A stretch of 30,902 nucleotides of DNA from the IMG/VR virus record IMGVR_UViG_3300030451_002304, positions 1 through 30,902 of that record, one strand, 5' to 3'. Numbering within the stretch: position 1 is the stretch's first letter; every line of letters begins with the position of its first letter. A model generated the notes under the pieces. The model saw only the letters and a list, made by a program, of their open reading frames with translations, searched no databases and was not told where the DNA came from. The position numbers and the translations under genes were made by a program. Source of the DNA: a virus. This document shows positions 1 to 30,902 of the stretch, piece after piece.

Positions 1-1
1 C

Positions 2-28
2 TACTTCGGCTCCTCTACCATTAAATGA
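2..28 (+). CDS. 3' end of an upstream gene (partial)
   Basis: The window opens inside an open frame that ends YFGSSTIK and stops with TGA at 26-28. The stop overlaps the next start as ATGA, the coupling seen throughout this phage. Only eight codons are visible, so function cannot be stated. From gene order it should be a structural gene. Confidence 0.4.
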   Translation, partial: YFGSSTIK

Positions 29-180
29 ATGAAATCTTACAAATCATATCATCCCTCTGGCCTATCGCTATTGGCATCATTACGCTTATTATCGTGCTAG
101 CCCGGATGCACTACAATATCGAAGCCCTTACAGAAAAGGTAAAAGTCCTTTTCGATTTTCACAATAAAAGAAAGAAATAA
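25..180 (+). CDS. 51-aa single-span membrane protein, holin candidate
   Basis: Small protein with one strongly hydrophobic segment at about residues 12-28 (begins WPIAIGIITLIIVLA), followed by a polar region and a Lys/Arg-rich tail ending HNKRKK. A short N-terminal membrane span with a basic cytoplasmic tail is a layout seen in some phage holins and small membrane proteins. The start is chosen because ATG overlaps the preceding stop (ATGA) and the whole frame is open. No lysis gene lies beside it; the lysozyme in this window is far away at 28105-28632. The holin role is therefore only an inference from size and topology. Confidence 0.6.
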   Translation: MNEILQIISSLWPIAIGIITLIIVLARMHYNIEALTEKVKVLFDFHNKRKK

Positions 181-182
181 TT

Positions 183-281
183 ATGAAGTGCTGCATCTGC
201 AAAACTAAAGACACATTTATCACTAAGGTAAAATCTCTCGCATCCAAGCTCGTAGCCTGGGTTCAATCAGTAATCAAATAA
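183..281 (+). CDS. 32-aa microprotein with an N-terminal Cys cluster
   Basis: Short frame beginning MKCCICKTKD, with three cysteines in the first six residues (CCxC), then an amphipathic Lys/Val/Ala/Trp segment. It starts two bases after the stop of the membrane protein. The size is at the limit of what can be trusted. It is supported by tight packing between two other small genes and by the non-random composition. Function unknown. Confidence 0.45.
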   Translation: MKCCICKTKDTFITKVKSLASKLVAWVQSVIK

Positions 282-295
282 CGAAAGATAACATT

Positions 296-400
296 ATGCC
301 AATGGGAAAAGGAACATACGGAAGCAAAGTAGGTCGTCCATCAAAAGCTGCTAAGGCTAAGGGGATGAAGAAGATGGCCATGAAAAAGAAGAAGAAGTAA
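296..400 (+). CDS. 34-aa very basic microprotein (MPMGKGTYGS type)
   Basis: Begins MPMGKGTYGSKVGRPSK and ends in a run of lysines, with about 12 Lys/Arg in 34 residues. I recall near-identical N-termini in small proteins of marine podoviruses, which supports this being a real conserved gene; this is from memory, not a search. The stop overlaps the next start as TAATG. A nucleic-acid-binding role is plausible from charge alone. Confidence 0.65.
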   Translation: MPMGKGTYGSKVGRPSKAAKAKGMKKMAMKKKKK

Positions 401-540
401 TGCCATTTAGCAAATACAGTCCAAAACAGAAGAAGATAGCTAGGGTTGCTGCACCTCGTAACAAGATTACCGGGGCTGACTTCAAAGTACTAAGGGGTAG
501 AAATGCACAGAAAAATACTAACCGTCGCAAGAAAGCTTGA
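400..540 (+). CDS. 46-aa basic microprotein (MPFSKYSPKQ type)
   Basis: Starts at the ATG overlapping the preceding TAA. It reads MPFSKYSPKQKKIARVAAP then NKITGADFKVLR, with a basic C-terminus. The KQKKIA..AAPRNKITGADFK pattern is one I recall from other marine phage genomes as a conserved short protein without known function. The next gene starts inside it at 503, overlapping by 38 bases in another frame. Confidence 0.65.
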   Translation: MPFSKYSPKQKKIARVAAPRNKITGADFKVLRGRNAQKNTNRRKKA

Positions 541-628
541 GAAGGCTTCTAAGGCTCACGCTGGGCAAGCGAAGCTACTCAAATCACTCGTAAAGAATGG
601 CAAAGAAAAGAGCAAAAAGCGGGGGTAA
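503..628 (+). CDS. 41-aa basic microprotein, predicted helical
   Basis: Begins MHRKILTVARKLEKASKAHA and continues as an amphipathic Lys/Leu/Ala helix with a basic tail ending KKRG. It overlaps the upstream gene by 38 bases and the downstream gene by 32 bases, so 400-770 is read in staggered frames. The helical KLEKASKAHAxQAK pattern resembles short proteins I recall from pelagic phages. Function unknown. Confidence 0.6.
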   Translation: MHRKILTVARKLEKASKAHAGQAKLLKSLVKNGKEKSKKRG

Positions 629-770
629 GATATGCCCTGAAGGTAAGGCTTGGGCGAGACGGACGTTTGACACGTATCCGTCCGCTTACGCGAACCTAGC
701 TGCATCAAAGTATTGCAAGGATCCTAACTACGCGAAGAAGGCTAAGGGTGGCAAACGAAAGGGTAGGTAA
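597..770 (+). CDS. 57-aa basic conserved microprotein (KICPEGKAW type)
   Basis: Reads MAKKRAKSGGKICPEGKAWA followed by RRTFDTYPSAYANLAASKYC, with a Lys/Arg/Gly tail. The CPEGKAWA..TFD.YPSAYANxAAS.YCKDPNYAK pattern is one I recognise from many phage genomes, where it is unannotated. Two cysteines are about 27 residues apart. The stop overlaps the next ATG as TAATG, giving translational coupling. Function unknown; a DNA- or RNA-binding role is only a charge-based guess. Confidence 0.8.
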   Translation: MAKKRAKSGGKICPEGKAWARRTFDTYPSAYANLAASKYCKDPNYAKKAKGGKRKGR

Positions 771-1009
771 TGGCTCAACTCAAACAATGGCTCAAGCAGA
801 ACTGGGTAAGGATCGGCACTGATGGATCAATCAAAGGCCCTTGCGGAACGTCGAAAGATAAGAAGAACCCTGACCGTTGCTTGCCTAAAAGAAAGGCTCT
901 TAGCCTCACGAAAGCGGAGAGAGCAAGCACTGCTAGAAAGAAAAAGAAAGCAGGAGCCAGGGGAAAGACAGTTGTAGCCAACACACCTAGAGCAAAGGTA
1001 AGAAGCTAA
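770..1009 (+). CDS. 79-aa basic conserved phage protein
   Basis: Reads WVRIGTDGSIKGPCGTSKDK then KNPDRCLPKRKALSLTKAERAS and a Lys-rich tail. The pair GPCG...DRCLP with LTKAER is a recurring motif of small proteins in phages and phage-like contigs (recalled, not searched). Two cysteines sit about 13 residues apart, which could bind metal or form a disulfide. Start and stop both overlap neighbours as TAATG. An open frame on the opposite strand here is low-complexity and is taken to be a shadow. Confidence 0.8.
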   Translation: MAQLKQWLKQNWVRIGTDGSIKGPCGTSKDKKNPDRCLPKRKALSLTKAERASTARKKKKAGARGKTVVANTPRAKVRS

Positions 1010-1245
1010 TGAGAAAAGAACACAAAAGTAAAAAGGGAGGACTGACTGCCGCTGGTCGTGCTTACTTCAAGCGCAAGACAGGTGCGAACCTCAAGCCTCC
1101 GGTCACAGAATCCAACCCCAAGGGCAAGAAGTTAGCTAGAAAGAAATCATTTTGTGCCAGAATGTCTGGCGTCAAGGGTCCGATGAAGGACAAGAAAGGA
1201 AGACCAACCCGGAAGGCACTAGCCTTGAAGCGTTGGAAATGTTAA
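1009..1245 (+). CDS. 78-aa basic conserved protein (DUF6321-like)
   Basis: Contains GGLTAAGRAYFKRKTGANLKP, KSFCARMSGVKGPMKD and ends RKALALKRWKC. The combination of LKPPVTE, SFCARMxGxxGPMKD and PTRKALALxxWxC matches a family I believe is DUF6321, found in phages and a few bacteria; the number is from memory. Two cysteines, one of them the last residue. Function unknown. Confidence 0.8.
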   Translation: MRKEHKSKKGGLTAAGRAYFKRKTGANLKPPVTESNPKGKKLARKKSFCARMSGVKGPMKDKKGRPTRKALALKRWKC

Positions 1246-1264
1246 TAATTCAATATTCAATACA

Positions 1265-1660
1265 ATGAGAAAAGCATCCCATATTAGAGATACAATAAAA
1301 GGTAAGTTTGGTTCAAGGACCAAATCTAAGAAAAAGGCTGTAAAAGTTGCAAAGAAAAAGGCTGTTCAGGGTCCAAAAACCAAAGCAATGTCTAAGCCAA
1401 CTGCAAAGCAAGCTGGTGAGAAGTTGATGGCTACTTTTAAAAAATTAACCAAAGTAGACAAAAGATCTCCAAGTGGCCGTAAAATTGTTGACGAAAAGGC
1501 AGTTGAAGAAACTACTGGCGGAGGGCGTGGACGAGGCGCACGTCTCATCACTTTTACTCCCGTAGAAGCAATAGGTGGTAATCGTCAAGGAGCAGGTAAG
1601 CAATCCCGAGACACTAAGCTATTTAGCGGTAAGTTTACTTCCAGAGGTAATCGTCGTTAA
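1265..1660 (+). CDS. 131-aa basic protein, unknown
   Basis: The N-terminal half is a Lys-rich segment (residues 10-45) with repeated KKAVK/KKAVQ units. The middle is TAKQAGEKLMATFKKLTKVD, and the C-terminal third is Gly/Arg/Asn-rich and ends SGKFTSRGNRR. The gene follows the micro-gene row after 19 bases and is richer in A+T than its neighbours. The layout (basic tail, short helix, disordered end) suggests a nucleic-acid-associated or virion-internal protein, but I recognise no family. Confidence 0.7.
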   Translation: MRKASHIRDTIKGKFGSRTKSKKKAVKVAKKKAVQGPKTKAMSKPTAKQAGEKLMATFKKLTKVDKRSPSGRKIVDEKAVEETTGGGRGRGARLITFTPVEAIGGNRQGAGKQSRDTKLFSGKFTSRGNRR

Positions 1661-1663
1661 TTA

Positions 1664-3820
1664 ATGCCCGAATACCGGACATATGCAGGACTAGATGACC
1701 GCATCGCCAAAGATGGAGATGTTGGTTTTATTGGTTTCAATAATCGAATACGGCCCGATCAGTTGCCATCAGGTATACTCGCTGACGCACAGAACTTACG
1801 GACTGACCGCAGGGGCGAAGCGCAAGTAAGAAAGGGTATCGATTTAATATCCAACCCCCTGGCAACTGGAATATCTGCTCTTACGCTTCCGTTTACCTTA
1901 GTTGCTGATGATACATCTGTAACAGCTACGCAGACTGGTGGAGATGTAGTTCTAACAAATGTTACTGCTACAAACTTTCCAAGCTCTGGAACAGTTAATG
2001 TGTCGGGTGTATCTGGACTTACTCCTGCCGTAAATGGTGATCGAGCATTCACGAAAAATAGTGATACGCAGATTACAATAGCTGACCAAACATATAGCGG
2101 AACAGCTAGCGGAACGGCAACTGTTAAGTTCGGTATACTTAATGATGGTGCTGTTAATGCTATTTATGGGTCCTGTGCGTTCTCGGATCCAAACGCATCA
2201 GCTAGTCAGTACATTATCTTTGCTGCTAACATTAAGGCGGTTGCCGTTAATATAGCTACTGGAGCAACTACAGACATTGCTTATCCAACTGGCGTGACTG
2301 TAACAGCCTCAGCACCTATGCTGCAAGCATTTAACAAAGTATTTATATTTCGTGACGGCAATACGGCACTTGAGTGGGACGGCTCATTTAGCGGAACACC
2401 CGCATTTACAAAAGTAGCTAGTGGTACTTACACTCAGCCAGTCAATCTAGCAGCTACTGGCTTTACGATTACAAATGGAGTGGCTACCGTTACGGTATCT
2501 AATACCTTATCGGTTGGGGATACGGTAAATCTGATTACTGCTGGTGGTAGCACACTAACCAAAGGAACTGAGTTTACTGTGTCCGAGGCTAGTTCCTCTA
2601 ATTTTAAATTTTTTGTAAACACTGATGATGTAACTAATCAAACAGATGTACACTTTACAAAAAGAGTATCCGTAGGTCTTGGGTTTACCCATATGCCAGC
2701 ACCACCGTATGCGGTCTACCATCAGCGTAGATTGGTGATGCCATTCAAGTTCAGTGTTGATGCGTCAGCGGACTCATTTACTGCAAGGGGTATACTCGAT
2801 GAAGTGATAGCATCAGACATTTTGGACACTGACACTTATGACCAGATATATGCTCAGTACAGATTCAACGCTGGTGAAGCTGACTTCAACGTAGGTCTGC
2901 ATTCTTTCTCTGAAGACAACCTCATGGTGTTTAACCGGAATAGTATTCACCTAATTACTAATACAACATCCCTGCAAGCAGCTAGCACTAAACTCCTGAC
3001 TAACGAAGTTGGATGCGTAGCCCGTCAGTCCATCGTGCAGGTCGGCAATCAAGTAATCTTTCTTTCTGACAATGGTGTTTACAGCACTCAGTTCTTTGAT
3101 GAATACAACCTTCGCGGCACTGAGACTCCACTCAGTGAACCGATCAACGTAACGATTCAAAGAATTAACAAGGCTTACTGGCAGAACTCCGTAGGCGTTT
3201 ACTTTGATAACAGATACTTCTTGGCTGTGCCTGTAGATACTTCGACAAAAAATAACGCTATAATAATTTACAACTTCCTTAACAAGCAGTGGGAAAGTAT
3301 TGACCAAGTAGCCGACACAGGCTTCCACGTTTCTAACCTGTTAGTTGTTGGTGAAGGAGAAAAACGTGGTGTGTATGCAGTCAATGACATTGGAGGTGTA
3401 CAAAAACTAGACGAAAGGGTTGATGGAGTTGATCGGATAGTTACTCAAATTGGTGGATCTGAAAAGAATATCAATGTCCCAGGATCTCTCACTACTCGTC
3501 AATACACCCTAGGGAGCCTAGAAAGAAAAAACTGGAAGCAGTTTGAAATGCACATTGAGTCTGGCGCATCTACAGTATCTGACTTTGATATATCCGCTGA
3601 GACTGAGAACCCGGATGCAAATCTTGATGTGGGCAAACTTAGCGATTTTGTTGGATCTACTTTAGACGAGGCTGAGGATGTGTCCATACGTGGTAGAATA
3701 GGTAACCGTCGAGGTTACGGAATCCAGTTTACACTTAACAATACACTCGGAAGACCAAAGATTAGGGCCATTGAAGCTGATGGAGCTATATCCTTCCGTT
3801 CAACTAATAAAGCAGAATAA
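1664..3820 (+). CDS. Tail nozzle/tubular-type beta-propeller protein
   Basis: A 718-residue beta-rich protein. The N-terminus has NNRIRPDQLPSGILADAQNL, a start typical of phage head-tail and tail tubular proteins. Residues about 418-432 (DNLMVFNRNSIHLIT) and 460-474 (VGNQVIFLSDNGVYS) match the blade pattern of T7 gp12/P22 gp10-like propellers: a hydrophobic strand ending in a conserved 'field', then a Gly-rich 'is it visible' strand. Two inserted beta domains (about 84-157 and 263-335) have the GD-x-V-x-L...F-x-F layout of phage Ig-like inserts and resemble each other. It lies between the basic micro-genes and a tail fibre, fitting a distal tail component. The family call is by pattern only. 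Confidence 0.6.
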   Translation: MPEYRTYAGLDDRIAKDGDVGFIGFNNRIRPDQLPSGILADAQNLRTDRRGEAQVRKGIDLISNPLATGISALTLPFTLVADDTSVTATQTGGDVVLTNVTATNFPSSGTVNVSGVSGLTPAVNGDRAFTKNSDTQITIADQTYSGTASGTATVKFGILNDGAVNAIYGSCAFSDPNASASQYIIFAANIKAVAVNIATGATTDIAYPTGVTVTASAPMLQAFNKVFIFRDGNTALEWDGSFSGTPAFTKVASGTYTQPVNLAATGFTITNGVATVTVSNTLSVGDTVNLITAGGSTLTKGTEFTVSEASSSNFKFFVNTDDVTNQTDVHFTKRVSVGLGFTHMPAPPYAVYHQRRLVMPFKFSVDASADSFTARGILDEVIASDILDTDTYDQIYAQYRFNAGEADFNVGLHSFSEDNLMVFNRNSIHLITNTTSLQAASTKLLTNEVGCVARQSIVQVGNQVIFLSDNGVYSTQFFDEYNLRGTETPLSEPINVTIQRINKAYWQNSVGVYFDNRYFLAVPVDTSTKNNAIIIYNFLNKQWESIDQVADTGFHVSNLLVVGEGEKRGVYAVNDIGGVQKLDERVDGVDRIVTQIGGSEKNINVPGSLTTRQYTLGSLERKNWKQFEMHIESGASTVSDFDISAETENPDANLDVGKLSDFVGSTLDEAEDVSIRGRIGNRRGYGIQFTLNNTLGRPKIRAIEADGAISFRSTNKAE

Positions 3821-4581
3821 TGGCAATTTTATCAAAAGGAACAACATTTTCAACGGGCGATCAGGTCACGGCAGCCAACCTCAACGCTTTGGTTGATAGT
3901 GCAACATTTGCAACAGGAGCCGTAGATGATACTACTACAGCCCTAGATAGTTCTTCTCCAAAGAAAATTATTGTAAAAAATGGAGGAATAGGCACTACCC
4001 AGTTAGCCGATAGTTCAAGTCCAAGCACAGGGGTAACAACGGCTAAAATTGCGGACAATGCCGTAACGCTAGCAAAGATGGCAACTCAAGCCGACCAGAC
4101 GGTTCTTGGCAATGTATCGGGCGGGACTGCTGTCCCTACCGCTGTGCCTATCGTAGGTGCTGCTGGCATACTAATCAATAACGACTCACTTGGAACGGAT
4201 GACACCAAGGGTGCAACCCAAGGGAACATTAAAGCCTTTGTTGAGAACCTAATTGGAACAGCAGACAAGTCAGGCTCTGGGGTGGTTACTGAAGGAACTC
4301 ATGGTTCGATCACTCTAGGCGGTGGCTTAATAATAAAGTTTGGTAGCCATGATGCAAGTAGTGGTGCAACCACATTAACCTTTAAGGACTCATCGGGAAG
4401 CAATTCTCCATTTCCTAATGCAATATACGGGGTGATGCTAACTTGCAACGAAGATTTTAGTACCGCTGCGGAAACTGTGAGTGCCTCCGACTTAGCTTTA
4501 GGAAGTTGTACCGTACGAAGTTATGCCTCCTCAAGCGGTGCTGCGGCTGGCCGCGTGTTCTTTATAGCAATCGGACACTAA
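3820..4581 (+). CDS. Tail fibre / receptor-binding protein
   Basis: 253 residues, starting in the TAATG that ends the nozzle-like gene. The N-terminus MAILSKGTTFSTGDQVTAAN is typical of fibre attachment segments. The middle contains repeated TTxLAD/TTAKIADNAVTLAKMA units that form beta-helical fibre shafts. The C-terminus (from about residue 165: GGGLIIKFGSHDASSG, FPNAIYGVMLTCN, AGRVFFIAIGH) resembles the gp53-like C-terminal domain of phage fibres, where 'NGLIIKWG...FP.AF...' is diagnostic. Likely contacts the host surface. I see no catalytic or depolymerase motif. Confidence 0.75.
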   Translation: MAILSKGTTFSTGDQVTAANLNALVDSATFATGAVDDTTTALDSSSPKKIIVKNGGIGTTQLADSSSPSTGVTTAKIADNAVTLAKMATQADQTVLGNVSGGTAVPTAVPIVGAAGILINNDSLGTDDTKGATQGNIKAFVENLIGTADKSGSGVVTEGTHGSITLGGGLIIKFGSHDASSGATTLTFKDSSGSNSPFPNAIYGVMLTCNEDFSTAAETVSASDLALGSCTVRSYASSSGAAAGRVFFIAIGH

Positions 4582-5063
4582 TGAATCCCCTTCTGCAATC
4601 AGTTCAAATAGCATTGCAAAATGCTACACAGAAAGAAGCCATTGCCTTCATTGATAAGGTTGTGGACTTCTGTGTTGAACACGAGAACGGGAGGGTTCTA
4701 GCCGGATGGCCAGAAGATCGCATTCAACTGCTTGTTGCTTATCATTTAGCCAAGCACACCTTTCTATGCGAACAAGACGAAGAGGGTAATATAAAGGGTG
4801 TCTTCATGTGGTATAATTGCAACGAGGACGACGGCTGGTCATTTGTAAAAAATTGGGAGGCTGATGACCCAGACGGCGACGCAATCTTCTTAGCTTTTTT
4901 GTTTGCGGACAGTACCAAAAATTTTAAACGACTTACACAAAACTTTATCATAAAATGCCCTGAGGTTATGCAGAAAAAATTAATTAGCATACGATACAGG
5001 AATCACAAACCTACTAGGGTAGAATATTCACCTAAGTTATTTAACAGAATACTAAGCATATAA
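4581..5063 (+). CDS. 160-aa GNAT-like fold protein, unknown
   Basis: Start taken at the ATG overlapping the fibre stop (TAATG); a longer frame from 4506 would intrude into the fibre gene. The predicted order of elements is GNAT-like: helices (SVQIALQNATQKEAIAFIDK), strand TFLCEQ, turn DEEGN, strand IKGVFMWYN, strand AIFLAFLFAD, helix FKRLTQNFIIKC, strand KLISIRYR. This resembles short phage proteins I recall being compared with acyltransferases of the RTX-toxin-activating type. No acetyl-CoA P-loop (Q/RxxGxG/A) is visible, so enzymatic activity is doubtful. It sits within the tail/virion genes. Confidence 0.7.
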   Translation: MNPLLQSVQIALQNATQKEAIAFIDKVVDFCVEHENGRVLAGWPEDRIQLLVAYHLAKHTFLCEQDEEGNIKGVFMWYNCNEDDGWSFVKNWEADDPDGDAIFLAFLFADSTKNFKRLTQNFIIKCPEVMQKKLISIRYRNHKPTRVEYSPKLFNRILSI

Positions 5064-5067
5064 TATT

Positions 5068-6231
5068 ATGGGAGGAAAAGGAAGTACACCATCAGCACCA
5101 CCACCTATTGACCCAGGCAAGTCAATGGGCGAATACTTATTTGGTCAAGATTTTGGCAGTTTTCAAGGCGTTACTGACCCTCGATTGCAGGAGCGATTAA
5201 TCGCCGCAGAGCAGAGGTTTCGTCCGCAGTACGCAGGACTAGAGCTTGCAGATATTAATACGTTTGCTACTGGTATTCCTGGAGGAACGGACAGCCCTCG
5301 GTACAAGAGACTTGAAGCCCAGCTTGCTGGACTAGAGGCAGGCGCAGGAGGCGTAAGCAGCGAAGAGGCAATGAAGATTGCTCAGTCAGCGGCAGGTCCT
5401 GCCCCTTCAGAGACTATCACGGCAACGCACAAAACTGGTAGGAATAAAGGGCAAAGATATACATATAAAAATCCTAACTACGACGAAGAACTCGAGGCAT
5501 ACAACAGGGAAGTCCAAAGCATAGCTAGCTCCCTTGGTGGGAATCGTACATCTCAGATTGCTGCTATTAAGGCTGAGATGGAACAGCTTGAAAGTTCTCC
5601 GGGACAAAGGGGACTCTTTGATTTATTAGAAGAATCATCTGAAAGAGCCTTCGGGTTACAGCAAGCTCAACTAAGAGATCAACGTGCTGCTGATGTAAAG
5701 GCTTTACAGGACTTTGCACCACAGGTAGTCGAAGCGTATCGAGATGCTGATCCTGCTAGCACAGCAATAGCAGAGCGTATGTCTCGCAGGGCTATGGGTC
5801 AACTGACTCCAGAAGAAGAAAGAAATATACAACAAAGGTCTAGACAGGCAAGCCTAGCTAGGGGTCGCATTGGTGACTCATCTTCTCTAGCGGCAGAGGC
5901 TCTTGGTCGCTCGGACTACACTGCTCAGTTCGCACCTCAAGCCTTTCAAATGAACCGTCAGCTAGCTGGTGATATAGGTAGTACTCTTCTTGGCCGTCCT
6001 TCAGCTGCTATTGGTCTAGGTGGTCAAATCCTAGGACAGGCGCAGCAAGGCGCAGCAGGACCTATGGGTCCTCAGCTATTTGATCCTAACGCAGGTATCA
6101 ATCTAGCCCTTCAGCAACGAGGACAGGACGTTACATTCCAAGGTATGATGGCGCAAGCGGACGCGACTAGGAGTGCTGGTATAACCAGTGGCTTAGGGTC
6201 AATCGCAGGTGGATTTTTAGGAGGACGATAA
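5068..6231 (+). CDS. Virion-associated protein, probable internal/ejection component
   Basis: 387 residues. Starts MGGKGSTPSAPPPIDPGKSM, a Gly/Pro-rich N-terminus common in phage internal virion and DNA-transfer proteins. The centre (about 150-280) is helical and rich in Gln/Arg/Ala/Glu. The C-terminus becomes Gly/Ala/Leu-rich and ends SGLGSIAGGFLGGR, a small glycine-zipper-like hydrophobic tail. A spacing of 4 bases to the next gene and the position before the giant internal protein suggest a role in the ejectosome. No enzymatic motif is seen. Confidence 0.65.
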   Translation: MGGKGSTPSAPPPIDPGKSMGEYLFGQDFGSFQGVTDPRLQERLIAAEQRFRPQYAGLELADINTFATGIPGGTDSPRYKRLEAQLAGLEAGAGGVSSEEAMKIAQSAAGPAPSETITATHKTGRNKGQRYTYKNPNYDEELEAYNREVQSIASSLGGNRTSQIAAIKAEMEQLESSPGQRGLFDLLEESSERAFGLQQAQLRDQRAADVKALQDFAPQVVEAYRDADPASTAIAERMSRRAMGQLTPEEERNIQQRSRQASLARGRIGDSSSLAAEALGRSDYTAQFAPQAFQMNRQLAGDIGSTLLGRPSAAIGLGGQILGQAQQGAAGPMGPQLFDPNAGINLALQQRGQDVTFQGMMAQADATRSAGITSGLGSIAGGFLGGR

Positions 6232-6235
6232 TAGT

Positions 6236-6814
6236 ATGGCATTTCAAGTAGGATCAAGAGTACGCCCAGAACTGGGTGACGCGGACTTCAGTGGCTTTGT
6301 AAAAGCCGCTGAGATACAGGCTAATACATTGGCCCAGCTAGGTGCTACTATTGGTGGCGCAATACAAGAACGTGCGGAAAAGAAAAAGGAAAAGGCTCTT
6401 ACCAAACAAGCCAAACAGACGCTATTTGGGATGGTGAAGAACAAGCCTGAATTGGCTAATTTCTTTGGGCTTCCGGAAGATTTTACCTTAGATGACATGA
6501 CACCCTTTGTGGATGTTATGGGTGCTAAGCCAGCCCTAGCTTTGATTACGCAACTTAATATGGCTAGTATGAAGGCTGGTCAAACAGAGCGTCCCACAAT
6601 AAGTGATTTAACTAAGTTACGGGAGTTCCTTCCAGGTGATAAGGTAATTGAGGATGGAAGAATTGTTGATACAACTTTTAGAAATGAAGTTCTGCCAGTA
6701 AGCGATCCTTTGGTTCAACAGCTACTTCAAACGGATGTAGGCCGGTCCCAGCTATACGGATACGCTCCGGTAGAATTAGTAAGCACAACTACAGAAGACG
6801 AAGAAGCAGAATAG
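6236..6814 (+). CDS. 192-aa putative virion protein
   Basis: The N-terminal 50 residues form a helical Ala/Gln/Leu segment ([20 protein letters not shown]) followed by a basic stretch ([16 protein letters not shown]). A domain with [17 protein letters not shown] follows, and the acidic C-terminus ends TTTEDEEAE. It lies between two virion-internal candidates and probably belongs to the same module. No recognised family. Confidence 0.65.
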
Positions 6815-6827
6815 AACTAATACCTCA

Positions 6828-11732
<4,905 letters not shown>

Positions 11733-11737
11733 TAAAA

Positions 11738-11773
11738 GGGGCTGCTCCGCGCCTAATAAAACGGAACAGCCCC
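11738..11773 (-). terminator. Hairpin terminator, best read on minus strand
   Basis: A 12-position stem (GGGGCTGCTCCG with CGGAACAGCCCC, one mismatch) around a 12-base loop. Read leftward the stem is followed by TTTTACTAT, so it should stop minus-strand transcripts. Read rightward there is no T-run. Confidence 0.75.
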
Positions 11774-11786
11774 CAAGGACTAACAA

Positions 11787-11814
11787 AAGTGCGGACCATG
11801 AAAAAACCGCACTT
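11787..11814 (-). terminator. Rho-independent terminator of the leftward operon
   Basis: A perfect 8-bp stem AAGTGCGG/CCGCACTT with a 12-base loop. On the minus strand the stem runs into TTTTGTTAG. It lies about 110 bases past the end of the HNH gene and is the first good leftward stop. Confidence 0.75.
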
Positions 11815-11898
11815 CGCCTAGGATTACTCCTTAGGCTTGCCTTGTACTTATACTATGAACCAACTAACACACGAACCATTGTGTGGTAGAATAATTAT

Positions 11899-11917
11899 AA
11901 CATAGGTGTCCTATGTT
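11899..11917 (+). terminator. Hairpin terminator of the rightward operon
   Basis: A perfect 8-bp inverted repeat AACATAGG/CCTATGTT with a 3-base loop, followed on the plus strand by TTCTGTC, so the last stem bases plus tail give TTTTCT. It lies 167 bases past the giant virion gene and only six bases before the end of the HNH gene. An operator is an alternative reading. Confidence 0.5.
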
Positions 11918-11922
11918 TTCTG

Positions 11923-12174
11923 TCAAGAGGAATGCTCCAGCCTGTGGCAGTTTGCACAAAGAAGTTCACACTTCTTTAGCTCGTTAATAAATGTCTCTCG
12001 ATTACCTATCCTCCTAAATTGGGTAATGGGTCTAACTTTTTCATATTCAGGCAAATGATGGCAGTCGAACTGCGCTGCCTTGCCCTTGAATCCACACCTC
12101 TTGCAGACATATCCACCAAAAAAATCCTCAATGGTTTTTTGGTAAATAAGTGACCGCTTCTGGTGTGGCTTCAT
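11923..12174 (-). CDS. HNH endonuclease, 83 aa
   Basis: The start at 12174 is chosen because TGA of the helicase gene is followed directly by ATG (TGATATG); a longer frame would run back through the helicase. The protein has CKRC (C24, C27), then FDCHH (D37-H40), then CANCH (C73, C76, H77): two zinc-binding pairs around a beta-beta-alpha HNH core. The short, free-standing form next to a replicative helicase could be a homing endonuclease or a nuclease used in replication or packaging. DNA cleavage is inferred from the motif. Confidence 0.85.
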   Translation of the reverse strand: MKPHQKRSLIYQKTIEDFFGGYVCKRCGFKGKAAQFDCHHLPEYEKVRPITQFRRIGNRETFINELKKCELLCANCHRLEHSS

Positions 12175-12175
12175 A

Positions 12176-13462
12176 TCAAATGAACTGCGAGTAATCCTCC
12201 ATCTGCTGAGTGCCTTTGTTGAAAAGGATACGGCCCTGAGTATATCCCATGCCCTCACGCTGCTTGGCTAGAGTCCAGCGGACGTAATCAGTCCCCTGTT
12301 CCCTCTCTGATAGAGTCTGCCACAGGAATATAATGCTGTCAGCGTCCTGCTCCAAGGCTCCACTCTCACGAAGGTCGGACATAATAGGTGACCGGTCATC
12401 CCTTTCGGATTCACGGTTCACCTGCGCCAGTAACAGGACGGGTATGTCTAAGTCCTTGGCGAGTAGCTTCAACTCACGGCTGATCTCTGCGACCTGTTGC
12501 TCTCTGGATACGTTCTTGGACATAGGCTTTATCAGTTGGCAGTAATCAATAATGATTCCATTTACGTTATGCTTCCTGTGCATACCTCTGGCCGTTGCAA
12601 GTATGTGGTCCAGCCTGTATACGTTATCACGGATCCAGCAGTTCCAACCCTTTACGGTTTCGGTAGTCTCCCGAAGTGTCTGCATCTTGTCCTCTGGGGC
12701 TAGCCCGTCCTCAAACCTACGCATATGTAAGCCTGAGTTGATGCTGAAGATGCGCTTCATTATCTGGTTCACGCCCATCTCAAGATTAAAGAGAAGCACA
12801 CCATGACCAGTCGTGCATACGTTCTTTAAGAAGTTCAGGGCGTAGGCTGTCTTGCCACACCCTGGCCGTGAAGCTAGGACGCACAGTTGACCTGACCCGT
12901 ATCCGTTTCTGTACAAGACATCGTCAATGGATTGAATGCCAGTCCGCAGGTATCGAGAGTAATCTACTTTACCTATGACATCCTTATATGTTTGATCAAC
13001 AATAGTTTGCAGATTCTCTTTGTTTGGAATCAAAGAGGATATGGCATCGCACTGGCCCTGTATAGAAGTAAGGATTTCCTCGGAGTCCTTACCCTCCTGT
13101 AGGCCGTCCTTGATTATCAGCGAGAGGCGGTGGAGGTTCCGTGACTTGTAGGACTCCACCATGTCATCCATGAGTCCCTTGAAATGCAACTCACTGAGTC
13201 CCGCGTCATGCGTAGACCAGACTGAGCTAGCATCGAGTCCCTTCTGACCCTTGGACATATCCGTGAACAGAGACATCGTGCCAAGGATAACTCCCTTGGA
13301 GTCCAGTTTGCACATAGTCTCCCACATTGTGCGGGTGTCATAAGCCGTAAAGAAGTCAGCGTTAATGCCGGACTCCTTCGCCTCGTTCAACAGGGCATTG
13401 CAGCCATCGTTTATCTCAGCCTTGAGGATTGTCCCCAGTATACTCTTTTCTAATTCTTTCAT
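12176..13462 (-). CDS. dnaB-like: Replicative DNA helicase, DnaB family
   Basis: 428 residues, close to usual for phage DnaB. N-terminal domain 1-150 (EKSILGTILKAEI at 5-17), then a RecA-like motor: Walker A SRPGCGKTA (198-206), Walker B NGIIIDYCQL (301-310), the LLLAQVNR sensor strand (343-350) and SDLRESGALEQDAD (362-375), all DnaB signatures. It is expected to form a hexamer on the lagging strand and unwind the phage fork. No primase or polymerase gene is seen in the window, so it must work with host or out-of-window partners. It overlaps the upstream small gene by 47 bases. Confidence 0.95.
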   Translation of the reverse strand: MKELEKSILGTILKAEINDGCNALLNEAKESGINADFFTAYDTRTMWETMCKLDSKGVILGTMSLFTDMSKGQKGLDASSVWSTHDAGLSELHFKGLMDDMVESYKSRNLHRLSLIIKDGLQEGKDSEEILTSIQGQCDAISSLIPNKENLQTIVDQTYKDVIGKVDYSRYLRTGIQSIDDVLYRNGYGSGQLCVLASRPGCGKTAYALNFLKNVCTTGHGVLLFNLEMGVNQIMKRIFSINSGLHMRRFEDGLAPEDKMQTLRETTETVKGWNCWIRDNVYRLDHILATARGMHRKHNVNGIIIDYCQLIKPMSKNVSREQQVAEISRELKLLAKDLDIPVLLLAQVNRESERDDRSPIMSDLRESGALEQDADSIIFLWQTLSEREQGTDYVRWTLAKQREGMGYTQGRILFNKGTQQMEDYSQFI

Positions 13463-13697
13463 GGTTTTTAAGTTTTATGTTATGCTGGTTCCATTTGTCA
13501 ACTTGCGGTTCCCACTGTTCCTCGCCCTGCATTACCCATTCTTCTAAGTGGGCAAGGTCTTCAGAGTAAAGGGGTTTGTCAGAATAGATGGAGGTGAATC
13601 CATCGAATAGTCCACCCGCATCGGTTACGAATTTTACGACAACATTACAGGACTCAACCTTCTCGTTGTCCATGTTAAGCATGTAAGTGTATCTCAT
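13416..13697 (-). CDS. 93-aa hypothetical protein
   Basis: Start ATG overlaps the methyltransferase stop (ATGA). The protein begins MRYTYMLNMDNEKVESCNVV, has an acidic/aromatic middle (EDLAHLEEWVMQGEEQWEPQ) and a basic C-terminus. It ends 47 bases inside the helicase gene. No family recognised. Coupling to the methyltransferase suggests co-expression. Confidence 0.6.
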   Translation of the reverse strand: MRYTYMLNMDNEKVESCNVVVKFVTDAGGLFDGFTSIYSDKPLYSEDLAHLEEWVMQGEEQWEPQVDKWNQHNIKLKNHERIRKEYTGDNPQG

Positions 13698-15196
13698 ATT
13701 AACCTTTGGATTAATGTGACAAATGCCTTGGCTGCGGTAGCAGGAACTACTCCGTTTCCCAAGAGCCTAAGTCTGTCCACCCTACTGTTAGACCCATTAG
13801 ATGTTCGACCCAGTTGGGGTTCAGCTTGCCCGTTGCTTTCCCGCAATGACCCGCTATGTCCTCCTCCAGATTGGCTTTGTTCCGATTGGCTAGATGCTCC
13901 CGGTTCTCCTCCGTTATCTCTGGGTGAACCTTGTTGGCTCTTGGTGTCGGCCACGACTCTTGGCTCTTCCCACTCTTGTTGAGCTTCGCCCGGTCTGGCT
14001 GGCCAACGATGGATGGGTGGTTGCTCAATCCAACCTGACCGAAGTTCGGTTGGTTGCCTATCTTGGTCCCCTCCGCTGTTGTTGGTGTTGGCCAGTTCTT
14101 GACTTGACCGCCCAGATAGAGAGCTTTCGGGTTTTCCTTTGTCCCTGCGTAGTCGCTCCCCTTGGCATCGTTGGCTATCGGAGTTGCCCAGTTCTGAGGT
14201 TGCATTACTTCCTCTCTGAGGTTCTTGCACCCGCCCTTCTTGGCTTTCTCTGACCTCTCCTCTGGCTTTCTCACTACATTCAGATGATCCATCGTGCTTG
14301 GCGTTGCCCAACTCTTCACTTGAGTGCTGAGTCCGTCCCCGCTTGTCTTGCTCGCTCCCTTGCGGTTGTGATTCCCGCATACATTCGGCGTTGCCCAGTT
14401 CTTCTGTTTCTCCTCCTCCAGTAGGGCTATCTTTTCTCTGAGTTGAATGTTGTTCCACTTGCCGGACTTGATCTGATCCAATCTCATCCCCCCCGACACT
14501 TCCGCAATCGTTGGAGTAGGCCAGTTCTCCTCGTGGGTCTCTACTGCATCCCGCAGTTTTGCTCCGAAGGTTTGATTGCTCCTGTGCCTCTTGCTCTTGA
14601 AGCCCTCGTTGGTCATCTCCGTTTCGATACGTCCGCCCTCCGCGTCCGATGTCCTCGCTGTTGGCCATCCCAAGGATGAAGACTCGCTTTCTCTGATGAG
14701 GTGCGCCGACTTCTTCCGCTGAGAATATTCCTGCCGTTGCTCGGTAACCCATTCCTTCCAACTCTCTGAGGACATACTGGAGAACTGGCTCTCCGTCCCC
14801 AGTTTTGCAGGAGAGGATTCCCTGTACGTTTTCAAGGAAAACAATTCTAGGTTGGCACTCTCTGATTCCGTCTGCGATGTAGGGGAAGAGGTGTCTTGGG
14901 TCTTCAGTAGCTTGACGCTTTCCAGCAGCTGAGAATGGCTGACACGGGAATCCTCCAGAGAGGATGTCCACGAGTCCACGAAACTTTCTGTAAGGGAAGG
15001 TTTTAACGTCCGTGAACACAGGTGCTGCATCCAGTTCTCCCGCTTCCATCTTTGCAACCAAGTTCGCGACAGGGAATCCTTCCCTCTCCACGTAAGCGAT
15101 TTCTCGCAGATTTGGGAGAACTCTTCTGAGTCCAAGCCCAATGCCTTCGTATCCTGAGCATAAGCTGAGGTGTGTAATTGTTTTGGTAATATCCAC
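13694..15196 (-). CDS. dcm-like: DNA (cytosine-5) methyltransferase
   Basis: 500 residues from a GTG start; no in-frame ATG exists between an upstream TGA and motif I. Motif I LSLCSGYEGIGLG (10-22), motif IV GGFPCQPFSAAGKR with catalytic Cys85, motif VI LENV (121-124), motif VIII QRKRVFILG (168-176), and motif X LLGNGVVPATAAKAF near the end. Between VIII and X, where the target-recognition domain should be (about 178-470), the protein is a hydrophilic Gln/Ser/Gly/Arg-rich chain with repeated ELGNA/ELANT units and no obvious fold. That same DNA carries a second long frame (13747-15198). Likely methylates phage DNA against host restriction; its specificity cannot be read. Confidence 0.9.
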   Translation of the reverse strand: MDITKTITHLSLCSGYEGIGLGLRRVLPNLREIAYVEREGFPVANLVAKMEAGELDAAPVFTDVKTFPYRKFRGLVDILSGGFPCQPFSAAGKRQATEDPRHLFPYIADGIRECQPRIVFLENVQGILSCKTGDGEPVLQYVLRELEGMGYRATAGIFSAEEVGAPHQRKRVFILGMANSEDIGRGGRTYRNGDDQRGLQEQEAQEQSNLRSKTAGCSRDPRGELAYSNDCGSVGGDEIGSDQVRQVEQHSTQRKDSPTGGGETEELGNAECMRESQPQGSEQDKRGRTQHSSEELGNAKHDGSSECSEKARGEVRESQEGRVQEPQRGSNATSELGNSDSQRCQGERLRRDKGKPESSLSGRSSQELANTNNSGGDQDRQPTELRSGWIEQPPIHRWPARPGEAQQEWEEPRVVADTKSQQGSPRDNGGEPGASSQSEQSQSGGGHSGSLRESNGQAEPQLGRTSNGSNSRVDRLRLLGNGVVPATAAKAFVTLIQRLI

Positions 15197-15198
15197 AT
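13747..15198 (-). CDS. Overlapping 483-aa frame with WPTP repeats inside the methyltransferase gene
   Basis: Same strand, shifted frame, open from ATG 15198 to TAG 13747, nearly the whole methyltransferase length. Its ATG overlaps the methyltransferase GTG (ATGTG). It is protein-like: LTWRGKDSLSRTWLQRWKRE near the N-terminus, then Trp-Pro/Ala-Thr-Pro units (GWPTART, NWPTPTI, NWATPNV, SWATPST, NWATPIA, NWPTPTT, SWPTPRA), and a C-terminus LNPNWVEHLMGLTVGWTDL. I recall WPTP...LNPxWVExLMGxPxGWT proteins in phages, often labelled methyltransferase or hypothetical. The LMGxxxGW motif looks like the LxGFP of C5-methyltransferase motif IX. It may be a separate protein or a frameshift product. Certain: the long frame exists. 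Uncertain: that it is translated. Confidence 0.65.
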   Translation of the reverse strand: MWILPKQLHTSAYAQDTKALGLDSEEFSQICEKSLTWRGKDSLSRTWLQRWKRENWMQHLCSRTLKPSLTESFVDSWTSSLEDSRVSHSQLLESVKLLKTQDTSSPTSQTESESANLELFSLKTYRESSPAKLGTESQFSSMSSESWKEWVTEQRQEYSQRKKSAHLIRESESSSLGWPTARTSDAEGGRIETEMTNEGFKSKRHRSNQTFGAKLRDAVETHEENWPTPTIAEVSGGMRLDQIKSGKWNNIQLREKIALLEEEKQKNWATPNVCGNHNRKGASKTSGDGLSTQVKSWATPSTMDHLNVVRKPEERSEKAKKGGCKNLREEVMQPQNWATPIANDAKGSDYAGTKENPKALYLGGQVKNWPTPTTAEGTKIGNQPNFGQVGLSNHPSIVGQPDRAKLNKSGKSQESWPTPRANKVHPEITEENREHLANRNKANLEEDIAGHCGKATGKLNPNWVEHLMGLTVGWTDLGSWETE

Positions 15199-15244
15199 TA
15201 ATAATCTTTCTAATTTGTTTGTTGGTTCATTTAATTGAGAAGTA

Positions 15245-15278
15245 ATAAAAAGGGGAGAGGCATGACCCCCTCCCCCTT
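15245..15278 (-). terminator. Intra-operon terminator/attenuator before the methyltransferase
   Basis: On the minus strand GGGGAGGGGG and CCTCTCCCC pair around TCATG, followed by TTTTTATTACTT. It sits in the 98-base gap between the SSB-like gene and the methyltransferase and should lower or gate downstream expression. Confidence 0.75.
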
Positions 15279-15294
15279 GATAGTCAATCAATCC

Positions 15295-15561
15295 CTAAAA
15301 AGGATCGTCCCCAATGGGAGCCGCTGTAGGCTGATTAGGGATGCCGTCCCTGCGGTATTGCTCTGGCTGTTTGTCCTCATCGAGACGAGTCAAACGGATG
15401 TTCATAACAGGGCCAGACTTACTCTGGTTCTTCCAAGCCGCGGCACGGTATTTACCTGGTGCAGTGACTTCGATTGTTCCTGTTGCGTGAGGCGATGAAT
15501 CGGACTCACGTTTGCTTTCTGGGAATAGAACCCCAGTATTTTCGTTGTTGTACTTTGGCAT
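15295..15561 (-). CDS. 88-aa SSB-like protein (DUF736-like)
   Basis: The core YRAAAWKNQSKSGPVMNIRL resembles the KxxAAWxxxSxxGxxxxSVxL strand pair of DUF736 and of small OB-fold ssDNA-binding proteins. The last residues GDDPF copy the acidic-Pro-Phe tip of bacterial SSB, which recruits partner proteins. It lies 12 bases downstream of the ERF annealing gene, a usual place for a phage SSB. Probably coats ssDNA during recombination and replication; the fold is inferred. Confidence 0.6.
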   Translation of the reverse strand: MPKYNNENTGVLFPESKRESDSSPHATGTIEVTAPGKYRAAAWKNQSKSGPVMNIRLTRLDEDKQPEQYRRDGIPNQPTAAPIGDDPF

Positions 15562-15572
15562 TGTATTATTGG

Positions 15573-16049
15573 TTAGAAATCAAAGTCCGAGTCAGCGTTG
15601 GCTGGCTGGCTTATCTTCTTGGTTTGTGTTGTTGGCTTCTTGCCGTGATCATTGGTAGCATCAGCGTCCTTTGTATCGTCGATAGCAAAGAGTCCGTTGA
15701 GTGCGTATTTACGAGCGTAGGAACTAGCTGACCCAGTAATTTGTGAGTCATCCATACCCTTGCGAGTCTCTGATTCTCTAGCGAATCCATTTGCTTGGAT
15801 GGTGTATTCACCGCCTTCTGTACAGGCTAGCACAGCCATGGCCTTGACGTATATACGTCCACCTACTTCGACTACATCGTCAGTGATAACAAGCGTGCAA
15901 TTCCACTCAGCGAGCAGAGGTTTGACGGCTGTTAGTATATCTTCAGCGGAACGGTAAGCGTACCCGCCGAACTTATTAGTCTGCCCCTTCGGAGCTTTAA
16001 GGGATGACTGAATCCCTTTGAGTTTTGAATGAATATTCAATTTATCCAT
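15573..16049 (-). CDS. erf: ERF-family single-strand annealing protein
   Basis: 158 residues. YAYRSAEDILTAVKPLL (30-46) and GMDDSQITGSASSYARKYAL (98-117) followed by NGLFAIDDTKDAD are the hallmarks of the ERF superfamily (P22 Erf type), which forms rings on ssDNA and anneals complementary strands. The C-terminal tail is Thr/Lys/Gln-rich and ends SDFDF, an acidic aromatic tip like that of SSB. It works with the nuclease at 17520-18299 and the SSB-like protein. Its start overlaps the resolvase gene by 8 bases. Confidence 0.93.
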   Translation of the reverse strand: MDKLNIHSKLKGIQSSLKAPKGQTNKFGGYAYRSAEDILTAVKPLLAEWNCTLVITDDVVEVGGRIYVKAMAVLACTEGGEYTIQANGFARESETRKGMDDSQITGSASSYARKYALNGLFAIDDTKDADATNDHGKKPTTQTKKISQPANADSDFDF

Positions 16050-16482
16050 GTTTATGTTTAGTTAGTTCACGGAATAGTTTGGTTCGTTCTGAGGCATTAG
16101 AACATTCCATGAGTTGTTTTCGTTTTGCCCCTAGATCAACTAAAATGCCCTTCTGTTTTTCGGATGTCAAGGCTTTAAATTTTTTTGTAAGTTGAGTCAA
16201 TCCCACGGGGTGCAATACATCTAGTTGCTCCTGTTCTAGGTAGTCCGCTATGCCGCGCAGCACGGCGGGTAAATGACTCTGGCTGATCTGGCATCTGCGA
16301 TAAGCGAAGTTCTCAATCTTACCTAACAAGGCGTTGCCTACCCTTGATACTACACCGCGGACCATACCGGACTGATGGCAGTGATCCACCACCCAGTCCG
16401 ATGTCTTTCGCAGTATCAGTGGACAAGTTTTGGGCTGATGTTTGACCCTCCAGTCCTTGAGTTTATTTTGTGGAAGATACAT
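16042..16482 (-). CDS. Endonuclease VII-like Holliday junction resolvase
   Basis: 146 residues with VVDHCHQSGMVRGVV (31-45), GN at 49-50 and LLGKIENF: the His-Me finger core of recombination endonuclease VII (D33, H34, H36, N50). The structural zinc ligands seem reduced: C20xxI where CxxC is expected, and SRVGN where CxxCN is expected. Variants without these cysteines do occur in phages, so it may still be active. Expected to cut branched DNA before packaging. Neighbours are ERF and a PD-(D/E)XK nuclease. Confidence 0.8.
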   Translation of the reverse strand: MYLPQNKLKDWRVKHQPKTCPLILRKTSDWVVDHCHQSGMVRGVVSRVGNALLGKIENFAYRRCQISQSHLPAVLRGIADYLEQEQLDVLHPVGLTQLTKKFKALTSEKQKGILVDLGAKRKQLMECSNASERTKLFRELTKHKHG

Positions 16483-16648
16483 CTAGCTCCGTGAGTAAAT
16501 CCTTCAGGGCTTTCTTCTCTTGCGTTAGGTTCTTACGTTGCTCCATCATCCTTTCGATTCTGAAGGAAAGAGTCCGTGACTCCTGTCGGATCATATCAAT
16601 CCTAGTCTGTATTCTTTCGACGTTACTTTCTACTTGTGACATACTCAT
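16463..16648 (-). CDS. 61-aa coiled-coil protein
   Basis: ATG at 16648 follows the upstream TAA by one base; a longer version from 16684 would overlap the nuclease gene. The sequence (MSMSQVESNVERIQTRIDMI, then ERMMEQRKNLTQEKKALKDL) is a continuous amphipathic heptad helix, probably a dimer. It overlaps the resolvase start by 20 bases. Function unknown. Confidence 0.6.
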   Translation of the reverse strand: MSMSQVESNVERIQTRIDMIRQESRTLSFRIERMMEQRKNLTQEKKALKDLLTELDVSSTK

Positions 16649-16649
16649 A

Positions 16650-17120
16650 TTATTTTTTGAAGGGACGGAGTTGGCTCTGCTCAAGTGCGTAACCTTTTCC
16701 GTAACCTAGATCCTTTATGTTTTTCTTGTTTATTAGTTCCTTCTTCCAGCACCAGCCAACCATCTTTACAGTCCAACGATCCGGCGTGATGCACATGATA
16801 TACATATCTACATCGGGGTTGTCCTTGAGAGTTGCCAGTAGCTTTCCGAGGGCGTGGTGAGTGCTTTTGACATCGTAGGAGTAACCGTTCATTACCCCAT
16901 CGGCTGACCCGGTGCGAGGGCTAAGGCCGAGATCAAAAAATACATTGAAATGTTTGGCTACGGCGTACTCAGCGGTAACGCCTTGGGCATCTATATCTAG
17001 GCCGGCCATGTCGGTTCGCTTCATGTCCTTGACATTGTTGCCTCTAGACAGCACGGACCGCAGGTGTCCTACGTGCTGGCACATCATGACTTCGTCGTCA
17101 GTTAAATTAATCTCTATCAT
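16650..17120 (-). CDS. PD-(D/E)XK-like nuclease, 156 aa
   Basis: Start 17120 (MIEINLTDDE) is chosen over 17147 because it reduces overlap with the upstream gene. QGVTAEYAVAKHF (helix with E51), GSADG (D74) and YSYDVKST (D83-x-K85) are spaced like the Glu, Asp and D/E-x-K residues of restriction-like nucleases. The strand MYIMCIT follows. It probably cuts DNA in recombination, repair or host-DNA breakdown. I cannot assign a subfamily. Confidence 0.65.
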   Translation of the reverse strand: MIEINLTDDEVMMCQHVGHLRSVLSRGNNVKDMKRTDMAGLDIDAQGVTAEYAVAKHFNVFFDLGLSPRTGSADGVMNGYSYDVKSTHHALGKLLATLKDNPDVDMYIMCITPDRWTVKMVGWCWKKELINKKNIKDLGYGKGYALEQSQLRPFKK

Positions 17121-17517
17121 TCCGTGATTCCATTTTTGTATAAACATCTATTATCTTTAATGCCTTTTCATTATATTCTTTGATGATGTTTGGTGTTGGT
17201 TCTGGTCTATCGTCCGTCCAGTTACCCCTCATGATTGAGTCCCTAAGGACTATGAGTCCAGTAATGGCGTGAGATATATGATGTATGCCTGAGTCAGGAT
17301 CATTGTCCTCCCCCTCATACCATGCGGCTAGATGTCTAAACGCGGCATCGTAATACACGGATCCGCGAACCCCTACATCCCTCCAGTTAAATCTACCATA
17401 CTTTAGGTCGCCGTGAAGTTTAACTAGCCCAGCCTCAAGTAGCACGTTTACCGGCATACCTGAGATTGGAACCTTTTTAATTCCACACGCATCTTTTGGG
17501 TTAGTTTCTTTGCTCAT
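17107..17517 (-). CDS. dATP/dGTP diphosphohydrolase-like (MazG-type, DUF5664-like)
   Basis: 136 residues. NPKDACGIKKVPISGMPVN, YGRFNWRDVGVRGSVYYDAA, RHLAAWYEGEDNDPDSGIHH and GNWTDDRP match the family renamed dATP/dGTP diphosphohydrolase N-terminal domain, related to MazZ of phages with modified adenine. The acidic EGEDNDPDSG plus His-His cluster is the likely metal site. It could adjust deoxynucleotide pools. No PurZ gene is seen, so there is no evidence for 2-aminoadenine DNA here. Confidence 0.85.
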   Translation of the reverse strand: MSKETNPKDACGIKKVPISGMPVNVLLEAGLVKLHGDLKYGRFNWRDVGVRGSVYYDAAFRHLAAWYEGEDNDPDSGIHHISHAITGLIVLRDSIMRGNWTDDRPEPTPNIIKEYNEKALKIIDVYTKMESRNDRD

Positions 17518-17519
17518 AG

Positions 17520-18299
17520 TTATTGTTTTACTTCGGGTTCCATTCGTAGCATCCAGTAAAGGTTAGCCGCGGCTTTGGCTACACGGATACCCCACTGGCT
17601 TTCTTCGTCCGTCCACTCGTAGTGCATATGTTCTGCCGTCTCGCAGTCCACTATGACGGATCTTATCTTGGGCAGGTAAGGCAACTTTTGTAAGTGCATT
17701 AACATAAACGCTTCAATCGCTAGCTGACAGCAATCCTTCTGGTATCGTTTAGCCTTACCCTTAGTATTTACACGGCACTTGTAGTCCGCGAGAAAGATTC
17801 TGGAGTCCTTGATTCCTACGAAGTCAACGGAGCCGGCAATCTTGATGCCCCCGTGACTGACTACTTTCTCGCAGCCCAAGGCTTGGACATTGTTGTCATC
17901 AATCCAGTCCAAAAAAGGAGAAGCCCACTTGTCCCAGCATGACTTACCGGGGTGTTCGTCAATGCCTAGCACGTGGTGATTTATCATACGCTCGATAGTT
18001 CCGTGAACCGATGTACCGAACTCATGCGATGGTATCAACTCACCGTCCTTTGGATGCGGTCTAGTTCCGTAGACCATCTCTGCAAGATTAGCCCAAGGCA
18101 AATCCGGATGCTCTCTGGCTAAGTCCGTCATCATTTTTGGCTTGTAGACTTCATCAAGGAATGAGTCCTTGACTATGCCCAGCACGGTCGTGACCGATGG
18201 GTAAACGTCTGCTCCAGCTTTACGAGCCTGTGCAGGAGTCCCCACCTCGGCCTCAAACTGAGGCTCCGATGGGTTCTTGCAGTTATAGAAGTGACTCAT
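17520..18299 (-). CDS. PD-(D/E)XK exonuclease (RecB/Cas4-like)
   Basis: 259 residues. SHEFGTSVHGTIERMI (91-106, His99 and Glu103), IAGSVDFVG (D159), IFLADYKCR (D172-x-K174) and YQKDCCQLAIEAF (Gln/Tyr motif 186-198) are the ordered motifs of the RecB/Cas4 nuclease domain. VYPSVTTVL near residue 33 is the usual N-terminal strand. It probably resects DNA ends to feed the ERF annealing protein. Start overlaps the upstream stop as ATGA. No Cas4-type Fe-S cysteine cluster is clear. Confidence 0.88.
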   Translation of the reverse strand: MSHFYNCKNPSEPQFEAEVGTPAQARKAGADVYPSVTTVLGIVKDSFLDEVYKPKMMTDLAREHPDLPWANLAEMVYGTRPHPKDGELIPSHEFGTSVHGTIERMINHHVLGIDEHPGKSCWDKWASPFLDWIDDNNVQALGCEKVVSHGGIKIAGSVDFVGIKDSRIFLADYKCRVNTKGKAKRYQKDCCQLAIEAFMLMHLQKLPYLPKIRSVIVDCETAEHMHYEWTDEESQWGIRVAKAAANLYWMLRMEPEVKQ

Positions 18300-18676
18300 A
18301 TTTCCTCTTGATCGAGGATGAAGTTAAGTGCGTCACGAAGAGCATCAAGGTCTGAGCATTCAGCCTTGACATAATCGATTGTGCATAGTTCTTGATCGCC
18401 CTCAGGGTTTACAATCACTATAGTCTTAGTCTTTGGATCTATTATATTGTTTACATACAAAGCCCGTAGATGTCTTTGTGCCATCAAAGCAAGTAGCTGT
18501 GTGTCACTGCGAGGCTCTAGCTCGGTCTGGATTGGCATGATATACCGATCCCCAGCTTCAAGTTGTCCGATGCGAGCATCAGAGAATCTGCCACGGAGTC
18601 CCACGGCTGATACGATTTCATCATGAGGCAAACCTATGGCTGGCCCATCTGGATACGTGTGTATTTTTATTTTCAT
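18296..18676 (-). CDS. 126-aa hypothetical protein
   Basis: Begins MKIKIHTYPDGPAIGLPHDE. Contains FSDARIGQLEAGDRYIMPIQ and an acidic C-terminus (SDLDALRDALNFILDQEE). Coupled (ATGA) to the RecB/Cas4-like nuclease, so it may act with it. Preceded by an AACTAACTAAACAT leader and a candidate promoter about 130 bases upstream. No family recognised. Confidence 0.7.
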   Translation of the reverse strand: MKIKIHTYPDGPAIGLPHDEIVSAVGLRGRFSDARIGQLEAGDRYIMPIQTELEPRSDTQLLALMAQRHLRALYVNNIIDPKTKTIVIVNPEGDQELCTIDYVKAECSDLDALRDALNFILDQEEI

Positions 18677-18874
18677 ATGTTTAGTTAGTTGGTTTTATGT
18701 AGGCATAGCTTCACTTAAAAACTATGCAGGAAAATTCTAGTAACACGGTTGGATCATTCTAGTGGCATGGTGGAGTATATGATTACATAACTTACACCCA
18801 ATTCCATATAAGGATACCCTAGCTTTTATGTCAAGTAGAAGTTTGGTAAGTGATTCAAGTTCAAAGATATTTAG
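18677..18874 (-). other. 198-base gap: leader region without a gene
   Basis: No credible gene. It holds a leftward promoter candidate, a TTGGGTGTAAG element shared with the small-gene cassettes, two copies of ATTCTAGT (plus strand) 22 bases apart, and the AACTAACTAAAC leader just before the start at 18676. Confidence 0.6.
18805..18834 (-). promoter_or_regulatory. Candidate sigma70 promoter, leftward
   Basis: On the minus strand TTGACA (18829-18834) is followed after 18 bases by TATATG (18805-18810). It would start transcription near 18798 and drive the nuclease/ERF/methyltransferase/DnaB run with a leader of about 120 bases. Confidence 0.5.
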
Positions 18875-19351
18875 CTATCCTACACGCTTGTCAGTATGCG
18901 GTAAATTTAACCGCCCCTTGGCTGCGTAGTATTGGTTCAGGCTTATCGTGCTATCCTTTACAAGGTCCTTGAGAAGTCCGCGACCCATGCGGACTAACTT
19001 GTTTATCCTCCTGGCTTCATCGTTTATCCTCTTGGTGTCTTTATCCTTTTTAGCCTTCAGCATCTTGGTGCTGTAAATGCCGCGCCGGACTGCGAGGTGA
19101 CGGAGTGCTTCTGGCCTACCTTCCCACGGAGTCCCTAGGGCGGCGTTGCCCCAGCTCATTTTCTCTTGCTCGATTCGCTTGATTACTAGCGACAGCCAGT
19201 TAGCCTCGGCCTCTGGATCAACGCAGATTTTTTGCCTGTTAGGTCTGCGCTGCACGGCATCGGTTATGTCGCCGGTCTTTAAGAGTTCGCGATATTTTTC
19301 TGTCATGGACTGGCAAAAAGCCAGGGTGGATCGTGCTGATTCGTTATACAT
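18875..19351 (-). CDS. 158-aa hypothetical protein
   Basis: Helical, basic protein (MYNESARSTLAFCQSMTEKY; KMLKAKKDKDTKRINDEARR; NKLVRMGRGLLKDLVKDSTI). LGTPWEGRPEALRHLAVRRG in the middle is the most distinctive part. Preceded by the usual TAACTAACAACAACTAAAT leader. No family recognised; possibly DNA-binding from its charge. Confidence 0.65.
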   Translation of the reverse strand: MYNESARSTLAFCQSMTEKYRELLKTGDITDAVQRRPNRQKICVDPEAEANWLSLVIKRIEQEKMSWGNAALGTPWEGRPEALRHLAVRRGIYSTKMLKAKKDKDTKRINDEARRINKLVRMGRGLLKDLVKDSTISLNQYYAAKGRLNLPHTDKRVG

Positions 19352-19399
19352 ATTTAGTTGTTGTTAGTTATTAAATGGTGAAGTAACAGGACTAATGCG

Positions 19400-19675
19400 T
19401 TAGAAGGGATAGTCTTCTTTGATTACTGGACGGCGTTCGCAGGTGTGAACTGGCGGTAGCTTCGCTCGTAGGTCTTGAATCTCGGCGCGATCTTCGTCGA
19501 TGCTTTGACGGTAGCGTTGCAACTGAAGCTGTGCGCCTGGCCACGCGTCACCGTATCTGGCAACTTCACCGTAGTATTCCGCTTCGCTGTCTCCAAGTAG
19601 ACATTCAGCTTCATAGAGTACGTCCTCCTTCTCTTGAATGAGTGCGAGTAGGTTTGTTAGTTCTAGGTCTTTCAT
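19400..19675 (-). CDS. 91-aa coiled-coil protein with an SSB-like acidic tip
   Basis: Helical heptads in the first half (LTNLLALIQEKEDVLYEAEC) and again at LQRYRQSIDEDRAEIQDLRA. The last residues EDYPF resemble the DDxPF tip of SSB. Its leader contains AAACGATACT directly before ATG, shared with two neighbours. Function unknown. Confidence 0.65.
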   Translation of the reverse strand: MKDLELTNLLALIQEKEDVLYEAECLLGDSEAEYYGEVARYGDAWPGAQLQLQRYRQSIDEDRAEIQDLRAKLPPVHTCERRPVIKEDYPF

Positions 19676-19700
19676 AGTATCGTTTGTGTTTGTTAGTTGT
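19676..19700 (-). promoter_or_regulatory. Shared translation leader, copy 1
   Basis: AACTAACAAACACAAACGAT then ACT-ATG. Copies 2 and 3 lie at 20021-20040 and 20227-20262 and share AACTAATAAACGATACTATG. Confidence 0.6.
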
Positions 19701-19707
19701 GATTAAA

Positions 19708-19774
19708 TGGTGGAGGTGGGAGGATTTGAACCCCCGTCCTTAGTTCTAGACCAAGTCGATCACCTTACACCCCC
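19708..19774 (-). ncRNA. 67-nt tRNA-like RNA resembling the tmRNA tRNA-like domain (alanine-acceptor type)
   Basis: Read on the minus strand: a 7-bp acceptor stem GGGGGTG/CACCTCC with all pairs formed and a G3.U70 wobble; discriminator A73 and encoded CCA; a 5-bp T-stem GGGGG/CCTCC with canonical loop TTCAAAT; a 5-bp arm CTTGG/CTAAG with a 7-base loop TCTAGAA; and between acceptor and that arm only 12 bases (TAAGGTGATCGA) that form no D-stem. Known: G3.U70 plus A73 is the alanyl-tRNA synthetase signature of tRNA-Ala and tmRNA; tmRNA lacks a D-stem, has a GATTCGAC-like segment in that place (here GATCGAC) and GGAC before the T-stem (here too). So this looks like a tmRNA tRNA-like domain closed by a short hairpin, without mRNA-like part or tag. 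Alternative: a degenerate tRNA with anticodon TAG and an unusual C33. Confidence 0.75.
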
Positions 19775-19819
19775 TGTTAGTTGTTATGCTGCGCGGCATC
19801 GCCTAGCAGTCTCGTTTGA

Positions 19820-19848
19820 ATGCTACAGAAAAAACGTAGCCTTGTCTA
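19820..19848 (-). promoter_or_regulatory. Candidate promoter for the tRNA-like RNA
   Basis: Between the terminator at 19849-19882 and the RNA, the minus strand has TAGACA (19843-19848), a 17-base spacer and TAGCAT (19820-19825). Transcription would begin near 19813 and give a leader of about 40 bases that needs 5' processing. Confidence 0.4.
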
Positions 19849-19882
19849 CCAAAAAAGCCCGCACCGGGTAAGGGTGCGAGCT
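19849..19882 (-). terminator. Terminator of the 42-aa membrane gene
   Basis: Minus strand: AGCTCGCACC pairs with GGTGCGGGCT (10 bp with one T.G), loop CTTACCC, then TTTTTTGG. It isolates the tRNA-like RNA from upstream transcription. Confidence 0.8.
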
Positions 19883-19891
19883 ATTGGTTAG

Positions 19892-20020
19892 TTATAGATG
19901 TTCTATTATAATTGTAACCGCTAGCAGTATGCCGCCAACGATGATGCTCCAGAATACGATGTACGCACTCTCCTCTTGCTGGTCTGTCTTGACTAGCTTG
20001 TTTGGTTTTTTAATTTTCAT
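19892..20020 (-). CDS. 42-aa membrane protein
   Basis: Start 20020 (MKIKKPNKLVKTDQQ) lies 11 bases after the upstream stop and directly after AAACGATACT; a longer frame from 20080 would overlap the previous gene. Residues about 20-40 (SAYIVFWSIIVGGILLAVTI) form one membrane span with a basic N-terminus, so the protein is probably C-tail anchored. It ends at its own terminator. Function unknown. Confidence 0.6.
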   Translation of the reverse strand: MKIKKPNKLVKTDQQEESAYIVFWSIIVGGILLAVTIIIEHL

Positions 20021-20031
20021 AGTATCGTTTA

Positions 20032-20226
20032 TTAGTTTGAGGGTTGTTCTGCAAGGATTGCTGTTGCCTTCTCTTTGCACTTATCGAATAAAGCTCGATC
20101 TGCTATTTGAGTTTTAAAGCCCTTAGCAGCTCCCATCCATACGGATTCACAGGAACCTTTAGCTTTGCTGTAAAGATCGTGCGCCAGGTCGGCTTGTGCA
20201 ATATAATATTGAATGCTTTTTTTCAT
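20032..20226 (-). CDS. 64-aa hypothetical protein
   Basis: MKKSIQYYIAQADLAHDLYS then KAKGSCESVWMGAAKGFKTQ: helical, Ala/Lys-rich, with two cysteines. The leader has a tandem CGATAC/AACTAATAAA/CGATAC pattern before ATG. No family recognised. Confidence 0.6.
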   Translation of the reverse strand: MKKSIQYYIAQADLAHDLYSKAKGSCESVWMGAAKGFKTQIADRALFDKCKEKATAILAEQPSN

Positions 20227-20284
20227 AGTATCGTTTATTAGTTGTATCGTTTATGTTATTGGTTCGCCGGCGATGTCCGACACC

Positions 20285-20314
20285 CAAAAAGCCCCGCCCT
20301 TGTGAGGCGAGGCT
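20285..20314 (-). terminator. Terminator between small early genes
   Basis: Minus strand: AGCCTCGCC/GGCGGGGCT (9 bp, one T.G), loop TCACAAG, then TTTTTGGGTG. It shares its tail with the terminators at 20818 and 21249. Confidence 0.8.
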
Positions 20315-20321
20315 GTTAGCT

Positions 20322-20768
20322 TTAGTCAATATGCGGTTGAAGTTTGGTCTGTAGGGTTGCAACTACCTTAGAGACAAACGGCTCCAATTGCTTGTTGAGT
20401 TCATCGCGTGCAATGGCATCCACTATAGAGTGACTAAGCTTTGTTATAAGGTCGTCTAACTCATCTTGGTCGTCTGGTTCAACTAGTGCGGTTGCATCCC
20501 AGTAATATTGTCGGTCTTCTTCAGTCCAAGCGAACCTTGCAAGATTAACAATGTTCCAAGCATCGCGGTAATACATGCTAAGATTCTCAGCAATGTAGTT
20601 CTGCGTTTCATAAAGCCAATCTTCAAACATGTTCAACCAATCGGTATCGTTATGTTCAAGGTAGTAAGCTATGATTTTTTTCCTAAGCTGCATCTCTTCG
20701 TCTTTGATTGCATCTTGGACGCGGTCGCGTACGTGGAACTGTATGTCTTCAAATGTTTCTAGTTTCAT
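20322..20768 (-). CDS. 148-aa acidic hypothetical protein
   Basis: Acidic, aromatic-rich and mostly helical: MKLETFEDIQFHVRDRVQDA, HNDTDWLNMFEDWLYETQNY, ALVEPDDQDELDDLITKLSH. Strong negative charge plus many Trp/Tyr is a feature of some phage anti-host (DNA-mimic-like) early proteins, but this is only a hint. Flanked by its own terminator on both sides. Confidence 0.65.
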   Translation of the reverse strand: MKLETFEDIQFHVRDRVQDAIKDEEMQLRKKIIAYYLEHNDTDWLNMFEDWLYETQNYIAENLSMYYRDAWNIVNLARFAWTEEDRQYYWDATALVEPDDQDELDDLITKLSHSIVDAIARDELNKQLEPFVSKVVATLQTKLQPHID

Positions 20769-20817
20769 GATATTATATTAGTTTTTGTTAGTTGGTCGTA
20801 AGCAGTATGCTTACACC

Positions 20818-20848
20818 CAAAAAGCCCACACCTTGCAGGGTGTGAGCT
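20818..20848 (-). terminator. Terminator between small early genes
   Basis: Minus strand: AGCTCACACC/GGTGTGGGCT (10 bp), loop CTGCAA, then TTTTTGGGTGTAAGC. A second small hairpin GTAAGCA-TAC-TGCTTAC follows directly. Confidence 0.85.
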
Positions 20849-20866
20849 TGTTTGATTATTATCAGA

Positions 20867-21199
20867 CTACCAGTCGGCTTGCCAGAACTTGTTGGCAATG
20901 GCATCCTCTAACTCTTTGACCATCTCAATGGTTTCTTCTAAGGTTTCGCACGTCACGAACTCAGATTCATCTCCGCATTTCACCGCGTAGTTGCTAACCT
21001 GTTCTGCATCAATATTGGATTGCGTAGAGTTAGGCAGCAGGACAGTCATATAATCTGGATAATCTGGGTTGGGAATGCTTCTACTTATAGATGCCACCAA
21101 GTCATTAGCGTAGGACGAATCCGACCAATGGCTCCCAAGTGTTTGAATTAGATTATTCATTATAGGTTGAGCTAGTTTTGGATTGTGGTGATTATACAT
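20867..21199 (-). CDS. 110-aa hypothetical protein
   Basis: Start 21199 (MYNHHNPKLAQPIMNNLIQT) follows the terminator and leader; the longer frame from 21604 runs through the neighbouring gene and is rejected. Acidic C-terminal half (CETLEETIEMVKELEDAIAN). DYPDYMTVLLPNS in the middle. Function unknown. Confidence 0.65.
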   Translation of the reverse strand: MYNHHNPKLAQPIMNNLIQTLGSHWSDSSYANDLVASISRSIPNPDYPDYMTVLLPNSTQSNIDAEQVSNYAVKCGDESEFVTCETLEETIEMVKELEDAIANKFWQADW

Positions 21200-21248
21200 A
21201 TTTTTGATTTTTTTTGTTAGTTGGTTTGTAAGTCGGACGCTTACACCC

Positions 21249-21279
21249 AAAAAGCCCCCTAGCGAATAGCTAGGAGGCT
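21249..21279 (-). terminator. Terminator between small early genes
   Basis: Minus strand: AGCCTCCTAGC/GCTAGGGGGCT (11 bp, one T.G), loop TATTC, then TTTTTGGGTGTAAGC. Confidence 0.85.
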
Positions 21280-21290
21280 GTATAGTTTTC

Positions 21291-21734
21291 CTATTGGAAG
21301 TAGAGCGGTCTTGCCCACTCTTGGAGTTCTTCAAGTGTCTTGAATTCCGCGTCATCGCGAGCAATACAACAGTAGTATGGATACTCTTTTTCTTCTGGAA
21401 AAAATAAGTAATGCCATCCCGTTGCTTTGCACTTGTGGACTTCAACATTCTTAGTGCCTTTGATTCCTTCCACGTGTTCAATAACGTCGTAGGTATCGCA
21501 CTCGCTAGGATCGATCTTTTCGCACTCTGCAAAAAGCGAGCTAGCAAGTCTTGAATAAGAAAGCTTGCTTTCAATCTCGCCCTTTTCCTTAGTGCGTTCT
21601 TCAAGGAAATACTCTGCTTGATTCTTTTGAGTATTCCAGTGATTTATTGCACCTTGCACCTTGTAAAGGCGTGCTTCAAGGCGTTGAATTTGCTTTTCAC
21701 TAAGGATAGACTGATCGTGAATTTCGTTTTTCAT
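21291..21734 (-). CDS. 147-aa hypothetical protein, N-terminal coiled coil
   Basis: MKNEIHDQSILSEKQIQRLE then a coiled coil to about residue 60. The C-terminal half has cysteines (FAECEKIDPSECDTY, KCKATGWHYLFFPEE, YYCCIARDD) and ends LEELQEWARPLYFQ. First well-supported gene of the leftward block. Leader AACTAATACAAAAATTAAAACT precedes ATG. No family recognised. Confidence 0.65.
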   Translation of the reverse strand: MKNEIHDQSILSEKQIQRLEARLYKVQGAINHWNTQKNQAEYFLEERTKEKGEIESKLSYSRLASSLFAECEKIDPSECDTYDVIEHVEGIKGTKNVEVHKCKATGWHYLFFPEEKEYPYYCCIARDDAEFKTLEELQEWARPLYFQ

Positions 21735-21750
21735 AGTTTTAATTTTTGTA

Positions 21751-21846
21751 TTAGTTGGCTCTCCCTATTTTATGGACGGCTTGAGACTCCCACGGAATTG
21801 TGGCTAGGTTACCAACTATGTCCCCCTTTACTAAGTCGTCATACAT
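21751..21846 (-). CDS. Possible 31-aa leader peptide
   Basis: Frame MYDDLVKGDIVGNLATIPWE then SQAVHKIGRAN, stopping in the AACTAA leader of the next gene. GCAGGG lies just before ATG. Composition is protein-like, but the length is too small to be sure. Confidence 0.3.
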   Translation of the reverse strand: MYDDLVKGDIVGNLATIPWESQAVHKIGRAN

Positions 21847-22283
21847 CCCTGCTTTACCAACAGAGAGAAGTTAGCGGTAGGACTGTCAAAGAACGGAACT
21901 GCACCCCCCAAGATGCACACCTTGCAACCTTATGCAAGCTTTTATTTCCAGATAGTTATTTCCCCTTGTGGCTTCCATTTCCGTGACTCCGTAGCATCCC
22001 CCTTCTTAGCCCCTTTATACGTGGCACTTGCTCCGAATCTGCCTCGCTGCGAGCCTCTCCTGCATGGATTGAATTAGGGAAAGATGCTGCGAATCCTTTC
22101 CGCTTCTGATAAATAAATAATTCCCTCACATGTGAACCCGGCTGCCACCCGGTAACTCGAGTTTCATAAATCATTGATAGCCAACGTAAAACAAGATCAG
22201 CAAACTCGATAAATCTGCAACGGGGGAGGAGGGGGTCAGCATCGAGCGCGACTAGAATAGTATATATCATCCAACGCCCCTCT
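21847..22283 (-). other. 437-base early leader region, no confident gene
   Basis: Only a weak minus frame exists (ATG 22270 to 21956, 104 codons, ends LRSHGNGSHKGK), basic and without family likeness. I see no tRNA, no iteron array and no clear origin. Because it follows the leftward promoter it should be transcribed as a long leader. Confidence 0.4.
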
Positions 22284-22308
22284 AAAAAATACAAGCCTCA
22301 TGGGGCTT
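22284..22308 (-). terminator. Attenuator-like hairpin in the leftward leader
   Basis: Minus strand AAGCC/GGCTT with loop CCATGA, then GTATTTTTT. It lies about 70 bases after the predicted leftward start site, so it could end a short leader RNA or gate the early genes. Confidence 0.45.
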
Positions 22309-22384
22309 ACTATCCTAGGACTCCCCCTGTACTACTCAGTAGGGTTACTGCTCTAATCATCCTTTGTTCCAGCGGAGAATCCGG

Positions 22385-22413
22385 ATTCTATGTAGCCGAA
22401 AAATACGTGTCAA
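22385..22413 (-). promoter_or_regulatory. Leftward early promoter
   Basis: Minus strand TTGACA (22408-22413, six of six), 17-base spacer, TAGAAT (22385-22390, five of six). The best promoter in the window; start near 22378. It should drive the early leftward block. Confidence 0.7.
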
Positions 22414-22429
22414 GCATAAAATCTTGACA
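22408..22429. promoter_or_regulatory. Inverted repeat joining two divergent -35 boxes
   Basis: TGTCAAG and CTTGACA, perfect 7-base arms separated by 8 bases (CATAAAAT). Each arm holds the -35 box of one divergent promoter, so a symmetric repressor or activator could control both. Confidence 0.6.
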
Positions 22430-22452
22430 TTTATCTAAGTGCCTCCTATCAA
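22424..22452 (+). promoter_or_regulatory. Rightward promoter of the packaging operon
   Basis: TTGACA (22424-22429), 17-base spacer, TATCAA (22447-22452, four of six). The start site would be only a few bases before ATG 22461, so the mRNA would be nearly leaderless unless another start is used. Confidence 0.5.
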
Positions 22453-22460
22453 AAGAGATA

Positions 22461-23033
22461 ATGAGTGCAATCAATCCAAGCCCTGAGGAGATGCGACTGG
22501 ACCTGATGGCCAGTATATCTGAGAGTATTCAGGCGGTCAGCAAGGAGAAGGAGGCTATGAAGGTCAATAGCCTAAGCCGCGCTAATCCAGGGAAGGTGGC
22601 TGAAATACTTTATCACTACGCTATGGGCGAGACTCAGACCAAGATGGTAAAGAAGTATAAGTTCAATCGAGATACTGTGATCTCAGTTCTAACTGATTAT
22701 GCTGACCACATAGGGAAGTTCCGAGAGGTAACTGGCCGACTAGCGGCCAGAAACTATATGAATTTGTCCTCACTGGAAGAAGACCTCATTGAGAAAGTCC
22801 GTAGTAGGTTGGAGGGTGATCCGGACTTCGAGGTATCATTCCGTGACCTAAAGGAGCTATCCATAGCCAAAGCGAATGCAGGTAGGGAGGCTTTGACTGC
22901 TAGAGGTGAAGCTACGCAGATCACGGAAGACAGGAAGGTCTTCACGCAGGATGACTACGAGGCTACCATCAAGGCAGCGAGGGCTAGGATAGAGGAAGCT
23001 AAGACAATAGAGGCAGAGGTTAAAGATGCCTAA
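22461..23033 (+). CDS. terS: Terminase small subunit (probable)
   Basis: 190 residues directly before the large terminase. A helix-turn-helix-like segment lies at about 47-75 (AEILYHYAMGETQTKMVKKY then KFNRDTVISVLTDY), followed by helical RNYMNLSSLEEDLIEKVRSR and a basic/acidic helical tail. This order (DNA-binding N-terminus, helical oligomerisation part) suits TerS, which recognises phage DNA for packaging. Called by position and layout; sequence likeness is weak. Confidence 0.65.
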   Translation: MSAINPSPEEMRLDLMASISESIQAVSKEKEAMKVNSLSRANPGKVAEILYHYAMGETQTKMVKKYKFNRDTVISVLTDYADHIGKFREVTGRLAARNYMNLSSLEEDLIEKVRSRLEGDPDFEVSFRDLKELSIAKANAGREALTARGEATQITEDRKVFTQDDYEATIKAARARIEEAKTIEAEVKDA

Positions 23034-23274
23034 GTCAATCACGGATCCTAGCTATGACCCGATCTACGACCAGATTCGTGGTATCCTGGGAGAACATTTT
23101 GAGAACTACTGCTTCATAGTCATGAACGAGCAGGGTGAACTATTCTATGATTACAATCACCTGCCAGCAGGGAGGATGCTTTTGCATGAGATGCAGAAGG
23201 AACTTAGTGACGGTGGCATAAACTTTGAGTGGGAGTTCGAGAATGACCCCGATGACCTTGAGGAAGAAGAATGA
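23026..23274 (+). CDS. 82-aa hypothetical protein between terminase genes
   Basis: Overlaps TerS by 8 bases and TerL by 4 (ATGA). ENYCFIVMNEQGELFYDYNH then AGRMLLHEMQKEL is a compact alpha/beta protein with an acidic tail (DPDDLEEEE). I recall similar short proteins beside terminase in marine phages. Function unknown. Confidence 0.7.
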   Translation: MPKSITDPSYDPIYDQIRGILGEHFENYCFIVMNEQGELFYDYNHLPAGRMLLHEMQKELSDGGINFEWEFENDPDDLEEEE

Positions 23275-24920
23275 CCATTGAGTTCACAAAGCATCCAGTC
23301 CTAGAAGCCCCTACCGATGAAGAGATCGTTGTCCTCGGTGAGGCGGATCCTAAGCTGTTGGTTCAGCTGCACGAGGCTCACGAGGGTAGGATTCAGTCAG
23401 CACGGGAGGACCCACTGCGTCACGGATTTGAGCTAACCGGGTGGAGCCGAATGCGGAATGCGCTGAAGGATTACGATGAGGTTATTACCTTTGGTGGGAA
23501 CAGAAGCGGCAAGACAACGGGATGCGCCAAGATGGTCATGGAGGCCGTGACCGAGAACATGGACGGACACGTTGTATGCTTCAGCCAGAATGCGGACACA
23601 TCGATCAAGGTGCAGCAAGCTGCCGTCTGGGAGATGATGCCTAGGGAGTTCCGTAGGAAGACCAAGAGTATCGATGGTTACATTAACTTCAGTATGCAGA
23701 ACGGGTTCACGGGCAGTTCCTTTATCTTCCCGGACACAAGGACTAGAGTGGACTTCAAGACTTACACCCAGTTCAGTAATAACCAGACCATCCTAGAAGG
23801 TTTTGAGTTCGGTTTCCGTAACCCTACGGGAATGAATATAGGAGCCTGGCTGGACGAATACTTGGGGGACGCTGCGCTAGTCAACACCCTACGCTTTCGT
23901 CTTGCGACCAGAGACAGTAAGATGCTTTTGGGATTCACGCCGATTGATGGGTACACGCCATTCGTTTCGGATTACCTCAAGGGTGCTGAGACACTGGAGA
24001 CTAAGTCCGCGTCACTACTAGACGGAGAACAAGTTCCGGTGATTCAATACAGCCCTGAGCGAGATGCCGGCGTTGTCTACCTGCACTCTGACGAAAACCC
24101 CTTTGGCGGTTATGACCGCATAGCCAAGGACCTAAAGAACGCTAGCCGTGATACGATCATGGTTCGTGCCTACGGACTGCCCACGAAGTCAATGACTTCA
24201 CTGCTGCCGAACTTCAGCCCAGAGGTCAATGTCCTCAGCAACACGCCAAACAAGTATGGTATGTCCTTCCCCGACAAGGACTCCCTCACATGGTATCAAG
24301 TAGTTGACCCCGCCTTTGCGCGGAACTACGTGGCGATATGGGCAGGTGTCTCGCAGGACGAGGAGATATTTATACGCAGGGAGTGGCCGGACAGAGATAC
24401 CTACGGCGAATGGGCCTTGTTCGGTGACCCGAAGTGGCGCAAGGGTCCAGCTGCGGACAAGATAGGCTACGATGTGGAGAGGTACTGCGAACTCTTTCAG
24501 GACATAGAAGAAGAACTAGGTATCGAGGTTGTGGAACGTATAGGTGACTCTAGGTTCTTTGCCAAGGAGAACGAGAACAACGTGGATCTATTCACGGCCT
24601 TCTATGACTACGGAATGAACTTTACGCCGTCGGACGGACAGCAGGAGGGCATAGGTAACACCAGCCTGGACGATTGGTTCTTCTATAATCCGAACTACGA
24701 CCTTGATCCTGCCAACAGACCAAGGTGCTACGTGCATGAGGACTGCGGGAATCTTATTGAGAGCATGATTAATTACAATGCAGCCGGCAAAGCCGACGAA
24801 GCACTCAAGGACTTTTTTGATCTCATCCGTTATTTGCGAATGTCAAATGGCGGTATGGGTCCTGACTACTTTGCATCCTCCGATATGGGGATCACCAGAA
24901 AACAACAAGGAGGATACTAA
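23271..24920 (+). CDS. terL: Terminase large subunit
   Basis: 549 residues. ATPase: Walker A GGNRSGKTT (75-83), Walker B IGAWLDE (190-196), coupling motif LLGFTP (219-224). Nuclease: VVDPAF (344-349), IGDSR (424-428) and DFFDLIRY (514-521) supply the acidic residues of the RNase H-like fold. It drives DNA into the procapsid through the portal and cuts the concatemer. Start overlaps the upstream stop. The 3' end encodes QQGGY from a strong ribosome site for the next gene. Confidence 0.95.
   Translation: MTIEFTKHPVLEAPTDEEIVVLGEADPKLLVQLHEAHEGRIQSAREDPLRHGFELTGWSRMRNALKDYDEVITFGGNRSGKTTGCAKMVMEAVTENMDGHVVCFSQNADTSIKVQQAAVWEMMPREFRRKTKSIDGYINFSMQNGFTGSSFIFPDTRTRVDFKTYTQFSNNQTILEGFEFGFRNPTGMNIGAWLDEYLGDAALVNTLRFRLATRDSKMLLGFTPIDGYTPFVSDYLKGAETLETKSASLLDGEQVPVIQYSPERDAGVVYLHSDENPFGGYDRIAKDLKNASRDTIMVRAYGLPTKSMTSLLPNFSPEVNVLSNTPNKYGMSFPDKDSLTWYQVVDPAFARNYVAIWAGVSQDEEIFIRREWPDRDTYGEWALFGDPKWRKGPAADKIGYDVERYCELFQDIEEELGIEVVERIGDSRFFAKENENNVDLFTAFYDYGMNFTPSDGQQEGIGNTSLDDWFFYNPNYDLDPANRPRCYVHEDCGNLIESMINYNAAGKADEALKDFFDLIRYLRMSNGGMGPDYFASSDMGITRKQQGGY
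24907..24913 (+). promoter_or_regulatory. Strong Shine-Dalgarno inside the terminase 3' end
   Basis: AAGGAGG six bases before ATG 24920. It is one of few clear Shine-Dalgarno sites in the window; most starts lack one. Confidence 0.7.
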
Positions 24921-25291
24921 TGAAAGTAAAACTAACTGAGTTCGCCGAGTATCACGATACTGACTTCGACGAAGCTCTAAAAATAGCTAAAGAAAAACTA
25001 CCGCAGGAATACATTAGCGGCAAAGGCAAGAACACCTGGATCAGTCCAGAGGGACAGGACATCCTGTGCGATGGTTTGTTCATCAACGAAATAATACCTA
25101 AACACTTCAGGGGTAAGGTGTTATCAATTTGTCCGAATCCTAGATTCAACATGGTTCACTTTGTAGAGATAGGAAAAAAGGTTCCTGTCCTGATGCCTAA
25201 CAGATTGAAGGATAAGTTCTTGGGTAAGATGATCTGCTTTGAGGTAATCGAATCCGAGACAGGGGTCAGCTATCGTTATGTCAAAGGTTGA
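24920..25291 (+). CDS. 123-aa hypothetical protein
   Basis: ATG overlaps the TerL stop (TAATG). FRGKVLSICPNPRFNMVHFV and VPVLMPNRLKDKFLGKMICF suggest a small beta-barrel; the Lys-rich N-terminus is helical. It lies between terminase and portal and is coupled to both sides. No family recognised. Confidence 0.7.
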   Translation: MKVKLTEFAEYHDTDFDEALKIAKEKLPQEYISGKGKNTWISPEGQDILCDGLFINEIIPKHFRGKVLSICPNPRFNMVHFVEIGKKVPVLMPNRLKDKFLGKMICFEVIESETGVSYRYVKG

Positions 25292-25544
25292 TAGAACAAA
25301 GATATTCTATGACAGGAATCCTCTAACCGGACAAGTAGAGGACGAGAACCTGACTCTGGATTACAAGTGGAACCAGCAGAACAGGGATCGTCTCATAATG
25401 TGGGAGACATTCAAGCGGTATGTGAAGCATGAATCCAAAGTCCCCATGACAAACATAGAGTTATGTGATAAGATAGGCAGTTCTAGGACTCATCTTGCTA
25501 GCATGATTCAACTAATAAAAGATAGACTAAATGCAGAACAGTAA
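25278..25544 (+). CDS. 88-aa hypothetical protein
   Basis: MSKVDRTKIFYDRNPLTGQV and a C-terminal helix-turn-helix-like stretch (NIELCDKIGSSRTHLASMIQ). Overlaps both neighbours by 14 bases. Could bind DNA, but I recognise no family. Confidence 0.65.
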   Translation: MSKVDRTKIFYDRNPLTGQVEDENLTLDYKWNQQNRDRLIMWETFKRYVKHESKVPMTNIELCDKIGSSRTHLASMIQLIKDRLNAEQ

Positions 25545-27621
25545 TATTTCAAAGGCCCTCACCTATGTAGGCACTGAGCCGGACATCACAACACTTCGAT
25601 ACGCTTACGAGGAAACAATAACGGAGCTTGAATCTTATTTTGATTTATGCCGTACGAGCTACGACGACCGCCGTAACTGGTGGCCGGGCAAGAGCCGCGA
25701 TCACCGCAAGCATGGCGCGGACGCATTTCCTTGGGAAGGTGCTAGCGATACTGAGTGCCATCTCATTGATGAACGCATAACGAAACTTGCATCCCTATTT
25801 ATCTCTGCACTCAAGAGAGCAAACGTCCGAGCGTTCCCCGTGGAAAGTGGAGACATTGCTCGAAGCAAACTAGTGTCAGGTTTCCTCAAGTGGATGATTC
25901 GTTCTGGATACATCCCCCGCTTTTACAGGGAGATGGAACTAGGTGCTAACTACCTGCTAGAGCGTGGACTTCTAGTCACCTACGTTGGGTGGCACATGGA
26001 GGATCGATCCTTTGAACAGGAGATTGACCTGCAGCAGATCGCACAAATATCTCCAGAAATCTTTCAGGCTGTAGAGCGAGGCGAAAACGATGAAGAGTTA
26101 ATCCTGCTCCTTCAGCAAGTTTTTGACGGCGTTACAGAAAAACGAGCAAAGAACGCACTCAAAGATCTACGTAAAAAAGGAATGGCGAAACTGCCCGTAG
26201 TGCGTCGTCAAATTAATTGCCCCGAAGTCAAAACCCTAGCACCTGATGGTGACTTTGTCTTCCCACCATATGTTACGGATCCGCAACGCGCACCGTATTG
26301 CTTTTGGAAAACGTATTACACTCCACAAGAACTAGAACTCAAGGTAACAACCGATGGTTGGGATCAGGACTTCGTAGACATCATGATCGAAAGATACCGA
26401 GGCGTAAACATTGACAGCCTTGAGCGATACGAAGAGGGCCGTCGCAGCATGAGCCTAACCGATACCGCATACGAAGCCGACGAACTTATTGAAATTATTT
26501 ACGGATACCAGAGACTGATCAATGAAGAGGACGGCTCCGAAGGAATTTACTGCACAGTATTTCATAAGAACTTTGATGGAGATGATGGAACTGGGACTCC
26601 CGGATATGCAAAGTTCGAGCTACTCAACGGATACGAAGACTATCCAGTAGTAGTGACACGCTTATCCGAGGACACTAAGCGTCTCTATGATGTATCCACC
26701 GTTCCCAGTATTCTTCGTGGTATTCAGAACCAAGTAAAGGTAGAGCGTGATTCACGCATTGACCGCAATAGCCTAGCTACTTTGCCTCCAATCCTGCACC
26801 CAGTAGGCCAAGCACCCAATGACTGGGGACCAGGTCGTATGATTCCATACCGTCGTAAGGGTGATCTGGACTTTGCACCGACTCCTGCGTACAACCAAGG
26901 TTCACTTGAGATGGAGCAGACACTGCTCAATCAAGCTGACAGGATGATTGGACTGGATCCGAATGACCCAATGTCTCAATCCAGACAACAGTTCATGGTT
27001 GATAAGTATCTTAGTCACGTATCTGAGGTAATCCGTATGGCTTACAAGTGCTTCCAAAGATTTGGACCCGATGAGGTCTTCTTCCAGGTAACTGGCATCC
27101 CTGACCCTCAAGTAATAAACAAAGGAGATCCGAACGAGAACTTTGACATCATGATTAACTTTGATGTGCTTGACAGTGACCCAGATACAGTAGAAAAGAA
27201 ACTACAAGGTTTCGTTGCATTGAATCAACTCAATGTTAATAACCGAATGAATGTTGATGGATTACTTGATATTGCAGCCGCTAGCATCGATCCAGTCATG
27301 GCTGACGCGGTTCTACAACCTGCACAAGATGCTCAACAAGAGATGGTTAAGAATGTCACAGATGATCTTACAAAGATTTTTGCAGGTATTGAAATGCCAG
27401 CCCGTCCTACAGGCGCACAGATTGCTATGCAAGTCATTCAGCAATACGCCCAACAGCCTGATGTCCAGCAACGCCTACAGCAGGACGAAGCATTCCGGGG
27501 ACGCATGGAGAAATACCAAGGTCAATACACCTTCCAGATGCAGCAAGCGCAGAACGCCCAGATTGGTCGAGTCGGCACAGCCCCTGCACAGATGGGTAAG
27601 ATCAACACTCAAAATATGTAA
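25531..27621 (+). CDS. Portal protein
   Basis: 696 residues, following terminase. Portal-like features: the N-terminal AYEETITELESYFDLCRTSY and WPGKSRDHRKHGADAFPWEG with SDTECHLIDERITKLASLFI (clip/wing entry), the SILRGIQNQVKVERDSRIDR stem helix, the WGPGRMIPYRRKGDLDFAP region, and a Gln/Ala-rich C-terminus (PTGAQIAMQVIQQYAQQPDV) typical of podovirus portals with a barrel. Length suits the large podovirus portals. It forms the dodecameric DNA gate and head-tail joint. The 3' end overlaps the next ATG (TAATG). Confidence 0.85.
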   Translation: MQNSNISKALTYVGTEPDITTLRYAYEETITELESYFDLCRTSYDDRRNWWPGKSRDHRKHGADAFPWEGASDTECHLIDERITKLASLFISALKRANVRAFPVESGDIARSKLVSGFLKWMIRSGYIPRFYREMELGANYLLERGLLVTYVGWHMEDRSFEQEIDLQQIAQISPEIFQAVERGENDEELILLLQQVFDGVTEKRAKNALKDLRKKGMAKLPVVRRQINCPEVKTLAPDGDFVFPPYVTDPQRAPYCFWKTYYTPQELELKVTTDGWDQDFVDIMIERYRGVNIDSLERYEEGRRSMSLTDTAYEADELIEIIYGYQRLINEEDGSEGIYCTVFHKNFDGDDGTGTPGYAKFELLNGYEDYPVVVTRLSEDTKRLYDVSTVPSILRGIQNQVKVERDSRIDRNSLATLPPILHPVGQAPNDWGPGRMIPYRRKGDLDFAPTPAYNQGSLEMEQTLLNQADRMIGLDPNDPMSQSRQQFMVDKYLSHVSEVIRMAYKCFQRFGPDEVFFQVTGIPDPQVINKGDPNENFDIMINFDVLDSDPDTVEKKLQGFVALNQLNVNNRMNVDGLLDIAAASIDPVMADAVLQPAQDAQQEMVKNVTDDLTKIFAGIEMPARPTGAQIAMQVIQQYAQQPDVQQRLQQDEAFRGRMEKYQGQYTFQMQQAQNAQIGRVGTAPAQMGKINTQNM

Positions 27622-28115
27622 TGGCTGACAATAAGACACCCAGAGAGTTTGCTCAAAAAAGAGCAAACGACATGATGTTTCCAAAAAAATTACAAGAAGC
27701 AGTTAAAATTGCTGAAGGAAGAAATAAAAGTTTTGGTTATAAAGTCAGAAAAAAACTATTTCCAGGCGAAATAGAATTTTTTAAAAAAAACCCTAAGACT
27801 CCAGGGTATGCTTCTTTTGAAACAGATTCTATTGTTTTAAATCCTTTTACTGATTTAGATGCTAAACGACTTAGCTTTTTGGTAGATAATGAAGCCATTC
27901 GATTGAAGATGAACAAAGATAAATTTGTCCCATCTGAATTTTCTTTCACTCCTGAACAAAAAAAATTCTTTTCAAAAACAAGCTATAATGACAATCCGGT
28001 GGCTATGCGTCAAACAATACTGGCTCGCATTTATGCTAACGATAATAGTATTCCTGGGGAGTTTACAACTGAGCAGCGCGAAGAACTTAAAAAATACTTA
28101 TCAGATGGCAGATAA
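27621..28115 (+). CDS. 164-aa protein, AT-rich, shared N-terminal motif
   Basis: Starts MADNKTPREFAQKRANDM, closely like the lysozyme start (MADNMTAQQFGNQRVKDQ). The rest (FETDSIVLNPFTDLDAKRLS, NEAIRLKM, FSFTPEQKKFFSKTSYNDNP, RQTILARIYAND) matches a pattern I recall from small proteins of marine podoviruses. Clearly richer in A/T than its neighbours, with runs of A and T near 27680 and 27780. Function unknown; virion association is inferred from the shared N-terminus. Confidence 0.75.
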   Translation: MADNKTPREFAQKRANDMMFPKKLQEAVKIAEGRNKSFGYKVRKKLFPGEIEFFKKNPKTPGYASFETDSIVLNPFTDLDAKRLSFLVDNEAIRLKMNKDKFVPSEFSFTPEQKKFFSKTSYNDNPVAMRQTILARIYANDNSIPGEFTTEQREELKKYLSDGR

Positions 28116-28632
28116 TATGACAGCCCAGCAGTTTGGGAATCAGCGCGTCAAAGATCAAAGGGCTAAAAATTACTTCAATATGCTCTCTCTCAATGAGGGT
28201 AACAAACCTAAGGTCTACAAGGACAGTAAGGGTAACCGCACAATAGGGATTGGCTTCAATCTTGAAGACGCTGGCAACCGTAGGTTCCTCAAGCAGCAGG
28301 GCATTGACATCAATGAGTTATTTGCCGGTAGACCGTTGAGCGAAAGGGAAACGAGGACTCTCTATAACCACAGCCTAACACAAGCATTCAAGGACGCTCA
28401 GTCCTATGATCCTAACTTTGCGAAGAGGCCAGAAGCCGTCAAGATGACTTTAGTTGACATGGCCTTCAATCTTGGTTTAACAAAACTAAATAAATTCGTA
28501 GACATGAAAAAAGGTCTTATGAACAATGACTACAATATGGCAGCTGACGAAATGGTTGATAGTAACTGGTACAAGCAAGTAAAGTCCAGGGGACCTAGAA
28601 TGGTTCAAGTAATGCGTTCCGCAGCAAAATAA
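28105..28632 (+). CDS. T4-type lysozyme (GH24 muramidase)
   Basis: 175 residues from ATG 28105; the longer frame from 27925 runs through the preceding gene. Glu31 (LNEGNK), Asp40 and Thr46 (VYKDSKGNRTIGIGF) keep the exact E-8-D-5-T spacing of T4 lysozyme. The helical C-terminal lobe includes VDMAFNLGLTKLNKF and NWYKQVKSRGPRMV. Cleaves peptidoglycan. No signal peptide. It carries an N-terminal extension of about 25 residues shared with its neighbour, and lies between portal and scaffold, not beside a holin. This suggests a virion-borne enzyme, although classical lysis remains possible. Confidence 0.9.
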   Translation: MADNMTAQQFGNQRVKDQRAKNYFNMLSLNEGNKPKVYKDSKGNRTIGIGFNLEDAGNRRFLKQQGIDINELFAGRPLSERETRTLYNHSLTQAFKDAQSYDPNFAKRPEAVKMTLVDMAFNLGLTKLNKFVDMKKGLMNNDYNMAADEMVDSNWYKQVKSRGPRMVQVMRSAAK

Positions 28633-28633
28633 T

Positions 28634-28852
28634 ATGAATATCCAAGACGACATAAAAACACTTCATAACTACGAGGCTTTTGCTAGATTTATGAAGATGG
28701 TTCATGACCTCAGAGAAGAGGCCATCGAGGAACTGCACGAAGCTAGCAGTGACAATATTCAACAAATATCCGGACGGATCATTACCTACGATCAGCTTTT
28801 ACAACTATCAAGCTGGCAGGAACTCAGTGTCCGTCACCGTGAACATTTCTAG
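28634..28852 (+). CDS. 72-aa conserved podovirus-type hypothetical
   Basis: One base after the lysozyme stop. EAFARFMKMVHDLREEAIEE, LHEASSDNIQQISGRIITYD and QLLQLSSWQEL match a short protein I recall before the scaffold/capsid genes of many podoviruses. All-helical. Role unknown, perhaps in capsid assembly. Confidence 0.8.
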   Translation: MNIQDDIKTLHNYEAFARFMKMVHDLREEAIEELHEASSDNIQQISGRIITYDQLLQLSSWQELSVRHREHF

Positions 28853-28854
28853 GC

Positions 28855-28884
28855 TGAACAATAACTGTTCACCTATGTTATATT
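28855..28884 (+). promoter_or_regulatory. Candidate promoter for scaffold and capsid genes
   Basis: TGAACA (28855-28860), 18-base spacer, extended -10 TG-T-TATATT (28876-28884). TGAACA-ATAAC-TGTTCA is also a 6-bp hairpin. It lies in the only gap of the packaging operon, 39 bases before the scaffold start. Confidence 0.35.
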
Positions 28885-28922
28885 AACGTATCGCAATCTC
28901 TCGGCGTAAATGAGTGGAACTT

Positions 28923-30029
28923 ATGACAGATGAAATCACGACTGCCGACTCTGGGGCAGACCAAATACCAGTGGACAATACTAATATATCCGTAACGGAT
29001 TTTGCAAATCGTCGATTGGGCGAGATGAAATCTCAGCAAACTGCTGAGGCTGAGTCAGAACCAGTTGCCGAAGAGCCAACGGAAGAGACACCCGAAGAGG
29101 TCGTTGAGGAGACTGAGGAAACTCAAGAAACTCAAGAGGTCCAAGAAGGTGAACCAGAAGTTGAATCAACATCCGAGGATGTTCTTTCACAGATTGATTT
29201 GGACAACGCGTCCGAAGAGGAACTACGGGAACTGGCTGAAAAGTTAGGCAGTAAAGCTGTGGCACGTTTTGGGGAACTTACCGCAAGACGCAAGACGGCA
29301 GAAGAAAAACTGGCTAGATTAGAGGCTTCGCTTCAACAGCAAAACCCCCTTGAGTCAAAAAAGAAAGTAGAGAATAACCCATTTGGGGATTTAGATTCTA
29401 TCGAGAGCCTTCAAGCTAAGGCCGAAGAGGTAGAGCAAATAGTCAACTGGGCTGAGGACCTTCTTTTTGAAGGTGCTGACTATGCGGCTGACGATGTCAT
29501 TACTGAGATCGAAGGCAAAGAAATGACCAAGGCAGAAGTCCGTAAATCTTTACTACAGGCGCGTAAGGCTCAGAAGACCTTTCTTCCTGATCAACTTTCT
29601 AAACTACAAGCTAAACAACACGCTTTAGATATGGAAGTTGCTTTCAAGCAGAGAGCGAAAGAAGAGCTATCCTGGCTAGAAGGTGAAGACAATGATGTTC
29701 GCAAACAATACGAAGCTACAGTCAACGATGCTCGTTTTCAAAAGATGAAAGAGATCGTGGCAAAGGAAGCTCCGGATGTTGCGGGTCAACTAGATTACTG
29801 GTTCGCTCACGCAGCAAACAGTATCTATGGTCGTAAACCAGTAGCCGAAAGTAAGCCAAGCATGAAACTTACACCACCCAAGGGTGCGACAACAAGTAAT
29901 GCAAATGCTTCTACGTCTCAATCAAGAACTGCAAAGGCACTCAAGGAACTGCAAAGTCAATTTCAAAAATCGGGTAACGCTCGTGATTTTGCCGCACTTA
30001 GAAAACTACAAATGGCCTCGCGCCGATAA
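28923..30029 (+). CDS. Scaffolding protein
   Basis: 368 residues from ATG 28923; a GTG nine bases earlier is less likely. Very acidic N-terminal third (Glu/Thr-rich, EEPTEETPEEVVEETEE), long helical middle (EEELRELAEKLGSKAVARFG, TAEEKLARLEASLQQQ), and a basic C-terminal helix (TAKALKELQSQFQ, ALRKLQMASRR) that should contact the capsid protein. Position just before the capsid gene fits. Residues 19-31 (NISVTDFANRRLG) resemble the N-termini of the lysozyme and the 164-aa protein. Confidence 0.85.
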   Translation: MTDEITTADSGADQIPVDNTNISVTDFANRRLGEMKSQQTAEAESEPVAEEPTEETPEEVVEETEETQETQEVQEGEPEVESTSEDVLSQIDLDNASEEELRELAEKLGSKAVARFGELTARRKTAEEKLARLEASLQQQNPLESKKKVENNPFGDLDSIESLQAKAEEVEQIVNWAEDLLFEGADYAADDVITEIEGKEMTKAEVRKSLLQARKAQKTFLPDQLSKLQAKQHALDMEVAFKQRAKEELSWLEGEDNDVRKQYEATVNDARFQKMKEIVAKEAPDVAGQLDYWFAHAANSIYGRKPVAESKPSMKLTPPKGATTSNANASTSQSRTAKALKELQSQFQKSGNARDFAALRKLQMASRR

Positions 30030-30048
30030 CTCATAATCATTAAATAAA

Positions 30049-30902
30049 ATGGCATTCTCAAATACATTCGATACTACAAATCAAGGATCGGCTGTTTCTA
30101 ATCGTGAGGACTTGACTGATGTCTTGACCATTCTTGCACCTGAAGAGACTCCTATCCTTTCGTCTGCTAATAAAGAACGCGCCTCCGCAACTAATGTTGA
30201 GTGGACTGTTGACAGCCTTTCTGCACCTGTAACTGCAGGTATTTCGGAAGGTGCTGACGTTTCAGCATTCACGGACAAGTTTGCAAGTCGCGCTCGTCTT
30301 AGCAATCGCATCCAAAAATTCCGTCGTGACTACATGGTTTCTGATCTGCAAGAAGCAGTTGATTCCGTTGGTCCTGCTAAAATCGCACAAGCTGAAGCTA
30401 AAGCTATCCGTGAACTAAAACGTGATGTCGAAGCTACACTTGCTGGAACTCAAGACAAAGCTACAGAAGATGGTGCTGGTACAGCAAATGCACTTCGTGG
30501 TCTTGGTGATTTCCTTGATTCTGCTGGTCCTTCTGACGTTCCTGCTGCTTATCGCACACCTGCTGATAGCATCTACACAACTACTGAAGCTAATGCTACG
30601 CCATTTAGCGAATCAGCACTTAACGACATCATCAGTTCTATCTTCCGTGTAACTGGTTCTGCAAACAATCTTATGCTTGTTGCTGACACTGGTCTACGTC
30701 GCGTGATAGCTGACTTCGCTCGTACAAGTGCTGGTGCAGCAGAACAAATTCGTTCTGTAAACTACGATGGCAACAGCGGTAGCATCAAGCTATCCGTTGA
30801 CCTCTACGAGTCCGATCATGGTGTTGTTTCAATCGTTAACCAAAACCCTGACTGTGCGCCTAACTTCGGCGGTAACACAACAACAGGTTCTGGCTATATC
30901 GT
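30049..30902 (+). CDS. Major capsid protein, SU10-like (DUF5309), 3' end outside
   Basis: Open from ATG 30049 to the window end (284 complete codons). NREDLTDVLTILAPEETPIL, KERASATNVEWTVDSLSAPV, EGADVS and SNRIQKFRRDYMVSD are the ordered features of the DUF5309/SU10 capsid family (HK97 fold). Codon choice is strongly skewed (GCT, CGT, CTT, GGT), as expected for the most abundant protein. No stop is seen in the window. Confidence 0.9.
   Translation, partial: MAFSNTFDTTNQGSAVSNREDLTDVLTILAPEETPILSSANKERASATNVEWTVDSLSAPVTAGISEGADVSAFTDKFASRARLSNRIQKFRRDYMVSDLQEAVDSVGPAKIAQAEAKAIRELKRDVEATLAGTQDKATEDGAGTANALRGLGDFLDSAGPSDVPAAYRTPADSIYTTTEANATPFSESALNDIISSIFRVTGSANNLMLVADTGLRRVIADFARTSAGAAEQIRSVNYDGNSGSIKLSVDLYESDHGVVSIVNQNPDCAPNFGGNTTTGSGYI

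Follow-up and report, generated by a model that had tools for sequence, protein, structure and literature searches.

The stretch of DNA analyzed here (the window) comprises 30,902 bases of a 35,132-base virus record, which is judged to derive from a phage by its neighboring genes, i.e., a DnaB-like helicase (12176-13462), an Erf-like annealing protein (15573-16049), and a terminase large subunit (23271-24920). A 696-aa ORF downstream of the terminase (25531-27621) has no PHROG match. Two long reading frames overlap on the minus strand: alpha (13694-15196), the C5-methyltransferase frame (frame 0), encodes 500 aa from a GTG start, and beta (13747-15198), the overlapping +1 gene, encodes 483 aa from an ATG start. 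The ATG of beta overlaps the GTG of alpha as ATGTG (15194-15198, minus strand). The +1 frame is open from 15291, where a stop lies upstream, through the ATG at 15198 to the stop at 13747, with 483 codons counted from the ATG.

Alpha contains the blocks LCSGYEGIGL, GGFPCQPFS, ENVQG, and QRKRVFI (14675-15163, minus strand), which we take to represent motifs I to VIII of a catalytic C5 DNA methyltransferase, including the PCQ and ENV elements. The first part of the chain matches PF00145 (E 1.1e-34, aa 8-212); the match stops at aa 212, which corresponds to position 183 of the 324-position profile, and the recognition region and motif IX are therefore absent from the match of frame 0. Toward the C-terminus of alpha, a conserved block, RWPARPGEAQQEWEEPRVV (13952-14008, minus strand), precedes motif X, RVDRLRLLGNGVVPATAAKAF (13721-13783, minus strand); in 35 sequences, R413 of this block is invariant, and R401, P402, Q406, W409, E410, and P412 are conserved in at least 90%. 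Between the catalytic motifs and motif X, the frame-0 product is of low complexity in the middle of the overlap. The chain with motifs I-VIII thus has neither a recognition domain nor motif IX of its own; motif IX sits in the +1 frame, where beta ends in the motif IX-like sequence LNPNWVEHLMGLTVGWTDL (13768-13824, minus strand) followed by seven residues. This stretch overlaps motif X (RVDRLRLLGNGVVP, 13721-13783) by 16 nt.

The initial annotation, which was made from the letters and ORFs of the window, had placed C5 motifs I to VIII and X in one frame, and both the PF00145 match and the motif positions agree with it. It had also described a 483-codon frame on the same strand with seven W(P/A)T(P/A) units and the above C-terminal sequence, all of which were found; the W[PA]T[PA] units in beta number exactly seven. 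Its reading of LMGLTVGW as a motif IX-like sequence in the +1 frame that overlaps motif X is borne out by profile comparison, since in an hhalign search of the beta profile against single-chain enzymes the aligned part is motif IX only (25 columns, probability 88.5, E 2.7e-6). The large domain of C5-methyltransferases is described as comprising motifs I-VIII and part of motif X, and the small domain as comprising the TRD and motif IX (PMC5944983); the two frames of the window appear to divide the enzyme along this line.

The seven units of beta are arranged as consecutive cassettes on the minus strand. Cassette 1 (WPTARTSDAEGG..., 14524-14667) resembles family 0, which has 72 members; cassette 2 (WPTPTIAEVSGG..., 14398-14523) is the center of family 17 (7 members), and cassette 3 (WATPNVCGNHNRKG..., 14311-14397) that of family 15 (9 members). 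Cassette 4 (WATPSTMDHLNVV..., 14191-14310) is delimited as a sequence unit, while cassettes 5 (WATPIANDAKGSDYAG..., 14095-14190), 6 (WPTPTTAEGTKIGN..., 13954-14094), and 7 (WPTPRANKVHPEIT..., 13825-13953) resemble examples of families 10, 5, and 3, respectively.

The relatives of this locus show the same parts in several architectures. A pattern script was applied to 307 loci, representing 236 distinct entries, and with patterns of our own choosing, on which the class counts depend, it assigned 124 entries to the nested class, 26 each to the split and single classes, 6 to the tripartite class, and 3 to other forms, with 51 left unclassed; a stricter first version had left 66 of the 307 loci unclassed, compared with 51 of 236 in the relaxed version. 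The script required a C5 catalytic domain, so that co-occurrence with such a domain is no evidence. Among single chains, gp68 of mycobacteriophage Hamulus, in which motif IX reads EWMMGWPAGWV, and gp4 of Gordonia phage Jabberwocky each run from motifs I-VIII through several LPTP cassettes to motifs IX and X in one polypeptide. The split class is in the +1 phase with a median overlap of 191 nt; in mycobacteriophage Twister, gp79 carries motifs I-VIII and then ends, and the +1 ORF gp78 contains the LPTP cassettes and motifs IX and X. Between motifs VIII and IX, the +1 frame is stop-free in all six tripartite entries, whereas the frame-0 stops there have a median count of 16.5; in three of these entries (L200, L208, and L209), motif X and a WPxRPG..W.EPRVV block were found by reading in a short open stretch of their own, and the RWPARPGEAQQEWEEPRVV block of alpha is also kept in the tripartite relatives printed. 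Conversely, in 25 of 26 single chains the +1 frame is interrupted by stops in the VIII-IX interval. These stop patterns imply that the cassettes are open in whichever frame bears them and that the middle of frame 0 can be lost. At the sequence level, relatives have these cassettes and motifs IX and X either in one chain or in a clean split.

Several individual loci depart from these forms. In Gordonia phage Neville (L226, 840-1703), motifs I-VIII, IX, and X lie in one frame and a cassette, FPTPRSADAIAGPDFSRANRPNSGGDDLV, lies in the +1 frame, representing a possible intermediate or a frameshift. Two single chains (L240 and L256) have the +1 sequence PTSG(M/T)TR(N/S)G just before the cassettes and near motif VIII, similar to the start of Twister gp78, which raises the question of whether it is a trace of a former split. 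In the second copy of Paenibacillus macquariensis (L309, 1239-2147), motifs I-VIII run in-frame into a cassette-like end with QLNPTWVEWLMGFPTGWTDL and without motif X; this copy may be an indel fusion or may be decaying.

Across nested, split, single, and tripartite entries, 652 cassettes with a median length of 47 aa fall into 87 families, 23 of which have at least four members; this clustering excludes cassettes longer than 65 aa and replaced a single-linkage version in which 527 of 629 cassettes had collapsed into one family. Twelve of the 87 families are common to more than one architecture, and one is common to a Paenibacillus nested gene and single-chain actinophage enzymes. The 124 nested genes display 99 distinct cassette orders. 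Such sharing and reordering would be expected of exchangeable recognition units, by analogy with multispecific phage methyltransferases; several such units are present in beta, with their interchange judged by sequence.

The homology of beta points in the same direction. The family phrog_1008, labeled 'DNA methyltransferase', matches the +1 protein of the window (E 9.4e-18), the nested +1 proteins of Paenibacillus (4.7e-43) and ABMM1 (5e-28), Twister gp78 (4.1e-87), and residues 298-485 of the single-chain enzyme L229 (4.2e-80). On the window, its positions 36-281 match in the +1 frame and positions 288-323, which cover motif X, in frame 0; the family crosses between frames between motif IX and motif X. 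PF00145 extends nearly end to end over one single-chain enzyme (L255, residues 1-347, profile positions 1-317 of 324), and its best stretch in the longer L229 is 1-183. Pfam and NCBIfam gave no match to the beta of the window, nor did Pfam match five further nested betas at E 10; the beta profile found nothing convincing in the PDB (best E 1.6). The predicted structure of a one-cassette beta relative is poor (five models, pLDDT 54, pTM 0.23) and unusable as a search query. A predicted single-chain relative reached pLDDT 70.8, with its cassette region (197-272) below 50, and aligned with M.HhaI (Z 24.0, rmsd 3.5, 233 residues aligned), which supports the modeled fold of the single chain and not that of the cassettes.

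It is improbable that beta is a real overlapping gene whose product acts outside the methyltransferase, e.g., as an inhibitor, a nuclease, or an anti-defence protein. Such a role would suit its N-terminal 170 aa, which have no profile-alignable counterpart in single-chain enzymes, and the lack of confidence in the structure model; however, phrog_1008 matches both the C-terminal half of the single chain and the split half of Twister, and motif IX is absent from alpha and present in beta.

The openness of the +1 frame was assessed on loci from two viral-contig scans, one with the protein of each frame, from each of which 80 loci were kept; together with the window locus and two GenBank phages, these gave 152 loci with 102 distinct methyltransferase-frame sequences, and relatives of both proteins are present in all of them. 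The second frame is in the +1 phase in 100 of the 102; in the other two (L022 and L024), the phase count is displaced by an additional match in a different frame, and the +1 start is at its usual place. Among 86 distinct complete pairs, the +1 frame is stop-free from its own start in 85, including 74 with no stop across the whole scored stretch and 11 in which the lone "stop" is the TGA within the methyltransferase ATGA, ahead of the +1 start. These pairs provide a fairer test than the nested class, whose definition presupposes open frames and makes its 124/124 open counts partly circular. The sole real internal stop in beta occurs in L152, and L079, whose +1 frame is interrupted, was considered broken and excluded from the 86; sequencing error, decay, and loss are all possible for both interruptions. 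When the codons of frame 0 were shuffled synonymously (1000 shuffles for each of 10 sequences), the +1 frame acquired a mean of 5.6 to 12.9 stops and was never free of them, and the third frame contains 9-34 stops across the 86 sequences.

Both frames have start codons within 11 nt of each other in 98 of 99 scored sequences. The arrangement of the window, in which the +1 ATG and the frame-0 GTG overlap as ATGTG with the same spacing, is found in 82 of the 98, and a methyltransferase ATG located 7 or 10 nt upstream of the +1 ATG in 12; the rarer arrangements are +11 (two sequences), +5 (one), and GTGTG (one). The 99th sequence, from Acinetobacter phage ABMM1, was missed by the start script, and its ORFs start at 2520 and 2524. 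The listed +1 ORFs of Paenibacillus and Kroppenstedtia begin about 180-200 nt inside the methyltransferase ORF.

Substitution rates were estimated for both frames at once, with the first letter denoting the effect in the methyltransferase frame and the second the effect in the +1 frame (N, changing; S, silent); the rates are limited by the relatedness of the pairs, the saturation of dSS, and the small size of single families. Over the whole overlap (450 pairs of 3-20% divergence from 70 sequences), dNN was 0.128, dSN 0.270, dNS 0.266, and dSS 1.371, i.e., doubly silent changes are far faster than those silent in one frame only, and purifying selection is thus seen on both frames. In the motif I-VIII region, dSN/dSS was 0.12 (0.09-0.29) for the +1 frame versus 0.87 (0.38-2.08) for the control frame +2; in two comparisons, the values were 0.12 and 0.34 for +1 and 0.87 and 1.18 for the control, which is unconstrained. 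Within the cassettes (16 families from nested genes, aligned per family and pooled), dNN was 0.075, dSN 0.058, dNS 0.788, and dSS 1.144, corresponding to a dN/dS of 0.05-0.10 in the +1 frame and of 0.69-1.31 in the methyltransferase frame; here, clear constraint falls on the +1 frame only. The +1 protein is therefore the selected one in the cassettes, and the low-complexity methyltransferase stretch over them appears close to neutral filler. By sequence, both frames are open and under constraint, and the cassettes code in the +1 frame and not in frame 0.

Judged by each of these sequence tests, the second frame is a real gene. The initial annotation had offered two readings, a true overprinted gene or recognition parts reached by ribosomal frameshifting, and the former is favored by the openness of 85 of the 86 pairs and by the constraint on both frames. 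Its placement of recognition parts in the second frame fits the +1 constraint on the cassettes and the phrog_1008 homology, and relatives that keep the methyltransferase motifs and have stops in the second frame were sought in the nested family and not found. Under frameshifting, ribosomes would start in frame 0, shift to +1 after motif VIII for the recognition parts and motif IX, and return for motif X, yielding one long chain. Single-chain relatives with the same order of parts, and the possible genomic indel fusion in the second P. macquariensis copy, lend this some appeal; nevertheless, it would take two shifts, a separate start of beta lies at most 11 nt from that of alpha in all 98 sequences with a scored start, and the +1 frame is constrained ahead of motif VIII, whereas a gene reached by frameshifting would have no start of its own and would be coding only past the shift site. 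We regard frameshifting as very unlikely. The chance that the +1 frame is an untranslated by-product of composition bias and repeats in the methyltransferase frame is negligible, since, although the frame-0 product is of low complexity in the overlap and translation of beta is so far inferred, synonymous shuffles never yield an open +1 frame, and the rival is already contradicted by a cassette substitution pattern opposite to its prediction and by the six relatives that lose the frame-0 middle yet keep +1 open.

The locus very probably encodes a split C5-methyltransferase, the large domain (motifs I-VIII and X) and the small domain (recognition and motif IX) of which are read from overlapping frames, with shuffled cassettes. 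Frame 0 would give alpha, the large catalytic domain with motifs I-VIII and X, and the +1 frame would give beta, the small domain, composed of an N-terminal region, one to seven exchangeable cassettes (about 30-48 aa, starting with W/LPTP), and motif IX. Ribosomes would initiate both products at the overlapping start codons (ATGTG in the window), and alpha and beta would then assemble into one active enzyme whose targets are set by the cassettes. We infer the translation of beta, an alpha-beta complex, recognition by the cassettes, several targets per enzyme, and protection of phage DNA. The assignment of the two frames to two structural domains of one enzyme, and the shuffling of cassettes between phages that the comparison of relatives indicates, go beyond the initial annotation.

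Two-polypeptide split C5-methyltransferases are already known. M.EcoHK31I (recognition sequence YGGCCR) has been described as naturally split (PMC3439449), and according to PMC3404938 its larger subunit contains motifs I-VIII and X and its smaller subunit motif IX. By its sequence, the window pair is partitioned in the same way, motif IX being encoded apart from motifs I-VIII and X; the comparison with M.EcoHK31I was made by description. The gene for the large subunit of M.EcoHK31I contains the coding sequence of the small one in a different frame. However, the predicted recognition domain of this enzyme was placed by the authors in the large subunit (PMC3404938), whereas in the window the cassettes, up to seven and shuffled, accompany motif IX in the small frame. 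M.AquI is likewise a two-subunit enzyme, in which the large subunit is reported to contain motifs I-VIII and the small subunit part of the variable region with motifs IX and X (PMC3404938); it resembles the window in its large subunit, but its motifs IX and X lie together in the small subunit, as in Twister, and are separated in the window. These precedents make the present system a variant of an existing type. The single-chain LPTP-cassette enzymes, i.e., Hamulus gp68 and Jabberwocky gp4, have the part order of the window, and there are some shared cassette families; unlike in the window, all parts lie in one frame. The multispecific C5-methyltransferases of Bacillus phages SPR, phi3T, and rho11s contain several short recognition units in a row, of about 40 aa each, and their tandem arrangement resembles that of the window, but they are formed by one chain in one frame and their specificity is measured, whereas that of the window is predicted. 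The ShiLan element, in which a phage methylase carries an inserted HNH gene that is out of frame with it (PMC11855218), is a different thing. The label of phrog_1008 is silent on the small-domain half and on overprinting. No paper on an overprinted recognition subunit was found in an open-access collection with few subscription papers. The placement of recognition cassettes in the overprinted frame and the shuffling of these cassettes appear to be new, as do the overlapping start, the neutral middle of frame 0, and the transition series.

Related sequences occur in phage records and in bacterial genomes. In a tblastn search of 50,697 phage records, the Paenibacillus query matched 86 records, ABMM1 116, and Twister 572, and inspection identified the nested form in Salmonella phage S9-5, Klebsiella phage BUCT711, and Paenibacillus phage Leyra. 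Among 5426 complete E. coli genomes, 4 contain a locus closely related to that of S9-5, and among 197 genomes sampled from the family to which Paenibacillus macquariensis belongs, 13 match phrog_1008. A further 27 loci, three of which are the window itself, comprised 13 unclassed loci, two views of one frame-fused copy, and otherwise nested loci. In GenBank, Phage C75C1, ABMM1, and S9-5 (L002, L003, and L222) are annotated with the methyltransferase frame alone, and Leyra (L221) with both overlapping CDS. In mycobacteriophage Kampy, both DNA methylase genes (77 and 78) are reported to be transcribed, with 78 highest at 15 minutes (PMC4626039); these data show that a split pair is transcribed and do not show that a nested one is translated.

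To our knowledge, there are few documented cases outside small viruses of a long overlap between same-strand genes in which both products have a clear function. We consider it reasonably likely that phages and prophages of several phyla keep a domain-over-domain device, in which frame 0 encodes the catalytic domain of an enzyme and the +1 frame a recombining array of recognition cassettes with one target each, so that a single short locus provides a fixed catalytic subunit and a freely evolving multispecific specificity subunit, and in which the frame-0 middle is neutral and lost to stops in some relatives. Since one-chain, split, nested, and three-piece forms of one enzyme exist, the origin of the overlap can be studied stepwise. 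The low-complexity middle of such phage cytosine methyltransferases would be explained as an overprint, and annotation of one frame, as in Phage C75C1, ABMM1, and S9-5, would miss the specificity half of the enzyme; the shuffled cassettes predict many new methylation specificities.

Follow-up and report, generated by a model that had tools for sequence, protein, structure and literature searches.

A 67-nt RNA gene on the minus strand of a marine phage stretch (19774-19708, with its 5′ end at 19774) encodes the complete tRNA-like domain (TLD) of tmRNA – the RNA by which bacteria free stuck ribosomes – and the entire mRNA-like domain is absent. Complete TLD-only RNAs were recovered from at least 184 viral contigs by three pattern scans of IMG/VR, and these represent at least 125 distinct sequences. 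The RNA is probably a tag-less, phage-encoded tmRNA that relies on alanyl-tRNA synthetase (AlaRS), SmpB, and EF-Tu of the host and, by entering stalled ribosomes, displaces the host tmRNA in competition. TLD-only phage tmRNA is already known as a kind, and in the open-licence literature searched we found neither its breadth among viruses, nor the invariance of its alanine identity, nor a report of it in the group to which this phage belongs. The stretch analyzed, here referred to as the window, is 30,902 nt long.

Parts and class of the 67-nt RNA

The RNA reads GGGGGUG-UAAGGUGA-UCGAC-UUGGU-CUAGA-ACUAA-GGAC-GGGGG-UUCAAAU-CCUCC-CACCUCC-A-CCA, and its parts, together with the two signals that precede it, are as follows.

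19856..19882, minus strand: terminator-like hairpin that closes the gene preceding the RNA (sequence)
19820..19848, minus strand: weak match to a sigma70-like promoter, TAGACA-17-TAGCAT, which precedes the RNA by about 45 nt (sequence match)
19708..19774, minus strand: whole TLD-only tmRNA, 67 nt (Rfam RF00023, 56.9 bits; viral relatives; P2 covariation)
19768..19774, minus strand: acceptor 5′ strand GGGGGUG, including G3 of G3.U70 (7/7 pairs with 19712-19718)
19755..19767, minus strand: D-loop equivalent UAAGGUGA-UCGAC, single-stranded, without a D stem (tmRNA consensus alignment)
19740..19754, minus strand: P2 stub UUGGU-CUAGA-ACUAA in place of the mRNA-like domain (compensating changes in the 67-nt type and the family)
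19736..19739, minus strand: GGAC, the tmRNA-type junction 5′ of the T arm (tmRNA consensus alignment)
19719..19735, minus strand: T arm GGGGG-UUCAAAU-CCUCC (tmRNA alignment and pairing)
19708..19718, minus strand: acceptor 3′ strand CACCUCC (with U70), discriminator A73, and CCA (pairing; family conservation)

All of the features listed in the original prediction – the acceptor, the G.U at 3.70, A73-CCA, the T arm, a 5-bp arm, the lack of a D-stem, GATCGAC, and GGAC – are confirmed in the sequence. The acceptor GGGGGUG/CACCUCC forms seven of seven pairs with the G.U at exactly 3.70, the T arm and the arm replacing P2 each form five pairs of which one is a G.U (the latter closed by a 5-nt loop), CCA is encoded at 19710-19708 (minus strand), and GAUCGAC and GGAC match tmRNA.

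The Rfam tmRNA model RF00023 matches the RNA over its full length with a score of 56.9 bits (cut-off 47, E 5.6e-20), spanning model positions 1-374 with a deletion of about 312 positions that corresponds to the whole message part; tRNA genes in an RF00023 search mostly score below 30 bits. The tRNA-like domain of tmRNA is thereby represented in full (seven-pair acceptor, G3.U70, A73, CCA, T arm, no D stem, UCGAC, and GGAC), and the tag reading frame, resume codon, and pseudoknots of a full-length tmRNA are absent, with about 312 of the 374 model positions missing and a loop of 5 nt in their place. A complete mRNA-like domain within the same RNA, which would have spoken against the original prediction, was not found, and a search of the 35.1-kb record gave no further tmRNA piece. 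The order of the halves, 5′ and then 3′, differs from that of a permuted two-piece tmRNA, and there are no RF04321 matches over the cut-off in the window record or in 48 others. The RNA is not a canonical tRNA either: it has no D stem, and its loop varies in relatives. ARAGORN, which had been proposed as a check, calls neither a tRNA nor a tmRNA in the window, which speaks against a canonical tRNA. The RNA is phage-encoded and contiguous, has the standard order, and has a short loop replacing the message, features shared with the CDS-less TLD-only tmRNA of phage DS6A as that RNA is described.

The TLD fold of the RNA alone has a calculated energy of -18.7 kcal/mol, compared with -24.4 kcal/mol for the minimum-energy fold (shuffle z of -0.9). 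With a more stable fold thus available to the lone strand, support for the TLD fold within the 67-nt type is comparative and not thermodynamic.

TLD-only RNAs in viral genomes

The first scan used the pattern TCGAC...GGAC-T-arm with the acceptor left free and gave 117 viral stretches. Complete TLD-only RNAs make up a large share of these, and the others are ssrA 3′ ends, ordinary tRNAs, and chance matches. The third scan, which was blind to the acceptor, was restricted to the inner loop motif and the beginning of the T arm, and gave 41 matches. Matches in genome_contigs are mostly ssrA 3′ ends, with only about 10 TLD-only RNAs. UCGAC was a search criterion, and conservation of GGAC within the family is not independent because it belongs to the search pattern; the two G residues of the GG preceding UCGAC are kept in 75 and 65 of 87 representatives, respectively. 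TLD-only phage RNAs have apparently been overlooked, because ARAGORN does not call them in the records tested.

The P2 pairs were not used for selection in the scans and show the compensating changes across related phage contigs that the original prediction called for. The first five are standard in 401 of 435 cells among the 87 representatives (less than 85% alike), compared with 189 ± 10, and at most 219, in 2000 shuffles, which leave relatedness in. If the P2 partner is slid by one or two bases, pairing among these representatives falls well below half, and the pair types at each P2 position span GC, CG, AU, UA, and GU. Such covariation points strongly to a real RNA structure.

The family includes a short size class resembling the window RNA, with a plain loop on P2, and a common class, mostly 76-85 nt, in which P2 has about seven pairs and encloses an A-rich bulge on the 5′ side (AAAG or a like sequence), then a small hairpin, and an A on the 3′ side. 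The inner hairpins are diverse (CCG-CAYG-CGG, CUC-GAAA-GAG, CCC-GAAC-GGG, and others), and this diversity of stems, together with the small size of the loops, suggests that their role is structural.

A G3.U70 pair is the mark for alanine loading by AlaRS, and together with A73 it is present in all 125 distinct viral RNAs among the matches listed. Because selection of G3.U70 by the search criteria had to be excluded, the acceptor-blind scan was also considered: a perfect seven-pair acceptor is present in 40 of the 41 RNAs of this sample, and all 40 have G3.U70 and A73. An earlier set of 119 RNAs, drawn in part from bacterial contigs, contains one with a G-C at 3.70 (L296). Acceptor pairs 4-69 to 7-66 vary across the family, and the retention of G3.U70 amid covarying neighbor pairs would be hard to explain without charging by AlaRS; this invariance suggests that the RNA is charged, and does not act solely as an SmpB sponge.

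The 67-nt type itself is carried by 23 loci, including the window and its own copy (L118), in seven sequence versions with RNA identities to the window RNA of 0.82-0.99. At two of these loci, L058 and L108, the RNAs are 99% and 90% identical to that of the window, respectively, and the 150-nt flanks have identities to the window of 0.40-0.44, with a background for unrelated DNA of 0.33 (mean) and 0.44 (largest). The RNA type is thus kept where the flanks differ, more than by chance. The first two P2 pairs compensate within the type (UA to CG in one, and UA to UG or CG in the other), and the acceptor and T-arm pairs are uninformative on covariation because they do not vary there. A 158-aa gene lies 3′ of the RNA at most of these loci, with a 91-aa gene intervening in the window. 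A blastn search of the locus against INPHARED phages gave no match.

Several cultured phages are carriers of the wider family. Unannotated TLD-only RNAs scoring above the Rfam cut-off are present in Stenotrophomonas virus Jojan60 and in Streptomyces phages LuckySocke, GiJojo, pSt2308, and BRock; the GiJojo copy falls within a called gene, and the LuckySocke RNA is predicted at 17977-18057. Alone3 and Riptide have degenerate versions. Other candidates were rejected: Bongo has a full, annotated tmRNA; P3.1, Ruthy, and Niklas have merely a tRNA, a weak match, or no match; and SM1, Rb1, QDWS359, QDWS595, RpAliso, Tunturi_4, and S-CRM01 have permuted two-piece tmRNAs. The permuted genes lack a tmRNA annotation in Pseudomonas phage SM1, Stenotrophomonas phage QDWS359, Xanthomonas phage Rb1, Alcaligenes phage QDWS595, Ruegeria phage RpAliso, and Synechococcus phage S-CRM01 (loci L330, L331, L332, L337, L339, and L345). 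In Tunturiibacter phage Tunturi_4 (PP885687; L344) the permuted tmRNA (471-880) immediately follows gp53, whose product of about 115 aa carries the annotation of an RF-1-domain release factor, and the two are possibly a phage ribosome-rescue cassette.

Genomic context and candidate partners

The window record is a 35.1-kb virus contig with genes for a DnaB-like helicase, an Erf-like protein, an exonuclease, a methyltransferase, terminase, and virion proteins, and the RNA is located among minus-strand genes, behind the terminator-like hairpin and the weak promoter-like site. The sigma70-like match is not evidence by itself, because the region has two such matches with 1.2 expected. In syntenic relatives, the RNA is again preceded by the stretch GTAGCAT, and the upstream motif TCAAACGAGACTGC is not a repeated phage promoter in the window, because it occurs there once. 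Pfam searches of the nearest flanking proteins assigned no function. Elsewhere in the window, a RAGATH-24 RNA (Rfam 49.5 bits, cut-off 45.3) is present at 21818-21889 on the minus strand, about 2 kb upstream of the mini-tmRNA and on its strand, and RAGATH-24 is also found 2-2.7 kb upstream of the RNA in five related contigs (L017, L018, L031, L038, and L093). The DNA methyltransferase frame (500 aa; 13694-15196, minus strand) is overlapped on the same strand and in another frame by one of 514 aa (13747-15291), which is rich in repeated tryptophan-containing motifs and is probably the shadow of a repeat-rich stretch.

Contexts differ among carriers. The RNA is near helicase, Erf, and exonuclease genes in window-type genomes, within tRNA clusters in the Streptomyces phages, and, in another group (L120, L131, L135, L142, L179, and similar loci), apparently between portal and protease genes on its upstream side and the major capsid gene immediately downstream, with these functions assigned by eye. 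From these contexts, and from the partner searches described next, it follows that the RNA probably works in trans and together with factors of the host. In a single-cell contig of Prochlorococcus, perhaps from a cyanophage, a Pistol ribozyme match (L263, 1621-1716) is about 2.2 kb from the TLD-only RNA.

Searches of 49 carrier records, some of which are fragments, detected no SmpB gene although the positive controls worked, and host SmpB is therefore the likely partner. An RF-1-domain protein is encoded by one of the 49, 10 kb from the TLD-only RNA. One 123.6-kb virus (G022; L125, L348, and L349) has both a 392-nt full-length tmRNA (77588-77979), which ARAGORN also calls, and an 82-nt TLD-only RNA (46486-46567), along with many tRNA-like matches.

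Predicted function and relation to known systems

In the mechanism that we favor, host tRNA-processing enzymes would trim the TLD-only RNA and host AlaRS would charge it with alanine, it would bind host SmpB and EF-Tu, and ribosomes stalled on truncated mRNA would take up the charged RNA in their empty A site. The RNA has neither a tag message nor a stop codon, so that normal tagging could not follow and the RNA would compete with host tmRNA and block or divert trans-translation during infection. The TLD binds AlaRS, EF-Tu, and SmpB (PMC3929946); a molecule similar to TLD-only tmRNA strongly inhibits cellular tmRNA, according to the accounts of Mao et al. (2009) given in PMC4131195 and PMC11915505, and a TLD-like molecule is inhibitory whether or not it is chargeable (PMC4131195). 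The end-to-end Rfam match, P2 covariation, invariance of G3.U70 and A73, lack of SmpB genes in the carriers searched, and published precedent in DS6A together support a competitor, and all of these but the SmpB result likewise support the earlier proposal, in which a tmRNA mimic that can be charged but lacks the mRNA part may block rescue. Several points count against it: titration of SmpB alone needs no charging, yet G3.U70 is invariant; the full-length tmRNA of G022 is odd for a phage blocking trans-translation; and the lone strand is predicted not to favor the TLD fold.

The main rival, which is not exclusive of competition and to which we assign a lesser but appreciable likelihood, is an active rescue or tagging RNA, in which alanyl-TLD with SmpB takes the nascent chain and adds one or more alanines template-free by repeated entry, leaving a C-terminal alanine tail with release by other host factors. 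This is compatible with tmRNA inhibition but goes further, and would account for the invariant alanine identity and for the two RNAs of G022, as if these did different jobs. TLD and SmpB make poly-alanine without mRNA in vitro (Shimizu and Ueda 2006, as cited in PMC3929946), and tag-less mitochondrial tmRNA is thought still to be helpful with incomplete mRNAs (PMC11915505); however, the carriers tested have no co-encoded release factor or hydrolase, apart from the RF-1-domain protein 10 kb away. A bolder and more doubtful extension is that TLD-only tmRNAs are a large phage class adding alanine tails in this way, with the inner element that recurs in the 76-85-nt forms (an A-rich bulge, a hairpin such as CCGCAYGCGG, and then A) as a second functional part.

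The original prediction also raised a decoy for SmpB or AlaRS, and a pure decoy alone leaves the unvarying alanine identity unexplained. As a sink for AlaRS that slows host translation, the RNA would be expected to keep G3.U70 and A73, but AlaRS identity alone needs no UCGAC (a search criterion here), GGAC, or P2 arm, and the Rfam tmRNA alignment and covarying P2 point to tmRNA-specific partners, making this improbable. Slightly less probable still is a processing mark akin to tRNA punctuation, in which RNase P and 3′ processing separate neighboring phage genes and the RNA itself is functionless; the RNA is often between same-strand genes, in one group beside structural genes, but RNase P needs neither G3.U70 nor a covarying P2 arm, the RNA is kept despite differing flanks, and CCA is encoded in just 41 of the 125 distinct viral RNAs among the matches listed. 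Many prophages carry ssrA 3′ ends, but it is very improbable that this RNA is an ssrA gene in decay or an attachment-site copy remaining from integration, with both acceptor strands present and paired, a covarying stub cleanly replacing the message, and the structure kept in sequence-diverse copies; the covariation already contradicts this reading. Least credible is the stripped, D-arm-less tRNA reading CUA that had been put forward, as the UAG in the window loop gives way in relatives to a 5-nt CAAGC or UAAGC loop or to a small hairpin separate from it, none of the anticodon positions is conserved, and ARAGORN calls no tRNA.

In the open-licence literature found, DS6A (Mao et al. 2009, as cited in PMC4131195 and PMC11915505) is the one mycobacteriophage on which knowledge of TLD-only phage tmRNA is based, and there are now at least 184 viral contigs and several cultured phages. 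This breadth, with the constant alanine mark, suggests that phages probably interfere with ribosome rescue by such RNAs, and that interference looks to be a common phage strategy. If charging matters, a single change to G-C at G3.U70 should abolish function, and Streptomyces lividans phage LuckySocke makes function testable in the laboratory.

Among known systems, the TLD-only tmRNA of DS6A is of the same kind, likened here by description and not by sequence, and the window family represents other phages and hosts; nine 'standard, no CDS' sequences are noted among 97,179 (PMC11915505). Full-length phage tmRNAs, in one piece or permuted (Melnitz, PMC9004378; Pseudomonas phage SM1), share TLD signals with the window RNA but carry an mRNA-like part with a tag. 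The tag-less mitochondrial tmRNAs of jakobids and relatives (Jacob et al. 2004, as cited in PMC11915505; RF02544) have similarly kept the TLD and lost the message, with SmpB as partner as far as known, although their genes are organellar and usually permuted, whereas that of the window is contiguous and viral. The Mallomonadaceae plastid tmRNAs of about 65 bp (PMC11915505) resemble the window RNA in size and message loss, but are two sequences from plastid genes and not viral. The engineered Thermus thermophilus TLD (2CZJ, PMC3929946) is a laboratory construct of about the size of the window RNA in which the TLD halves are joined by a short loop – UUCG in place of the message – and which binds SmpB in the crystal; the phage RNA is its natural counterpart.
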